Of a stretch of DNA of 64,000 nucleotides, positions 1-64,000 are shown one piece after another (positions within the stretch are counted from its first letter, which is position 1; each line of letters opens with the position of its first letter). This DNA comes from Bacteriovorax sp. BSW11_IV. GTDB lineage: Bacteria > Bdellovibrionota > Bacteriovoracia > Bacteriovoracales > Bacteriovoracaceae. Below the pieces are notes generated by a model. The model had not been told where the DNA came from. It searched no databases and worked only from the letters and a program-made list of their open reading frames with translations. Position numbers and translations under genes: made by a program. The stretch is from positions 1 to 64,000 of the forward strand of contig NZ_AUNE01000009.1 of the NCBI RefSeq assembly GCF_000447755.1, given 5' to 3'.

Positions 1-75
1 GCTGGGTTTTTGTTCTTCTTTTCTTTGCTCCTTACAACAGAGTAATCTATTCTAGAAAAGTTCTAACAAGATAAT

Positions 76-104
76 AAAAAAGCGCTCTTATGAGCGCTTT
101 TTTT
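76..104. terminator. Bidirectional intrinsic terminator
   Basis: A perfect 12-bp stem (AAAAAAGCGCTC with GAGCGCTTTTTT) closes a TTAT loop, with A and T runs on either side so that it can work on both strands. It overlaps the stop codon of the minus-strand lipocalin gene. The 75 bases before it hold no recognisable gene. Confidence 0.85.
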
Positions 105-645
105 ATTCCCAAGTTTTCGTTTCAATCAAATTGTTTAGATCATATCCTTGCTCTTTTGCCTTGGCCTTTAGATCATTCATAATGGCCTCATCAAGAACAG
201 GTGTTCTGCTTAATATCCAAAGAAATTTTCTATTGGGAGCTCCCACAAGTGAGTAGCTATCTTCTTTTGTATCAAGAATCCAATAGTCTCCTGCAAATAA
301 TCCAAATCGATTGAAGAATGGAACGAAGCTTACTTTAAGCTTTGCGTTTGTTTCTTTGTCTTTAACTTTGGCAAGAGCATGGGCAACTTTGATTTCGCCA
401 GAAAGAGTTTTGCAACTATTCTTTACAGCGATGAACTTACCATCGATGGAATATTCGGCCTTACTTGAAAGACAATCATTTTGAAAAGGATGATCTTTAA
501 AGCGAGCAACCTCATACCAAGTTCCTAGGTATTGATCGAGGTGAACATAATTTGTAACTTCAGGATCGTGCTTAAGTTGTTCAGCTTGAGCTGTGCTGAG
601 AAGAGAAAAGAACAATAGAGTAATCATGCAAAAGCTTAATCTCAT
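103..645 (-). CDS. Exported lipocalin (Blc-like)
   Basis: A 180-aa lipocalin of the bacterial Blc type, expected to bind lipids or small hydrophobic ligands in the periplasm. Residues 1-21 form a signal peptide ending in TAQA. The lipocalin signature GTWYEVARF lies at residues 41-49, and the C-terminal half has the Blc-like YWILDT and LWILSRTP strands. E. coli Blc is an outer-membrane lipoprotein; here there is no lipobox cysteine after the signal peptide, so the protein is probably soluble. The start is preceded by AAGGAGAA. It is transcribed alone and ends in the terminator at its 3' end. Family is sure; ligand unknown. Confidence 0.9.
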   Translation of the reverse strand: MRLSFCMITLLFFSLLSTAQAEQLKHDPEVTNYVHLDQYLGTWYEVARFKDHPFQNDCLSSKAEYSIDGKFIAVKNSCKTLSGEIKVAHALAKVKDKETNAKLKVSFVPFFNRFGLFAGDYWILDTKEDSYSLVGAPNRKFLWILSRTPVLDEAIMNDLKAKAKEQGYDLNNLIETKTWE

Positions 646-750
646 AGAATTCTCCTTATGATGAGTTCTTGAGACTATAGGAAAATTCTAATTCAAGGTG
701 AAGAGCTGTGGCCTAGACAAAATATGTACATGGCCACAGTGGATGTGATT

Positions 751-1131
751 TTAACAATTTGGACAATTTTTTGAGTAATGCTTGCGGTACTTATTAGCGA
801 TCTCATACATCTTATTCAGGGCCTTCTTCCCAACTTCAGAGTCAAGAAGCCATGAAAATTTAGAAACCATGGGAAATTGATGGGCCAAGTAGTTAGCAAC
901 TTCTGGACCTTTAAGTATTTCACCCTTTTCATTAATGAGATGGATAACGTTATGACAGTCTTCTTTATCAAGATCGTAAAATGTATTCATTTCTTCAGAG
1001 TGGATAGAGACCATTTTAATATGCTCTGTACCAGGAACTCTCTCTAGCGCCTGTTTAAAGCGTAAACATAGGGGGCATTCTTCATCGTAGAAGAGGTAGG
1101 CCGTCTTATTTTCGTTTTCGTTCACATCCAT
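751..1131 (-). CDS. DCC-family thiol-disulfide oxidoreductase-like protein
   Basis: A 126-aa protein with the DCC family (DUF393) opening: a short strand, then YDEECPLC with CPLC at residues 19-22, followed by a thioredoxin-like stretch. Members are predicted thiol-disulfide oxidoreductases with few known substrates. No signal peptide is visible, so it should be cytoplasmic. A second cysteine pair (NCPNC) ends the protein, which may be a second redox or metal site. It lies 13 bases after the large exported protein on the same strand, so they are probably co-transcribed. Start has AAGGAGAT. Confidence 0.75.
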   Translation of the reverse strand: MDVNENENKTAYLFYDEECPLCLRFKQALERVPGTEHIKMVSIHSEEMNTFYDLDKEDCHNVIHLINEKGEILKGPEVANYLAHQFPMVSKFSWLLDSEVGKKALNKMYEIANKYRKHYSKNCPNC

Positions 1132-1144
1132 GTGATCTCCTTTT

Positions 1145-2857
1145 CTATTCTTTAACTTCTAATCTTCGCCAGCCCGAAACTTGGTATCTTCTTGATACAA
1201 TATCGAAGATTGGTCTTGATGTATCTTTTGTAATTTGAGCTCCCTGTTGAGCTCTTTCAGCAAACTTAAGTACGTTTTCTTGACCAGCTTCTTGATTCTT
1301 TTTGCCTTTAAGTTGCTTGTCGAAATAGTTTTTAAAATTAAAGTCATCCTTCTTCTTATTGCTCTTGTCTTTGTTAAGACCACTTCCCCCTGTGAACGTG
1401 ATGACATTAGATCTTGAATTTCCAGTGCTCGCTGTTTTTACATTTGCGGCATTTTCATTTGGATTTGTAAATTTCGCAGTATTGGCAGCTGAAGATTCAT
1501 CATATGGCATGGCCGCTAATGATTTTGCGACTTCATTATCAACACCCAAGAGCTTTAGGCCTTCAAAAACTTCTTTTTGATCATTTGATAAAGGAACTTT
1601 TGAAGTGATTTTGAACTTCTGATCTTTAAGAGCTTTCTTTGCCATTGCTAAAAGATTGGCATCTGGTGTTCCAGAGATCTTTCCATTTTTCAATTCACCA
1701 GTGAAAAGTGAATTCAAAGACTCTAGTGATTTTGAACCGACAATATTTGGTCCTGAAAACTTCACCATTGTATCGAGAACTTTTCTATCATAACAAGTAT
1801 CAGACTGCTCACATGAACAGTCTTCATCAACTTTCATATTATTATCAACACAGCTTACATAAACTGAATTTTCTGCAATAAGTTTTTTCTTAATTTGTTT
1901 TTCACAGTGCTGAGTGTCCCATTGAGTTGAAGGCTCTGAACAGTAACAATCTTTTTCAGTAATAGGATTACAATCTCCCGCTTTTGGAAGTCTATTTTTA
2001 ATAGACTGAACTTTGGCCATATAATCTTCGTGGTCACCAATGACACCATTATAATAAACAGTTAGAGTTGCGGCCGCAGCAGTCTTTAAATAAGTTTTCC
2101 AATCGGCCTGCCCTGTAACCATCGGCTTAGCGGCCATGGCAACGTAACATGCTGTTGTTCCACCCCAACCAAGAGTCTGGATCTTAGCTGTTTTTGCTCT
2201 TTCTTTGTGAGAAAGGTAGGCCTTCTCAAGAGCTTGTCTTTGAGCTGTCTCTTCTTTCAATTCTCCGCCAATATTAGTTTGACCAAGCTGTTGTTGAAAC
2301 ATCGCAAGACCTTCTGTGGCCGTCGCAATAAATCGACAATAGTCATTTCTCGATTTTTCTTCATCTGGTTTTCCTGATGAAGAATTAGAGTTCGAAGAAT
2401 TTGTCCCGTTTGTATTGTTAGTTCCTGTATTATTTGCGTTTGGAGCATTTCCTGGGCCCTGTGATTTTGCTGTTGGACCATTTTGTGAAGCAGCTTTTGG
2501 AGTTGTCCCATCTGTCGGTTTTACATCAACAGATTTAGAAATTTTTCCCATGTCTGGGATTACAGTAACGATCATTGTATACATTTGAGTTAAGGCCTTA
2601 ACCATCATGGCCTTTTTCGCATTAGGGTCTCGTCCATCACAAATCTCTTGAGTTTTTTTATCACCATTACGACATTCTTCTTCTAATATTCGCGAGGCCT
2701 TACCTTCATGGAAGTAGTTTTCACTCGTCCACTTCTCTTGATCTGTGAGGTTGTTCTCATCGACTTGATTACCTGTCGTATTAGAGATCGCCTGACCAAA
2801 ACTAAGCTGGCAAATAAGGGTCGTCGTTAATAGAGTTCTTAGTAGTTTTTTGCTCAT
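1145..2857 (-). CDS. Large exported protein of unknown function
   Basis: Not recognised. A 570-aa exported protein: residues 1-22 are a signal peptide (MSKKLLRTLL, then LSFGQA). A low-complexity Asn/Thr/Gly/Ser linker falls near residues 120-160. A middle region rich in paired cysteines (CNPITEKDCYC, CSCEQSDTC) suggests disulfides in the periplasm or outside the cell. A basic, Lys-rich stretch lies near residue 500. An in-frame GTG nine bases upstream (2866) is an alternative start; ATG at 2857 was chosen because it begins a canonical signal peptide. It leads a two-gene operon with the DCC protein, which might act on its cysteines (inference). Confidence 0.65.
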   Translation of the reverse strand: MSKKLLRTLLTTTLICQLSFGQAISNTTGNQVDENNLTDQEKWTSENYFHEGKASRILEEECRNGDKKTQEICDGRDPNAKKAMMVKALTQMYTMIVTVIPDMGKISKSVDVKPTDGTTPKAASQNGPTAKSQGPGNAPNANNTGTNNTNGTNSSNSNSSSGKPDEEKSRNDYCRFIATATEGLAMFQQQLGQTNIGGELKEETAQRQALEKAYLSHKERAKTAKIQTLGWGGTTACYVAMAAKPMVTGQADWKTYLKTAAAATLTVYYNGVIGDHEDYMAKVQSIKNRLPKAGDCNPITEKDCYCSEPSTQWDTQHCEKQIKKKLIAENSVYVSCVDNNMKVDEDCSCEQSDTCYDRKVLDTMVKFSGPNIVGSKSLESLNSLFTGELKNGKISGTPDANLLAMAKKALKDQKFKITSKVPLSNDQKEVFEGLKLLGVDNEVAKSLAAMPYDESSAANTAKFTNPNENAANVKTASTGNSRSNVITFTGGSGLNKDKSNKKKDDFNFKNYFDKQLKGKKNQEAGQENVLKFAERAQQGAQITKDTSRPIFDIVSRRYQVSGWRRLEVKE

Positions 2858-3068
2858 GGCGCTCACATTCGAAGTTACTGTTTTCTTTGATATAGTGATC
2901 CTATTCTACCTTGAGTGCCTACTTTCAAGGCAGGGGATAATATCTTCCTCTTTGCAATATGTGTGATTTCAGGAGCTTATTGTGCCTTGCAGAGTGCTTT
3001 ATACCGTAAATAAGTGCAAATTATTATTGACGTTTGACTACCGCATCATGTGTTGCTAAAAAGGAATT

Positions 3069-3587
3069 ATGAATACAGTAGAAAGAGAAAATGAATTGTC
3101 GCATTCAATGGTCCACTATCTTTTAACGATCCATAAGTTAAAAGAAAAAAGGGGCTTTGCGCGTGTGACTGACATTGCAAAAGATTTAAATTTAACGAAA
3201 GGCAGTGTTTCAACTGCTTTAAATAACTTGAAGAAAAAAGGCCTTGTTGAAGAAGAAGAGGATTGCAAGTTTGTAATCCTTACTGATCTAGGTCACGAAG
3301 AAGTTCACAGAATTCTTTCATCAAGAACTTTACTTTTCTATTTCCTTAAAGACTTCGTAGGAGTTGAAGAAGGAGTGGCCGAAAGAGATTCTTGTATGAT
3401 GGAGCACTTGATGAGCCATGAAACGAGTGAAAAATTCTTTGAATTTATGAAGATGCTTGCATGTAGCTGCAAGGACGGAAAGAAACTACCAAACTTTGAA
3501 ACCTCTTTAGATCTTTGCGATTTCAAAACCGCAGAAGATTTCATGGAAAAACAAGAGGGTGATAAATATCTAAAGGTCGACGAGTAA
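3069..3587 (+). CDS. DtxR/MntR-family metal-dependent regulator
   Basis: A 172-aa repressor-type regulator. The N-terminal winged helix (residues about 10-65) has the recognition region LTKGSVSTALNNLKKKGLV, and the dimerisation/metal domain follows. Aligned with DtxR, the primary metal ligands are kept: the Met in HSMVHYLL, and Cys, Glu and His in DSCMMEHLMS. Ancillary-site ligands (DtxR H79, E83, H98) appear replaced by Arg, Phe and Glu. The C-terminus adds a CSC motif. It is divergent from the large exported protein and ends in its own terminator. The metal (Fe or Mn) cannot be told from sequence. Confidence 0.82.
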   Translation: MNTVERENELSHSMVHYLLTIHKLKEKRGFARVTDIAKDLNLTKGSVSTALNNLKKKGLVEEEEDCKFVILTDLGHEEVHRILSSRTLLFYFLKDFVGVEEGVAERDSCMMEHLMSHETSEKFFEFMKMLACSCKDGKKLPNFETSLDLCDFKTAEDFMEKQEGDKYLKVDE

Positions 3588-3607
3588 TTTTCGACCTTTA
3601 ATTTTTT
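3572..3607 (+). terminator. Intrinsic terminator after the DtxR-type gene
   Basis: A 9-bp perfect stem (AAAGGTCGA with TCGACCTTT) and 10-base loop is followed by AATTTTTT. The left arm lies in the last codons of the gene and the loop contains its TAA stop. Confidence 0.8.
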
Positions 3608-3622
3608 GCCAAGGAAGGCGAA

Positions 3623-4330
3623 ATGAAGAAAGTTACTCTCTTACTAATTACAATCCTCTCCTTAAATGTATCTGCATTTTATGGTCGCTGTTTTGACCGC
3701 CACACTTCATTGGAAAATATAAAAAAAGAAATATCGCCCTTCTTACTAGAGGGAGAATCTTTATCAATTAATCAAACAGAGTACTGTGTTGAATTTGAAG
3801 TTGGTAGTGACGATAGAATGACTCTGATTGATGGATTGATTTCAACAAAATATAGAGTGAAGTCATCTTATCGCTCTCAAAAAGAAGCTTCTCTTGCGCC
3901 AGCTGTTTCACAAAATTGTAGAATTGAAATTCAAAGAACTGAAAAAGAAAGAAAAGTTATAAAGAAAGTCCAAGTTGGGAGTAAAACTCGCTTAATTGAA
4001 GAAACTGTACAAGGAAGCGGTAAGTCCACAAGCCAAATGCTCTTAGGGGAGGGCAGACCTGGGCTCCTTAAAATGGATGGTGATGACTATTATCTGAAGT
4101 GTGAAAAACGTGGTTCACAGTCATATGAGATCACTCTTAGCATTGAGAAAAATTATGGTCGCGATAGTCTTTCGACTGCAATTACTGTTCAAAAAAATGA
4201 TCCAGTAGATATTGGTTCGATGAAAGATGAGATTAATAAAAAAGATAAAAAAATAGGTATTCCAGTAGGCGTTAGTTACGGAAGTGAGAAATCTAACGTT
4301 ACATACAATTACATTCTTTATATTCGTTAA
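3623..4330 (+). CDS. Exported protein of unknown function
   Basis: Not recognised. A 235-aa protein with a signal peptide (about residues 1-18, MKKVTLLLIT then LNVSA). The mature part has five cysteines, which could form disulfides, and a charged KERKVIKKVQVGSKTR strand. The start follows AAGGAAGG with good spacing. The transporter gene follows 11 bases downstream, so they may be co-transcribed. No catalytic motif is seen. Confidence 0.7.
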   Translation: MKKVTLLLITILSLNVSAFYGRCFDRHTSLENIKKEISPFLLEGESLSINQTEYCVEFEVGSDDRMTLIDGLISTKYRVKSSYRSQKEASLAPAVSQNCRIEIQRTEKERKVIKKVQVGSKTRLIEETVQGSGKSTSQMLLGEGRPGLLKMDGDDYYLKCEKRGSQSYEITLSIEKNYGRDSLSTAITVQKNDPVDIGSMKDEINKKDKKIGIPVGVSYGSEKSNVTYNYILYIR

Positions 4331-4341
4331 GTGAGTTTAAA

Positions 4342-5598
4342 TTGAAAATTCTAAAAGAAATTAAGGCCGAATTATCGTCACTCGATAAGGGTCAAAAATC
4401 TAGTTTATTTAAAATCTGTGCCACGCTGTCTTTACTCTATTTTTCTTACCCTATGATTAGAGCAACTTCAGAGGCCATCTTTCTTGAAGTGTATAAAGCG
4501 AAAAGTTCTCCTCTCGTTTGGGTTTATTCTGTCATAACACTAAGTATTTCTATTTTGATTTTCAATAAATTTCAAACAAAGCATAGCGTTCATAAGTTAT
4601 TTGCGAGCATTGGTTTTTTCTCATTAATCATTTTCTCGCTTTGTAATGCGATGATTGTCAGTGGGCACAAATTTTGGGCCTACCCTTTATACGTTTGGAA
4701 AGAAGTCTATATTGTCATTTTAGTTCACATAGTACTGGGTTATATGAACACCATTCTCACTTATGAAACTGCAAAAATTGTCTATGGGCCATTAGGTGCC
4801 ATTGCGAGTATTGGAAGTATTCTAGGGGGGCAGGCGACAGTTTATCTAACGAAGAAAATGACGATTGTAACAGGACTTGAGAATTTAATCGCTGTGAGTA
4901 TGCTTGGGGTTCTTATTGTGATTCTTGGGGCAGCATTTTTTTATGAAAAGCGTGAGTATGTCATTCAAGATCAAAATATAAAACATAAAGATGATTCACC
5001 TTTAAAGTCAATTGTTGAAGTTAAATACTATGTTTTTGGAATTGCAACTCTTGTTCTGTTAACTCAATTTGTAATCAATCTGGCGAATTTTAAATTCAAT
5101 TTAGAGTTCGAAAAATTTGTTTTTGGTGAGGTCGATAAGGCCGCTTATCTTGGAAACTTGTATTCCATCATCAGTATTGTCAGCTTTGCTTTGCAAATTG
5201 TGATTATCCCAATTTTATTTAAAATGGTGAAAAATAGTCGTATTCACTTTAGTGTGCCCATCATCTATATGGTTTTCTTCCTTTTTTCTTTAATTGGAGG
5301 AACTAATGGTCTGTTGCCAGTGGCCTCAATGTTTGTCCTGTATAAGGGATTTGATTATTCTCTTTTTTCAGCGGCAAAAGAGATGTTATATTTCCCATTG
5401 GACGCAAAGCAGAAGTATGGTGCTAAGTATTTGATTGATATGGTGGTCTATCGATTCTCTAAAGGATTGATTTCCTTCATTTTAATCTTTGTCCAATCGA
5501 TGGTATTTATCGACTCATTGTTGGCCATTTGTCTGATTTTATGGTTATTAATACTTATTCCGTTGTTTAAACTACAACGAAAATTGATAAAGGTTTAG
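4342..5598 (+). CDS. Membrane transporter resembling NTT (ATP/ADP-type) carriers
   Basis: A 418-aa protein with about 11-12 hydrophobic segments and a TTG start. The layout recalls the nucleotide transporter family (NTT/Tlc, TC 2.A.12): an early Arg-containing helix (YPMIRATSEA), the segment YGPLGAIASIGSILGGQ after helix 4-5, and a late segment (LYKGFDYSLFSAAKEMLYFPLD, in part) like the family's conserved KEMxYxPLD region. Similarity is judged by eye; a general MFS carrier is the alternative. It sits between an exported protein and an M3 peptidase gene that begins 8 bases downstream. A nucleotide or nucleoside substrate would fit a predator, but that is inference. Confidence 0.6.
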   Translation: MKILKEIKAELSSLDKGQKSSLFKICATLSLLYFSYPMIRATSEAIFLEVYKAKSSPLVWVYSVITLSISILIFNKFQTKHSVHKLFASIGFFSLIIFSLCNAMIVSGHKFWAYPLYVWKEVYIVILVHIVLGYMNTILTYETAKIVYGPLGAIASIGSILGGQATVYLTKKMTIVTGLENLIAVSMLGVLIVILGAAFFYEKREYVIQDQNIKHKDDSPLKSIVEVKYYVFGIATLVLLTQFVINLANFKFNLEFEKFVFGEVDKAAYLGNLYSIISIVSFALQIVIIPILFKMVKNSRIHFSVPIIYMVFFLFSLIGGTNGLLPVASMFVLYKGFDYSLFSAAKEMLYFPLDAKQKYGAKYLIDMVVYRFSKGLISFILIFVQSMVFIDSLLAICLILWLLILIPLFKLQRKLIKV

Positions 5599-5606
5599 GA
5601 GATAGA

Positions 5607-7637
5607 ATGAACCCATTTTTTGAAAAATTTGATACGCCTTTTGAGGCCATTCCATTTGATAAAATTAAAAACGAGCACTACCTACCAGCTCTAGAAAAGG
5701 CCATCGTTGATGCGAAGGCTGAAATTGAGGCCATTAAAAATAATACAGAAGAAGAAACTTTTGAAAATGTTATTGAGGCCTTTGATAAAGTAGGACTTCT
5801 ACTTGATACAGTAGCTTATACTTTTTCAAATTTAACAAGTGCTGAAACAAATGACGAGATGACTGAGATCGATAAAGTTTTCTCTCCAAAACTTACTGAG
5901 TTTGGAAATGATGTAACTTTAGATGCTGGACTTTTTGCTAAGATTAAAAAAGTTTGGGACAAGAAAGATTCTCTAAACTTGACTGGTGAGCAAATGACTC
6001 TTCTTGAGAAGAATTACAAATCATTTACTCGTAACGGTGCACTTTTATCAGATGAGAAAAAAGACAAGTTAAGAGCTATTGATACTGAGTTATCAACTCT
6101 TGGAATTCAGTTCAGTGATAATGTTCTAAAAGAAACAAATAGCTTTGAAATGGTTCTAGATAACAAAGATGATCTTGCAGGTCTTCCTGAAGGTGTTATC
6201 GAAGCTGCTGCTATGACAGCTACTGAGAAAGGACATGAAGGTAAGTGGGTTTTCACACTTCAATACCCGAGCTATGTTCCATTTGTAACTTATGCTAGCA
6301 ATAGAGCTCTTCGTGAGAAAATGTCTCGCGCTTTTGCTTCAAAATGTTGCAAAGGCGATGAGAGAGACAACCAAGAAATCGTAAAGAGAATTGCTAATCT
6401 TCGTTTTGAGAGAGCAAATCTTCTTGGCTATAAAACTCACGCAGATTTCGTACTTGAAGAAAGAATGGCCCAAAATGCTGACAACGTATTTACACTTTTA
6501 AATAAGTTAAAAGACAAAGGTCTTCCTGCTGCTAAAGCTCACGTTGTTGAAGTCGCAGATTATGCTAAGCAATTGGATGGTATCGAAGAACTTATGCCAT
6601 GGGATTATGGTTACTATTTCGAGAAACTAAAGAAAGAAAGATATAGCATTGATGATGAAATGCTTAAGCCTTATTTTAAACTTGAAAACGTAATTGATGG
6701 TGTATTTAAAGTTGCTAATAAACTTTACGGTTTAACTTTTGAAGAAAGACATGACATTCCAAAATATCACAAAGATGTAATGACTTATGAAGTAAAAGAT
6801 GAAGATGGAAAACACATCTCACTTTTCTATGCTGACTTCTTCCCAAGAGCTGGAAAAAGAGGTGGAGCATGGATGACTATGTTCAGAGAACAGCACCAAC
6901 ACCATGGTAAAGATGTTCGTCCACTTATCTCTAACGTTTGTAACTTTACAAAACCAACTGAGACGAAGCCTTCTCTTTTAACTTTTGGTGAAGTAACAAC
7001 ACTTTTTCATGAGTTTGGACATGGACTTCACGGTATGCTTTCAAACTGTAAATATAAGTCACTTGCAGGTACAAATGTATTTTGGGACTTCGTAGAGCTT
7101 CCATCTCAAGTTCTTGAGAACTGGGCCTATGAGAAAGAATGTCTAGATCTATTCGCTAAGCACTACCAAACTGGAGAGTTGATTCCTGAAGAATTAGTGC
7201 AAAAGCTAAAAGATTCAGCAAACTTTGGTGAAGGTTACATGACTATTAGACAACTAACTTTTGGTCTTTTAGATATGGCATGGCACTCAGGTAACCCATC
7301 AGATATTTCTGATGTAATGGCCTTTGAAGCAAAAGCTACTGAATCAGTTAAGCTTCTTCCAAAAATTCCTGGAACAAGCTCAAGTTGTGCCTTTAGCCAC
7401 ATCTTTGCTGGTGGTTATTCTGCTGGATACTACTCGTATAAATGGGCAGAAGTTCTAGATGCAGATGCATTTGAATACTTCAAAGAAAACGGTATCTTCA
7501 ATAAAGAGATCGGGAAAAAGTTCAGAGACAACGTTCTATCACGTGGTGGTTCTGAGCATCCAATGGAGCTTTATAAGAAGTTTAGAGGGGCCGAGCCAAA
7601 TACGGATGCTCTTCTTAGACGTGCCGGTTTAATTTAA
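5607..7637 (+). CDS. dcp: M3-family zinc metallopeptidase (Dcp/oligopeptidase A type)
   Basis: A 676-aa cytoplasmic peptidase that trims short peptides. The zinc motif HEFGH is at residues 468-472 (FHEFGHGLHGML) and the third zinc ligand is the Glu in FVELPSQ (about 497). The N-terminal motif with FDKIKNEHYLPALE and the segment SLAGTNVFWDFVELPSQ point to peptidyl-dipeptidase Dcp rather than PrlC, but the two are close. There is no signal peptide. Length is normal for the family. A strong GGAGAT ribosome binding site lies 8 bases after the transporter gene, suggesting one transcript. Confidence 0.92.
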   Translation: MNPFFEKFDTPFEAIPFDKIKNEHYLPALEKAIVDAKAEIEAIKNNTEEETFENVIEAFDKVGLLLDTVAYTFSNLTSAETNDEMTEIDKVFSPKLTEFGNDVTLDAGLFAKIKKVWDKKDSLNLTGEQMTLLEKNYKSFTRNGALLSDEKKDKLRAIDTELSTLGIQFSDNVLKETNSFEMVLDNKDDLAGLPEGVIEAAAMTATEKGHEGKWVFTLQYPSYVPFVTYASNRALREKMSRAFASKCCKGDERDNQEIVKRIANLRFERANLLGYKTHADFVLEERMAQNADNVFTLLNKLKDKGLPAAKAHVVEVADYAKQLDGIEELMPWDYGYYFEKLKKERYSIDDEMLKPYFKLENVIDGVFKVANKLYGLTFEERHDIPKYHKDVMTYEVKDEDGKHISLFYADFFPRAGKRGGAWMTMFREQHQHHGKDVRPLISNVCNFTKPTETKPSLLTFGEVTTLFHEFGHGLHGMLSNCKYKSLAGTNVFWDFVELPSQVLENWAYEKECLDLFAKHYQTGELIPEELVQKLKDSANFGEGYMTIRQLTFGLLDMAWHSGNPSDISDVMAFEAKATESVKLLPKIPGTSSSCAFSHIFAGGYSAGYYSYKWAEVLDADAFEYFKENGIFNKEIGKKFRDNVLSRGGSEHPMELYKKFRGAEPNTDALLRRAGLI

Positions 7638-7646
7638 TGATCTAAT

Positions 7647-7679
7647 CAGTTTGGCCGCATTAAACATGCGGCTGAACTG
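7647..7679. terminator. Hairpin between convergent genes
   Basis: CAGTT-TG-GCCGCAT pairs with ATGCGGC-TG-AACTG around a TAAAC loop: 12 Watson-Crick pairs plus two possible G-U pairs. It lies between the convergent peptidase and MFS genes and covers the MFS stop codon. The T run is poor, so it may end transcription on both strands only weakly. Confidence 0.6.
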
Positions 7680-8928
7680 TATCTTGAACTGATTCATCTC
7701 TGGTGACAATTTCTGCTTCATCTCTATAAAGACTCTGCATATTATTTGACATCAATCTTGGAATGATAAGAACGATAAATATCACTGATGCGGCCAGAAG
7801 CATATCCATCGTTTCAAAACGATTTCCCACAAGGGCCACACAAATTCCTCCTGAAATATTAGGAATAACAAAAGACAAATCGAGAATCGAATGAGTACGC
7901 GATAGGTATTCTGTTGGAACTGTTTTTGAAACATAGTTTAGTTGAGAAGGTATTCTAATAAAGACAAATAGCCCCCAAATAAAGAAAACTGCAGCACTAA
8001 ACCAATAAATAGGAACGAGAACCCAAGTAAGCATGATAAAAGGTTCTATTGCCGAAGTTACGACAATAAGTTTTCCAGGCATATACTTGTTGGAAATTTT
8101 ATGGCACAAAAAACCACCAACGATTCCACCCATTCCAAAGATTGAAAGTAGAATTCCGTACTCAGCTTCTTTGAGCTTTAGAACTTCCGCAGTAAAGGGC
8201 AGAAGTAGAGGAAAGAGAATTCCAATACAAAAGCCTCCAACGGCGCAATTGATAAGTAGGGCCAAGAGATCATTTCTCTTATATGCGTAGCGAAGTCCCT
8301 CTTTGAGGTCGTGTAAGATGCTAGTTTTTTCCTGCCCATGGGCCTTCTTTTGTGGAGGTCTATAGTTTATTTTCAAAAGTAGACCAATTCCAAAAATATA
8401 AGTTAGCAGATCGAAAGTAATGATTTCGTAAATTCCACCAAAGGCAGCAAAAAGAGTTGCACCGACAAAAGGACCTATCATGTGAAGAATTGCAACGGTG
8501 GCGCCAAACAACGAGTTGGCACTGACAATATCTTTACTTGGGACAATATCATTAATCATTGCTTGTCTTGATGGATTATAAAGCCCTGTAAAGAAAGCAA
8601 TGAGTGCATCGCAAATAATGATGTTGTAGAAATTGTGAAAGAAGAAAAGCGAGATCACGAATGGAATACGACAAACATTTGCGAATAGAAGAACATTTCT
8701 TCTGTTAAATTTCTCGCCAATGGGGCCACCGACAAGAGAGCCCAGAGTTAGCGAGATAAGAAATGCCGCTCTCATAAGACCAAGCTGCGACTTGTCGCCG
8801 GTACTTAATTTGAAAACGAGCATCATTAATGCAGTTTCTGTGATAAATGATCCGAGCTCACTTGTGAGCCCGGCGTAGTAAAGTTTTGAGAAATTTGGCA
8901 ACTGCAGGAGTTTAGGAAGCTTTAACAT
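7660..8928 (-). CDS. MFS transporter (MFS_3/EntS-like)
   Basis: A 422-aa integral membrane protein with about 12 predicted spans. The loop between helices 2 and 3 has the MFS motif A form GGPIGEKFNRR (residues about 62-75), and the central part (FGMGGIVGGFLCHKISNKY) repeats the pattern in the second half. Overall shape matches the MFS_3 family that includes exporters such as EntS. It starts 7 bases after the nitronate-monooxygenase-like gene with a weak ribosome binding site, so it is probably translated from a shared transcript. Substrate unknown. Confidence 0.82.
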   Translation of the reverse strand: MLKLPKLLQLPNFSKLYYAGLTSELGSFITETALMMLVFKLSTGDKSQLGLMRAAFLISLTLGSLVGGPIGEKFNRRNVLLFANVCRIPFVISLFFFHNFYNIIICDALIAFFTGLYNPSRQAMINDIVPSKDIVSANSLFGATVAILHMIGPFVGATLFAAFGGIYEIITFDLLTYIFGIGLLLKINYRPPQKKAHGQEKTSILHDLKEGLRYAYKRNDLLALLINCAVGGFCIGILFPLLLPFTAEVLKLKEAEYGILLSIFGMGGIVGGFLCHKISNKYMPGKLIVVTSAIEPFIMLTWVLVPIYWFSAAVFFIWGLFVFIRIPSQLNYVSKTVPTEYLSRTHSILDLSFVIPNISGGICVALVGNRFETMDMLLAASVIFIVLIIPRLMSNNMQSLYRDEAEIVTRDESVQDTVQPHV

Positions 8929-8935
8929 TTATTTT

Positions 8936-9925
8936 TTACTCTGATATTTTTATTTTATTGAGATCCTCGAATGCAATTTTATATTCTGAAATTAGCCTTT
9001 CGACAACCTCGTGAACGTGTTCAATCTTATTAATAAATTCGATTGATGGACCTGCAACCCATACTGTTTTATAGGTAGCTGAAAATGCGGCCTTTTCAAC
9101 AAGCTTCATACCTTTATAGTAAGTTAGCATCTTGGCATACTTTTTAACTGTTTTATTTGTATTTAAAAATGACTCTAGAAAATTTTGATTGATTCCAATT
9201 TTTTCAACGTAAGGAGTTTTAATAACTGTACATGGAGTACCTGAAATTTTGTCAGAAAGCACGATATCTTGTGCACCATAATTAACGCAGGCCTCTTTAT
9301 ACTCTTTTGAAACGCCACTTTCTTTAGTCGAGATGAAGGGACTACCAATTGAAACGCCGTCGCATCCCAATGCCATAATTGAGAGAAGACCAGCACCTGT
9401 ACCAATTCCACCTGCACTGATAACGGGAATATTACATTCTTTTTTTAAAAGAGGGACGAGGATAGAAGCGGGAATCGGACCACAGTGACCACCGGCCCCT
9501 GAGTTTACGGCAATTAGTGCATCTGCTCCATGAGCTTCAACTTTTTTCGCATAAGCAACATCAACAACATCACAAAAAACTTTTGTTCCATGTGGTTTAA
9601 GTCTTCTGATAATTTCTTCAGGGCTTCCTAGGGAAGTAATGACAAATGCTGGTGGATATTTCTCACAAACGTCGAGTTGTTTTTTTAAATGAATATTTGA
9701 TTTATTCGCAATGAGGTTGATTCCAAATGGGCCTGGACAAGATTCTTTTAGCTCTTTCATACCAGCTTCGAAATCTTCTGGTGTTCGCCAATTAAGGGCC
9801 GGAGTACATCCCATAATTCCAGCTTTTGCTGCTTCAATAAGCATTTCTTTGTTTGTAACAAGGAACATTGGGGCCATAATAATAGGGTATTTTATATTGA
9901 AAGTTTCCGTTAACCACGTTTTCAT
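8936..9925 (-). CDS. Nitronate monooxygenase / 2-nitropropane dioxygenase family enzyme
   Basis: A 329-aa FMN-dependent TIM-barrel enzyme. The family's opening (KYPIIMAPMFLVTNKEML), the catalytic-His region (NSGAGGHCGP) and the FMN phosphate site (SAGGIGTGAGLLSIMALG, then GSPFISTKES) are all present. Members oxidise alkyl nitronates or act as enoyl-ACP reductase-like flavoproteins (FabK), so the substrate is uncertain. Start has AAGGAGTC. Operon with the downstream MFS gene. Confidence 0.87.
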   Translation of the reverse strand: MKTWLTETFNIKYPIIMAPMFLVTNKEMLIEAAKAGIMGCTPALNWRTPEDFEAGMKELKESCPGPFGINLIANKSNIHLKKQLDVCEKYPPAFVITSLGSPEEIIRRLKPHGTKVFCDVVDVAYAKKVEAHGADALIAVNSGAGGHCGPIPASILVPLLKKECNIPVISAGGIGTGAGLLSIMALGCDGVSIGSPFISTKESGVSKEYKEACVNYGAQDIVLSDKISGTPCTVIKTPYVEKIGINQNFLESFLNTNKTVKKYAKMLTYYKGMKLVEKAAFSATYKTVWVAGPSIEFINKIEHVHEVVERLISEYKIAFEDLNKIKISE

Positions 9926-10068
9926 AGTAGTGACTCCTTAGGTATTAAAATCCTATACATTTTCGCACATATTTACATTTAGATGAATCTTTAAAATAGG
10001 CTAATGTGTATTTACCCAAAGACCTGTGTGGTGTAATATTTAGTTAACTCTAAACAAGGTTTTATCAA

Positions 10069-12720
10069 GTGTCAGATCAGACAATTCCTGCTCTCCCAGA
10101 TTTTAAAGATATTCGTGATTTACTAGAAACTGAAAGAAAGACGATCATTAAGGTCAACAATTTTTCAGGCGATGAAGATTACGCACGAACTGAAGAAGAT
10201 GCTGGAATAGTATTGGATTTTGTAGAAGAAGCAATGACAAAATATTGGCAGCTACTCTCAAAATATCCGTCTTTAATGATGTTTTTTCAAAATGATTATC
10301 TTTCAGTTAAAGAGTTCTTCAGAAGAGACTATGTACTAGATGTTATTTTTCTTGAAGATTGTTTATTTCCTCAAAAAGAATTAATGCTTTTTGGTCAAGA
10401 CGGTGGTTTGAATCCAAATGTTTTTAAGATTCACTTAACGGGAATTGATCGCTGGTGTCGTGATAAAGAAGATAAACACCAAAAAACACAAAAGCTTGTT
10501 TTGGAAGATTTTGATTTTGAACTTAAAGCAAATGATCTTGCTTGTCAGTGTTTAAAATGTGTAGCCGATTTTAGAAATAAGATGCGCGATACTGTCTTTG
10601 AAGATTGTAAAAAAGTTATCGAAACTGCTAGAACAAATATTGATGAAAGAATTGATGATGGGATAGAGGCTGCAAGTGGAATTTATCATGGAATGCAAAA
10701 AGAACTTGATAAAATTTTCTACAAAGTTAGATTCAAACTTAAAAGATCATCATTGAATCGTTTAGAAACACAAATTAAAAATATCCAAAAAGATATATTT
10801 CAATATCCTTCAGATTTGGCCCGTCTGCATACGAGAAATTTACATCAGTTCTTTGATGATTGCCTCATTGAGATGGAGCTACCAGTAGATCTTATTAACG
10901 ATGATGAATATGAAAAGTTTTATGCTTTAATTGCTACAAATATATGGGGAAATGAAAAGTTTTTAAGACGTGAATTTAAAAAGTTTGTTAAATCAATTGT
11001 TATTCTGAAGAAAACAGATCTTTCTTCAAAAATTCTTCAAGAATATCTAGGAGAGTTTTGGGTGCATGCAAGTGCACGTCAGCTTAGAAGAAAGATTGTA
11101 TATCATATGGGGCCAACAAACTCTGGTAAAACTTATCATGCCATTCAGGCGCTAAAAGGTGCAAAACGCGGTTGTTACCTCGCTCCTTTGAGACTTCTTG
11201 CTGGAGAGCTTTACGATACTCTCAATTCCAGCGGTGTTAGAACGACACTTCTAACTGGAGAAGAAGTCGTTGAAATTGAAGGTGCTACTCACTTTTCTTC
11301 AACTATTGAAATGGCCCGTTTTAATGAACAGTTTGATTGCTGTGTAATTGACGAGATCCAAATGATAACGGATTCACAAAGAGGTTGGGCGTGGACCAGA
11401 GCTCTTGTAAATATTTTTGCTGATGAAGTTCATTTATGTGGTGATCCATCTGCGCTTGATCTTGTAAAAGTTGTTGTAGACTTGTGTGGCGATGAACTTG
11501 AAATCAAAAACTATACAAGAATGACTGAGTTAAATGTTGAACCCAGACCAATTGCACTTAGTGAGATGCAAAAACACGATGCACTTGTTGTTTTCTCGAG
11601 AAGGAATGCACTTCGCTACAAAAGAGATCTTGAAAAAATTGGATTTAAAGTTTCCATTGTGTACGGAATGTTAAGTCCTGAAGTTAGACGTGAGCAAGCA
11701 AGAAAATTTGATCACGGAGAAACAGACGTTATTGTAAGTACTGATGCTATTTCAATGGGGATGAATCTTCCAATCAGAAGGATTGTCTTTTCTACACTAA
11801 CAAAATATGTAAATTCTCAGGAATTTGTAATTTCGGATAGTGAGATCAAGCAGATCTCTGGTCGTGCCGGAAGATTCCAAAGATTTCCAACAGGCTTTGT
11901 TTCATGTTTAACGAAGGTTGAAGAGGGCCTAGAGATTATTAATAAGGCCTTGGCCGCTAAGTTGGATCAAAGTACACAATGTATGGTCGGTCCTGACCTT
12001 GATATATTTAACCAGGTAAATGGAGCTTTAGCAGGCAATGGACTTCCGACTCTAAAGCTATCTGAGTTTCTGCGTCTTTTTAACACGATGACTTTTAAGA
12101 AACCTTTTTTCTGTGTTGATTTAAAAGAAATGATTGAAATTGCAGAAATGGTTGAGGATGTCGATTCACACAATATTTTAACAGATGCAGAAATTTTCGG
12201 TTTCGCATGTGCGCCAGTGAATTTGGGTCTAATTGACCATGTTCAGTACTTCATGTGGATTCTTAATCACTATGTATCAGCAAAACCAATTTATAATGAA
12301 CCAATTGAATTCAATTCAAACGAGATTGATTATCTTGAAACTTCGATTAAATGTGTTGAGCTATACCAGTGGCTATCACGACATTTCAATAATAAACATT
12401 TTTTCTATGACGAAAATGAATTATTGGAAAATAAGTCACTTGCCGTTGATAAGCTCAATGCGCTATTAAGTGATAAGATTGTCCCAACTTGTTCAAGTTG
12501 TGGATGCAAGCTACCTGAAGATAGCCGTTTTCCAATCTGTGAGGATTGTTTTCATAAGAGAAGATTTCGTCGTGGTGGCGGTGAGGATCGCGCTCCTAAA
12601 AAGAGGGGAAGTGGTCATCAAAAAGGTGGAAACCGAAACTCAAAAAATACAGACCCTACAGGAAGAAGGTCTTCGGATAAGAGAAAACCATCAAGGAAAA
12701 GAAAATTCTCTAGGAAGTAG
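10069..12720 (+). CDS. SUV3-type RNA helicase with zinc-ribbon tail
   Basis: An 883-aa superfamily 2 helicase of the SUV3 group, best known from mitochondria and alphaproteobacteria, where it unwinds RNA for degradation. Motif I GPTNSGKT is at residues 348-355, motif II DEIQ at 428-431 and motif VI QISGRAGR at 595-602; the STDAISMGMNLP motif V region is intact. The first 340 residues are not recognised. After the SUV3 C-terminal region comes a CxxC-x12-CxxC zinc ribbon (C808, C811, C824, C827) and a Lys/Arg-rich tail that probably binds RNA. Start is GTG. The DUF455 gene follows after 2 bases. Confidence 0.88.
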   Translation: MSDQTIPALPDFKDIRDLLETERKTIIKVNNFSGDEDYARTEEDAGIVLDFVEEAMTKYWQLLSKYPSLMMFFQNDYLSVKEFFRRDYVLDVIFLEDCLFPQKELMLFGQDGGLNPNVFKIHLTGIDRWCRDKEDKHQKTQKLVLEDFDFELKANDLACQCLKCVADFRNKMRDTVFEDCKKVIETARTNIDERIDDGIEAASGIYHGMQKELDKIFYKVRFKLKRSSLNRLETQIKNIQKDIFQYPSDLARLHTRNLHQFFDDCLIEMELPVDLINDDEYEKFYALIATNIWGNEKFLRREFKKFVKSIVILKKTDLSSKILQEYLGEFWVHASARQLRRKIVYHMGPTNSGKTYHAIQALKGAKRGCYLAPLRLLAGELYDTLNSSGVRTTLLTGEEVVEIEGATHFSSTIEMARFNEQFDCCVIDEIQMITDSQRGWAWTRALVNIFADEVHLCGDPSALDLVKVVVDLCGDELEIKNYTRMTELNVEPRPIALSEMQKHDALVVFSRRNALRYKRDLEKIGFKVSIVYGMLSPEVRREQARKFDHGETDVIVSTDAISMGMNLPIRRIVFSTLTKYVNSQEFVISDSEIKQISGRAGRFQRFPTGFVSCLTKVEEGLEIINKALAAKLDQSTQCMVGPDLDIFNQVNGALAGNGLPTLKLSEFLRLFNTMTFKKPFFCVDLKEMIEIAEMVEDVDSHNILTDAEIFGFACAPVNLGLIDHVQYFMWILNHYVSAKPIYNEPIEFNSNEIDYLETSIKCVELYQWLSRHFNNKHFFYDENELLENKSLAVDKLNALLSDKIVPTCSSCGCKLPEDSRFPICEDCFHKRRFRRGGGEDRAPKKRGSGHQKGGNRNSKNTDPTGRRSSDKRKPSRKRKFSRK

Positions 12721-12722
12721 TT

Positions 12723-13550
12723 TTGAATATATATGAATATGCCAATATCCTGTTAAATGGTAGTTCACTAGAGGATAAGCTTTTACCAGCACAAGACATC
12801 AGCTTTGAAGGAAGTTCAACTTCCTTCAAAGTGAAAAGTGTCCCTGGTAGAAGTGATAAACTTGCTCTTTCGACAAAACAAATCAAATTCCCCAAAATTA
12901 GTACATTTCACTTAGAAGATCGTAGAGGTTTAGCGCTTCATTTTTTTGCGAATCATGAATTACTTGCCATTGAAATGATGGCGGCCGCGATTTTGAAATT
13001 ATCTGCGGCCGACACCAAAGAGAATCAACTAATTCAAAAAGGTCTTCTTAAAACTATCGCTGATGAACAAAAGCATTTAAAACTCTATCTGAATAGAATG
13101 AAAGAATTTAAAGTCGAATTTGGAGACTATCCATTGAATGACTTTTTTTGGCGACAAATGGGCGATATAGAAGATTATGGTGCGTTCTTTAGTACAATGG
13201 CCCTAACTTTTGAGCAGGCCAATTTGGATTTTGCTGAGTTTTATGCAAAAGTATTCGATGAAGTAGGTGATGAGAAAAGCTCTCGCATAATGAATATTGT
13301 TTTAGAAGATGAAATCTCTCACGTTGCCTTTGGTCGTATTTGGTCTAATCTTTGGAAAAAGGATCAATCACTTTGGGATTACTATAAAACACATCTTCCT
13401 GGAAATTTAACACCCGCAAGAGCAAAAGGAATTATATTAAATGTCGAGGCAAGAAAACTTGCTGGACTAGATGAGGACTTCATTGCTCAAATTGAGGGTT
13501 ATAGAGATGATTATACTCTTACAAATAGGAAGTCATGGGACAAAGATTAG
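12723..13550 (+). CDS. DUF455 ferritin-like protein
   Basis: A 275-aa member of the DUF455 family. It has the four-helix carboxylate/His pattern of ferritin-like di-metal proteins: HELLAIEMM, TIADEQKHLKLY, LTFEQANLDFAEFY and EDEISHVAFG. A di-iron or similar site is therefore likely; no reaction is known. The TTG start lies 2 bases after the helicase stop, so translation is probably coupled. Its last 16 bases overlap the next gene, a sign of a functional pair with the ATP-grasp-like protein. Confidence 0.8.
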   Translation: MNIYEYANILLNGSSLEDKLLPAQDISFEGSSTSFKVKSVPGRSDKLALSTKQIKFPKISTFHLEDRRGLALHFFANHELLAIEMMAAAILKLSAADTKENQLIQKGLLKTIADEQKHLKLYLNRMKEFKVEFGDYPLNDFFWRQMGDIEDYGAFFSTMALTFEQANLDFAEFYAKVFDEVGDEKSSRIMNIVLEDEISHVAFGRIWSNLWKKDQSLWDYYKTHLPGNLTPARAKGIILNVEARKLAGLDEDFIAQIEGYRDDYTLTNRKSWDKD

Positions 13551-14584
13551 TAGATAGAGTGAATTTAGATTTTGAATGGGTTTTAAATGGAGATCAAACT
13601 AACTCTAAAAATATTATATCCTCCTTTGAATATATCTATTTTATTATAAACAAAAGTCCTGAACGTGTATTACTTGCTCATCGTAAATACTCTAAAAATT
13701 ACATCAATTATCTCTCGTCCTTCGGTTTCAATACCGAACATGTTTTTGAAGCAGCATCGCCATTGAACTGGTGGGCGCCATTGGATAATGAAGAGCTTGT
13801 AAAAAAGTTAAATTCAAAAATATATGCACTCTCAGTTAGTGAAAAAATCGGTCATTGTCCGAAAACAATTGTCTTTGATAAATTGAAAGATATTCCAGTA
13901 TCAGAAGATCAAAGCCTTATCAAAAATGATATTGGAGTTTCAGGAAATGGTAATTATGTCATTGCTTGTAATACTAAAGTTGATGAAAATATTGTAAGTA
14001 AGAAAATTGGCCATGGACCTTATTTGTATCAGCCCTACCTTAATAGGGTGATGGATTTTGGTATTACATTAGATCTTGATAATGAAAGTTATTTTTCTAA
14101 TGAAAATTTTATGGGTCAGTTTGGTCGCTTCAGCGGTGGTCGCTTGATGACCAATGTTGAACTTCTTGATCTTCTTCAGTCATTTGGAATAGCAGGAGAT
14201 AAAGTTTTAAAAGAGCTAATAATCCAATTTAAAAGCATGGGTGCAACTGGCATTATCCAATTTGATAACTTTACTTATAAAGATGCTCAGCAAAATCTTA
14301 ATCTCTATTTTATGTGCGAAATAAATTATCGTAAGACAATGGGACTAGTATTAAAATCGTTAAAAGAGCACTTTCACCGACCATTTGGCCAATGGCATAT
14401 CTTTCCTAAAAACCTAAATGAGAAAGCATACAATGAGCTTTTGAATAAATATAAAGATAATAAAGACGTAGTGATTACATCTCCTGAAAATGTTCGATTC
14501 CTATCTGCTTACTTCATGGCCGATAGTGATAGTGTTATTTTAGAACTGATAAATATTTTTAAATCGGATTTAGGGGTTAAATAA
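13535..14584 (+). CDS. ATP-grasp-like protein paired with DUF455
   Basis: A 349-aa protein with an ATP-grasp look: a Lys strand and glycine loop (LIKNDIGVSGNGN, about residues 128-142), QPYLNRVMDFGITLD, then the metal-binding end GIIQFDNF ... CEINYRKTMG (about 245-275). ATP-grasp enzymes join a carboxylate to an amine or thiol through an acyl phosphate. The substrate is unknown. It overlaps the DUF455 gene by 16 bases, and its end overlaps the convergent aldolase-family gene by 15 bases. Fold assignment is by motif only. Confidence 0.65.
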   Translation: MGQRLVDRVNLDFEWVLNGDQTNSKNIISSFEYIYFIINKSPERVLLAHRKYSKNYINYLSSFGFNTEHVFEAASPLNWWAPLDNEELVKKLNSKIYALSVSEKIGHCPKTIVFDKLKDIPVSEDQSLIKNDIGVSGNGNYVIACNTKVDENIVSKKIGHGPYLYQPYLNRVMDFGITLDLDNESYFSNENFMGQFGRFSGGRLMTNVELLDLLQSFGIAGDKVLKELIIQFKSMGATGIIQFDNFTYKDAQQNLNLYFMCEINYRKTMGLVLKSLKEHFHRPFGQWHIFPKNLNEKAYNELLNKYKDNKDVVITSPENVRFLSAYFMADSDSVILELINIFKSDLGVK

Positions 14585-15202
14585 ATTATTTAATTCAATA
14601 CTAAGCTCGTGGCATCTCTCTAGTGTCTGAGCATAAATGACGACACCGTCTTTGTGTCCCTTCATGACGAAATAACCTTCGCTAGTTTCACCCATACATT
14701 CTTTTACGGCCATTGCCATTTCATATGTACCATAAGGAATGTTTGCAGGAGTTGCAGGAAAGTTTTTTTCAATCATCCCATTCCAAATATTTTCGTTATG
14801 AATATGGAAGACTGTGTTTATTTTGTGGTTTGAAAGATAGATTGCACCGTGAGTAATTGCTTCACTTGAGGCCTTCACTGGTCCCATGGCCTTTAATGTC
14901 ATCGCTTTAATGTCATAGTCTAAAACTCTAGTGTAATGCTCTCCTGTTAAATGAGCATATTTACCAGTTTGAGTTCCAGTAATAACAAATTGTGGATTAG
15001 AAGTTTGGTGAAAAGAAGAGTAGTCGATTTTTACAGACATATTGCCGAAGCCAACTTGTTCTTCTGGATATTCACCGATTAGATTTAGTGCAAATAGGAT
15101 TTCTCGATACTTTTCGAGTGCAGAGTATTCGTTAGATTGAAGGTTACCTGAGTGAATATATCCACTTAAATCATATTTTATTACACCATCATCAATAACC
15201 AC
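14570..15202 (-). CDS. Class II aldolase/adducin-family protein
   Basis: A 210-aa protein with the class II aldolase/adducin signatures: the phosphate-binding GFGNMSVK and ITGTQTGK segments, ASSEAITHGAIY, and the zinc motif VFHIHNENIW. Known members cleave or epimerise sugar phosphates or act in methionine salvage (MtnB). No partner gene here defines the substrate. The third zinc His is not placed with certainty. It is the only minus-strand gene in this stretch and overlaps its convergent neighbour by 15 bases. Confidence 0.82.
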   Translation of the reverse strand: MVIDDGVIKYDLSGYIHSGNLQSNEYSALEKYREILFALNLIGEYPEEQVGFGNMSVKIDYSSFHQTSNPQFVITGTQTGKYAHLTGEHYTRVLDYDIKAMTLKAMGPVKASSEAITHGAIYLSNHKINTVFHIHNENIWNGMIEKNFPATPANIPYGTYEMAMAVKECMGETSEGYFVMKGHKDGVVIYAQTLERCHELSIELNNLFNP

Positions 15203-15270
15203 TAAATATTCTCCTCGAAATTTCGATATGTTATATAAATATAAGATTGCATAACTCGGGGACGAAGTCC

Positions 15271-16383
15271 ATGCTCGAAGATTTAAAAGATAAACTTAGC
15301 AATAGTCTAGAGAAAATGAAACAACTTTTGCCTGAAAAATTTCGTGGAAAACCTTCTGAGGATGAAGAGTACGAAGAAGACGGTGAAGAGTATGAAGAAT
15401 ATGATGACGCAGAAGATTCTGAGGAAGGTGCAAACGTTTCTGAAGAGAAAACGGCCCAACATGATATTTCGCAATTAGAAGAAGATGGTGATGATATCGC
15501 TGATGAACTTGAGTCAGATGAAGAAAGCGATGATGAGGATGAAGAAGACGAAGAGGGCGAAGAAGACGAGGAAAGCGACGAGGAAAAAGCTAAAAAGAAA
15601 AAGCAGTTACTTATCAGGGTTGGTGCGGGACTGGTCATTGGTTTTCTACTCTTAGATACTTTTGTTTTAAATGCTCCTGAAGAGACTCCTGAAGTCGCTG
15701 CCCCTGTTGTGAGAAAAAATCCAAAAAAGAGAACAAAACCAAAAGCTGAAGAGCCAGTTAGTGAAGAAGTTGTAGCACCCAAGGAAGAAGTTGCTGAAGT
15801 TCCAAAGGTTGAAGAAAGACCAGTTGAGGAAATAAAAATTCCTGAACCAGAGGTTGTGCAGGAAAATAAAGAAGTTGTTGAGGAAAATCCTTTCGTAGAG
15901 ACTCCACAAAATGAAGTTAGCGAAATGAGTGCTAATGAAAACAACACAGATTCTACGGAGCAAGTTGAAGAGCAACTTAATTTGTCAGAAACTGAACCTG
16001 CAACAGCAGTAGGGGCAGAAAATAATAGTGGTGATAAAATTAGTGATACTTCTCAGGAAAATACAGAAGGTTCTGGATTGGAATCTAAGTTAAGTGAAAT
16101 TACAGAAGAATTAGAAAATAAAGAAAAAGAAATTTTGGACTTCACTCCTGCACCAAATTACGAAGAATATGGGAAAGGTCTTGTTTACAATTGTAAGGAC
16201 AAACATTGGGCCTGTGTCGATCGAAAACCTTATCTACAATGCGAGATGAACTATAAGTGGAGTAAGCAAAATGGTAAGGCTCCAGATTGTGCAATTGAAA
16301 AAACATATGCAGATTTTAAGAGCTGTAGAATTGTTCAAGTTCACTATATCAACACTGTCCAACCAGCGCCTGACTGTAATTAA
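15271..16383 (+). CDS. Acidic single-span membrane protein of unknown function
   Basis: Not recognised. A 370-aa protein in three parts: a very acidic cytoplasmic segment (residues about 25-108, runs of Glu/Asp), one transmembrane helix (about 113-132, VGAGLVIGFLLLDTFVL), and a periplasmic part. That part begins with a Pro/Glu/Lys/Val-rich stalk, as in TonB-like or envelope-spanning proteins, and ends with a small domain containing five cysteines. ATG 15271 follows a GGGGA site; a TTG at 15247 would add 8 residues and has no ribosome binding site. A role in bridging the envelope is inference. Confidence 0.68.
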   Translation: MLEDLKDKLSNSLEKMKQLLPEKFRGKPSEDEEYEEDGEEYEEYDDAEDSEEGANVSEEKTAQHDISQLEEDGDDIADELESDEESDDEDEEDEEGEEDEESDEEKAKKKKQLLIRVGAGLVIGFLLLDTFVLNAPEETPEVAAPVVRKNPKKRTKPKAEEPVSEEVVAPKEEVAEVPKVEERPVEEIKIPEPEVVQENKEVVEENPFVETPQNEVSEMSANENNTDSTEQVEEQLNLSETEPATAVGAENNSGDKISDTSQENTEGSGLESKLSEITEELENKEKEILDFTPAPNYEEYGKGLVYNCKDKHWACVDRKPYLQCEMNYKWSKQNGKAPDCAIEKTYADFKSCRIVQVHYINTVQPAPDCN

Positions 16384-16402
16384 TTAACTAATAAAGTCAG
16401 GC
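16368..16402 (+). other. Inverted repeat at the end of the acidic protein gene
   Basis: GCCTGACT in the last codons pairs perfectly with AGTCAGGC 19 bases later. The following bases (ATCTTAAGG) are not a T run, so this is at most a weak or factor-assisted terminator before the chemosensory operon. Confidence 0.4.
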
Positions 16403-16504
16403 ATCTTAAGGTTAAATTAGTACCTCTGGTAAAATATTACCCTTTAGACCATTTTCGAATGTTGTTATTATGTTACTAATTATTCAACATAATAGCAGGA
16501 TGTT

Positions 16505-19207
16505 ATGGTCGATCAGAATTCTATAGTAGTCCAAGAATTCCTTTTGGAATCCTTTGAAAATTTAGCTGGTATAAGTGAAGAGCTTACACGCTTTGAAAAA
16601 AGACCTGATGATAAAGAGTTATTAAATTCCATTTATAGAAAGGTTCATACTCTAAAAGGATCAGCTAGTTTTTTAGGATTACAAAAACTTCAAGCAGTAG
16701 CTCATGCTGCAGAAAATGTACTTGATCTTGTTCGTGAATCAAAATGTCAGATTCATGAAAATTTAACAGATACATTTCTTAAAAGTTTTGATGCTTGTCT
16801 TGATATTTTGAAATCAATAGAATCAACTGGTGAAGAAGGTAATCAGAATTTCGAATATCTCATTAAGGAATTTGAAAAATATTTACATGGCGATATTGAA
16901 ATCGAAGTCCCGACACTGCTACAAGATGATATTGTAGAATCTCTAAAAGAATTTGATATTCCTCAAACTAAAATTGATAGTACGCCTAAAAAAGTTGAAA
17001 GTGTGGAAGTCGCTCCGGTTCTTTCAAAAACTAAAGGTGACGAGCATGTTCATCATCCTAAAAAAGTTGAAGCTCCAGTTGTTGAAAGTTCAGAGGAAGG
17101 TGATTCTTCATCTGCTAAAGTCGGTGCAATTGCCGATAGTGTTGTTAGAGTTAACGTAAAATTATTAGATAAAATTATGAACGTTGTGGGAGAGTTGGTT
17201 TTAAATAGAAATCAAATTCTACAATTTGCGAATAACGAAGATGCGTCTGAGTTAACAAGATTGGCCCAACAATTGAACATTATTACTACTGAGTTGCAGA
17301 CTGATATTATGACAACTCGTATGCAACCGGTAGGAAGTGTATTTTCAAAATTTGAAAGAATCGTAAGAGATCTCTCTCGTTCACAAAGAAAAAGAATTAA
17401 ACTAAATATTTCAGGTAAAGAAACTGAGCTTGATAAAACTCTTCTTGAGGCCATTCGTGACCCCCTCACACACCTTGTAAGAAATGCTATTGACCATGGT
17501 ATTGAAGCACCTGCGGCCAGAGAAGGGAATGGAAAGAAGGAAGAGGGAACAATTTCAATTAAGGCCTACCATGAAGGTGGCCAAGTCACTATCGAAATTA
17601 GTGACGACGGAAATGGTATTGATCCTGAAAAAATTCTAAACAAGGCAGTTTCAAAGGGTCTTGTTAGTGCTGAAAAAGCAAGTAGTATGTCTAAAAGACA
17701 GATTCTTAATATGATTTTTCTTCCAGGTTTTTCTACTGCTGAACAGGTTACAAATATATCTGGACGTGGTGTCGGAATGGATGTTGTTAAGAGTAATATT
17801 GAAAAGATTGGTGGATCTGTTGATATCCATTCGATTGTTGGTGAAGGGACTTCTTTTAAATTAAAGATTCCTCTCACATTGGCCATTGTTCCTGCCTTGG
17901 TCGTTCAATCAAAAGAAGAAACATTTGCAATCCCACAAATCAATTTAATGGAGCTCGTTCGACTAGAGGGCGAAGATTCAGCAGAGAAAATTGAAAAACT
18001 ACATGACTCAGAATTTTATCGCCTTAGAGGGGAGCTTATCCCCATTTTTAGATTGAGTGAGCATCTGTTGCTAGAAAATGAAGGTGAAGAATTACAAGAC
18101 GGTGATAAAGCAACAAATATTGCCATTTTAAGTGCAGAAGGAAGAGTTTACGGCTTAATTGTTGATACAATTTTAGATACTGAAGAAATTGTAGTTAAGC
18201 CTCTCAGTAGGAAATTAAAAGATTTGTCTATCTATGGTGGGGCAACCATTATGGGTGACGGGAGAGTTGCATTAATTATCGATGCACTCGGGTTCTTAAA
18301 TCATGTCGATAAAGGCCATGGACATAAAACAGAACAGCATTTCAATGAACAAGAACTTGCAAAAAGTGCTCTTGAGACAGATGAAATCCTTCTTTGTTCA
18401 CTGGGCGATCGCAGAGAATACGGTGTTCCACTATGTCTTGTGAGTCGTTTGGAAGAGTTTGATCGTGACCAAGTTGAGTGGAGTGGAGATCAGGCGATTA
18501 TTAGATATAGAGAAAGACCGATGCCTCTTTTGAACCTAGAGAAAACAATGAATCTTCGTGGAAAGTCGACACTTGAAAGTGACGATCCTGAAAGAAATAT
18601 TTCTTGTATCGTTGTTTTCTTAAGGAATGCATTATTTGGTCTATGTGTAGAAGAAATTAGAGATATTGCAATTAATGAAAGTGCTGTTAGTTCACAGAAT
18701 ATTGATCGAGAAGGAATTTTAGGTACAGTCTTTATAAATGAAAAAACTGTAACGGTGCTTGATGTACACAAAGTGGTTGATATGCAAAAAATCGGACACA
18801 ACTACAAGAGTGCAAAAGAAGTTGTTCGCAATAAAGGTCGTATTCTTCTTGTTGATGATTCTGTTCTCTATCAACGAATTCAATCAGAACACTTAAAAGA
18901 TATTGGGTATGAAGTTGATGTCGTTTCAAATGGGCGAGAGGCCTTAGATCGACTTAATAAAGGTAATGGTAAATACGATATCGTATTAACAGATATTGAA
19001 ATGCCTGAGATTGATGGATGGGAGCTTGTTCAGAAAGTTCGCGGCCTGAGTTCTGAAAAATCGAAAATACCAATTATTGGATTAAGCGGAAGTATGAAAT
19101 CGAAAGATTTGGATGAAGGTCAAAGAGTTGGTTTCAATTTTATGTTAGATAAAATGAATCAAAGCTCTCTTGATGAAACTGTAGCATCTCTTTTAAGTGA
19201 GTCGTAG
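16505..19207 (+). CDS. cheA: CheA hybrid histidine kinase (Hpt-kinase-CheW-CheW-REC)
   Basis: A 900-aa chemotaxis kinase that phosphorylates response regulators in reply to receptor signals. Order: Hpt domain with phospho-His H48 (KVHTLKGSASFL); linker; dimerisation helices (about 213-270); ATPase with N box HLVRNAIDHGIE, G1 DDGNGIDPEKI and G2 GRGVGMDVVKS; two CheW-like domains (about 455-600 and 620-765); C-terminal receiver from about 778 with its Asp in LTDIEMP. A second CheW domain and a fused receiver are unusual for a simple CheA. First gene of the chemosensory operon. Confidence 0.95.
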   Translation: MVDQNSIVVQEFLLESFENLAGISEELTRFEKRPDDKELLNSIYRKVHTLKGSASFLGLQKLQAVAHAAENVLDLVRESKCQIHENLTDTFLKSFDACLDILKSIESTGEEGNQNFEYLIKEFEKYLHGDIEIEVPTLLQDDIVESLKEFDIPQTKIDSTPKKVESVEVAPVLSKTKGDEHVHHPKKVEAPVVESSEEGDSSSAKVGAIADSVVRVNVKLLDKIMNVVGELVLNRNQILQFANNEDASELTRLAQQLNIITTELQTDIMTTRMQPVGSVFSKFERIVRDLSRSQRKRIKLNISGKETELDKTLLEAIRDPLTHLVRNAIDHGIEAPAAREGNGKKEEGTISIKAYHEGGQVTIEISDDGNGIDPEKILNKAVSKGLVSAEKASSMSKRQILNMIFLPGFSTAEQVTNISGRGVGMDVVKSNIEKIGGSVDIHSIVGEGTSFKLKIPLTLAIVPALVVQSKEETFAIPQINLMELVRLEGEDSAEKIEKLHDSEFYRLRGELIPIFRLSEHLLLENEGEELQDGDKATNIAILSAEGRVYGLIVDTILDTEEIVVKPLSRKLKDLSIYGGATIMGDGRVALIIDALGFLNHVDKGHGHKTEQHFNEQELAKSALETDEILLCSLGDRREYGVPLCLVSRLEEFDRDQVEWSGDQAIIRYRERPMPLLNLEKTMNLRGKSTLESDDPERNISCIVVFLRNALFGLCVEEIRDIAINESAVSSQNIDREGILGTVFINEKTVTVLDVHKVVDMQKIGHNYKSAKEVVRNKGRILLVDDSVLYQRIQSEHLKDIGYEVDVVSNGREALDRLNKGNGKYDIVLTDIEMPEIDGWELVQKVRGLSSEKSKIPIIGLSGSMKSKDLDEGQRVGFNFMLDKMNQSSLDETVASLLSES

Positions 19208-19215
19208 GAAAATAT

Positions 19216-19677
19216 ATGGAAAAAGAAACATCTAAATTAAGAAGCGTAGGAACACAGATTACACAGTTGTGTGGATTCAAGATTGGGAGTGGACATTACT
19301 CTGTACCAGTTTTGGATGTACAAGAAGTGATTAAACCACAAACAGTAACACCTGTTCCATTATCTCCAAATTATGTTAGGGGATTAATCAACTTGAGGGG
19401 ACAAATCGTAACGTCGATTTCATTGAGAACATTATTTGGATTACCTGAAAGTAATAGTGAGGACTATATGAATATTATAGTCCGCTCAGGTGATTCACTT
19501 TATGCCCTAATCGTTGATGAGATTTTGGATGTAATTGATGTCGACACGAGAACATTTGAAAAAACGCCAGAGACATTAGATGACAAAATTAGAAAATATA
19601 TTGGTGGAGTTTATAAACAAGAAAAACGCTTATTAATACTTTTAGATTTGAATAAAATTTTAAATATTGAGAACTAG
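19216..19677 (+). CDS. cheW: CheW adaptor
   Basis: A 153-aa adaptor linking receptors to CheA. The CheW fold is clear: [34 protein letters not shown] and [16 protein letters not shown]. It lies 8 bases after cheA and directly before the receptor gene. Start ATG with an AGGA site. Confidence 0.93.
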
Positions 19678-19690
19678 TCAGGAGAGAATT

Positions 19691-21247
19691 ATGAACAAGG
19701 TAAATTTGGAAGCTGTAGCAAACGACAATGACGTAAAACTTAACTTTAAGCAAATGGTGGATTTGTCACCTATCAACACGATGATGGCATCTCCTGAAGG
19801 TGTTCTTCTTTACATGAATGAAAATTCAAGAACAACACTGAAGACACTTCAAGAATATTTGCCTGCTGATGTTGATGATCTAGTGGGACAATCAATTGAC
19901 TGGTTTCATAAAAAACCTGAAGTTCAAAGAAAGATTATAGCTGATCCAAAAAAACTGCCACACAAGGCACTAATTCAAGTTGGACCTGAAAAACTAGATC
20001 TACTAGTTTCTGCGATTAAAGATGAAAGCGGTCACTATCTTGGTTCAATGGTGACTTGGGAAGTGGTTACTGAGAAATTAGAAAACGATAAAAAAATGCA
20101 ACAAGCTCAACAGATGGTTGATAAGTCACCAATCAATACAATGATGGCATCACCTGAGGGACAATTGATTTACATGAATGAGAATTCGAAAAAAACTTTG
20201 AAGACTCTAGAACAATATCTTCCAGATAAAGTTGATAATCTTCTTGGGCAAAGTATTGATATCTTCCATAAGAGACCAGAAGTTCAAAGAAAGATTATCG
20301 GAAGTGCATCTAATCTTCCACACAATGCCCTTATCCAGGTTGGACCAGAGAAACTAAATCTTCTTGTTTCGGCCATTACAGATAGTCAGGGGAACTACAT
20401 GGGGCCAATGGTAACTTGGGAAGTTGTATCTGATAGAGTTGCACTAGTTGAAGATCTAAATAAGAGTTCACAAGAGCTAAGTGATGCTGCCGATAACCTT
20501 CTTAAAGTTTCAAACAGTTTATCTGCTGGAGCTGAAGAAACTTCTGCTCAAGCTAATACTGCAAGCTCGGCATCTGAAGAGGTTAATGCTGGTGTTCAAA
20601 CTGTTGCTTCGAATATGGAAGAAATGGTTGCTGCAATTAAAGAAATTACAAAGACTACTAATGAAGCATCTTCTTTAAGTAACGACGCAATGAAAATGGC
20701 TAAAAATACAAATACAATTATCAGTCAACTTGGTGATTCAAGTATGGATATTGGAAATGTAATTAAGGTTATTTCTTCAATCGCACAACAAACAAACTTA
20801 CTTGCACTAAATGCAACTATTGAAGCTGCAAGAGCTGGTGAGGCCGGGAAAGGTTTTGCGGTTGTTGCCAATGAAGTAAAAGAACTTGCAAAGCAAACAG
20901 CTAAAGCTACAAATGATATCACTAAAAAGATTGAAGCTATTCAGGCAGATTCTAAAAACGCAGTTAATGCAATTGGTGAAATCAGTGTTGCGATTGATAA
21001 AGTTAACGGATATGCCGGAAATATTGCTGCATCAGTAGAAGAACAAGCATCTACTACAAATGAAGTAACAAGAATTGTAACAGAAGCAGCTGAAGGTGTT
21101 AGACAGATTAACGAAAATATTGCTCAGGTTTCAGAGGCCGCATCAGTAACAGGTAGAGATGCCGTAAGTGCTCAGGAATCAGCTAAGAAACTTAGAGGAA
21201 TGGCAGATATTCTAGCTGAGTATGTAGAAAAACTAAAAATTGACTAA
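19691..21247 (+). CDS. Soluble chemoreceptor (MCP) with two near-identical PAS domains
   Basis: A 518-aa methyl-accepting chemotaxis protein with no transmembrane segment, so it senses in the cytoplasm. Two PAS-like repeats of about 100 residues share long identical stretches ([35 protein letters not shown]). The signalling domain follows, with its hairpin tip [17 protein letters not shown] near residues 364-380. The PAS ligand (haem, flavin or other) is unknown. ATG 19691 has AGGAGAG before it; an earlier in-frame TTG at 19667 lies inside cheW and has none. The Gln/Glu pairs needed for methylation were not mapped. Confidence 0.92.
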
Positions 21248-21261
21248 GGTTGGAGAGAGAG

Positions 21262-22329
21262 TTGAAGGTTTTAATTGTTGATGACTCAATTGTTTATAGA
21301 ACAGCGATTACTCAGGCACTTAAAGAAGTATCTGGATTAGAAGTATTTAAGGCCGTAAGTAACGGGAAAATAGCAATAGATTTTTTGAAGCATAATCCTG
21401 ATATCTCTCTCATTACTCTGGATATGGAAATGCCCGTTATGGATGGCCTTGAAACAATTAAGGCCATTCGTGAATTCAATAAAGACGTTATTATAATAGT
21501 CTTCTCTTCATTTACAGTTCGTGGTGCAGAGAAAACAATCGATGCGCTAAATGCTGGTGCTGATGATTTCGTCCCAAAAATTGAAGGAAAGGGAGATATT
21601 GAAGAAAGTATTAAAATGATACGTCTTGAACTTCTTCAAAAAATAGAAGCATTCAAGGGAAATAAGCACAAGAAAATTGTTGATATCGCCCCAAAGCCAG
21701 TTGTTAAAAAAACACAAATGGCCATCAAAACAATTCCGGGTATTGTTGATGAAATGATGATTAAACCCAAGTTGATTGTTATTGGATGTTCAACGGGTGG
21801 ACCTGAGGCACTTGCGCAAATTTTCAAAAATATCAAAATTGGCAGTTCTGTTCCAATATTGATTGTTCAGCATATGCCTGCAATGTTTACAGAAAAGCTC
21901 GCCTCAATGTTGGATAAAGTGAGTGTCTTATCAATTTCAGAAGCAAAAAATAATCAGAGGATTTCTAATGGTCACTGTTATATCGCTCCTGGTGATTATC
22001 ACATGACTTTAAAAAAAGATTTAACATTATCAATGAATCAAGAAGAGAAGGTTTGCTTTGTACGTCCAGCAGTAGATGTTTTATTCAAGTCTGTTGCTGA
22101 AAATTACAGTGAACAAGTTCTTTCAATTGTTTTAACTGGTATGGGTGAAGATGGAATGAGAGGAGCAAAAGAGCTAGAGAAAAAGGGTGCTTACCAATTC
22201 ATCCAAGATAAAGAATCATCAGTGGTTTGGGGAATGCCCGGTGCAATTTCTCGTGCAGGAATTAATGTTACAGAACTCTCTTTGAACGAAATTGCAATGT
22301 TAATAGATGAAATATCTAAAAGGATTTAA
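21262..22329 (+). CDS. cheB: CheB receptor methylesterase
   Basis: A 355-aa response-regulator esterase that removes methyl groups from chemoreceptors. The receiver (residues 1-120) has its phospho-Asp at D54 (TLDMEMPVMDG). The esterase domain has the catalytic triad regions GCSTGGPEAL (Ser), VQHMPAMFTEKL (His) and TGMGEDGMRGA (Asp). The TTG at 21262 is preferred: GGAGAG lies 6 bases upstream and the protein then begins MKVLIVDDS. A TTG at 21250 would add four residues. No cheR methyltransferase is found in the operon. Confidence 0.94.
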   Translation: MKVLIVDDSIVYRTAITQALKEVSGLEVFKAVSNGKIAIDFLKHNPDISLITLDMEMPVMDGLETIKAIREFNKDVIIIVFSSFTVRGAEKTIDALNAGADDFVPKIEGKGDIEESIKMIRLELLQKIEAFKGNKHKKIVDIAPKPVVKKTQMAIKTIPGIVDEMMIKPKLIVIGCSTGGPEALAQIFKNIKIGSSVPILIVQHMPAMFTEKLASMLDKVSVLSISEAKNNQRISNGHCYIAPGDYHMTLKKDLTLSMNQEEKVCFVRPAVDVLFKSVAENYSEQVLSIVLTGMGEDGMRGAKELEKKGAYQFIQDKESSVVWGMPGAISRAGINVTELSLNEIAMLIDEISKRI

Positions 22330-22331
22330 TA

Positions 22332-23420
22332 ATGTTTTTTGGTAGTTACTTGGTTCAAAAAGGATTCATTAGTGAAGATGTTGCAATTGAGGCTTCCTAT
22401 TTACAAGCTGAATCAACGCCAAGTTTTATTAGAGCTGTTAGTGAAAAAAAGTTATTAAGTGGCCAAGAAATATTAGACGTTCTTAATAAATGTGAAAATG
22501 AAAAGATGTCTTTTTCTGCTGTTTGTAAACGTGATGGTGTTTTGAGTAGTGATAAATTTTCTGATGCATTTTCATATGTCCAAGAAAAGTCTTTGAACTT
22601 TGCAAATATCCTCATGGAAAGATTTAATGTCGATGGCGAAGAGTTGAAAAAACATTTTAATAGTTTTAAAGAAGCGAATCATACAAATCTTGCTGATTCT
22701 GATAACGTTGAAATACAAAAAGTAGATGCTGTTGAGAATGATTCGTTCATAAGTTCAGCCGCCCTAGAAAGTTTAAAAGAGCTAGGGACACTAAGTGATG
22801 CTGAAATTGCTGAACTGACTAAAAGTGATGATTTAAACTTTTCTAATGAGTCAGCGACTTCAGAAGAAAAAACAGAAAGCAGCGATGAAGACACACAAAT
22901 TAGTGCTGCCGCTCTTGAGAGCTTAAAAGAACTTGGCGGTCTTTCTGATGAGGAACTCCAACGTCTCGAAAATAAAGTGGCGTCTGTTAAATCAGAGATA
23001 CAGATCTCTCCCTATTCAGAGGCCTACAATGAGAAGAAGCAAAAGAAGCTTTTGAAAATTATCGATATGACAAGATCTAGTGCCGATCTAGGCAGTGATG
23101 TTTCTAATGTTTTAAATAGCATGTATCAAGAATTAGTAATGTTGAAAGATGTAACTATTGAGTATAAGGCCAAGATAAGTGAGAAGCTAATAGCCACAAT
23201 TTCTGGCCTACTTGAAGAAATGTTTAAGCAAGATAATAAGAAACTTTTAGATTGGGTTTCACGGAATTTAGTTACTCTTGAGGAAGCAGTAAATCTTCTC
23301 TGGGAGTTAAGAAATTTTATGGATGAAACAGGTTCAGAACTTGCTTTTTGGTCTACCGAAAGCTGTAAGATAAGATATACTAGTAATATTAAAAGATTAA
23401 GAGAAGTAACTCATTTTTAA
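22332..23420 (+). CDS. Unknown protein inside the chemosensory operon
   Basis: Not recognised. A 362-aa soluble protein 2 bases after cheB and 8 before cheY. The N-terminal 115 residues are helical and begin MFFGSYLVQKGFI, a pattern like the start of the GSPII_E/DUF4388-type helical domains (weak). The middle carries two copies of an AALESLKELGxLSDxE motif (about residues 138-158 and 190-210) separated by acidic, Ser-rich linkers. The last 130 residues are helical. Position suggests a chemosensory adaptor or a regulator of CheA; there is no direct evidence. Confidence 0.7.
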   Translation: MFFGSYLVQKGFISEDVAIEASYLQAESTPSFIRAVSEKKLLSGQEILDVLNKCENEKMSFSAVCKRDGVLSSDKFSDAFSYVQEKSLNFANILMERFNVDGEELKKHFNSFKEANHTNLADSDNVEIQKVDAVENDSFISSAALESLKELGTLSDAEIAELTKSDDLNFSNESATSEEKTESSDEDTQISAAALESLKELGGLSDEELQRLENKVASVKSEIQISPYSEAYNEKKQKKLLKIIDMTRSSADLGSDVSNVLNSMYQELVMLKDVTIEYKAKISEKLIATISGLLEEMFKQDNKKLLDWVSRNLVTLEEAVNLLWELRNFMDETGSELAFWSTESCKIRYTSNIKRLREVTHF

Positions 23421-23428
23421 GGTTCATT

Positions 23429-23791
23429 ATGAAAGTACTTGTTGTAGATGATTCGAAAGCAATTTTTATGATGGTTTCACAGATGTTAGAAGAAGCCGAA
23501 CATAAGGCCGTATGGGCAGAAGATGGAAGAAGAGCATTTGAGTGTATTGCCGAACATGGTGATATTGATCTAATTCTTCTCGATTGGAATATGCCAAATA
23601 TGAACGGTCCAGAGTTCCTAAAAAAGAATATGGAAGATGGGATCTTTAAGAATCCAATTATTATGATGACGACTGAAAATAAACCTGACTATATTAAGCG
23701 TGCACTTGAACTAGGTGCAGTTGAATATATCATGAAGCCTTTTACGAGTGATATTCTGTTCAATAAAATGGAGTTAGTTCTAGACGCATAA
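23429..23791 (+). CDS. cheY: CheY-type single-domain response regulator
   Basis: A 120-aa receiver with no output domain. The acidic pair is D7/D8, phospho-Asp D52 (LLDWNMPNMNG), switch Thr at 81/82 (MMTTENKPD) and Lys K103 (MKPF). Probably receives phosphate from one or both CheA proteins of the operon and acts on a motor or another target. Confidence 0.93.
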   Translation: MKVLVVDDSKAIFMMVSQMLEEAEHKAVWAEDGRRAFECIAEHGDIDLILLDWNMPNMNGPEFLKKNMEDGIFKNPIIMMTTENKPDYIKRALELGAVEYIMKPFTSDILFNKMELVLDA

Positions 23792-23852
23792 TTTTCTTGC
23801 CTGAAACACTCAAACTTTCTTTTCTAAATATCATTTAATGAATTGCCGAATA

Positions 23853-23877
23853 GTCCCCTTAGATGGGGACAACTATG
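23853..23877 (+). promoter_or_regulatory. Hairpin over the ribosome binding site of the second CheA gene
   Basis: GTCCCC (23853-23858) pairs perfectly with GGGGAC (23865-23870) across a 6-base loop. The right arm is the only Shine-Dalgarno-like sequence before ATG 23875, so the folded form would hide it. The gap before this gene (about 80 bases) is the largest in the operon, so translation may be tuned here separately. Confidence 0.5.
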
Positions 23878-26457
23878 AGCAAATATAAAATTATCTGTAT
23901 CGACGACGAAAAAGCAGTTTTAGAAATATATCCTTCTTTTTTTGATCACTCGTCATACGAAATTAAAACATTCGACAAACCTGAAGAAGCATTGAAGTAC
24001 ATGGAAGCGAATGCAAATACAATCGCTTTCATTTTATCAGATTTTTCAATGCCAGTTATGAATGGTTTTGAGCTTAGAGAGAAAGTTCTAAACTCTGTTG
24101 GAAATATTCCATTTGCACTTGTTACAGGGTTCTATAGTAAAGAAATGGCCGTTAAAGGAATGGAGCTTAAAATTGCTGCATTCGTCGAAAAACCTTTTAA
24201 CGCCGATCAAATTCAAAAAGTAATTGATGCAAACGTAACTACTCGAATTGATCAATTGGAAGAAGAGCGAGAAATGATTTGTTCATTTGTTGAAGAATCT
24301 TTTCCAATGATTGAAGAAATTGAAGAACTAATTCTTGTTCTAGAAGAAAGCCCAGAAGATATTAATGCTCTTAATAGTTATTTTAGATTACTCCATACAA
24401 TTAAAGGAACTTCATCGTGTGTTGGGTTAAAAAGTGTTCCCGCATATACACATAAGTATGAAGATCTTGTTGGTAAATTAAAATCGGGCGAACTTAAAGT
24501 AAATCAAAAAGTAATTGATGTTCTTTTGAAAGGTCTTGATGAACTTAAATTTATGTATTCATCAATTCAAGGTGGTAATGAACTTGAATTTGAAATTAAA
24601 TCAAAAGTAGGAATTTTTGATGAAGATTTCTCTTCATCTGAAGATGTCGTAGTCACTCAGAAGCAAGAGAAGCTTGACGATATCTTAGCAACTCCTGTGA
24701 GTTCAAAGAACGAAGAAGAAAAAATAAATGTAGGAGTGAGTGTCTTAGATGATTTTATGGAATTATCTGGAGAGCTTACTGTTCTTCGTAATATGATTTT
24801 AAAATCAGCTATGAAGCTAGAAGCAAAGTATCAAGGGGATAGAGATTTCGATACACTAAGTGATTCCCTAGAGGAAATGCATAAGGTCTCTTCTCTTCTC
24901 CAAAACGAAATATCAGAGATGAGAAAAATTTCACTCGATAGCGTCTTTAAGCCAATGAAAAGAGTTGTTCGAGATGCTTCTAAAGCACTTGGTAAAGATA
25001 TTGAGTTTAAAACAGTTGGTGACACTTTAAGAGTCGATACAATAATAAGTAAAGTCTTAAATGGAGCATTGGTGCATCTTATCCGTAATGGAATTGACCA
25101 CGGTATTGAGCTGCCAAGTGTACGAGAATCAATCGGTAAACCAGCTCAAGGTCATATGACATTAAAGGCCTATGAAGACGCTGATAATATTATTGTTGAA
25201 ATTGTTGATGATGGAAATGGAATAGATCCTGAAAAGCTAAAAGTTAAAGCTCTTGAAAAAGAGTTATATACAAAAGAACAAATCGACAAAATGTCTGAAG
25301 CAAGAATTCTTAGTATTATTTTCGAATCTGGCTTCAGTACTGCCGCTCAGGTAACAGATCTATCTGGTCGCGGTGTTGGAATGGATATGGTTAGAAGTTC
25401 GGTCGAAGAGATTGGGGGGAAAATTCATATTGATTCAAAGCCTGGAAAAGGTACAAAATTCATTATGGTTTTACCAATTCCTAGGTCTGTTCTTATTATT
25501 AAGGCCCTAATGGTTGAGGCCTTTGGGTTAAACTACTGCATCTCTCTTGATGAAGTTGCGGAGGTTTTTAGTTATGATCCACACTCTGATGAGGGGCGAA
25601 TAGTCTTTGTAGAGGACGTTGCACTACTTAAGAGTCATAACGAACTTATTCCTCTTATATCTCTAGAGAATGTTTTAAAATTAAATACCGTTTCCGAAAC
25701 AACTGATTTCAACAAAGAAATCTCTATTGTTATTGTAAAAGGTGAGGGTTTTAAATACGGAATTATAGTCGATCAAATTCATGATATCGAAGAAATTGTA
25801 GTTAAGAAAATGTCGCCACTTTTAAAAAACACAAAAACATTTTCAGGCTCTACTTTAGTTGGCGATGGAGATATGGCCCTTATTCTTGATCTTGTCGGTA
25901 TTGCCCAACTAGAGCACGTTACAGTGGATATTGAAACCGATGATAGCTTACTTCGAAATAACTCTGGTGAAGAGCAAGTTGTATATAGAGAATATATGCA
26001 ATTTGATTTATTCTCTCGCAAAAAGTTTTGTGTTGATTTGTCTTGCGTAAGTCGATTAGAAGAATTTCAAACAGCAAATGTTCAATTTACTGGCGATATT
26101 CCACTTATTAGATATCGCGAAGACTTCTTACCTCTGATACATGTTGAAAGAATGTTAAATCTATCAGGAACAAATTTACAGGAAATTCTTGATGCCGAAG
26201 AAGTTATTAATGTCATTGTGATTCACAGAAATAATCAACAATTCGGACTAGTCGTTAAGAGTATAAAAGATATTGGCCTTACAAGTGAACAAATTTACGA
26301 AGAATTAAGTGATCGAGAAGGTATTGTAGGTTCTGTTTATATTGAAGAAAAAACAATGACATTGGTTGATGTCGAATTTTTGATGGATAATTATACTAAG
26401 TTGGATCAATATCAAGAAGTCAGCGAGTTTGAAAATGAACTCGCTGATGCCGCATAA
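23875..26457 (+). CDS. Second CheA (REC-Hpt-kinase-CheW-CheW)
   Basis: An 860-aa hybrid kinase. Order: N-terminal receiver (residues 1-120, phospho-Asp D56, Lys K106), Hpt domain with H174 (LLHTIKGTSSCVG), dimerisation helices, ATPase (N box HLIRNGIDHGIE, G1 DDGNGIDPEKL, G2 GRGVGMDMVRS), then two CheW-like domains. Same tandem-CheW layout as the first CheA, but with the receiver at the opposite end, so the two probably arose by duplication and domain shuffling. ATG 23875 has GGGGA upstream; ATG 23863 would add four residues and has none. Its stop abuts that of the convergent gene. Confidence 0.92.
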   Translation: MSKYKIICIDDEKAVLEIYPSFFDHSSYEIKTFDKPEEALKYMEANANTIAFILSDFSMPVMNGFELREKVLNSVGNIPFALVTGFYSKEMAVKGMELKIAAFVEKPFNADQIQKVIDANVTTRIDQLEEEREMICSFVEESFPMIEEIEELILVLEESPEDINALNSYFRLLHTIKGTSSCVGLKSVPAYTHKYEDLVGKLKSGELKVNQKVIDVLLKGLDELKFMYSSIQGGNELEFEIKSKVGIFDEDFSSSEDVVVTQKQEKLDDILATPVSSKNEEEKINVGVSVLDDFMELSGELTVLRNMILKSAMKLEAKYQGDRDFDTLSDSLEEMHKVSSLLQNEISEMRKISLDSVFKPMKRVVRDASKALGKDIEFKTVGDTLRVDTIISKVLNGALVHLIRNGIDHGIELPSVRESIGKPAQGHMTLKAYEDADNIIVEIVDDGNGIDPEKLKVKALEKELYTKEQIDKMSEARILSIIFESGFSTAAQVTDLSGRGVGMDMVRSSVEEIGGKIHIDSKPGKGTKFIMVLPIPRSVLIIKALMVEAFGLNYCISLDEVAEVFSYDPHSDEGRIVFVEDVALLKSHNELIPLISLENVLKLNTVSETTDFNKEISIVIVKGEGFKYGIIVDQIHDIEEIVVKKMSPLLKNTKTFSGSTLVGDGDMALILDLVGIAQLEHVTVDIETDDSLLRNNSGEEQVVYREYMQFDLFSRKKFCVDLSCVSRLEEFQTANVQFTGDIPLIRYREDFLPLIHVERMLNLSGTNLQEILDAEEVINVIVIHRNNQQFGLVVKSIKDIGLTSEQIYEELSDREGIVGSVYIEEKTMTLVDVEFLMDNYTKLDQYQEVSEFENELADAA
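26421..26446. terminator. Hairpin at the end of the second CheA gene
   Basis: CAGCGAGTT and AACTCGCTG form a perfect 9-bp stem with an 8-base loop inside the last codons of the gene, just before two convergent stops that abut with no spacer. There is no T run, so it may only slow polymerase from either side. Confidence 0.4.
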
Positions 26458-28443
26458 TCATTTAATAGGTATAAAAAAGGCGAATGGGTTTTTTAGGAAA
26501 AGTCTGAAAATTCTTTTGATTAGAATTTTACCTCGACTTAATGAAGAACCCTTTGATTCAATGGCCACAAAAAGTGATAGTCCGAAGCTCACAATAAAGT
26601 TCATAAGACCAATAAGCCCAATTCCAATTATGGAAATGATAAAAGTATCCAGAGGTATCGAAGTCCCTAGCTTTGAAATCGCAAGACCAAAATTTCCTGC
26701 TGAAAAAGTAATGTGTCGTATATCAAGTGGAAGTCCAATAATTTTTCCAAATGTACTTGTTGTCCCTAGGAATATACCTAAAAAGAAGTTTCCAAGAAGT
26801 TGGCCAAGATTGTTTTCAATATAAAAAGAGAACTTAATAAGAAATCTTGCTGGCAAAATCTTACGTAGTCTTGGATGGTCTTTTATTCTTAAATGGAGCT
26901 TTGAAACATAACTGAAATTTTCATAATACCCAGTTAAAAGTCCAGACAAAAATAGATAGAAACCAGTTAGTGCTGCATGAAAGATTGATAAACTAGTAAT
27001 TGGATTTAGCTCTTCAATTAGCTCCTGTGCCTTCGAGTCTGTTATGAGGTCTTGACCTGAGACAATGAAGTAAAGCCAAGATAGAGTAAAGGCCACAGGA
27101 AAAGAAATAATAACGTTACCTACGAATGAGATAAATTGAGACCTGAAGATCAATCGAACCATTTTTACGAGATCATCTATTTCTTCTTTATCATCAATCT
27201 TATCATCTATGGCCAGGGCCAGTCTTGAGGCCGTCATTGCAGGTTGCTTCGTCGCTAGCTTTGAGCCAGTCACATGGATTAATATAAAACCCAGTGAGTA
27301 GTTTAAACTATAAAAAAATGCAGTTCCAAAGAATGGGAGTTGCATGTAATAGATCATCATTTTAATAATTGTAAGAAAACCTACAATTAAACCACCACCA
27401 CATGAAGAGAGAAACATTTTCATGTATTCAGCAAAGGTTTCGGTAATATAGAGTGAACCAACTTGTGAAGTGTTTTCAATTACCTGTTGGGCCATCAATT
27501 CAAGATTTTTGTTTATCGTATATCTAAAGCTCTTTCTTTCTTTTAAATTGTGAATTAGAACTTTGAAAAAATGTATCTCTTCAGAAAATTTTGGTGTTTC
27601 AGGTCGAAACGTAATGAGGGCCAGAAGTTTTTTTAAACGCTTAATGTTTTGATTAAGTCTTATAAGGTAATTTGTTAATTTAAAGCTTACGCCAAAGATG
27701 TGCTTTCTCTTTTTGATCATTTCTACATATTCTTCACACTGCTCAAGCAGAACAAGAATATGTCTATAGTGCTGGTTGTCTACACTCCTATCAAATCCTT
27801 CATCAAAATATTCTTCAATATAATGTTGTATCTCATGCTGTTGGGCCATGAAAGGCGATTCAAAATTTTCCAGTTGAGGGAATTTTTCAATAATCTCAGG
27901 TGAAATACCAATAGCATTGATTCTAATAGAGATAACTTGGATACAGTTGAGAATTTGTCTTAAAAAATGATTCTGACGATCTAGGGTATTAAATTCTTCA
28001 TAACCAAGAACTGTGAATAATTTAGACCAATTATCTTCAGAGACAAGAGTCATCCATTCATAGTCATTGTGTTGATAGAAGAGTTTTTCAAAAATATAGA
28101 GAATATCATCTCGGTCATAAGATTCTGGAAGAATTTTTTCAAAGAGAATATTTCTGAGTTGAATCATGAAACTTTCATTCTTTGTAAAACCTGATTCTGT
28201 AATAAATGAAACAAAAGAATAATTTTTAAAGATGCGAAGAACTTCTTCACCAACACATTTAGCTGATTCAGGATTTTGTTCAAGAATATAGATTAATGTT
28301 TCCATATTCTTATTGGCCATTTCTACATTAGTAAAATGATCAGGTCGCAATTTCGCACAAAGATCAAGAAGCCATCGAAATGAGAAAACTTTACTGAGGT
28401 CTAGATCATTTTTAAGATTATTTGAAAAGTCAGCCATTATCAC
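26458..28443 (-). CDS. PF10136-family membrane protein (annotated 'site-specific recombinase')
   Basis: A 661-aa protein. The N-terminal 330 residues are helical and soluble, opening with RWLLDLCAKLRPDHFT; the C-terminal half has about six transmembrane helices, including GFILIHVTGSKLATKQPAMT, which I recognise as the conserved core of PF10136. That family is usually called site-specific recombinase (Gcr), but nothing here resembles a recombinase active site and the protein is clearly integral to the membrane. Function should be regarded as unknown. It is convergent with the chemosensory operon. Confidence 0.72.
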   Translation of the reverse strand: MIMADFSNNLKNDLDLSKVFSFRWLLDLCAKLRPDHFTNVEMANKNMETLIYILEQNPESAKCVGEEVLRIFKNYSFVSFITESGFTKNESFMIQLRNILFEKILPESYDRDDILYIFEKLFYQHNDYEWMTLVSEDNWSKLFTVLGYEEFNTLDRQNHFLRQILNCIQVISIRINAIGISPEIIEKFPQLENFESPFMAQQHEIQHYIEEYFDEGFDRSVDNQHYRHILVLLEQCEEYVEMIKKRKHIFGVSFKLTNYLIRLNQNIKRLKKLLALITFRPETPKFSEEIHFFKVLIHNLKERKSFRYTINKNLELMAQQVIENTSQVGSLYITETFAEYMKMFLSSCGGGLIVGFLTIIKMMIYYMQLPFFGTAFFYSLNYSLGFILIHVTGSKLATKQPAMTASRLALAIDDKIDDKEEIDDLVKMVRLIFRSQFISFVGNVIISFPVAFTLSWLYFIVSGQDLITDSKAQELIEELNPITSLSIFHAALTGFYLFLSGLLTGYYENFSYVSKLHLRIKDHPRLRKILPARFLIKFSFYIENNLGQLLGNFFLGIFLGTTSTFGKIIGLPLDIRHITFSAGNFGLAISKLGTSIPLDTFIISIIGIGLIGLMNFIVSFGLSLFVAIESKGSSLSRGKILIKRIFRLFLKNPFAFFIPIK

Positions 28444-28488
28444 CTAGGGTAGTTTGTGTAGCTAGTATTATAAAGTCCGATATTTTTG

Positions 28489-29301
28489 CTATGCAAGGAA
28501 CACTGCGTGCACAAATACACTCATCCCGGCCAGGGCAATAGAGAATGAGATTAGCTTTTTAACGTGTTTGTCTGTGAATTTAGAGTTTGTCCAAGCGCCA
28601 ATAAGAGCTCCAAGAAAGAAGCCACTTACAACATAGGCCAAAAGTTCTTTTTCAATATGTCCCATTTGCCAGTGAGTGATACCAGATGAAAGACTTGTAA
28701 ACACGATCATGGCAAGGGCCGTAGCTGTTGCTGTTTTAATCGGAACTTTGAAGATATTTATCATGATGGGTGTTTTGATTATTCCACCGCCAATTCCAAA
28801 GAGCCCAGCAAGAACTCCTGCTAAAATACCAAATATAGAAGCACTGTAAAGACTCACTTTATAGTGTTCATTTTTGATGAGAAATCCCTTGTTATTTAAA
28901 TTCTCTACAATTTTACTGAAGAAAGTCTCTTTCTTCGCAGGCCATAAAGTTTTATAGGCCATGAATAGGAGAAATGAGGCGAAGATCATTTCGAGAGGTT
29001 TTGTAGGGATAAGCCCTGTGAGCTTTGCTCCAAGAAAAGCTCCAACTATTGTTGGGATTTCTAGAGCAATCATAAGCTTGTAATCTACGGCCTTCTTTTT
29101 AATATTTAAACAAGTTGAAAGTAAGCTTGAGGGAAAGAGTGAAATAGCAGTAACTCCAATGGCCATTTCAATGGGAACTTTAAAGAACATAACGAGAATA
29201 GGAACAATAAATATTCCACCACCAAAGCCGGCCATCGTACCGAGAAATGAAACGAGAGCACATATCAAGAGAATGCAAATCAACATGACGCTAATATACA
29301 A
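28489..29301 (-). CDS. TauE/SafE-family permease
   Basis: A 270-aa membrane protein with about eight spans and the duplicated TauE/SafE (DUF81) motif: LGTMAGFGGGIFIVPIL near the N-terminus and LAGLFGIGGGIIKTPIM in the middle. Members export sulfite, sulfoacetate or related anions; the substrate is not predictable here. The start is TTG 29301 or ATG 29286; neither has a clear ribosome binding site. It follows the HD-GYP gene by 22 bases. Confidence 0.85.
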   Translation of the reverse strand: MYISVMLICILLICALVSFLGTMAGFGGGIFIVPILVMFFKVPIEMAIGVTAISLFPSSLLSTCLNIKKKAVDYKLMIALEIPTIVGAFLGAKLTGLIPTKPLEMIFASFLLFMAYKTLWPAKKETFFSKIVENLNNKGFLIKNEHYKVSLYSASIFGILAGVLAGLFGIGGGIIKTPIMINIFKVPIKTATATALAMIVFTSLSSGITHWQMGHIEKELLAYVVSGFFLGALIGAWTNSKFTDKHVKKLISFSIALAGMSVFVHAVFLA

Positions 29302-29323
29302 CTTTTTAAGGATTTAGCAAAAA

Positions 29324-30151
29324 TTAAGCCGCATCTTTTTCAAATGTGCCATTTACAATACTAAGAGTAAAAGTCTTTTCATTTTTAGACTCTTCTTTTT
29401 TCATAGCATTAATAAAGTGCTTAACTAAGGCCGGATCAAATTGACTGCCAGAGAATTCTTCTAATTCATTGAAGGCCACATCGTAGGGAAGACCTTTTCT
29501 ATAGGGTCTAGTCGAAGTCATGGCATCAAATGTATCTGCAATAAGAATAATTCGTGACATAAACGGAATTTCATCACCTTTAAGACCATCTGGATAACCA
29601 CGTCCATCAAATCTTTCATGGTGGTGTTTTGCATTGATTGCTATTTTACCAAAAGGTTCAAAATCTTTTAAAATTTCATATGAAAGTGTAGGGTGGGCCT
29701 TCATTTGAAGAAACTCTTCTTCAGTTAGACGAGTCGGCTTTAAGAGAACCGAATCAGGGACACCAATTTTTCCAATATCATGAAATAGAGCTGAGAGTTC
29801 AAGCTCATAGAGCTCTTCTTCATTTAAACCGAGTTCGCGACCAAGGGCGAGGCTATAGAAGGCAACTCTCGTGCTATGTCCATATGTATAATGATCTTTG
29901 CAGTCTAGTGCATATAGGATACTTCTTGCGGCCATTTCGCAAGTTTCTTTCTGCTTCTTTTTAAGACCCTCTACTTCGCTTGAGAGGTTCATAAGCGTCA
30001 TATTCGTAAGGAGTTCAGGGATCGAATAGACGTTGTCTGGTTTTTTGGTCATAGTCATATTTCCGGTTGCTCGTACTAATAAATGATAACTAGCATCAGG
30101 ATTCTTTTCGGAATTTTGTCCTGATTCTTGAGTATAATTCTGTGTTTTCAC
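29324..30151 (-). CDS. HD-GYP cyclic-di-GMP phosphodiesterase
   Basis: A 275-aa protein ending in an HD-GYP domain, which hydrolyses c-di-GMP. Present are YGHSTRVAFYSL, the HD pair in LFHDIGKIG, HHHERFDGRGYPDGL (GYP motif) and LIADTFDAMTSTRPYR. All metal and signature residues look intact. The N-terminal 85 residues carry no recognised sensor or receiver domain and no membrane segment. It may affect motility or lifestyle, in keeping with the nearby chemosensory genes (inference). Confidence 0.93.
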   Translation of the reverse strand: MKTQNYTQESGQNSEKNPDASYHLLVRATGNMTMTKKPDNVYSIPELLTNMTLMNLSSEVEGLKKKQKETCEMAARSILYALDCKDHYTYGHSTRVAFYSLALGRELGLNEEELYELELSALFHDIGKIGVPDSVLLKPTRLTEEEFLQMKAHPTLSYEILKDFEPFGKIAINAKHHHERFDGRGYPDGLKGDEIPFMSRIILIADTFDAMTSTRPYRKGLPYDVAFNELEEFSGSQFDPALVKHFINAMKKEESKNEKTFTLSIVNGTFEKDAA

Positions 30152-30300
30152 ACATTATCCGACACTTGCGATCAGACTTTGAAAATGGTCATTTGCCCAA
30201 ATTTGTTGCCGTCGCTAAAAGGTACAAATTGCATGGGCCTTTGCTTGTAAATAGATCATGGTATTCTCAAGTTATAGATTTTGCTTAAAAAGGATAGCTC

Positions 30301-31410
30301 TTGGACCGTGTGATAAATTTAATTTACAGTGATAATTCGATGGTTTCATTTCTTAAGAGGGCAGTTGAGGCCAGCGGCCTACAATGCCTTGAATGGTCTG
30401 CTGACTCTTTGAAAGATGATCATTACTTTAGTGGTGCTACGATTATTCTTCCTTGTGCTCTTGAAACTGCACAAGAGAATTTCTTTGATAAATTTAGAAG
30501 TTTTGGAGTTTATACAGAAGGTCTATCGGATGAACATATTGGTACAATTGAACAGCGACACAATTTTGTTTCGTTTCTTTCTCATAGAGAGTCACCATTT
30601 TTTAGAAATTCATTGAAGACATTTTTTGAATTAAGCTCAATCCATATGGTTGAAGAAAAGATTGATAATGCTTTGGAAATTGCAAGTAAAGAACTCCAAA
30701 GAGTTAAAAAGTTTCATGAGAAGCTTGTTCCAATGAGACAGGATAGTTTTAAAGGAATCGAGATCGTTAGTAAATTCAGTGCTGGAGAAAGTTCTGGCGG
30801 TGAATTTTTTGATTTCTTTGAGTCGGAAAGAAAAATTGTTATTCTTATGACTCAATGTAATTCATACTTGCTTTCGAGCTCAGTATTATTGCAAATGGAA
30901 ATGCTGAAATCGAAGGGACAATATAGTATGGGTGAGCTTGAGAATCTTGCAACCGCATTAATGCAAGAGTTATCTCTCCTGCAAGAATCATCACGCAAGA
31001 AACTGTCACTTTCTCTTTGCTTTGCAGTTATCGATAGAGCATCATTAGATGTAGAAGGACATGTTTTCGGAGAGTTTGATAGTATTGGAGACAAAGGTGA
31101 TTCACTTTTCTATTCTAATAAATATCCACTTTCTCAAAGCTTTTTTGAAAAATCATACTTCAAATCAAAAATGCAAAGAGGTGGAAAGTATTTCTTCGTA
31201 AGTCCTGGGGTTCACATGAATACGGGGGATCGTATTGAAGGAGAATCCATCATGGTTTTCTTGAGAGAGACACTCAAAGAAAATGGTGCTAATAATGTTA
31301 TTAACGAATTATTTTATCAGATGAAAAAAAATACAACATCGACCTTCTTAGAGTACGATGCGACAGTTATTTCACTAGAGGTTAAAGATAATGTCATTGT
31401 TCAAGTTTAG
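30301..31410 (+). CDS. Degenerate SpoIIE/PP2C-like protein
   Basis: A 369-aa cytoplasmic protein with a TTG start after AAGGATA. From about residue 140 it follows the SpoIIE phosphatase pattern: helix, LVPMRQDSFKGIEIV, then FSAGESSGGEFFDFF at about 159-173 where active enzymes have GGDFYD. The metal-binding Asp is Glu, and the later DVSGHG motif is replaced by TQCNSYLLS. It therefore looks like a pseudo-phosphatase that binds rather than cuts. The first 115 residues resemble a receiver-like fold without an obvious phospho-Asp. Assignment is by motif reading only. Its end overlaps the next gene by 20 bases. Confidence 0.5.
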   Translation: MDRVINLIYSDNSMVSFLKRAVEASGLQCLEWSADSLKDDHYFSGATIILPCALETAQENFFDKFRSFGVYTEGLSDEHIGTIEQRHNFVSFLSHRESPFFRNSLKTFFELSSIHMVEEKIDNALEIASKELQRVKKFHEKLVPMRQDSFKGIEIVSKFSAGESSGGEFFDFFESERKIVILMTQCNSYLLSSSVLLQMEMLKSKGQYSMGELENLATALMQELSLLQESSRKKLSLSLCFAVIDRASLDVEGHVFGEFDSIGDKGDSLFYSNKYPLSQSFFEKSYFKSKMQRGGKYFFVSPGVHMNTGDRIEGESIMVFLRETLKENGANNVINELFYQMKKNTTSTFLEYDATVISLEVKDNVIVQV

Positions 31411-31996
31411 TTTTATTTTCCTTTTGATGGCCACTCAGAGTTTTGCATCTTTTTCAGATTCTGAATGTCTGCAATCAAATTTTGAAGTTGAGGTTTCACA
31501 CAAGGGTTTTCCTTTTGGTCTACTTGAAAATAGGATCAAGGTAGAGAAAGAGGGTTGTGTTGTGAATGTTGAACACACAAAATTTAAATACTACAAAAGA
31601 AATTGGAAAGTAGACGTTTGTCGTGGACCTGTTCACATTAAACAAACAACTGGGGCCGTAACAGTACTTAAGAGAAATGATAATTGTGAGACAGGTCGCA
31701 AAGATGAGTTTTGCAAAGAATATCAAACGATTAAAACACTTCTTCAAGATGATGGACTAATCTTCGCGGAAGGTGAGAAGGATCAAATTAATAGTGATCA
31801 CGGTAGGATCTATTGCGCATTTTTATTGGCCAATAGTTATTTGAATCAAGGAATTGTGTTCGATAGAAATGAGAACTACGAAAACGTACTTGTTCGAGAG
31901 TTTTCTCATCCTGCGGCCGTAAAAAAAGAAGGCCCTGCTGTTAATAGCGAGGCCCCAGCTCAATTTGATCAAAATTCAGCGCCAGAGTCTTTTTAG
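31391..31996 (+). CDS. Exported protein of unknown function
   Basis: Not recognised. A 201-aa protein with a signal peptide (residues 1-20, FKFSFIFLLMATQSFAS). The mature part has seven cysteines, most likely in disulfides, and ends in a Pro/Ala/Glu-rich tail. The ATG start lies inside the pseudo-phosphatase gene (20-base overlap), which implies coupled translation. The stop overlaps the convergent lyase gene by 4 bases. Confidence 0.7.
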   Translation: MSLFKFSFIFLLMATQSFASFSDSECLQSNFEVEVSHKGFPFGLLENRIKVEKEGCVVNVEHTKFKYYKRNWKVDVCRGPVHIKQTTGAVTVLKRNDNCETGRKDEFCKEYQTIKTLLQDDGLIFAEGEKDQINSDHGRIYCAFLLANSYLNQGIVFDRNENYENVLVREFSHPAAVKKEGPAVNSEAPAQFDQNSAPESF

Positions 31997-32005
31997 ACTT
32001 TGGCG
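31980..32005. terminator. Shared hairpin for two convergent genes
   Basis: CGCCAGAGTCT pairs with AGACTTTGGCG (one G-T pair) around a TTTT loop. The 11-bp stem contains both stop codons of the two convergent genes. It can form on either strand; a long T run is lacking. Confidence 0.6.
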
Positions 32006-33159
32006 AATGCCACTTCTAAATCGTTAATTAGATCTTCAACGTTTTCAATACCAACAGACAGACGGATTAAATTATCAGTAAGTCCAATGGCCTCTCTCGT
32101 TTTCTTTGGTAAAGAAGCGTGAGTCATGATGGCCGGATGTTCAATCAATGATTCAACACCACCTAGAGACTCAGCGAGTGAGAATAATTTAACAGTTGAT
32201 AGGAACTTATTACATTTTTTGATGTCACCCTTTAGGAAGAAAGTAATCATTCCTCCGAAGCCTTTCATTTGCTTTTTAGCGATTGAATGCTGTGGGTGAG
32301 ATTTGAGTCCTGGATAAACAACTCTTTCAACTTTTGGATGTTTTTCTAACCAAGCTGCAATTTTCATTGCATTCTTTTGGTGAGCTTCCATTCTGATTGC
32401 AAGAGTTTTAATTCCTCTTAATACTAGCCAAGAATCAAAAGGAGATTGGCTTGGTCCAATTGAGTTTTGAAGTACCCATAGCTTCTTATACATATCGGCA
32501 TCGTTAAGCATTAGCGCACCACCAATGACATCACTATGACCATTAATATATTTTGTCATTGAATGAAGTACGATGTCCGCTCCAAGATCAAGTGGATTTT
32601 GGAAGTAGGGGCTCATGAAAGTATTGTCTACAACAACTTTAGTCTTCGTCTTTTTTGCGATAGCACAGGCCTTTGTGATATCTGTAATTTTAAGAAGAGG
32701 GTTTGTTGGAGATTCAAGCCATAGTAGGGCCGCTTTGTGCTCTTTCAATGTTTTTTCTAAAAGTTTAATGTCTGTTGTATTAACAAAGATAAAGTTATGA
32801 ATCGAATTGAAAACAGTTGTAAATAGTCTGTAAGTACCACCGTAAACATCGTCACCACAAATAACAGTAGAGCCCGCAGGGATTGCGTGCATAATAAGCA
32901 TCTCAGCAGAAAGTCCACTTGCAGTTACAAGTGAGTGCTTAGCGTTCTCAAGTGAAGCTATGCACTCCTCTAATCTTGTTCTTGTTGGATTATGAGATCG
33001 TGTGTACTCATATCCTTTGTGCTTTCCAGGACTAGATTGAACATATGTTGAAGTTTGATAAATGGGCGGCATAATTGCGCCCGTTTCTTTATCAGGTTCT
33101 CCACCTACGTGAATCACTCTAGTTGCAAAATCCATTTGGTCTCTATCTGTTTTTTTCAT
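31993..33159 (-). CDS. Cystathionine gamma-lyase/synthase-type PLP enzyme
   Basis: A 388-aa Cys/Met-metabolism PLP enzyme. The PLP lysine is K203 in HSMTKYINGHSD; YEYTRSHNPTR, ASGLSAEM and VVVDNTFMSPYFQNPL match the family. Directly downstream of a cystathionine beta-synthase gene (TAATG overlap), it most likely acts as cystathionine gamma-lyase, splitting cystathionine into cysteine and 2-oxobutanoate. Cystathionine gamma-synthase (MetB) is the alternative that sequence alone cannot exclude. Last gene of the minus-strand run. Confidence 0.9.
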   Translation of the reverse strand: MKKTDRDQMDFATRVIHVGGEPDKETGAIMPPIYQTSTYVQSSPGKHKGYEYTRSHNPTRTRLEECIASLENAKHSLVTASGLSAEMLIMHAIPAGSTVICGDDVYGGTYRLFTTVFNSIHNFIFVNTTDIKLLEKTLKEHKAALLWLESPTNPLLKITDITKACAIAKKTKTKVVVDNTFMSPYFQNPLDLGADIVLHSMTKYINGHSDVIGGALMLNDADMYKKLWVLQNSIGPSQSPFDSWLVLRGIKTLAIRMEAHQKNAMKIAAWLEKHPKVERVVYPGLKSHPQHSIAKKQMKGFGGMITFFLKGDIKKCNKFLSTVKLFSLAESLGGVESLIEHPAIMTHASLPKKTREAIGLTDNLIRLSVGIENVEDLINDLEVAFAKV

Positions 33160-34541
33160 TAGCTATGAACTTTTTTAGAAAAATATTGAAGTACATCAAT
33201 TTCAGTTAGAATATCGTAGATCTTGCCGTGATCAGTAATAACTGCAACTTCTTTATTGAGAAGAGCACTACCTGCAACTTCTAGTAATTCATTTCTATCT
33301 ACAACTTTAAATTTATTAGAATACGCAATCGAAACGTTGTCATCTTGCTTGAATTCGCCCATAAGAACTGGACGAACAAGATTTTTCTCGTAAAGCATTC
33401 CTACAATTTCTTGATTCTTGTTAAGAACAGGAAGTTGAGAAACATTCTTCTCATTCATGATTTTAACAGCATCTCCAACAGTCGCTCCATCACTTACAGT
33501 AAAAACATTACCATTTTTACCAAGTGACTTAAGAACTTCGTTGATTTGAACGTTGAAAGAAGAATCTAGGTAACCTTTGTCACTCATCCAATCATCGTTA
33601 TAGATTTTTGAAGCATAACGGTTACCAGAATCGTGAAGAAGGATTAGAATTTTCTTTGGCTCTTTCAGAGTCTTGGCATATTTAATTGCACCACAAATGG
33701 CCGCACCAGCAGAACCACCTGCGTAGATACCTTCTTCTTTTAGAAGACGTCTTGTCATTAAAAATGATTCTTTATCTCCAACAACAACAAAGTCATCAAT
33801 TACGCTGAAGTCATAGTTTTGAGGAATAAAATCTTCACCAATACCTTCGATAACGTATGACTTCGCTTCACACATCTCACCCGTTTTAGCATAGTGAGCG
33901 ATGATTGAACCTTCACAGTCAATACCAACAATTTTTACATCAGGCATTTTCTCTTTGAAGAACATTCCACAACCAGTAATTGTTCCCCCTGTACCAACAC
34001 CGGCCATGAATACATCAAAGTCACCTTGTGTTTGTTCGTACATTTCTGGAGCAGTCCAGTTATAGTGTGTATTTCTATTGTGAAGATTGTCATACTGGTT
34101 TACATAAAATGAATTCGGAATAGTTTCTGCAAGTCTTTTTGAAACAGAATAGTATGATCTAGGATCTTCTGGCTCAACGTTTGTTGGACAAACAACAACT
34201 TTCGCACCAAAGGCACGTAGGTTATCAATTTTCTCTCTTGATTGTTTATCAGCAAGTACGAAAATACATTTGTAACCGTGAATGGCCGCCCACATTGCAA
34301 GACCAACACCTGTGTTACCAGATGTTCCTTCAATAATTGTTCCGCCTGGTTTAAGCTTTCCTTCTTTCACAGCTTGATCAAGCATATATGAACCAATTCG
34401 GTCTTTTGTCGATCCGCCTGGATTCATGTATTCAAGTTTTACATAAATTTCCGACTCAACTTCTGTTACAGTCTTGTTCAATTTTACAATCGGCGTTCCA
34501 CCAATTGCTTCAAGTACATTTTTTCTTGCACCTTTCATCAT
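33159..34541 (-). CDS. cbs: Cystathionine beta-synthase with C-terminal CBS domains
   Basis: A 460-aa PLP enzyme joining homocysteine and serine. PLP lysine is K46 (PGGSTKDRIG) and the phosphate loop is EGTSGNTGVGLA. Residues about 335-455 form a pair of CBS domains (VSQLPVLNKNQEIVGMLYE; VITDHGKIYDILTEIDVL) that usually regulate activity. O-acetylserine sulfhydrylases lack these domains, which favours CBS. Start ATG 34541 has AGAGG upstream. It sits between gshA and the gamma-lyase gene. Confidence 0.9.
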   Translation of the reverse strand: MMKGARKNVLEAIGGTPIVKLNKTVTEVESEIYVKLEYMNPGGSTKDRIGSYMLDQAVKEGKLKPGGTIIEGTSGNTGVGLAMWAAIHGYKCIFVLADKQSREKIDNLRAFGAKVVVCPTNVEPEDPRSYYSVSKRLAETIPNSFYVNQYDNLHNRNTHYNWTAPEMYEQTQGDFDVFMAGVGTGGTITGCGMFFKEKMPDVKIVGIDCEGSIIAHYAKTGEMCEAKSYVIEGIGEDFIPQNYDFSVIDDFVVVGDKESFLMTRRLLKEEGIYAGGSAGAAICGAIKYAKTLKEPKKILILLHDSGNRYASKIYNDDWMSDKGYLDSSFNVQINEVLKSLGKNGNVFTVSDGATVGDAVKIMNEKNVSQLPVLNKNQEIVGMLYEKNLVRPVLMGEFKQDDNVSIAYSNKFKVVDRNELLEVAGSALLNKEVAVITDHGKIYDILTEIDVLQYFSKKVHS

Positions 34542-34552
34542 AGAATACCTCT

Positions 34553-35773
34553 CTATTTATCAAATTCTTTAATTTCGTAACAACTTGCTAATGTCGATAA
34601 TCTTGCAACAAGTGAGTAGACAGCCTCTTTGCATTTGTGATCTTGGTTTTGACGAATCTCACTAATACAAAACTTCTTAAAGACCATCCCTTTACTGTTG
34701 AGGTTGGCCTTGCTGTCCCTTTCAGAGTTGGCGCGCATAAAGCCACCAACGCTCTTACCATCCACAAGATAAATCGTTACCTCGGAAGGCATATCATCAT
34801 ATTTTAAGATCGTTTCAACACCTTCTTGAACCAGAATTGTTGTAAACTTAATCTTATTTTTTCCAATATCCATTTTGTTGCGATCTTTTCGATTCATGGC
34901 CAATACCTCGGCGCCAGAATTCACAACACTAATACCCATACCATAAGTTCCTTGGGAAGCCTTAACAAATGCGTTCGTACCCTCTGGAAGATCTTTTAAG
35001 AGATCATCTACTGAAGCAGCAATTTTCTCAATTCCTACTTTTTCAGAGAAATCAACGTCTTCAACTTTATTAAACCTTGCTTCTAAAAGGTCAGGATTTA
35101 CGCTGAAATGTTCACAAAAATCATTGACGACATTGTGATAGAATTCAAAGTGCATAACTTTCTGGCGGGCAAACCAGCCAATTTTAGGGCTTGGGTGGAT
35201 GGGTGTTTTAATATTGTTCCAATCCAATCCGATTGGATTAGACTGATCGTTGTTTAGGACCACGAAATCCGTCTTATGTTCACCTGCACAGATAGAGCCA
35301 TCAATAATTTTTGCTTTGTGAATTTCAAGGTCATAGCCTGAGAAACTGACAAGATTTAGAGTCTCTTCTGTAAAAAGTGATTCATCGAAAGATAGGAACT
35401 GAACTTCAAATCCAGCATCGCGGATCGCTTTTCCAAGGATCGCAATATTGTCTAGATAGAAAGTATTTTTCGTATGTGACTCAGGAATAATCCCCACAAC
35501 TTTTGCATCAGGTGCATAGCGAGGAATTACTTTTCGAAATTCATTTGTGGCCGCATCTAAATCGAGTAGGCAGATATTATTAAAACCCGCTGGATAAATA
35601 TTGTGGTCTACTGGTGCATACTTTACTTTACTTTCGCGAACATCAACAGATGAATAAAGTGGACGTGGAAGCGTCTTCATTTTCTCATCAATATATGAAT
35701 TGATATCGTTCCAGTTGCAGCAAACGAATTGATCGAGCTCATCTTTTGTTTGAATCTTATAATTAGTCGTCAT
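34553..35773 (-). CDS. gshA: Glutamate-cysteine ligase, PF08886 type
   Basis: A 406-aa ligase making gamma-glutamylcysteine, of the proteobacterial GshA family PF08886 rather than the E. coli type. Family segments are YSSVDVRESKVKYAPVDHN, YPAGFNNICLLDL, KVVGIIPESHTKN and KASQGTYGMGISV, the last in an ATP-grasp-like C-terminal half. A GGGGAAG ribosome binding site precedes ATG. It is followed 11 bases on by cystathionine beta-synthase, so cysteine production and use are linked. No gshB is visible in the window. Confidence 0.88.
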   Translation of the reverse strand: MTTNYKIQTKDELDQFVCCNWNDINSYIDEKMKTLPRPLYSSVDVRESKVKYAPVDHNIYPAGFNNICLLDLDAATNEFRKVIPRYAPDAKVVGIIPESHTKNTFYLDNIAILGKAIRDAGFEVQFLSFDESLFTEETLNLVSFSGYDLEIHKAKIIDGSICAGEHKTDFVVLNNDQSNPIGLDWNNIKTPIHPSPKIGWFARQKVMHFEFYHNVVNDFCEHFSVNPDLLEARFNKVEDVDFSEKVGIEKIAASVDDLLKDLPEGTNAFVKASQGTYGMGISVVNSGAEVLAMNRKDRNKMDIGKNKIKFTTILVQEGVETILKYDDMPSEVTIYLVDGKSVGGFMRANSERDSKANLNSKGMVFKKFCISEIRQNQDHKCKEAVYSLVARLSTLASCYEIKEFDK

Positions 35774-35795
35774 GACTTCCCCTTTTTAAAAGGGC

Positions 35796-36854
35796 CTAAT
35801 TTTTGCTCCAAGCACGTGATAGAGTAAGGACGTGTTCTTCTGGAGTTGGGCCCAAGACTTCTGGAAAAAAGAGTGAATTTTTAAAATTTCTCTTCGCCAT
35901 AAGTTTTAACCTATTTTCTCTCTCCAGCATAGTGACCTTAACGTTGGAAAGTGTGACATTCTCGTTAGTATTCCATTGATTTAGGTACTCTTCGAGGCAC
36001 TTATTTACAGCAAGGAAGTTGTCGTCATGCAAAAAGGATTTTGCGGAGTGTTGTAATTCTTCAGCTTCATGGACTTTACTCTGTTCTGCTGAAGTTACAA
36101 GAATCCAATTTGAAGTTTGTCTTTGTGAAAGGCCTTGTTGGAAGGCCAGTGCCTTAAGAAAGTATTCTTTATTTTTGTAAAGGGCGACAATAGCATCTAC
36201 AAAAAGGTGAACAAAATCAGGACCTGTAACTTTCTCAAGGTAACTTAATAACTTTTTGACACCAGAAGAAACAATTAGGCCCATTATTTTCTTTGCTTTT
36301 GAAGGAGTGGATTCAAAATTTTTTCCAAGATATTTGAAAATTTCTATAAAACTTGCATCGAAGAAGTTTTTAATTTTTCCCGAGGCTTCAAGGAAATCAA
36401 GAAAATGTTTACCCGGAGGAGTGTCCAAGACAATGGTATCATATTGCTTGCTCTCTAATTGAAATTGAACTTCAATTGTCGCCAAAATTTCATTCATTCC
36501 ACCATGAGGACGGCTCAGAATCTTTATGATCTTATTTTCTAATTCTTTTGTCGTGTTTGAAAGCTCTCCCAACCTTCGTAAAGTGCGAGAGGGATTCATT
36601 AAAAGAGCGCTAAACTGCCCATCACCGAACTCAGGATGAATCGTTTTTAGATCGATCAGTTTAACATCTCCAGCATCTTCTTCAGTGAGGTGGAGAATTT
36701 GCTTGAGTCTACGTGCGGGATCAATTGTAACGAGAAGAACCTTTTTTCCATTTTCTGCAAGAAAGGCCGCGCGCGAAGTCGCAAGCGTTGTTTTACCAAC
36801 ACCTCCTGTTCCACAGAAAATTTCGATACTTTTATTTGAAGGCATAAAGTTCAT
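35796..36854 (-). CDS. ArsA/GET3-type ATPase (second of a tandem pair)
   Basis: A 352-aa P-loop ATPase of the ArsA/GET3 family. The P-loop is FCGTGGVGKTTLA, where the usual signature Lys before GG is Thr. Switch regions LLVTIDPARRL and IVLDTPPGKHFLDFL are present. It overlaps its upstream partner by 4 bases (ATGA), so the two are made together and may form a heterodimer. Such tandem pairs occur in several bacterial groups; an arsenite role is not implied because no arsenic genes are nearby. Confidence 0.85.
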   Translation of the reverse strand: MNFMPSNKSIEIFCGTGGVGKTTLATSRAAFLAENGKKVLLVTIDPARRLKQILHLTEEDAGDVKLIDLKTIHPEFGDGQFSALLMNPSRTLRRLGELSNTTKELENKIIKILSRPHGGMNEILATIEVQFQLESKQYDTIVLDTPPGKHFLDFLEASGKIKNFFDASFIEIFKYLGKNFESTPSKAKKIMGLIVSSGVKKLLSYLEKVTGPDFVHLFVDAIVALYKNKEYFLKALAFQQGLSQRQTSNWILVTSAEQSKVHEAEELQHSAKSFLHDDNFLAVNKCLEEYLNQWNTNENVTLSNVKVTMLERENRLKLMAKRNFKNSLFFPEVLGPTPEEHVLTLSRAWSKN

Positions 36855-37654
36855 ATTTTGCCTCCCATAATAGGGGCCAAAACATTAACTACATTTTCCA
36901 TTTCATTATCAAAAATATGGGCGACTTCCATTGAAGTCGTCGTATCGAGATTTTTTATGACTTCTTTTTCAAGGTCAATTTTCATCTTCATAAATTCAGG
37001 AAGCGCGTTGAAATTGTCCTTTATGTCGCTAGTAAGACCATATAGATCATTGGCAATAACTTGTGTGTTTTTATAACCAAGTTTTGTGATGCCGGATTGT
37101 AGTTCCTTGGCCTCTGTAACGGCCATTAAGCTTGGTAGTGAAATTACTGAAATAAGAAAGCCATCTTCTTTTTTGATGAATTTCTCCATTCTTTCAATAT
37201 CATTTACAATAATACCGCTTCCAAACATTTCTTTAAAATTGAATGGCGACTCAAGCATTGTTAATGCATGCCCACTGGAAGGAGAGTCCAAAACAATAGT
37301 TAAATCTTCATCATGTAAAAGCATATCAATCATGTGACCAAGTAAAATCATATTCGCAAGACCTGGAACCATTTTAAAAAGGGCCGAAAAAAACGGCGTC
37401 TTCATAATCCAGTGCGCGACTGTTTTAGAGCCAAGCTTATTACCAACATACTCTTCAGCAGAAGAATTTATTTCAAGATTTAAGTAGGGGATATTAAGTT
37501 TTTGAGCGAGTGGTTTTACTGATTGTTGATCAAATTCACAAAAGAGAACTTTTTTTCCAGAATCAGCAAGATGCTTAGTCAGGGCAAGAGAAAGAGTCGT
37601 TTTTCCAACCCCACCCTTGCCAGTGAAAATGTAGATTCGTTTTTGACCAAGCAT
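36851..37654 (-). CDS. ArsA/GET3-type ATPase (first of a tandem pair)
   Basis: A 267-aa ATPase with a complete deviant Walker A motif, FTGKGGVGKTTLSLAL, signature Lys included. FCEFDQQSVKPLAQKL is the switch I region and VLDSPSSGHALTML the switch II region, with Ser where classic ArsA has Thr/Pro. It is about 85 residues shorter than its partner. The ribosome binding site is weak, and it starts 15 bases after the barrel-protein gene. Confidence 0.84.
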   Translation of the reverse strand: MLGQKRIYIFTGKGGVGKTTLSLALTKHLADSGKKVLFCEFDQQSVKPLAQKLNIPYLNLEINSSAEEYVGNKLGSKTVAHWIMKTPFFSALFKMVPGLANMILLGHMIDMLLHDEDLTIVLDSPSSGHALTMLESPFNFKEMFGSGIIVNDIERMEKFIKKEDGFLISVISLPSLMAVTEAKELQSGITKLGYKNTQVIANDLYGLTSDIKDNFNALPEFMKMKIDLEKEVIKNLDTTTSMEVAHIFDNEMENVVNVLAPIMGGKI

Positions 37655-37669
37655 TGAACTTAGGTCAGA

Positions 37670-38341
37670 TTAAAACTTATAGAAACAAGTCATCATAAGC
37701 TTATGGTAAGCTCCTTCGACTTTTTCTTGATTTTCTTGATCTACGTCAAACGGGTTGTGAAGTGTTGCTAGAACACCTACTTTGAATCTTGAATTAAGGT
37801 CTAGATCAATACCTGCACCAATGTGGTATCCGAAAACTACCTTTGATTCAGAGTCCGTTAAGACATCCGCTTGAATTCTTCTCATTTTAGGTTGGTAAAA
37901 ACCAAGTCCAGCTTGAACAAATGGTGAAAATGAATCCATTTGATAAACTTTTCCTTTAATACCAAAGTTGGCACTTGAAAGAGTTACACTTCTTCCTTTG
38001 TACTTATGTTTTGAGTAGTGGGCATTGGCGATAAAATCAAAAGAGTAGCTTGCGCTATAACTATAAAAAAGATCCCATGTGATTTTGTCATCACCATTGT
38101 CCTCAAAGTCACCTGTTAAAAAAGTTTGGCCAAGACCAATACCAACTGAGTGTACTTTTAGTGCACCTGGAATAGTTCTATTTGGATTTGATTTTACATC
38201 ATCAACTTCATTTTCAACTTTTTTGGCAGTATCGCTTGAAGTTAGACTTTTAATGGTAGGCTTAGCAAAAGAAACGCCTGCTAGTAAGATTGCAGCAGGC
38301 GTTACAATATGCTTTAAAACGAAATTTGCTTTTTTTATCAT
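37670..38341 (-). CDS. Outer-membrane beta-barrel protein
   Basis: A 223-aa protein with a signal peptide (about residues 1-26, ending GVSFAKP). After a charged N-terminal segment it alternates polar and hydrophobic residues in eight or so strands (YSYSASYSFDFIANAHY, VFGYHIGAGIDLDL, FKVGVLATLHNPF) and ends in Phe (CFYKF), the usual C-terminal signal for barrel assembly. Resembles OmpA/OmpW-sized small barrels; specific role unknown. Confidence 0.78.
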   Translation of the reverse strand: MIKKANFVLKHIVTPAAILLAGVSFAKPTIKSLTSSDTAKKVENEVDDVKSNPNRTIPGALKVHSVGIGLGQTFLTGDFEDNGDDKITWDLFYSYSASYSFDFIANAHYSKHKYKGRSVTLSSANFGIKGKVYQMDSFSPFVQAGLGFYQPKMRRIQADVLTDSESKVVFGYHIGAGIDLDLNSRFKVGVLATLHNPFDVDQENQEKVEGAYHKLMMTCFYKF

Positions 38342-38382
38342 TTAAAACACTCAACTTTGTTCCAATATTATTTAAAATAATA

Positions 38383-38769
38383 TTAGTTCAAAGTGCTTGG
38401 TGTTTCAACAGCAGAGTTCAATTCAGCGTTTAGAGAGAAAGTATTGAATGTATTTGTAGCTTCAGTAGCTTCTGGAGCTTCAACACCTTCAAGAGTTCTG
38501 ATGTAACCTGTGAAAGTTCCTTCTTCAGAACGGATAACTCTCTTAAGAAGTTCTACATCACCAGCTTTAGTTGATTTTTTCTCTTGATCAAAAAGAAGTT
38601 GAATTTGAGTCATGTAAGTAATGTCATTCTTAGTTTTGTTGTCAATTACTTGGATTTCATGACCTTCTCTAATGATTTGTGCAATCTCTTCAAGAGTTAC
38701 ATAACAGCTTTGGTGAGTGTCATAAAGCTTACGGTTTTGGTATCTTTTGATAATTCTTACGTCGTTCAT
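38383..38769 (-). CDS. phaR: PhaR-type polyhydroxyalkanoate regulator
   Basis: A 128-aa protein whose first 62 residues match the PHB/PHA accumulation regulator DNA-binding domain (RIIKRYQNRKLYDTHQS, YVTLEEIAQIIREG). PhaR represses phasin and PHA-synthesis genes and senses the polymer. The C-terminal half is not conserved in a way I recognise. No PHA synthase or phasin gene lies in the window, so it may have another target. Strong GGGGAAGGAA site before ATG. First gene of the minus-strand run to 31993. Confidence 0.85.
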   Translation of the reverse strand: MNDVRIIKRYQNRKLYDTHQSCYVTLEEIAQIIREGHEIQVIDNKTKNDITYMTQIQLLFDQEKKSTKAGDVELLKRVIRSEEGTFTGYIRTLEGVEAPEATEATNTFNTFSLNAELNSAVETPSTLN

Positions 38770-39269
38770 TTCCTTCCCCTATGTCGAAAGATTTTGCCTA
38801 AAACGAATTTATATAATTTAAGTTTTTCAACCTAACTTCCCCAGCTGAACTCATAGCATTTGTGTGCAGCGTCGAAAAGTCTTATTGAATATTTTTCAAA
38901 TACACAAGCAAGCGGGTCCTATTTTATAGAATGTTCCATAATTTCATGGGGTTATCTACACTCCTTTGAGAAGCAAAGAGAGTTTGTTTGGTCCGTTTGT
39001 CTGGCGCACCAATGATTAACAGTTTTGAAAATATACTGTCAAGGCGAAATGGAGTCTTTTTTCTTACAGTGCATTATTTGTGGAAAAATTACGTTAAAAT
39101 CAACTATTTAGCCGTCGCGTTACGAAAAAAACTTTCTTTTGCTGTTCGATGTTAGAATAGAAGGTGAGCAGTGTAGTCGGGTAATTTAGTCCAATCACTA
39201 AATTAATTCTAAGTTAAAGTTTCTTTTGCCCGAATAGAGAGATAGGCCATCTTAGGCAAAGGGAATTCG
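38770..39269. other. 500-base gap between divergent genes
   Basis: No open reading frame with a ribosome binding site, no tRNA and no strong terminator is seen. It must hold the promoters of phaR and of the TPR lipoprotein gene, but is longer than needed for that. An unannotated small RNA cannot be excluded. Confidence 0.5.
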
Positions 39270-41114
39270 ATGCAAATTAAAAAACGAAATCAGTGCAACC
39301 TCTTAGTTTTATCTGTCCTTGTGAGTGTGCTTTATAGCTGTGCTCAGATAGAAAAGAAGGAACAAGCTAATGTTGTTGACGAAGTTACAGCGCAAAATAC
39401 CGAGAGGGCGATTACTGAAAGAATGGATCAGCTTGTGCGCGATGCTACCGCTAAGGGTGAACAGGCCGTTCAATTTCTAGCGAGTGATCTTTTTATCAAG
39501 GCCGCAGATGCGGGACTGAGAGGGGATTCTAAGGCCGCGGCCTACATCTTGAAATTTGTTTACGATCTTAAGCCCAATGATTCATATGTTGCCAAGAAAT
39601 ATGCTGTCGAACTTATACGCTCTGGGCAATTGAATGAAGCAAATATCATTCTTGAAAAACTGCACAAAGACCTTCCGAAAGACACCACGATCTCTCTAAT
39701 TTTAGCTGGTGTTGCTACAGCGCTAGATGATGCGAACTCCGCACAAAAAATTTATAAAGAAATTCTTGTATATGAGCCATCAAATGAAGAAGCATGTGTT
39801 TTTCTCTCTAAGTCTCTTGCACTGAGAAAAGAGTATAAAAAGGCCGTTTCACTTTTAAATAAATGTGAAAAAGGTCAGAAAAATGCCATCTTTTCTTATT
39901 ACAAAGGAAAGATTGCTGTAACGGAAAAGAACTTTCACCAAGCAGCATTATTTTTTAAAGAGGCCCTTAAAATTGATCCAGAGTATTATCAAGCTGTAAA
40001 CGCTCTAGGTATCTATTATGAAGAAAAAGGTGATTATAAGAAAGTTGATAAACTCTATAGAGACTTTCTAGATAAAAATCCGAGTAGCTATAGTGTCTTA
40101 AGCCGCTATGTGAATTTTTTGTTTGACCGTGGAAGAATCACTGAAGTTATTCCGTTCGCTGAAAGACTTTCAAGTGTCGATCCGAGTGACTTGAATCTAA
40201 AGGTCAGACTTGGAGTTCTTTATACAGATGTGAAGAAATATGATGAGGCCATTGGAGTATTTAAAGAAATCCTAGACGCAGTACCAAACTCAGATAAAGT
40301 ACTTTATTACTTAGGATCGCTTTACCAACAAACAGGTAAGTATGAATCCGCAGTAGAGTTTTTCAATAAAATTGAATCTTCAAGCCCATTATTTGTTGAA
40401 AGTAGCCTTCAAGTTGCCCATATCTTAAATATCTTAGCAATGAAGGATCATCATGTAGGCAGTCAAGTTAGCTTTAATAGACTACAAGATTATGTAAAAG
40501 AAAGATCAAAGGAAAAATCAGAACTAAATGTTGAAATGAATTTAGTTCTTGCAGGTTTTTATGAGAACGTAAGCAAGCTTGATAAGGCGATAGCTACGGT
40601 AGAAGCAGTTCGTGGTAAAGAGCAATATAGTGAAGGCCACGATTATTATCTTGCTGCGCTTTATGAAAAGAATAATCAATTCTTAAAAGCACGTTCAGTC
40701 ATTGAAAGTGTATTGAGTGTTAATCCAAACAATCCACACGCACTTAACTTTTTAGGATACTCATTGTTAGAGCGTGGTATTGAGTTGGACAAAGCATTTG
40801 CTTATATTTCAAAAGCTGTTGAATTGAAGCCGGACGATGGTTACATTCGTGACTCTCTTGGTTGGTACTACTTTAAGACTGGAAATTTGAAAAAAGCTTA
40901 TAGTGAAATCAAAAAAGCTAAAGAGCTTGTTAAAGATGATCCAGTGATCACGAAACACCTTGCCATGGTGTATAAAGAAATGAAAAACTATGCAAAGGCG
41001 AAATCACTTTACGTTGAGGCATTGAAGATTTGCAAAGAAGATTCAGAAAAAGCAGAAGTTATCAAGGAATTAGAAGTTCTCGAAACAATGAGAATGCCTG
41101 CTTCCGTACGTTAA
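39270..41114 (+). CDS. TPR-repeat lipoprotein
   Basis: A 614-aa protein with a lipoprotein-type signal (LLVLSVLVSVLYSC; Cys at about residue 25, with Tyr at -2, which is atypical) followed by tandem TPR repeats nearly to the end, for example FSYYKGKIAVTEKNFHQAAL and ALNFLGYSLLERGIELDKAF. TPR lipoproteins usually act as scaffolds for envelope complexes. Its 3' end overlaps the open frame of the next lipoprotein. In Pseudomonas a TPR protein precedes lolB; whether that parallel holds here is unknown. Confidence 0.85.
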   Translation: MQIKKRNQCNLLVLSVLVSVLYSCAQIEKKEQANVVDEVTAQNTERAITERMDQLVRDATAKGEQAVQFLASDLFIKAADAGLRGDSKAAAYILKFVYDLKPNDSYVAKKYAVELIRSGQLNEANIILEKLHKDLPKDTTISLILAGVATALDDANSAQKIYKEILVYEPSNEEACVFLSKSLALRKEYKKAVSLLNKCEKGQKNAIFSYYKGKIAVTEKNFHQAALFFKEALKIDPEYYQAVNALGIYYEEKGDYKKVDKLYRDFLDKNPSSYSVLSRYVNFLFDRGRITEVIPFAERLSSVDPSDLNLKVRLGVLYTDVKKYDEAIGVFKEILDAVPNSDKVLYYLGSLYQQTGKYESAVEFFNKIESSSPLFVESSLQVAHILNILAMKDHHVGSQVSFNRLQDYVKERSKEKSELNVEMNLVLAGFYENVSKLDKAIATVEAVRGKEQYSEGHDYYLAALYEKNNQFLKARSVIESVLSVNPNNPHALNFLGYSLLERGIELDKAFAYISKAVELKPDDGYIRDSLGWYYFKTGNLKKAYSEIKKAKELVKDDPVITKHLAMVYKEMKNYAKAKSLYVEALKICKEDSEKAEVIKELEVLETMRMPASVR

Positions 41115-41725
41115 TTCTCTCAGCATTTTTTGCTCTAACGTTAATATCTTGTACAACTAATCCATTGAAAAAGCCCCTCTCAACACAAGAGGGGCTTTCA
41201 TATTTTTGCCCTGAACAAGAAGGTAAAGGCCGTGTGACTTACAATAAAAGCACGCAGCTTTTCTCGTATGAGACATACTTTCTAGAAGAGAAAAAAAGCT
41301 GGGGCATGAGTGTTTACTTTCCACTACATGGTGAAGAGGACATTGAAATATCTCTAGAAAATTCAAATGCAGTAAAAGGGAGTTTTATAAATTCCATGGC
41401 CGGCTCTGGCAGGAAACAAAAAAGAGAGGCCGCTTTCTTTTTACAAAACCTATCATATGTAATGCGCGCCATTAATAATGCGAATAAATATTGTGATACT
41501 ATAAATGGCGTTGGGCAGTGTGTTGTTGAGAAGGCCGTTTTTGACTATGTGCAAGATGATAAGAAAATTAGTTTAACAAGAATTTTAGGTGATAAGAGTC
41601 TAGTTTTAGATATGGCGCAGCTAAAAGACGGCAAATCTTATAAAACAACCATAAAATATCTAGCCATGCAGAGCGAAAAAACTCCTATTATTTCCTTAGA
41701 ACTTTTTACATCCAATTGTCTTTAA
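41030..41725 (+). CDS. Small lipoprotein of unknown function, start unclear
   Basis: A 231-aa frame with a clear lipoprotein signal (LILSAFFALTLISC, lipobox LISC). The only ATG/GTG/TTG codon before that signal is TTG 41030, 85 bases inside the TPR gene, giving an unusually long, Arg-rich n-region. An ATT start next to the TPR stop would give a shorter leader but is rare. The mature part (about 190 aa) has five cysteines after the lipid-anchored one and no domain that I recognise. A LolB-like role is conceivable from gene order only. Confidence 0.6.
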   Translation: MQRRFRKSRSYQGIRSSRNNENACFRTLILSAFFALTLISCTTNPLKKPLSTQEGLSYFCPEQEGKGRVTYNKSTQLFSYETYFLEEKKSWGMSVYFPLHGEEDIEISLENSNAVKGSFINSMAGSGRKQKREAAFFLQNLSYVMRAINNANKYCDTINGVGQCVVEKAVFDYVQDDKKISLTRILGDKSLVLDMAQLKDGKSYKTTIKYLAMQSEKTPIISLELFTSNCL

Positions 41726-41839
41726 GGTAATATTTCGCGATGTTTCCGAACCATTCTCAATAACAGTAGAAAAATAATGGGAATTTTTATATAGAATTCG
41801 AACTTGTCATTAGTGGACTTAACAATCGAGGAAAGAATT

Positions 41840-43609
41840 ATGGGTAAACTAAAAGTTTTTGGTAAGCTGACGTTGGTAGCATCGATGCTAGTATCGTTTG
41901 CGGCTTGTACTAAAAAGCAAAATTTAGATGAGAAAGTTCTCAATCTAGTTGTTGCTTCTGAAGTTAAAGGTATGGATCCAATTTACGCTAACGATCTTTA
42001 TTCAAGTAATGAAGTTGCTCGCGTTTATGAAGGTCTACTAGAGTATGAATATCTGAAAAGACCATATACTCTTGCTCCAAATCTTGCTGAAAGTATGCCT
42101 GAAGTATCTGCTGATGGTTTGACTTACACATTCAAAATCAAAGCTGGAGTTTTCTTTCAAGACGATAAGGCCTTCCCAAACGGAAAAGGTCGTGAGCTTG
42201 TTGCAGAAGATTTCGTTTATTCAATCAAAAGACTTGCTGATCCAAAACTTCAAGGTCTTGGATGGTGGATGATCGATGGTAAAATTGCTGGTTTAAATGA
42301 ATGGCGTGATAAGTATTCTAAAGAAGACGTTGTTGATTATAGTGAAACTATTGAAGGTTTAAAGGCCCTTGATCGTTATACTCTTCAATTCAAACTTTCT
42401 AAGCCATTTCCACAATTCTTATACTCTTTAGCTATGCCATTTACATTTGCAGTTGCTAAAGAAGTAGTAGAGTTTTATGGAAAAGAGTTTTTGAATCACC
42501 CTGTGGGAACAGGTCCATTTGTTCTTCCTGTGTTTACACAAGAAAAAAGACTTACTTATACAAAGAACCCAACATTCAGAAAGAAAACTTTCCCATCTGA
42601 GCACTCTGAAGAATTTGCTTCAATTGCAAAAGAAAACGCAGGAAAAGATCTTCCACTTGTTGAAAAGCTAGTAGTTAATATTATGAAAGAAGATCAACCG
42701 AGATGGTTGAACTTCCAAAAAGGGAATTTAGATTTTATTTCAATTCCTAAAGATAACTTTGATTCAGCTGTAACTCCTGACAATGGTCTTGCTGATACAC
42801 TTGCTAAAAAAGGAATCTCACTTCTTATTAGTCCACAACTTGACGTAACTTATGTTGCTTTCAATCACGATATGGACCTGTTCAAGAATAAGAAACTTAG
42901 ACAAGCGATGGCCCTTGCTTACGATAGCAAGACATCAAATAAGCTTTTCTATAACAACACTGCGATGTCGGCACAATCAATCGTTCCTCCAGGAATCGCT
43001 GGTAACATGCCAAACTATGTTTCGCCATTTAGAGAAAGAGATCTAGAAAAAGCAAAGTCACTTCTTGCTGAAGCTGGATTTGCTGATGGTAAAGGTCTTC
43101 CAGAAATCACTTACGACTGTCCAAACTCAACAGTTTCTCGTCAGCAAGGTGAGTTCTTCATGAAGAACATGGCAGATATCGGTATTAAGGTAAAAGTTAT
43201 CCAAAATACTTGGCCAGAACTTCAAAAGAAAATTGATAAGAGACAAGTTCAGATGTGGGGGATTGCATGGGGAGCAGATTATCCAGATGCAGAAAACTTC
43301 CTACAACTTCTTTATGGACCAAATAGATCACCAGGTGCTAACGGTTCAGGATTCAACAATCCACAATTCAATGAATTGTTTAAGAAAGCATCTTTAATGC
43401 AAGATACTCCTGAAAGAACTGCGATCTATGAAAAACTAAATAGAATGGCCTCTGAAGAAGTACCTATTATTTACGGTGTTCATAGACAAAAATACACAAT
43501 GAAGCACGGATGGTTAAAGAACTACGTTTCTACAGACTTCGATGCTGGTCAAGCTATGTACCTTGACGTAGATCTAACTAAAAAAGCTGAGGACCTAGAT
43601 AAACTCTAG
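41840..43609 (+). CDS. Oligopeptide-binding lipoprotein (OppA/DppA family)
   Basis: A 589-aa substrate-binding protein of an ABC importer (SBP_bac_5). The lipoprotein signal ends in FAAC (Cys at residue 21). Typical segments include LNLVVASEVKGMDPIYANDLY, LAPNLAESMPEVSADGLTYTF in part, HPVGTGPF and WGIAWGADYPDAENFLQLLY in part. It should bind short peptides outside the inner membrane. ATG 41840 follows GAGGAAAG; an upstream in-frame start (41804) would spoil the signal peptide. The two permease genes follow. Confidence 0.92.
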   Translation: MGKLKVFGKLTLVASMLVSFAACTKKQNLDEKVLNLVVASEVKGMDPIYANDLYSSNEVARVYEGLLEYEYLKRPYTLAPNLAESMPEVSADGLTYTFKIKAGVFFQDDKAFPNGKGRELVAEDFVYSIKRLADPKLQGLGWWMIDGKIAGLNEWRDKYSKEDVVDYSETIEGLKALDRYTLQFKLSKPFPQFLYSLAMPFTFAVAKEVVEFYGKEFLNHPVGTGPFVLPVFTQEKRLTYTKNPTFRKKTFPSEHSEEFASIAKENAGKDLPLVEKLVVNIMKEDQPRWLNFQKGNLDFISIPKDNFDSAVTPDNGLADTLAKKGISLLISPQLDVTYVAFNHDMDLFKNKKLRQAMALAYDSKTSNKLFYNNTAMSAQSIVPPGIAGNMPNYVSPFRERDLEKAKSLLAEAGFADGKGLPEITYDCPNSTVSRQQGEFFMKNMADIGIKVKVIQNTWPELQKKIDKRQVQMWGIAWGADYPDAENFLQLLYGPNRSPGANGSGFNNPQFNELFKKASLMQDTPERTAIYEKLNRMASEEVPIIYGVHRQKYTMKHGWLKNYVSTDFDAGQAMYLDVDLTKKAEDLDKL

Positions 43610-43615
43610 GACCTC
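43589..43615 (+). promoter_or_regulatory. Intercistronic hairpin after the binding-protein gene
   Basis: GAGG-A-CCTAGA pairs with TCTAGG-A-CCTC around TAAAC: ten pairs and one A-A mismatch, spanning the stop codon. No T run follows. Such stem-loops often stabilise the upstream message so that the binding protein outnumbers the permeases. Confidence 0.55.
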
Positions 43616-43648
43616 GGTCTCTTATACACTCACTAAAGGTGAAAAATT

Positions 43649-44590
43649 GTGAATACTTGGTTATACGTTCTTAGAAAATTAATTTACACGATCCCAGTTT
43701 TACTTGGGGTGTGTTTTCTTATCTTTTTGCTGTTTAATGTTTTCTCGCCAGATCCAGCGAGTATCATTCTTGGTAAACATGCGACTGTAAAACAAATTGA
43801 AGAAGTTCGTAATGAACTTGGGCTTAATAAGCCATACTTTCTTCAATATCTCGATATCGTGAAGTCTGCCTTCACATTCGATTTCGGTCGTTCATGGCAA
43901 ACTAAGCAAGATATTTGGGATATGATGAAGCAAGGTGCAGTACCTTCAATGACGTTAACAATTCCTGGATTCATGATCTCAACAGTGTTTGCAATTATTA
44001 TCTCTCTTGTCGTTTCTTTCTATCGTGGAAAGCTTCTAGATAAGGGGACAGTAATTCTTTGTGTTGCTTTAATGAGTATCCCATCACTTGCTTATATCCT
44101 TTTTGGACAATGGTTCTTTGCTTATAAGATGAGTTGGTTTGAAATTTCTGGTTATGAATCAGGGTTTCCATATTTCATTCCTTATATCATTCTACCTGTT
44201 CTTATTTGGGTATTCTTAACAATTGGTCCTGACGTACGTTTCTTTAGAACAATCATGCTAGATGAAATTTACCAAGACTATGTAAGAACAGCTCGTGCTA
44301 AAGGATTGAGTGAAACGACAATTCTTTTCAAACACGTTCTTAAAAATGCGATGATTCCAATCATCACATACGTTATTATTCAGCTTCCATTCCTTATTCT
44401 AGGGGCTCTACTATTGGAGAGTTTCTTCTCGATTCCAGGACTTGGAGGGATCACGATCTCTGCAGTTTACGCTTCGGATCTTCCCGTCATCAAGGCCATG
44501 ACAGTTTTAACGGCCGTAGCTTATATTATCTTCTCGATCATTACAGATGTTCTCTACACTGTTGTTGATCCACGAGTAAGCTTGAAGTAA
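43649..44590 (+). CDS. Peptide ABC transporter permease (OppB/DppB)
   Basis: A 313-aa inner-membrane permease with about six spans. The N-terminus (YVLRKLIYTIPVLLGVCFL) and the cytoplasmic EAA loop (YVRTARAKGLSETTILFKHV) are typical of OppB/DppB. GTG start. It follows the binding-protein gene and precedes OppC, 10 bases apart. Confidence 0.93.
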   Translation: MNTWLYVLRKLIYTIPVLLGVCFLIFLLFNVFSPDPASIILGKHATVKQIEEVRNELGLNKPYFLQYLDIVKSAFTFDFGRSWQTKQDIWDMMKQGAVPSMTLTIPGFMISTVFAIIISLVVSFYRGKLLDKGTVILCVALMSIPSLAYILFGQWFFAYKMSWFEISGYESGFPYFIPYIILPVLIWVFLTIGPDVRFFRTIMLDEIYQDYVRTARAKGLSETTILFKHVLKNAMIPIITYVIIQLPFLILGALLLESFFSIPGLGGITISAVYASDLPVIKAMTVLTAVAYIIFSIITDVLYTVVDPRVSLK

Positions 44591-44600
44591 GGAGAATCAA

Positions 44601-45500
44601 ATGTCTGTAGCTGTAGCTGAAAAATTAGTTTCGAAAGAAAGTCATAGTCAGTCGAAGTCACTATGGAATCACGCTTGGGAAAGCTTGGTAAGTGACAAAA
44701 TCGCACTTATTTCTATGGTTATTGTTTCTATTTATGCAATTGTTGCCATTCTAACTGTTACTGGCGTAATCGCTGCTGATTGGTCTCAAGAAGTTGGTGC
44801 TTCATATGAAGCTCCAAGTGCCGCTCATATTTTTGGTACTGATATCTTTGGCCGCTCTGTTCTTTTAAAAACAATTAAAGGAACTGAAGTTGCAATGTCT
44901 GTTGGATTTGTAACTGCTATTGTCGCTGTTGTAATTGGTGTTGCCCTTGGTGGTGTTGCTGGTTACTTTGGTGGAAAAGTGGATGACTTCATTGTTTGGT
45001 TCTATACAATGTTCTCATCAATTCCAAATATCATGCTTCTTGTTGCGATTACTTTCATCATGGGACGTGGTTTGGTTGCCGTTTATATGGCGCTAGGTCT
45101 TACGACTTGGGTAAACCTTTGTCGTCTTATCCGTGCTGAAGTTATTCGTCACAAAGAAAGAGAGTATGTTCAGGCAGCGACTGCTATTGGTGGTGGACAC
45201 TCGAGAAAAATGATCAAGCATATTCTTCCAAATGTGTTTCATATTGTAATCATCCAGTTTTCATTACTTTTCCAAACGGCCATTAAATCTGAAGTAATTC
45301 TTTCTTATTTAGGTCTTGGAGTACAGGGAAGACCAAGCTGGGGAACAATGATCGACGATGCAAAGCTTGAGCTTGCTAGAGGTGTTTGGTGGCAGTTGGC
45401 CGCAGCTTCGCTTGCAATGTTTGTTGTCGTTCTTGCCTTTAACTTGCTAGGAGACGCTCTTAGAGATGCGCTTGATCCGAAGCTTAAAGGAAAATCTTAA
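44601..45500 (+). CDS. Peptide ABC transporter permease (OppC/DppC)
   Basis: A 299-aa permease with the OppC N-terminal helix, HIFGTDIFGRSVL motif and EAA loop (YVQAATAIGGGHSRKMIKHI). It pairs with the preceding OppB-like protein. The operon ends at a strong terminator right after this gene, and the ATPases (OppD/OppF) that complete the importer are absent from the window. Confidence 0.93.
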   Translation: MSVAVAEKLVSKESHSQSKSLWNHAWESLVSDKIALISMVIVSIYAIVAILTVTGVIAADWSQEVGASYEAPSAAHIFGTDIFGRSVLLKTIKGTEVAMSVGFVTAIVAVVIGVALGGVAGYFGGKVDDFIVWFYTMFSSIPNIMLLVAITFIMGRGLVAVYMALGLTTWVNLCRLIRAEVIRHKEREYVQAATAIGGGHSRKMIKHILPNVFHIVIIQFSLLFQTAIKSEVILSYLGLGVQGRPSWGTMIDDAKLELARGVWWQLAAASLAMFVVVLAFNLLGDALRDALDPKLKGKS

Positions 45501-45505
45501 TTTAT

Positions 45506-45532
45506 AAAGGACCCATTCGGGTCCTTTTTTTT
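45506..45532 (+). terminator. Intrinsic terminator of the peptide transporter operon
   Basis: AAAGGACCC pairs with GGGTCCTTT around ATTC and is followed by more T residues. Confidence 0.92.
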
Positions 45533-45671
45533 GTCTGTACTCGTAAATAGTAAAGTTTTTTTGTCGGGAATAAAGTGTTTCACGGTAATAGATTTTACTC
45601 ATATCGAAATAAAAATAATCGTAAATATGCCGATAAGTTTTGTGGAGCAATAATCTTGGAAGGAAAGAGTA

Positions 45672-46571
45672 TTGAACAAAATTGAAAGATTGGAAGATTT
45701 AGAGAACTTTCTAATATCTCCAGTGAATATTTATTGGCTTAAAAAAAGTGGCAAGCAAGTCTGCGTTCTCCCTGTTGGTGGAGTTGTCGATTTATCATCT
45801 TTAAAAAAATATCCAGAAATAAAAATAGAGTCTTTCTTCGATGTGGCCTTGTACGAAAATTTCCTTCAATTGTTCCAAGAATTTAATAATGCTCATTTTG
45901 AAAAAGAAAGAATTGAAACTTATTCGAAGTTTATATCTCTCATTAGCAATGATTACTGGTACGGGAAAAACGATGTCAGTCTTCTTCCAATGGTGATGGC
46001 CTGTGTTGAGACTTTCTTCGATAAAGGCAATTCATTTCCAGTAAATTTAAAATTTAAAAGTGAAATTATTTTTCAACGCTCACTTCTTTTGGGAACGATG
46101 AATGTCGTCTATTCAATTCTCATAGGGCATCTCTCATATTCCTTCATGAAAGAGGCCTTCAATCTTGCTCTTTATTATGAACACGAACTTGTGACGAATC
46201 ATTTGAATACAAATTTCATTCAAGAATTAGAGGCGGGAATAGCTGGAAAGTATCCTGCAGAGTTTGTGGAAAAGGTAGTTAAAGATAAAGTTATTGATGT
46301 CTTTTCTTTTCCATTCTTTTCTACACTTTTGAAAAAACACTATGAAAAAATTGATGGAAGTGGAGCAACTGGAATTAATGGTGATGAAATGAATGATACT
46401 GAAAGACTATATTGTAGTCTTCATCACTCATTAAAAATAAGAACACCAAGTTATGACTATGATGATGGACGTGGTTATCTTATGGGGCTTGTTGGCCATA
46501 TGAAATTAGATAAAAAATTAGAAATGACTATTTATAGTAACTTTAATCTTCAGACTGCAGTAGGAGCATAA
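45672..46571 (+). CDS. Degenerate HD-GYP-like protein
   Basis: A 299-aa soluble protein with a TTG start after GGAAGGAAAG. Residues about 223-255 (HYEKIDGSGATGINGDEMND, then TERLYCSLHHSL) track the HD-GYP signature HHExxDGxGYPxGLxGxEI followed by the IADxFDAL helix. The GYP core is changed to GAT, and the metal-binding HD pair is missing from the helix where it should be (LALYYEHELV). It is therefore probably non-catalytic. The first 100 residues are not recognised. The coiled-coil gene starts 5 bases later, so the two likely work together. Confidence 0.55.
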   Translation: MNKIERLEDLENFLISPVNIYWLKKSGKQVCVLPVGGVVDLSSLKKYPEIKIESFFDVALYENFLQLFQEFNNAHFEKERIETYSKFISLISNDYWYGKNDVSLLPMVMACVETFFDKGNSFPVNLKFKSEIIFQRSLLLGTMNVVYSILIGHLSYSFMKEAFNLALYYEHELVTNHLNTNFIQELEAGIAGKYPAEFVEKVVKDKVIDVFSFPFFSTLLKKHYEKIDGSGATGINGDEMNDTERLYCSLHHSLKIRTPSYDYDDGRGYLMGLVGHMKLDKKLEMTIYSNFNLQTAVGA

Positions 46572-46576
46572 TCATA

Positions 46577-49030
46577 TTGAATGAGCAAAAGATACAGCAC
46601 ATTCACTTAGATTTTGAACAGGAAGCGCCAGAGGTTCTTTTAGGGCTATTGCAAGAGCTGTCATTGGAAATTGTTTCTCTCGAAAGCGCCCAAGTTATTA
46701 TTACTGATAAAACTTTAGATATAGATGACAAACAAGTACTTTGTTTAAGTGATACTATTCAAAGGGATGATGTCTTTAAGAAGAAAAATCACTCATTAAT
46801 GTCGCCAGCTCTATTAAACTACTCAATGGGTGTAATACTTTTAAAAAGATATCTTGGAGTGTCCAGTAGCTTGAGTCTTGATAGAGCAGGAATTGGCGGC
46901 GATGTCAAAAACTTCACGTTTAAACTCAGTGATTCAAAATCATTTGGTCATTATACTGATGTCCTCGCTAGTGAAGCAATTCATAATGAATTTAATTCTT
47001 TTAAGTTAAGAAATTACTTCTTTAAACAAATTGAATGCATTGAAATTTTAAAAAATGCTTCTATCGCCATGTATCCGCTAGAAGTTGATTTTATGTCGAG
47101 TAATGAACTCTTTATAATTCAATCCCATATTACTATTCAAAATATGGATACTACAGATATTAGAAACGACAAAAGAATCGGAACGATTTTCAATGAGATG
47201 ATGAATCTCTCTAATGTCTTAGATGTTTACACATTGGAAAGTGGAAGTAAGTTAGTCTTTTGTTCAATCTGGTTAAAAGATGAAATGGCGCCATCTTTTT
47301 TCATGAGTCAATTTAAAGATTTTAATAAGCTTGAGTATCAAAGATCTGTTGGAACAAATTCAAGTGAGTTGAAATTTGTTCCTACTGAAAATACTTCTGA
47401 AAATGTCTTTGGATTTGAGAACGAAAAAATAAGTACGGCAAGAATTGGGGAAAAAGTAAAACTTGATCGAGTTGCAGAATTTATTCGCGGGAAAAAGAGT
47501 GATGAAGAACTCGATATCATGAGAGTGAAAGGATATCTTGAAGAATACCCAGCGCTTCAAAAAGTAAAATCGTTATCAGATGATGATTTAAACGAAGTTA
47601 TTGCTTTCGTTAATTCGGGCAAAGACTCAATGTTAGCTTCTGAAGATGAAATTCAAAAAATACCGGCCAATGAGGTCTTAGATGACTTTGTTCAAAAAAT
47701 AAAAGGTCTCTCGCATGATGAGGCCGATGAGATTATTCGCGTCCGAGGTTCTGTCGAAAAACCAGACCTTTCCCAAAAAATAAGAGCTTGGCTTGCTCCT
47801 GAAGAAAGCGATGTCGTTATAAAAAATTCTGCTGATGTTATCAAAGAAGATGTTTGGCGAATTAAAAAAGATGATATTGTAAAAGAAATTATTGATAAAA
47901 AGTCCCTTTTTGAAGGTAAGTCACTAAGTGAGGCCAAGGAAGGAATATCAGATATCATTTCTTTAAATTTTGATATTCCAAAAAGTGAGTCGAATGCACT
48001 TGTTAAAGACTTATTAAGTTTAACTTGTGAAGAATATCGACAATCTCACCATGACGAAAGAACTTCAGCTTTTGACAATAGTGGATACAATCCAAATCTA
48101 CTAAAGTTAGAGAACGATAAATTAAAATCAGAAATTGAAAATCGCAATAAACAAATTAAACGCATGCGCAATCTTGTAGACAGTATGAGGCGAAAAATTG
48201 AGGCCGGAACTATCGCTTCAGGTATCGCTAAAGAGATTGGTGCTGATAAAACTGTAAATCAACCTTTGCCAAATGAAGTTAGAGTATTGGCCGAAGAAGT
48301 GAAGAAGAAAGATTCACATATAGAGTCATTAAAGCAAAGCATGTCTCAACTGAATGAAAACTATGATGAGAAGGTAAAGTTCTTAGAGGAGCAAGTTTCT
48401 GAATTAACTTCGAAACTTAAAAAATCTGTTGGAGATGGTAATCAAGCTCAAAATGAGAGCAGTGACCTTTCATTAAAATTGAAACTTACTGAAGAAAGAT
48501 ATGAAGTTCTTAACCAAAAATATGAGACCGTTAAAATCCAAGATAAAGAGTATTCTGAACAGATTAACGAACTTCGAAATGAGATTCGTGAAAAAGATCA
48601 AAATATATCTGCTCTTGCAGGTAAGCTTGAAGAATTAAATAAGACTTCCCCACAAGAAATGGAGAAGGCCAATAATGAAATGATTGAAAAATTGAAGGCC
48701 AGTGATGAAGAAAATAAGGCCCTTGAGCTTAAGTATAAACAGATTGAACAGAAGAATAAGTTCTTAAATGGTAAGTTAAAGGATCTTGAGAAAAAGCTTC
48801 AACGCGCCCAAGGAGGAGGCCCTGCTTCTGGTGGTGGACAGTCCAATACTGCTCTAAAGCAGATGGAGACAAAGCACGATCGTATGAAGCAAATGTACGA
48901 TAAGGTTAATACTGACCTTGCCGATAGAAAGAAAGAGCTCCATAAGCTCAAAACAGAGTCTAATGCGATGAAATTGCGTATAACAGAGCTTGAAAGAAAG
49001 TTAAGTAAGTATGAAAAGAACGCTGCCTAA
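46577..49030 (+). CDS. Large coiled-coil protein of unknown function
   Basis: Not recognised. An 817-aa protein with a TTG start after AGGAGC. Residues 1-270 look globular. Residues about 285-500 are charged, with repeated short segments (KVKSLSDDDLNEVI, KIKGLSHDEADEII). From about 510 to 815 a long coiled coil rich in Glu, Lys, Leu and Gln is broken once by a Gly/Ser hinge (QGGGPASGGGQS). No membrane segment or signal peptide. Paired with the pseudo-HD-GYP gene upstream; a scaffold or cytoskeletal role is inference. Confidence 0.72.
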   Translation: MNEQKIQHIHLDFEQEAPEVLLGLLQELSLEIVSLESAQVIITDKTLDIDDKQVLCLSDTIQRDDVFKKKNHSLMSPALLNYSMGVILLKRYLGVSSSLSLDRAGIGGDVKNFTFKLSDSKSFGHYTDVLASEAIHNEFNSFKLRNYFFKQIECIEILKNASIAMYPLEVDFMSSNELFIIQSHITIQNMDTTDIRNDKRIGTIFNEMMNLSNVLDVYTLESGSKLVFCSIWLKDEMAPSFFMSQFKDFNKLEYQRSVGTNSSELKFVPTENTSENVFGFENEKISTARIGEKVKLDRVAEFIRGKKSDEELDIMRVKGYLEEYPALQKVKSLSDDDLNEVIAFVNSGKDSMLASEDEIQKIPANEVLDDFVQKIKGLSHDEADEIIRVRGSVEKPDLSQKIRAWLAPEESDVVIKNSADVIKEDVWRIKKDDIVKEIIDKKSLFEGKSLSEAKEGISDIISLNFDIPKSESNALVKDLLSLTCEEYRQSHHDERTSAFDNSGYNPNLLKLENDKLKSEIENRNKQIKRMRNLVDSMRRKIEAGTIASGIAKEIGADKTVNQPLPNEVRVLAEEVKKKDSHIESLKQSMSQLNENYDEKVKFLEEQVSELTSKLKKSVGDGNQAQNESSDLSLKLKLTEERYEVLNQKYETVKIQDKEYSEQINELRNEIREKDQNISALAGKLEELNKTSPQEMEKANNEMIEKLKASDEENKALELKYKQIEQKNKFLNGKLKDLEKKLQRAQGGGPASGGGQSNTALKQMETKHDRMKQMYDKVNTDLADRKKELHKLKTESNAMKLRITELERKLSKYEKNAA

Positions 49031-49067
49031 ATAAAATTTGATATGCTGTTTTTTTTAATTTTTTTTC

Positions 49068-49096
49068 TTGCAATTCCATCTCTAATCAATTAAAAA
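49068..49096 (+). promoter_or_regulatory. Possible sigma-70 promoter of tRNA-Leu
   Basis: TTGCAA (49068-49073), a 17-base spacer and TAAAAA (49091-49096) lie about 33 bases before the tRNA. T-rich runs precede the -35 box. Match is partial. Confidence 0.45.
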
Positions 49097-49128
49097 TGAT
49101 CCCACGCTAAACACTTCACACAGTATAT

Positions 49129-49211
49129 GCCCAGGTGGTGAAATTGGTAGACACGCTAGACTTAGGATCTAGTGCTCGCGCGTGGAGGTTCGAGTCCTCT
49201 CCTGGGCACCA
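49129..49211 (+). tRNA. tRNA-Leu (anticodon UAG)
   Basis: An 83-base class II tRNA. The acceptor arms GCCCAGG and CCTGGGC pair fully; the anticodon stem CTAGA/TCTAG holds loop CTTAGGA, giving anticodon TAG (reads CUA and other CUN). A long variable arm (TGCTCGCGCGTG) and the T loop GGTTCGAGTCC are present, and CCA is encoded at 49209-49211. Confidence 0.97.
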
Positions 49212-49212
49212 T

Positions 49213-49244
49213 AAAAAAGCCAGACTTTATAGTCTGGCTTTTTT
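49213..49244. terminator. Terminator after tRNA-Leu
   Basis: A perfect 14-bp stem, AAAAAAGCCAGACT with AGTCTGGCTTTTTT, around TTAT. The A and T runs make it usable on both strands. Confidence 0.93.
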
Positions 49245-49423
49245 GTTTTCAGGCCCTTCTTTTTTAATCATTCATTTTCAAATTAACTTTCAATTGAGAT
49301 TCTGTGAATTTTACAGAGTTCATAAAAATTTATTGAGATTTAAAATGTATTAGGCTTAGTTAGATACTTACATTAATGAGTGGGCGATATTTTATTTGAA
49401 CTAAAATATGGAAAGGAGTAGGT

Positions 49424-49720
49424 ATGAGGAAGTCACTTTTGAGCGTTTCAATGCTTGCATTTATTTGTATCAGTAATGTTAATGCCTTTGTATGTGACCA
49501 GTTTGTTTTTGAAGCAAAAGCTAGTGGAATTGAGTTTGGTTTAAACGATTCTGCGATTGACGTTCTTTCATCTCTTGCTAGTTTAAAACATGAAGTCCTT
49601 ATGCAAGATGTAGATAATGGCTCACTTTCACATTCAGAAGCTCAAGCTCAATTTCAAGAAGAGGTTTTAGTTAGAGAATGTGCTCAGTTTTACGGAAATA
49701 CTAAATTTTCAGATTTATAA
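49424..49720 (+). CDS. Small exported protein
   Basis: Not recognised. A 98-aa protein with a signal peptide (residues 1-21, LLSVSMLAFICISNVNA) and a mature part of about 77 residues with two cysteines (VCDQF, RECAQF) that may pair. AAAGGAG precedes ATG. A GC-rich hairpin with G-T pairs (49732-49756) follows and may end the transcript. First of three small exported products in a row. Confidence 0.7.
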   Translation: MRKSLLSVSMLAFICISNVNAFVCDQFVFEAKASGIEFGLNDSAIDVLSSLASLKHEVLMQDVDNGSLSHSEAQAQFQEEVLVRECAQFYGNTKFSDL

Positions 49721-49871
49721 TATTGGCTAGGGCCCATTTCTTGTGAGAGGTGGGTTTATCTTTTGGCGTGGCAATCCTGCCACTGTTTCGATCCATTCAT
49801 ATTTTCAAATTATTGACGATGCCTGTGGCACATTTGTATTTTTCGCAAACACAAACCTACAGGAGAATTAA

Positions 49872-50138
49872 ATGATGAAGTCTTTACTCGTTTCACTCGT
49901 TCTTTTAACAAGTGTTAACACTATGGCGTATGACCTATGTTTACCAATGGCAGAGGAGACGTGTGAAATTTTAAATGGTCATTACGAGCCAGAATATGAA
50001 ACTTGTTGTATCGCCAAATCATCTAAATCAATTAAAAAATCAGTTGAAGCTGAGTACTGTGAAGTGTCTGTTGACCCACATAAGTGTGTGTTAAATGGTG
50101 GACATCAGATCGATCTTCTTTGCTGTTACGGCATCTAG
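49872..50138 (+). CDS. Small cysteine-rich exported protein with a doubled motif
   Basis: Not recognised. An 88-aa protein with a signal peptide (about residues 1-19, ending TMA) and a mature part with eight cysteines. The pattern C-x(2,3)-LNG-x(7,8)-CC appears twice (CEILNG...TCC and CVLNGG...LCC), pointing to a duplicated disulfide module. AGGAGAA precedes ATGATG. Extracellular or periplasmic; function unknown. Confidence 0.72.
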   Translation: MMKSLLVSLVLLTSVNTMAYDLCLPMAEETCEILNGHYEPEYETCCIAKSSKSIKKSVEAEYCEVSVDPHKCVLNGGHQIDLLCCYGI

Positions 50139-50216
50139 TCTATAGATTCTATAGGGCCCGTGGACTTGAATCGGGCCTTGGACTAAATAAACGATTCACA
50201 ACACAGGAGAAAGAAT

Positions 50217-50354
50217 ATGAAAAATTTATTAAAAGTGTCAGTATTCATCGTACTTGGCCTAACTTTGGTTCAAACCATCGCAACAACTTTGAAGCCATCT
50301 GTTACAGTTTCTTCAAATAACGACGGTGGAACAAAAGGAAACGGGAGCGTTTAA
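50217..50354 (+). CDS. 45-aa exported peptide upstream of a TIGR02147 regulator
   Basis: A short gene with a strong AGGAGAA site before ATG 50217 and a TAA stop at 50352. Residues 1-24 form a basic-hydrophobic signal or anchor (KNLLKVSVFIVLGLTLVQT). The tail is polar and flexible (SSNNDGGTKGNGSV). The regulator ATG starts 2 bases after its stop, so the two are translated together. It could be a precursor of a signalling peptide sensed by the regulator; that is inference. A leader peptide is the alternative. Confidence 0.7.
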   Translation: MKNLLKVSVFIVLGLTLVQTIATTLKPSVTVSSNNDGGTKGNGSV

Positions 50355-50356
50355 TA

Positions 50357-51133
50357 ATGAGCGCTCACGTTGATTCAAATATTGAGTATATTCAAATTAT
50401 CAAAAGTGAATTTGAGGAAAGAAAAACAAAGAATCCTGCATATTCACTGAGAGCATTTGCGAAAAATCTCAGTATTGATCCATCAAGCTTATCATCTATT
50501 TTGGCCAATAAAAGAGCATTACCTTTAAGTAAGGCCGATAGTTTTATTGTTAAACTCAAGCTTGATACAGACAAAAGCCAGGCGTTTATGAGATCTCTTC
50601 TAAGTCATGTGACAAAGAAGACTCATAATATCGTTTTAGAGAAGGCCCATACTATTGAAGGGGAAGACTACTTTGATATCATTTCAGAGTGGGAGTACTT
50701 TGCTGTTCTTAGTTTAACAAATCTTTCTGATTTTGAGCCTTCTGCGAATTGGATATCGAATAGATTAGGAATTTCTCTTGAAAGAGGTTCAGAAGTTTTT
50801 AATCGCTTAGTCACTCTAAATCTTCTGGAGCATGATGGTTCTCGCTATCGTCCAGTTTATTCAAATATTAAAACATCAGAAGATGTTGCAAGTACTGCTT
50901 TGAAGAAAGCTCATCTTGAAGAGATGGATCTTATCAAAGATAAAATCATTAACGAAACAGTTGATAGAAGACACATTTCTTCTCTAACTATTTCTGTGAA
51001 AAAAGAGAGTTTTGAGAAAGCTAAAACTCTTATTAGAAATTTTAGAAAAGAAATGGAAGCTTGCTTAGAAACAGAGAGTAACGCTGAAGAAGTTTATCAA
51101 CTCGCTATCCAGTACTATCCACTTACAAAATAA
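50357..51133 (+). CDS. TIGR02147/DUF4423-family regulator
   Basis: A 258-aa cytoplasmic protein of the TIGR02147 family, common in Fibrobacter and Bdellovibrio and thought to regulate transcription. The N-terminal helix-turn-helix region is YSLRAFAKNLSIDPSSLSSI with LANKRALPLSKAD; the middle has WEYFAVLSLTNLSDF and a second winged-helix-like part (WISNRLGISLERGSEVFNRL). The C-terminal part has the family's LTISVKKESFEKAKTLI strand-helix. Preceded directly by the 45-aa peptide gene. Confidence 0.85.
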   Translation: MSAHVDSNIEYIQIIKSEFEERKTKNPAYSLRAFAKNLSIDPSSLSSILANKRALPLSKADSFIVKLKLDTDKSQAFMRSLLSHVTKKTHNIVLEKAHTIEGEDYFDIISEWEYFAVLSLTNLSDFEPSANWISNRLGISLERGSEVFNRLVTLNLLEHDGSRYRPVYSNIKTSEDVASTALKKAHLEEMDLIKDKIINETVDRRHISSLTISVKKESFEKAKTLIRNFRKEMEACLETESNAEEVYQLAIQYYPLTK

Positions 51134-51135
51134 GA

Positions 51136-52203
51136 CTAAGGTGAATATTTTTTTAAGTTTTTCTTGAAAAAGTTCACCTTTTCTTGAATGACTTCTGGAT
51201 ATTTCCCAAAATATGGTGATTGAGGATATCCAATCCCATCAATATAAAGAGCGGTGTCTCCACACGCTGATTTATTATTCATTACAATTCTTTGATATAA
51301 ATCTTGTCCCTCGAAGTTTGCATACTTGGAAAATAGAAATTGTAGCAATTGTCGGTGAGATGCTGGTTTAAAACCCCATGCTAAACAGTTGCTCGAGCTT
51401 GTGAACATAAGCATAATTCCAATATTTGTGAATTGAAGAGTTTTTTCAAGTTGATGTTCAGAGACATCCTTCAAGACCACATTAGAAAATGAGTCATTAC
51501 GTGTATATAAAAAGCGATTTACAAGCTCAAGCGTAACTTGGGCCTTGGATGTATCATCATTTGGCATTTTCAACCATCCACCTTTCATATTACTCAATGA
51601 ACTACTTGAATCATGAAGATGATAAAACATCTCTAAAAGAAGTTCAGTGAATAAAGGATGAAAATCAGAAATGGCCCCAAGCCCATATGTCATAGTAAAG
51701 CTGGTAGACTTAAAGAATGAATTCATTTGCGTAATCAAAGAAGTAATTTTCTTCTTAGTATTTCTTGGAAGTGATCGAGAATAAAAATCTTTGATAAAAT
51801 TATTAGACTTAGAAGTCTGAACAATTTCATGAGCCATTTTGTTAAACTCTAAAATGATATCCCAGTCTGCTGCTGCTAAAATTTCCTCGTCTGAAAGTGT
51901 GATATCTTGAACAGAGGAGTTTAGAATTTTACTGTGCCACTGTGTTTTATTTTTTGCAATATGAACTGTTGATTCAATATTGAGGTCAATTGCTGAAGCA
52001 GGAACATCAAAGTTCTCTGATAGAGATTCTTTAACTGAATTAGGAAACATTCTATGGCAGTAATTGTCCTCAAAAAATGTTTTTCTCATATATCCTGAAA
52101 ATTCAGAATGAGTTGAACAATAGGCCTTCATTTCTGTACTAAGGCCAAGTGAGGCCTTAGTAGAAAATCCTAGAATGGTGACAAGTAAAATCATTTTAAA
52201 CAT
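51136..52203 (-). CDS. Exported protein of unknown function
   Basis: Not recognised. A 355-aa protein with a signal peptide (about residues 1-17, MILLVTILGFSTKAS). Six cysteines are spread over the mature part. Mostly helical by appearance; no catalytic motif seen. It is convergent with the TIGR02147 gene, with only 2 bases between the stops. The start could be ATG 52203 or ATG 52194 three codons on. Confidence 0.65.
   Translation of the reverse strand: MFKMILLVTILGFSTKASLGLSTEMKAYCSTHSEFSGYMRKTFFEDNYCHRMFPNSVKESLSENFDVPASAIDLNIESTVHIAKNKTQWHSKILNSSVQDITLSDEEILAAADWDIILEFNKMAHEIVQTSKSNNFIKDFYSRSLPRNTKKKITSLITQMNSFFKSTSFTMTYGLGAISDFHPLFTELLLEMFYHLHDSSSSLSNMKGGWLKMPNDDTSKAQVTLELVNRFLYTRNDSFSNVVLKDVSEHQLEKTLQFTNIGIMLMFTSSSNCLAWGFKPASHRQLLQFLFSKYANFEGQDLYQRIVMNNKSACGDTALYIDGIGYPQSPYFGKYPEVIQEKVNFFKKNLKKYSP
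51138..51180. terminator. Nested inverted repeats between convergent genes
   Basis: AAGGTGAA pairs with TTCACCTT (8 bp), and inside it TTTTTC pairs with GAAAAA. A T7 run lies between. It sits in the 3' end of the minus-strand gene just after the plus-strand stop and may act as a two-way terminator. Confidence 0.5.
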
Positions 52204-52404
52204 ATATTATCCCTCGCAAGACATGTGCCACTCTACTTTGAAAAAAGAAGGCCCGTTTCAACAAGTCATTACAAAAATGAACCGATTTATAGTCTGAAAT
52301 CAATAGGATAGGTCTTCTACATCTGAAATGGTGATGTCTAAATATTTAACATCTGTAAAAATGAAGATATTCAATAGCCAACTTTGTGAGTATCATCGCG
52401 CCAT

Positions 52405-52866
52405 AAAGCCAGAGGTGCCGTAAAAAGCTCAAAAGGGAATTCCGTGTGAATCGGAAGCTGTCCCGCAGCGGTATGTGGAACGAAACCCGCAAGACACTGA
52501 TCATTGAGATTGGGAAGTTGGGGAGTAGGTGGAAAAAATGAGTAAAGCTTTAAAAGTTTTGAAGTGTGAGACGGCCGAGCCGCCCACGAATTGCAGGCGC
52601 TATCGCTACTGCAATGGTGACGGTAAAGCTGTTGTCATAAAGTTTTGAAGTGTGAGACGGCCGAGCCGCCCACGTATTGCAGGCGCTATCGCTACTGCAA
52701 TGGTGACGGTAAAGCTGTTGTCATAAAGTTTTGAAGTGTGAGACGGCCGAGCCGCCCACGTATTGCAGGCGCTATCGCTACTGCAATTCGTGACGGTAAA
52801 GCGGCCGTCAAAATGCTTTGCATTTTGTCCGCGCCGCAAGCCCGAAGACCTGCCTCTGGTAGAATA
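52405..52866 (+). promoter_or_regulatory. Cobalamin (B12) riboswitch with an expanded peripheral arm
   Basis: The conserved core is present: GAGGTGCC, AAAAGGGAAT, a CCG/CGG stem, GAAGCTGTCCCGCAGCGGTA, GACACTG...GGGAAGT, and finally AAGCCCGAAGACCTGCC. Stem P1 is closed by CCAGAGG (52409-52415) and CCTCTGG (52853-52859), which shows both ends belong to one RNA. Between GGGAAGT and AAGCCCG, where E. coli btuB has about 30-40 bases, there are about 320, mostly three tandem repeats. Downstream, CACCTTCGAGGT and AAAGGAG offer a translation-type expression platform before the thioesterase gene. Confidence 0.9.
52556..52813 (+). repeat. Three 86-bp tandem repeats inside the riboswitch
   Basis: Units start at 52556, 52642 and 52728 with an exact 86-base period and are nearly identical through the ATTGCAG-GCG-CTAT-CGC-TA-CTGCAAT hairpin. 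The third unit ends differently: TTCGTG replaces TGGTG, and GCGGCCGTC replaces GCTGTTGTC. 86 is not a multiple of 3 and the frames carry no ribosome binding site, so the array is not coding. It is more GC-rich than the surrounding sequence. Confidence 0.93.
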
Positions 52867-52900
52867 TTAATCAAGCACCTTCGAGGTAAAGGAGTTTCCC

Positions 52901-53290
52901 ATGTCTTTAGAGGCACAAATTGAAAAATCGAGAACGGTAATTACTAAGGCCGTTTTCCCTAACACAACAAACCATTACGATACTCTCTATGGTGGTCAGG
53001 CCTTAAATTGGATGGATGAAGTCGCTTTCATCACGGCCACAAGATTTTCTCGTCAAAAAATGGTGACAGTTTCATCAGACTCAGTAAGCTTTAAAAAACC
53101 AATTCCTGCTGGAACAATTATAGAACTTGTTGGGAAGGTTTCACATGTGGGAACGACAAGTTTGAAAATCTCTGTCGAAATGTTTGTTGAGAATATGTAT
53201 TCACACGAAAGAGATCTTGCCGTTAAAGGGGCGTTCACTTTCGTGGCCATTGATGAAAATAAAAATCCTGAAAAATTAAAAATCGATTAA
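52901..53290 (+). CDS. Hotdog-fold acyl-CoA thioesterase
   Basis: A 129-aa thioesterase of the YciA/acyl-CoA hydrolase type, releasing free CoA from acyl-CoA. The active-site helix region NHYDTLYGGQALNWMDEVA carries the typical Asn and Asp, followed by VTVSSDSVSFKKPIPAGTII. An AAAGGAG site precedes ATG. It is the first gene after the cobalamin riboswitch, which makes B12 control likely though unexpected for this enzyme. Confidence 0.88.
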   Translation: MSLEAQIEKSRTVITKAVFPNTTNHYDTLYGGQALNWMDEVAFITATRFSRQKMVTVSSDSVSFKKPIPAGTIIELVGKVSHVGTTSLKISVEMFVENMYSHERDLAVKGAFTFVAIDENKNPEKLKID

Positions 53291-53359
53291 TATGATTTTT
53301 ATCTGGGTTTTTGTGTTCTTTCTCAGTTAAAATAAACCAAGTTATTTTAAGGAGAGAAT

Positions 53360-54535
53360 ATGAAAATCCAGATTTTGGCATTTCTTGCGTTTTTGTCAGT
53401 ATCAAATTTTTCAATGGCCATGACTGGGCCAGAAGCCAAAACGACGAAAGAGGTGATGAATAAAGCACTTGGTTCGTTTGTAAATTTACAACCATTTATT
53501 CATGACCCAAATAAGTTCTATGATAAAAAACATGATGAATATATCAATGTTCAACTTCAGAATATTATCGATGTATTTAAATCAGGTTCTCACAATGCGA
53601 AATTAAATGCACCGGGTTTCAAACCTTCATTTGAAACAATTAGCTCATATTTAATCGCAACAAAAGAAGCATTTAATTCTCCTCATAAAGGTTTTGCCCA
53701 CAACAGACTTCAGGCCTTAAGTGGTCTTTGTATGAGTTGTCACACTCAACTTGATAGTCAAAACTCTTCTCGTTTTTCTGTTTCTTTAAAAGCGGTGAGA
53801 CGCGATTCATTCCAAAGTGATTTTGAATATGCAGAATTCTTATTTCTACTAAGAGACTTCACTTCTAGTGCTCGTTATTACGAGAGAGTGCTTGCTGAAG
53901 TTAAGGCCATTGATTTGAAAAAGAAAATGGCGACACCAATAAACTTTGAAACATACAAAAAAGCATTACAAAGACTAGTGACTATCAATATAAAAATTAG
54001 TTACAAGCCAGAGCAGGCACTTGCTTATATTGATAAGTATGCAAGCGATAGGCTTTTACCACCACTTGTGCGTGATGATTTCACTTCATGGAAGGCGCAG
54101 ATTAAAGATCTACAAAAAGTATATACACCTTGGAATGTCTCAAATGCAGAAGAGCTTTTAAGATTTGAAAAAAAATATCTTAATGGTTTAGACGAAGAAG
54201 GACTTGGAAGTGGTGCTGAAGATATGAAACTTCTTGCCATGTCAGGTGTGTTAACTAAGTTTTTAAACTTTAGACCAAATTCAAAAGAAGCACCTCACGC
54301 ACTCTACTGGTTAGGAATTGCGGAGGAGAGATTGCACTTTAATTTCTTTTACTCTCTTGGTGAGCTTTACCTTAAAGAGTGTGTGGAGCGCTATCCGAAA
54401 CACCCATACGCCAAGAAGTGCTTTAAGAAATATGAAGAAATTATAGTTAGTGGTTTCTCGGGATCGGCCGGTACTGACATACCGAGTGATGAACAAAAAG
54501 AGTTGAGTCGTCTTAAGTCCCTAATTTCCCAATAG
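53360..54535 (+). CDS. Exported protein with one CXXCH haem motif and TPR-like repeats
   Basis: A 391-aa protein with a signal peptide (residues 1-20, LAFLAFLSVSNFSMA). CMSCH at residues 124-128 is a c-type haem attachment motif. The C-terminal part holds helical repeats like TPRs (PHALYWLGIAEERLHFNFFY, ECVERYPKHPYAKKCFKKY). A distal Met ligand is not assigned. It may be a mono-haem cytochrome with a scaffold domain. GGAGAG before ATG; strong terminator after. Confidence 0.75.
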   Translation: MKIQILAFLAFLSVSNFSMAMTGPEAKTTKEVMNKALGSFVNLQPFIHDPNKFYDKKHDEYINVQLQNIIDVFKSGSHNAKLNAPGFKPSFETISSYLIATKEAFNSPHKGFAHNRLQALSGLCMSCHTQLDSQNSSRFSVSLKAVRRDSFQSDFEYAEFLFLLRDFTSSARYYERVLAEVKAIDLKKKMATPINFETYKKALQRLVTINIKISYKPEQALAYIDKYASDRLLPPLVRDDFTSWKAQIKDLQKVYTPWNVSNAEELLRFEKKYLNGLDEEGLGSGAEDMKLLAMSGVLTKFLNFRPNSKEAPHALYWLGIAEERLHFNFFYSLGELYLKECVERYPKHPYAKKCFKKYEEIIVSGFSGSAGTDIPSDEQKELSRLKSLISQ

Positions 54536-54548
54536 CCCATCAATAAAT

Positions 54549-54576
54549 AAACCCTCACGATGTGAGGGTTTTTTTA
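54549..54576 (+). terminator. Intrinsic terminator
   Basis: AAACCCTCAC pairs with GTGAGGGTTT around GAT and runs into further T residues, after the CXXCH-protein gene. Confidence 0.92.
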
Positions 54577-54664
54577 TAAATATTTCAAAACCCCTAGTAA
54601 ATTCATATGGAACAGCGTATTAAGTACTAAGAAATTCGAAACATTGACTAGGATTAAATTTATT

Positions 54665-56491
54665 ATGGAACAAACGATCTCATTTTCAGATTTTCCTCTG
54701 AAAGAAACTTTATTAACTGCTATCGAAGATCGTGGATTTACGACACCAACTGAAATTCAGGCCGCAGCTGTACCAATGCTTGCGTTAAACGACGTTGACT
54801 TCGTCGGCCAGGCCCAAACGGGTACTGGTAAAACGGCCGCTTTTTCTCTTCCTCTTTTAAATAAGATTGACGTTGAAAATAAAAATATTCAGGCCATTGT
54901 CTTAAGTCCTACTAGGGAATTGGCCAACCAAATTTGTGAAGAAATGAGAAAGTTCTCAGTTCACGCACGCGTTCGTATCACTTCTGTTTATGGTGGTACT
55001 TCAATTGATGGACAAATCCGTACGATCAAAAAACAAAGACCACAAGTTATTATCGGAACACCTGGGCGTGTTCTCGATTTAATTAGCAGAAAGGTTCTTG
55101 ATCTTAACAACGCTAAAATTGCTGTACTAGATGAAGCAGATGAAATGCTAGACATGGGTTTCATCGATGACGTTAAGACAATTCTTTCTAATGTAACTTG
55201 TGAGCAAAAGAACACTTGGATGTTCTCTGCGACGATGCCTCCTGCAATTTTAGATCTAATTAAAAATTATCTAAAAGAACCAGAAGTAATCAAGATCAAA
55301 AAGAGTACATTAAGTAATGAGAACATTACTCAAAAGTATTATGTAGTTGGCTATAGAGATATGAATGAAGCGGTATGTAGAATTCTTGATTCTCTTGAAG
55401 ACTACTACGGTATCATTTTCTGTAGAACAAAAATTGATGCTAAGAATCTTACTGATGAACTAAACATGAGAGGATTCCCAACTGACTCACTTCACGGAGA
55501 TATGGATCAAAGACACCGTGATATGACGATGAAGAAATTCAAAGAAAAAACAGTTAAGCTTCTTGTTTGTACAGATGTTGCAGCAAGAGGTATTGACGTA
55601 GATCACCTTACTCACGTTATTAACTACGGTCTACCACAAGACCTAGAGAGTTATGTTCACCGTATTGGTAGAACAGGACGCGCGGGACAAAAAGGTGTGG
55701 CAATGTCTATTGTTGAGCCAAGTGAGCTTTATAAATTAAGACAAGTTGAAAGAATGACTAAGGCACAAATCTTCGCTGAGAAGATTCCTAACGTTGAACT
55801 AATTAAAGATGCTATAGTAAGAAGATCACTATCTAAATTCGAAGAGGTTCTTGAGAATCTTGAAGGAAATGACACTGTTGATAAATCATTTGACGTGTTT
55901 AAAGATGAGTTTGATCACTTAGATACTGAGCAAATTTTAAAAGTTATGTACACATACATTTTCAAAGATAGTATGCAAAAACTTGACGAAAAACCAAACA
56001 TTGATGCTCGTATGAAAGAGCGTGGTCAACGAAATGAAAGATCAGGTTCAATGGGTGGAGAAAGAAGAGGTGCAGTTGAGCCTCTTCGCGATCATGTTCG
56101 CTTCTTTGTAAATATCGGTAGAAATGACGGCGTAACTCTTAAGGGTCTACTAGGTCAAATCTCTACAAATATGAGAATCGAAGAAAGAAAGATCAGAAAC
56201 GTAAGTTTAAAAGAAAGATTTTCATTCATTGAAGTTCCAACTCATTATCAAGATCAATTTCTTAACTCTAGAAATATGTTCGTAAATAATAGAGAAGTTC
56301 GTTTCGAAGTTACTAAAAACGGAGAGCAAGACTTCGGTGGTGGACATGGTGGAAGACCTCGTTCAGGTGGAGGCCGTGGAGGTCGCTCATTTGGAAACGG
56401 TGGCGGTGGTAGAAGAAGCGGTGGCGATTTCCATGGAAATGGTCAAGGCAGAAAACCACGCTCTGGATTTAGAGGCGGAAGTAGAGACTAA
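54665..56491 (+). CDS. DEAD-box RNA helicase (DeaD/CsdA type) with RGG-like tail
   Basis: A 608-aa ATP-dependent RNA helicase for ribosome assembly or RNA decay. Motif I AQTGTGKT is at residues 50-57; PTRELANQI, GTPGRVLDL, DEADEMLDMGF, SAT and HRIGRTGRAG follow. A DbpA-type RNA-binding domain (HVRFFVNIGRNDGVTLKGL) lies near 475-550, then a Gly/Arg-rich tail. ATG 54665 fits the family start; TTG 54644 would add 7 residues. Such genes are often cold-regulated, not shown here. Confidence 0.94.
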   Translation: MEQTISFSDFPLKETLLTAIEDRGFTTPTEIQAAAVPMLALNDVDFVGQAQTGTGKTAAFSLPLLNKIDVENKNIQAIVLSPTRELANQICEEMRKFSVHARVRITSVYGGTSIDGQIRTIKKQRPQVIIGTPGRVLDLISRKVLDLNNAKIAVLDEADEMLDMGFIDDVKTILSNVTCEQKNTWMFSATMPPAILDLIKNYLKEPEVIKIKKSTLSNENITQKYYVVGYRDMNEAVCRILDSLEDYYGIIFCRTKIDAKNLTDELNMRGFPTDSLHGDMDQRHRDMTMKKFKEKTVKLLVCTDVAARGIDVDHLTHVINYGLPQDLESYVHRIGRTGRAGQKGVAMSIVEPSELYKLRQVERMTKAQIFAEKIPNVELIKDAIVRRSLSKFEEVLENLEGNDTVDKSFDVFKDEFDHLDTEQILKVMYTYIFKDSMQKLDEKPNIDARMKERGQRNERSGSMGGERRGAVEPLRDHVRFFVNIGRNDGVTLKGLLGQISTNMRIEERKIRNVSLKERFSFIEVPTHYQDQFLNSRNMFVNNREVRFEVTKNGEQDFGGGHGGRPRSGGGRGGRSFGNGGGGRRSGGDFHGNGQGRKPRSGFRGGSRD

Positions 56492-56497
56492 TAAAAT

Positions 56498-57688
56498 ATG
56501 AAGGTCTACGATCATATTATAGTAGGTGCAGGGGCAGCAGGTCTTATGGCCACTGCCCTTTTGTCGCAGAAGGGTGCAACTGTACTTCTACTAGAGCAAA
56601 ATAAATCTGTTGGTCGTAAGATTCTTATCTCAGGTGGTGGAAAGTGTAATTTTACAAACACTGATGCCACCCCTTCGAATTACAAATCATCAAATCAGCA
56701 TTTTTCAAAATCATCACTGGCAAGATATAGCCCGTGGGATTTTATTGATCTTGTTCTTAAGCATGACATTCCATATTACGAGAAAAAACTCGGTCAATTA
56801 TTCTGTGAAAAATCAGCAAAGGATATTGTCGAGATGCTTGTTAAAGAGTGTCGCAGTAGTGGAAAGGCAACGATTAAAACTGGAATCAAAGTGAATGGTA
56901 TTGATAAGGAAGAGCAATTCCTTGTTAGTACAACTGCAGGTGATTTCTACGCTCACAATGTCGTCATTGCCACTGGCGGATTATCAATACCATCGCTTGG
57001 AGCGAATGACTTTGGATATAAAATTGCTAAGAAGTTTGGGCATCGACTCATTGAAACAAGACCAGCTCTTGTGCCTTTTACCTTAGATGAAAGAACACTT
57101 CCAGAGTTCGCGGAGCTATCAGGTGTTTCACTAGAGGCCAAGATTAGTTGTAATAATACTGTATTTGATGAAAATATTCTTTTTACTCATAAGGGACTAA
57201 GTGGCCCAGGGATTTTACAGATTTCACTTCACTGGCACCCTGGAGATGAAGTAACAATTAATTTGTTACCTCAATTAAATCTTTCAGAAGAATTTCAGCG
57301 CTTAAAAAAGAGAAATGGAAATATTACGGTTGAGTCTTTTTTAAGAAAGCATCTCCCTGATCGCCTTGTGAAAAAATGGCTAGACATCAATCTACAAGAC
57401 CCAAGTATCTATATTGCAAATTTAACAAACGTAGAGCTTGAATCGCTTGCGAAATCACTTAACGCATGGACATTTATCCCCAAAGGGACTGAAGGCTATA
57501 GAAAGGCCGAGGTTACGGCTGGAGGTGTTTCTTGTGATCAAGTTTCTTCTAAAACAATGGAGAGCCAAATCGTAAGTGGTTTGTACTTTATTGGAGAAGT
57601 TTTAGATGTGACGGGATGGTTGGGTGGATTCAATTTTCAATGGGCGTGGGCATCGGCCCACGCTGTAGCTCAAAACTATTCTAAATAG
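56498..57688 (+). CDS. HI0933/YhiN-family flavoprotein
   Basis: A 396-aa NAD(P)/FAD-binding protein. The N-terminal dinucleotide motif GAGAAGLMAT is followed by GRKILISGGGKCNFTN, the hallmark of the HI0933 family, and the C-terminus has LYFIGEVLDVTGWLGGFNFQ. Members are oxidoreductases with no firm reaction. Starts 7 bases after the helicase gene. Its end overlaps the convergent gene by 13 bases. Confidence 0.92.
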   Translation: MKVYDHIIVGAGAAGLMATALLSQKGATVLLLEQNKSVGRKILISGGGKCNFTNTDATPSNYKSSNQHFSKSSLARYSPWDFIDLVLKHDIPYYEKKLGQLFCEKSAKDIVEMLVKECRSSGKATIKTGIKVNGIDKEEQFLVSTTAGDFYAHNVVIATGGLSIPSLGANDFGYKIAKKFGHRLIETRPALVPFTLDERTLPEFAELSGVSLEAKISCNNTVFDENILFTHKGLSGPGILQISLHWHPGDEVTINLLPQLNLSEEFQRLKKRNGNITVESFLRKHLPDRLVKKWLDINLQDPSIYIANLTNVELESLAKSLNAWTFIPKGTEGYRKAEVTAGGVSCDQVSSKTMESQIVSGLYFIGEVLDVTGWLGGFNFQWAWASAHAVAQNYSK

Positions 57689-58485
57689 ATAAAGATATTC
57701 GGTCTTTCAACTTGAAGTTTATCACTTTCTCGTTTTTCGATTTCTTCGAAAATCTTTTCTCTAATATTAAAAATTCCGGCCTTCGCTTTAGTGATAGAAA
57801 GACGAATCATTTTTTGATTATCGAAATATTTAATCGTTCCACTCATCTTAACAGTAACTCTAAGTCCAGTATCTAGTGACATTGTAAGATTGAAATTTCC
57901 ATTTTTAATTTCCATGGAAATATTATCAATTGAAGTTACTTTTTCTGCCTCAATTTCAAGTGTGTCTTCAAGTAAGCTTATTAGTTCACTTTTGTTTTTG
58001 TTATTAATGCGCACTCTTTTAATCGATGAGTTCGAATTCGCTAAACAATCTTCTAGAAAGAAAAAGAGATCTTGTTCCAGAGGAGGTCTAACTGTCGTTT
58101 TACATTGTATTCTTGCATTTGTGATTTCAAGATCAGATTCAGTTGATGAACCACTTAAATAAGGTAAATTTCCTTCAATTTTCGAATTCGAAGTGGCCAC
58201 AGAAAAATTCGATACATTAAAACGACTAAAGTCTTTAAATACACCTTTCTCATCTCTGATGACAATTTCCTCTCCATTTATATCAAAAATCATGTCTTGA
58301 TTTGAGTAGAGCATATTGAAGTCTTGCTGATCAAAATAGCTATATTTATCGAAGATAAATTTATCAAAGCTTCCTTGACCATTATCGTCTTTATAGTTGA
58401 GTGTTAGATTTTTTACATCAATTTGATTTGACCATGATTGGACAGTTATTGATAATAGAAACAATACAAGAACTAGTGGCTTCAT
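57676..58485 (-). CDS. Exported protein of unknown function
   Basis: A 269-aa protein with a signal peptide (residues 1-19, LVLFLLSITVQSWS). The body alternates short beta-like segments; the end (IKYFDNQKMIRLSITKAKAG, then NIREKIFEEIEK) is somewhat like lipid-binding DUF2993/LmeA proteins, a weak impression. Two cysteines. It is alone on its strand and overlaps the flavoprotein gene tail to tail. Confidence 0.62.
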   Translation of the reverse strand: MKPLVLVLFLLSITVQSWSNQIDVKNLTLNYKDDNGQGSFDKFIFDKYSYFDQQDFNMLYSNQDMIFDINGEEIVIRDEKGVFKDFSRFNVSNFSVATSNSKIEGNLPYLSGSSTESDLEITNARIQCKTTVRPPLEQDLFFFLEDCLANSNSSIKRVRINNKNKSELISLLEDTLEIEAEKVTSIDNISMEIKNGNFNLTMSLDTGLRVTVKMSGTIKYFDNQKMIRLSITKAKAGIFNIREKIFEEIEKRESDKLQVERPNIFIYLE

Positions 58486-58612
58486 TCGTGCCTCCTTAAT
58501 TTTGAAAATGCAGGGTCTAATCTCTCTACGTTAAATTGAGAAATGACTTGATGGTTTTTCGGTTAAGGTGCAATTAGGGCAGGATTTACCGTTAATGATT
58601 TAAGGAAGAAAG

Positions 58613-59695
58613 TTGAAAAAAAAGTTAAAGAATATAATTTTCACAGGCGGAGGAAGTGGGGGGCATGTTATCCCTGGGCTTTCAATCATAGCTGAATTGA
58701 AAAGAAGAGATTCAAATTATAATTTCATTTATATTGGTGGAAAAAAGAGTATTGAGTCACAGATCGTACCATCAAAAGTTAATCTCTATCTTCCAATTTC
58801 TACAGGAAAACTGAGAAGATACTTATCTGTTGAAAATTTCAAAGATATGTTTCGTATTTTCAAAGGTCTCTTCGATTCTCTGGGGATTCTTATTAAATAT
58901 AGCTCTAAAGAGACAGTCATTTTTTCTACTGGCGGATTTGTTTCCGTCCCCGTAGTCATTGCCTCATGGTTAACGAGAAAACAAGTATTCATCCATGAGC
59001 AAACGACAAGAATGGGGCTCGCTAACAAAATTTGCTCATATTTTGCAAAAAAAGTTTTCGTATCATTCGAGGAGTCTCTTCAGTTCGTATCTCATAATGC
59101 AATCTATTCAGGCTATCCTGTTCGTAGTGAATGTTTTGATTCGACAATACGTCATCAGAAGTTTGGTCATTTTGATTTAACAAATTTGGACGCTCCACTG
59201 CTTTTTATTACTGGTGGAGGAAATGGATCAAAGCTTGTTAATGATAAGGTTAAGGGCGAGCTAGATAATCTTAAAAAAGATTTTGTAATTATTCATCAAG
59301 TTGGAAAAGACTTTGAAGAAGAGTATCGTAAATTTAATGATGAAAGGTATTATGCTAGCGCTTTTGTCGGTGAAGAGATGATTGATCTTTTTAAAAGTGC
59401 GAAAGTGGTATTGTCTAGGGCCGGAGCTGGGACAGTGTGTGAGTTGATGGCCCTGAAGAAAGCATCAATCTATGTACCACTAAAAATAGCTCAAAAAAAT
59501 GAACAGTATCATAATGCTATGGCCGCGAATCGCGCCTGTGGATCAATCGTATTAACAGAAGATGAGTTTAAAACTTGTGACTTAGTTTCAGTTATTCGCG
59601 ATTTTTCACAGGTAAATAGTGGCGATAAAGGTTTTGAAGGAGTGAAAGACGGGCTTTCATTTCTTGCTGATCAGATCGAACAAGCTATTCAATAA
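58613..59695 (+). CDS. MurG-type glycosyltransferase
   Basis: A 360-aa GT28-family enzyme. MurG adds GlcNAc to lipid I on the inner face of the membrane. The G-loops FTGGGSGGHVIPGLS and FSTGGFVSVP, HEQTTRMGLANK, and the UDP-GlcNAc site SRAGAGTVCELMA with NEQYHNA are all present, and length is right. It is not in a cell-wall (dcw) cluster, so it may be the housekeeping murG moved elsewhere or a paralogue. TTG start after AAGGAAG. Confidence 0.8.
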   Translation: MKKKLKNIIFTGGGSGGHVIPGLSIIAELKRRDSNYNFIYIGGKKSIESQIVPSKVNLYLPISTGKLRRYLSVENFKDMFRIFKGLFDSLGILIKYSSKETVIFSTGGFVSVPVVIASWLTRKQVFIHEQTTRMGLANKICSYFAKKVFVSFEESLQFVSHNAIYSGYPVRSECFDSTIRHQKFGHFDLTNLDAPLLFITGGGNGSKLVNDKVKGELDNLKKDFVIIHQVGKDFEEEYRKFNDERYYASAFVGEEMIDLFKSAKVVLSRAGAGTVCELMALKKASIYVPLKIAQKNEQYHNAMAANRACGSIVLTEDEFKTCDLVSVIRDFSQVNSGDKGFEGVKDGLSFLADQIEQAIQ

Positions 59696-60107
59696 GAACT
59701 GATAAAATGTCCATTCTCGATAAATAGCCAATCAAATGCCCTTCGTTATCTATAACAGGGCATTGTTTGATCTTCTTCTTGTAGAATTGAACAATTACAT
59801 CTTTCAGGCTATCTGTTTCCTTCACACAGAACACACGTTCATGAAATTTACATACTGACTTTGAAGTGACTCCAGCTGCTGCCTGGATGATTAAGTCGTG
59901 TTGGGTAACAATTCCAATAACTTTTAATTTAGAATCACAAACAGCAAGACATGATTGATGATGAACTTTTAATGTTTCGATAACATTTTGTAGAGTGAAA
60001 CCTTTTTGCATATGAATAAGTGTGTGATTCATAAAGCTTCCAACCTTACGAAAACGCAGATGATCGTCATTGGCCTTGGAGATTAAATTATCTAAGCGAT
60101 CATTCAT
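59685..60107 (-). CDS. CBS-domain pair protein
   Basis: A 140-aa protein consisting of two CBS domains (LKVHHQSCLAVCDSKLKVIG with IVTQHDLI; KKIKQCPVIDNEGHLIGYLS). Such stand-alone pairs bind adenine nucleotides and regulate partner proteins. No effector domain. GAGGAGG precedes ATG. It overlaps the MurG-type gene by 11 bases tail to tail. Confidence 0.85.
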   Translation of the reverse strand: MNDRLDNLISKANDDHLRFRKVGSFMNHTLIHMQKGFTLQNVIETLKVHHQSCLAVCDSKLKVIGIVTQHDLIIQAAAGVTSKSVCKFHERVFCVKETDSLKDVIVQFYKKKIKQCPVIDNEGHLIGYLSRMDILSVLIE

Positions 60108-60118
60108 AACTCCTCCTC

Positions 60119-60150
60119 AAAAAAAAAGGCCCTCTTTATAGAGGGCCTTT
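60119..60150 (-). terminator. Terminator of the OmpR-type regulator gene
   Basis: An 11-bp stem, AAAGGCCCTCT with AGAGGGCCTTT around a 4-base loop. Read on the minus strand it is followed by a run of about nine T residues. Confidence 0.92.
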
Positions 60151-60152
60151 CA

Positions 60153-60842
60153 TTAGATTCTTAAAATATAACCACGTGACTTAATCGTTTTAATATATTG
60201 AGAGAAAGGTTTTAATTTCTTTCTCAAATTTGACAGATGAGTATCGATATTCTGGTTTTGTACGTGAACGTTTGGCCATACAAGATTTGTAATATATTCT
60301 CTTGAAAAAATCTTGTTTGGATTTCTTGCAAGCAGATGAATAATTTTAAACTCGATTGGTGTGAGTTGAACCTTCTTCTCACCAATTTCTGCCATTTGAA
60401 CTTCTGTATGAAGTGAAAACTCAGGGTACTTGATAACAGCAGTATCTTTCTTCTTACCTTTTTTACTATTGATCTTATTTCTTACACGAGCAACCAACTC
60501 TTTTAAAGAAACTGGTTTAACGATAAAGTCTTCTGCACCAAGATTTAGACCTTCAACTACCGCTTCTTCTGAAGGATCTCCCGTTAAGAAAATAACTGGT
60601 AGATTTGGATGAGTATCTTTAAACTTGTTATAGAGTTCGAATCCGTTAACGTTTGGCATATGAAGATCGAGTAGAACTAAATCAGTTTTTGATGTGTTTA
60701 AAAACCCAAGTAGCTCTAGAGGATTTTGAATAAGCTCAAGATCAAATTCATTTTCTAATAATTCTTTATAGCTCATGAGATTATTATAAACGTCATCAAC
60801 TATTGTTACATGATACCCATCTTCTTTTCTAAACTGTTGCAT
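60153..60842 (-). CDS. OmpR/PhoB-family response regulator
   Basis: A 229-aa regulator. The receiver (residues about 12-125) has D16/D17, phospho-Asp D59 (LLDLHMPNVNG), Thr in FLTGDPS and Lys in VKPVSL. The DNA-binding winged helix (about 130-229) has VQLTPIEFKIIHLL and NIDTHLSNLRKKL. No histidine kinase gene is adjacent, so its partner lies elsewhere. Confidence 0.93.
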   Translation of the reverse strand: MQQFRKEDGYHVTIVDDVYNNLMSYKELLENEFDLELIQNPLELLGFLNTSKTDLVLLDLHMPNVNGFELYNKFKDTHPNLPVIFLTGDPSEEAVVEGLNLGAEDFIVKPVSLKELVARVRNKINSKKGKKKDTAVIKYPEFSLHTEVQMAEIGEKKVQLTPIEFKIIHLLARNPNKIFSREYITNLVWPNVHVQNQNIDTHLSNLRKKLKPFSQYIKTIKSRGYILRI

Positions 60843-60968
60843 ACGTACCTCTGGTTCTTTAGGTTGGGACTCTAAGTATTCTATTTTTAAACTTATTCGG
60901 AATTTGTGTCAATGCTTTATGTTTAAAAAGAGCAAATAAATTTAGTTTCTATTAAAAAGGTGAGGAAA

Positions 60969-61331
60969 ATGGTAGACGAACTGTTGGATATTAAAAAAAT
61001 CAAAAGAAATCTTCATAATTTTGCCAAGGAGCGTGAATGGGAAAAATTTCACTCACCCAAGAACCTTTCCATGGCCCTGTCTTGTGAAAGTGCCGAACTT
61101 TTGGAGCACTTCCAGTGGTTAACTGAAGAACAGTCTAAAAAATTGTCACCCGAAACATTGACCGAGGTGGGTGAGGAGATTGCAGATATTCTTTTGTATG
61201 CCTTTAGACTATGTGATGTTTTAGATTTAGATATATCAAGAATAGTTGAAGATAAATTTCAGAAGAACATAAAAAAATACCCCGTGGAATTAGCACGGGG
61301 TATTGCAAAAAAATATTCAAAAAAAGACTGA
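60969..61331 (+). CDS. MazG-like nucleotide pyrophosphohydrolase
   Basis: A 120-aa enzyme of the compact MazG/dCTPase type that removes pyrophosphate from (d)NTPs. The metal-binding helices ALSCESAELLEHFQW and LTEVGEEIADILLYAFRLCD carry the E-x3-E and E-x3-D acidic patterns. ATG 60969 has AGGTG at good distance; GTG 60960 would add three residues. The 3' end contains a terminator for the opposite strand. Confidence 0.86.
   Translation: MVDELLDIKKIKRNLHNFAKEREWEKFHSPKNLSMALSCESAELLEHFQWLTEEQSKKLSPETLTEVGEEIADILLYAFRLCDVLDLDISRIVEDKFQKNIKKYPVELARGIAKKYSKKD
61271..61303 (-). terminator. Terminator for typA inside the opposite gene
   Basis: ATACCCCGTG pairs perfectly with CACGGGGTAT (10 bp). 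Read on the minus strand, the stem runs into TTTTTTT. It lies 34-66 bases beyond the typA stop, wholly inside the coding 3' end of the MazG-like gene. Confidence 0.8.
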
Positions 61332-61336
61332 GCTTT

Positions 61337-63184
61337 TTATTTTTTGTCTTTTCTCTCGCCTCTAACAACTGAGCGTTTCTTAGAGTCGAGTTCTTTCTTT
61401 CTTACGCGGATATTTTCAGGAGTAACTTCAACCCACTCGTCGTTGTCAATCCAGTCAAGCGCCCACTCAAGAGTTCTAGGAGGAATTGGAGGAAGAATAA
61501 TGTTCTCATCTTTACCAGCAGTTCTTACTGATGAAAGGTGCTTTTCTCTAACACAGTTTAAAACGGCGTCGTTTGCTCTTGTGTGCTCTCCGATAACCAT
61601 ACCTTCGTATGTTTCATCTCCAGGAAGAACAAAGAATTTACCGTTGTTAAGAAGGTTGAAAAGAGCGTATGGAGTGATTTTTCCAGCTCTATCAGAGATA
61701 AGTGCACCGTTTTGACGAGCAAGCATTTCTCCAACATATGGTCTGTAACCGATGAACTCAGAAGACATTAGACCTTCTCCGCGAGTATCTGTTAGGAATG
61801 TTGAACGGTATCCAATAAGTCCACGTGAAGGAACTTCAAATTCAAGTCTTGTTCTAGTATCACCAAGAGGCATCATACCTTGCATGATCCCTTTTCTGAT
61901 AGCTAGTTTTTCAGTAACAGCTCCAGTTGCTTCACTTGGAACGTCAAGAACAACTCTTTCATAAGGCTCAATTCTTGCACCCTCTTCATCAGTCTTTAGA
62001 AGAACTTCTGGACGTGAAAGCATGAATTCAAATCCTTTTCTTCTTAATTCTTCAAATACGATTGCAAGTTGAAGCTCACCTCTACCTTTTAGTCTGTATA
62101 CCTTTGGGTCTTCTGTGGCCTCAAACTGAAGTGCAACGTTAAGTTTACAAGCTTCTTGAAGAAATTCTTCAAGCTTTCTACTTGTAAGGTAGTCACCTTC
62201 TTTACCTGAAAGAGGAGAAGTTGAAACTGAACAGTTAACAGAAACTGTTGGAGGCTCAACTGTAATTCTTGTAAGGGCTTCAGGTTTTTCAGTTGCAGAA
62301 ATTGTATCACCAATTTTTGCATTTTCGTATCCAGCAAGGATAACGATTTCACCAGCTACAGCTTCTTGAACTTCTTTCATCGCAAGAGCATCGTAAACTT
62401 GGATTGAAGTAACTTTGAAAGTTTTGTTCTTTCCAGCTTCATCCATACAAACAACTTGCTGGTTACGATTTACTTTACCTCTTTGAATTCTACCAACAAT
62501 TAGCTGACCTAAAAATTGTGAGTAAGCTAAGTTTGTAACTAGAAGTTGTAGGTTATCACCTGGAGTAATTTTTGGTTCTGGATAGTAATCAGAAACCATG
62601 AAGTCAAGAATAGGGAACATGTCCGATCTAACTTCTGAAGGATCAAGAGTTGCCCAACCATTTTTTGCAGAAGCGTAAAGAATAGGAATATCTAAATCAA
62701 AATCTTCAATGTTAAGAAGTGAAGCAAGGTCAAGAAGTAGGTCTTCAATTTCACCTTTAACTTCTTCGATTCTCTCGTCCGGTCTGTCAATCTTATTGAT
62801 AACAACACCAATTTTAATTCCGCGCTCCATTGCTTTTTGAAGTACGAAACGAGTTTGTGGAAGTGGTCCCTCTGAAGCATCTACAAGAAGTAGAACTCCA
62901 TCAACCATCATCAGTGATCTTTCAACTTCCCCACCAAAGTCGGCGTGGCCAGGAGTATCGAGTAGGTTAATCTTTGTATCTTTCCAAATGAAGGCACAGT
63001 TTTTGGCCGTGATGGTGATACCTCTTTCTTTTTCAATATCGCCTGAGTCCATGACACGTTCTACGATTTCTGCTCTTTCGTCGAATGTATTTGACTGTTT
63101 TAAAAGTTCATCAACCATGGTTGTCTTACCGTGGTCAACGTGGGCCACAACAGCGATGTTTTTGAGCTTTGTTACGCTACTCAT
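61337..63184 (-). CDS. typA: TypA/BipA GTPase
   Basis: A 615-aa ribosome-associated translational GTPase, used in stress and 50S assembly. G motifs: AHVDHGKTT (G1), ERGITITAKN (G2), LLDTPGHADFGGEVE (G3) and VINKIDRPDER (G4); the C-terminus has the EF-G-like domains and the BipA-specific end (PRTLEWALDWIDNDEWVEVT). ATG 63184 follows AAAGGAAA; an upstream ATG (63217) would add an atypical 11-residue leader. Slightly longer than E. coli BipA. Confidence 0.96.
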   Translation of the reverse strand: MSSVTKLKNIAVVAHVDHGKTTMVDELLKQSNTFDERAEIVERVMDSGDIEKERGITITAKNCAFIWKDTKINLLDTPGHADFGGEVERSLMMVDGVLLLVDASEGPLPQTRFVLQKAMERGIKIGVVINKIDRPDERIEEVKGEIEDLLLDLASLLNIEDFDLDIPILYASAKNGWATLDPSEVRSDMFPILDFMVSDYYPEPKITPGDNLQLLVTNLAYSQFLGQLIVGRIQRGKVNRNQQVVCMDEAGKNKTFKVTSIQVYDALAMKEVQEAVAGEIVILAGYENAKIGDTISATEKPEALTRITVEPPTVSVNCSVSTSPLSGKEGDYLTSRKLEEFLQEACKLNVALQFEATEDPKVYRLKGRGELQLAIVFEELRRKGFEFMLSRPEVLLKTDEEGARIEPYERVVLDVPSEATGAVTEKLAIRKGIMQGMMPLGDTRTRLEFEVPSRGLIGYRSTFLTDTRGEGLMSSEFIGYRPYVGEMLARQNGALISDRAGKITPYALFNLLNNGKFFVLPGDETYEGMVIGEHTRANDAVLNCVREKHLSSVRTAGKDENIILPPIPPRTLEWALDWIDNDEWVEVTPENIRVRKKELDSKKRSVVRGERKDKK

Positions 63185-63283
63185 AAAATAATTTCCTTTA
63201 GGATGGGGATTGGTCAATCTTGAGTCGATAGTGTAGTCTCAGAATCGAAATTTGTAACGTATTTTATGGGGTATTAGGTCAAA

Positions 63284-64000
63284 ATGATACAGGTAAGTGG
63301 GCTAAGTAAGCATTATGGGTCTCAAGTTGTATTCGAAGACATCACATTTCAGGTCGGAAGTCGCGAACGTATAGGCTTAGTGGGCAGAAACGGAGCAGGG
63401 AAGTCGACACTGTTTAGGCTGATATTGGGCAATGAGTTGCCAGATGGCGGACAAATTTCAATACCTAAAGGGTATCAAATAGGTGCTCTAGACCAGCATA
63501 TTTCCTTTACTAAAAGCACTGTTCTCGATGAGTGCTGCCAAGTTCTTAAGGGTGACGCCGTATATGACCAATATAAAGCGGAAAAAATTCTATTTGGATT
63601 AGGCTTTACGAAAGAAGATTTGGATAAAGATCCAAAGTCGTTCAGTGGTGGTTATCAGGTTCGCATTAATTTGTGCAAGGCCTTATTGTTGGAGCCGAAT
63701 TTATTACTTCTCGATGAGCCTACCAACTATCTCGACATTGTTTCATTGCGTTGGTTGAAGGGCTTTCTTCGCTCATTTGATGGGGAAGTAGTTATAATTA
63801 CACACGATAGAGACTTCATGGACAGTGTTGTTACCCATGTGATGGGGATTAGTCGTTCAAAACTTAAAAAAATAAAGGGCGATACAGCAAAATTCTATGA
63901 GCAACTTCTACAAGATGAAGAGCTTTATGAGCAGACGCGTTTGAATCAAGAGAAGAAAAAGGCCGAGCTTATGAAATTCGTAGAACGCTTTAGGGCCAAG
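63284..64000 (+). CDS. ABC-F ATPase, N-terminal part (cut by the window end)
   Basis: An open frame of 239 codons starting ATG 63284 (AGGT upstream) and running past the window edge. First ABC cassette: Walker A GRNGAGKST, signature FSGGYQVRINL, Walker B LLLLDEPTNYLD and switch His IITHDRDFM. No membrane segments, and the Lys/Glu/Gln-rich segment after the cassette is the start of the inter-domain linker, so it is an ABC-F protein (translation factor or antibiotic-protection type) rather than a transporter. The subfamily cannot be told from half a protein. Confidence 0.9.
   Translation, partial: MIQVSGLSKHYGSQVVFEDITFQVGSRERIGLVGRNGAGKSTLFRLILGNELPDGGQISIPKGYQIGALDQHISFTKSTVLDECCQVLKGDAVYDQYKAEKILFGLGFTKEDLDKDPKSFSGGYQVRINLCKALLLEPNLLLLDEPTNYLDIVSLRWLKGFLRSFDGEVVIITHDRDFMDSVVTHVMGISRSKLKKIKGDTAKFYEQLLQDEELYEQTRLNQEKKKAELMKFVERFRAK

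Follow-up and report, generated by a model that had tools for sequence, protein, structure and literature searches.

A 64-kb stretch of the Bacteriovorax sp. BSW11_IV genome (the window) very likely holds one class-I cobalamin (B12) riboswitch that works as a translational OFF switch and tolerates an arm made of mobile hairpins. The riboswitch occupies 52409-52859, 5' of a thioesterase gene (all window features given here lie on the + strand), and a 304-nt insert (52530..52833) separates the 5' part of its aptamer, which ends at 52529, from the B12 box (52838-52854).

The 5' part (52409..52529) runs from P1 to P8, contains L5 (52458-52468) and is recognized by the Rfam model RF00174, by a profile HMM of relatives (57.8 bits) and by a core motif that is unique. 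P1 is formed by CCAGAGGT (52409..52416) and GCCTCTGG (52852..52859), two strands 435 nt apart that make eight complementary pairs, the innermost a U.G, and that covary between genomes. The 5' strand of P7, TGTGG (52474..52478), pairs with CCGCA (52834..52838), and P7 covaries in relatives; since this helix pairs and the profile of nine relatives matches through the region, the P6 extension (P7 and beyond) is considered present. P2 looks very weak in the window copy according to the RF00174 alignment. The B12 box AAGCCCGAAGACCTGCC (52838..52854) stands at the 3' end of the aptamer, as RF00174 membership requires; it is unique in the window, conserved in the sister genome described below and coincides with the 3' match of the profile. 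A search for the true 3' half AAGCCCGAAGACCTGC with up to two mismatches (0.05 matches expected in 64 kb) returned a single match in 64 kb, at 52838-52853. The original prediction had P1 arms pairing across about 440 bases and two recognizable halves of a B12 core, and both statements hold, the halves being found in order by the relatives-only profile.

RF00174 scores the locus at 55.8 bits (gathering threshold 31.5), and its alignment ends at 52601, taking repeat 1 as a false 3' half and missing the true B12 box. For comparison, a profile HMM was trained on nine compact class-I cobalamin riboswitches of the same family, from which the window locus and its sister were omitted. In the native window this profile matches 52425-52529 with the 57.8 bits given above and 52833-52868 with 11.2 bits (E 0.004, for a target set that took in the whole 64-kb window), and excision of 52530-52833 turns this into a single match of 82.0 bits. 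The same test on the sister genome gives 68.6 and 7.9 bits apart and 91.2 bits once the insert is excised. Scoring of only one half by a covariance model had been named beforehand as a sign against a single riboswitch. This is literally what Rfam does, but because excision yields one stronger match, it reflects a limit of the model. A covariance model may thus score an expanded switch and yet mis-draw its 3' half, and other such switches may be mis-annotated.

The only other genome of the genus that was found (G001, 9 contigs) has the same switch in front of the orthologous thioesterase gene (85% amino acid identity), with a 384-nt insert in the same slot that consists of about 4.2 copies of an 89-bp unit unlike the window's in sequence. 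No DNA match was found between the two arrays outside their terminal part. The synonymous sites of the two thioesterase genes are saturated (pS 0.84); the 5' halves of the switches nevertheless share 84% identity over 100 nt, and the segment of the last hairpin and the B12 box 95% over 62 nt. Between the two genomes P1 shows compensatory changes, from A-U to C-G and from G-C to U-A. A table of eight genomes shows pairing in 94.3% of the P1 and P7 cells and 27 double changes, where shuffled alignments give 8.9 and slid ones 6 at most; its register was set by hand, which biases it in favour of pairing, and the two helices were tabulated by hand because a MAFFT alignment of whole aptamers mis-set P1 and P2. 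The CCGC end is common to the whole element family described below, so that P7 is weaker evidence than P1.

Because P1 has undergone compensatory changes despite saturated synonymous sites, the insert must be old and the riboswitch core under selection. It is improbable that the inserted element killed the riboswitch and left its halves as fading remnants: the size of the insert and the weak P2 of the window copy are what such decay might look like, but the core is conserved at saturated synonymous divergence, P1 has been repaired by compensatory changes, and the association of switch and gene is kept in both species. An assembly artefact, or the joining of two different switches, is scarcely credible. 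The window genome is a draft of 59 contigs, in which the copy number of a short tandem array may be miscounted, but the second genome shows the same arrangement in 9 contigs with a different array. The further suggestion that the halves come from two different riboswitches was ruled out by the sister genome, the covariation of P1 and P7 and the relatives-only profile, which together point to cognate halves of a single switch. The same layout in G001 and the core pairing kept across the insert also bear out the proposal that the aptamer tolerates it, in the two genomes that carry it.

The insert follows the P8 side and precedes the 3' strand of P7; the profile breaks off at 52529 and resumes at 52833. 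The class I switch of Mycobacterium tuberculosis metE has a P6 extension with a second four-way junction, P7/P8/P10/P11 (PMC11260477), and on this ground we assign the slot to the P10/P11 region. Compact relatives have about 5-17 nt in the same slot, less than the few dozen bases taken as normal in the original prediction. The three 86-bp repeats reported there are present as a tandem array of 2.9 copies (52553..52802, period 86, 98% matches) with copies starting at 52553, 52639 and 52725, the third of which diverges at its 3' end. What had been seen as tandem repeats, correctly so far as it went, are also copies of a dispersed, family-specific hairpin element, which had gone unnoticed.

Ten copies of this element align as a hairpin H1 (CCGCC...CGG) and a hairpin H2 (GCGNC...GNCGC) with TAAA between them; 92.7% of the cells are paired, and there are 32 double-change cells against 9.4 in shuffled and at most 11 in slid alignments. 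A covariance model of the element (R1), whose training rows included the copies of the window and of G001, finds three copies in the window's riboswitch. Copies 1 (52580..52681, 41.1 bits) and 2 (52666..52748, 41.2 bits) partly overlap, and the last (52752..52838), which has a complete terminal H2 and a 3' arm overlapping P7, scores 101.4 bits as a member of the R1 training set. This last copy shares 77-89% DNA identity with dispersed copies in other genera. Across a 369-genome search of the phylum, R1 identified 1-6 copies per genome in 21 of the 115 genomes of the family (9 of 48 genera), and no copy was found in the other 254 genomes. All four copies in G001 are inside the riboswitch. The window genome's only other copy is situated directly 3' of a groEL-like gene (L143:780-865, i.e. 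G000:C29:38081-38164), and a comparable position is taken by element copies in G003 (L108).

Elsewhere the element borders tRNA genes or comes immediately 3' of protein genes. At several tRNA genes (tRNA-Arg, tRNA-Ser, tRNA-Thr) the element is followed by a direct repeat of the gene edge, 13-20 nt long; loci with the gene-edge pattern include L106, L123, L124 and L140. An empty tRNA-Thr site is found in G071, where G003 carries the element and a 15-nt duplication, which directly supports, for this one site, that the element is mobile. With dispersed homologous copies and this insertion evidence, the element can be described as MITE-like. No target-site duplication was seen by eye at the riboswitch itself, and in a scan of 17 loci no Rfam family matched the elements. 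Some tRNA loci also show an inverted copy of the gene edge 5' of the element, which hints at an unusual copying mechanism.

The 462-nt region is strongly folded (z = -5.1), and this, together with the covarying hairpins, contradicts the earlier description of the insert as flexible; several alternative folds, with local or nested hairpins, are possible for it. P1 and P4 are equally probable in silico in the RNA with the insert and in the excised RNA. Shuffled inserts often leave P1 and P4 intact too, and the idea that the insert insulates the core was dropped, the real insert not being separable from random ones in this respect. The 3' arm of the terminal H2, GCCGC, overlaps the 3' strand of P7, and according to the prediction the two helices exclude each other. 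The calculated fold prefers P7 in the window RNA but H2 in that of G001, a disagreement that may come either from a limit of the energy model or from real competition.

One reading of this overlap, which we regard as unlikely though worth weighing, is that the arm has been domesticated, making the array a functional component of the switch. The terminal hairpin would supply the 3' strand of P7 and compete with it (GCCGC / CCGCA), the array would stabilize or time the fold, and its copy number would tune folding or response. In its favour are the 95% identity of the terminal hairpin and B12 box over 62 nt despite saturated synonymous sites, a compensatory flip inside the terminal hairpin between the species, the strand that P7 and H2 have in common in predicted mutually exclusive states, and the retention of the insert in both species. 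However, the internal copies have diverged past DNA alignment and differ in number, the two RNAs are predicted to fold into opposite states, and relatives manage without an array. The arm seems nearly neutral to us, and any benefit from it is hypothetical.

The slot also contains the start of a putative 36-aa uORF (52538..52648), with an ATG and an SD-like AGGTGG upstream. We give little credence, even slightly less than to a dead switch, to the view that the slot mainly serves to carry this small ORF and that the repeats are passengers. The start site with its SD-like sequence speaks for such a role, as does the M. tuberculosis metE aptamer, whose P9-P10 extension contains uMetE2 (PMC11260477). 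Against it, G001 lacks an ATG at this position and shows no similar peptide, the unit lengths of 86 and 89 nt are not divisible by three, and conservation falls on base pairs and not on codons. A conserved coding function of the insert was likewise judged unlikely, given a uORF that lacks a counterpart in G001.

The regulated gene (52901..53290) encodes an acyl-CoA thioesterase of the hotdog fold (4HBT, YciA-like; Pfam PF03061, 60.2 bits), for which the NCBIfam YciA model scores below its cut-off; three distant named relatives were found, including Fluviispira and Spirobacillus. The B12-riboswitch core motif precedes 20 of the 23 thioesterase orthologues in the family (L078-L100), one more being degenerate, and these switches are mostly short. 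Acyl-CoA thioesterase may accordingly be a conserved B12-riboswitch target in this bacterial family, judging from the co-occurrence of motif and gene. A literature search for such a target, or for a repeat-expanded cobalamin riboswitch, returned nothing relevant. At L091 and L096 an SD and a tiny ORF lie between a short B12 riboswitch and the thioesterase gene, and the switch there may act on a leader peptide.

With target genes named by eye from their translations, the compact class-I switches of the family are mostly found 5' of TonB-receptor (btuB-like) genes, and short B12 switches also 5' of nrdB-like genes; L069, L070 and L073 are examples of the latter, the genes resembling nrdB of class I ribonucleotide reductase (beta subunit). 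The genus of the window is unusual in having the long type of switch at the thioesterase. In the window genome the TonB-receptor (btuB-like) gene has a short B12 riboswitch (L044:780-890, G000:C29 near 49280), so that here the thioesterase has the class-I switch and the receptor the short one, whereas several relatives have it the other way round.

Upstream of the thioesterase gene we noted a candidate SD-sequestering hairpin, CTTC-GAGGTAAA-GGAG (52879..52894, the P13/L13 candidate), recognized in the sequence itself and by comparison with G001 and the compact relatives; it is weakly predicted, with a folding probability of 0.05. L5 has CCC and the loop of this candidate has GG, a possible L5-L13 kissing loop of low folding probability. 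No terminator-like site was found on the coding strand near the thioesterase, and no sigma-70-like promoter site in 52150-53000. As there is no coding-strand terminator and the SD may lie in a hairpin whose GG loop could meet L5, OFF control of thioesterase translation is most likely. It may be speculated that the thioesterase is off when B12 is plentiful since methylmalonyl-CoA and other acyl-CoAs are then removed by B12-dependent mutases.

Under the preferred reading of one working switch with a tolerated arm, a dispersed mobile two-hairpin element would have entered the P10/P11 region of a class-I, adenosylcobalamin-type riboswitch in front of the acyl-CoA thioesterase gene before the two species split. 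It would then have multiplied in tandem, to about three copies in the window and about four in the sister, and the array would have been homogenized within each species. The insert presumably folds on itself and exits the P6 extension at a single point, which would leave P1, the P3-P6 junction and the B12 box free to form the ligand pocket and the switch able to bind B12. With B12 bound, L5 would pair with the loop of the SD hairpin and thioesterase translation would be shut off. Being 5' of the B12 box, the insert would delay completion of the aptamer and leave the interval from aptamer completion to the ribosome-binding site unchanged. Because this delay would fall before aptamer completion only, the effect of the insert on the switch is probably small.

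The locus is a natural experiment in the amount of sequence that a peripheral junction of an aptamer can take up, and it links mobile structured repeats to the remodelling of a regulatory RNA, much like the expansion segments of rRNA. With class I of RF00174 the window switch has in common the core, L5, the B12 box, P1, P7 and the variable P10/P11 position; it differs in a slot of about 304 nt (384 in G001) filled with tandem mobile hairpins, compared with about 5-17 nt in compact relatives, and in preceding a thioesterase instead of a btuB-like gene. The short class-II-like B12 switches of other thioesterases in the family have the same target, core motif and close downstream ribosome-binding site, but lack both the P7-P9 extension and the insert. 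Among repeats, REP/MITE-like sequences are likewise small, non-coding, hairpin-forming, dispersed and sometimes tandem, whereas the present element has two fixed hairpins joined by TAAA, a low copy number, a restriction to one family and a preference for gene edges. The M. tuberculosis metE switch is also class I with extra sequence (a uORF, in the P9-P10 extension) 5' of its B12 box; B12 sensing there survives mutation of the uORF start codon, and deletion of the uORF segment abolished it. Neither tandem repeats nor a mobile element are described for that switch (PMC11260477), in contrast to the arm of the window riboswitch.
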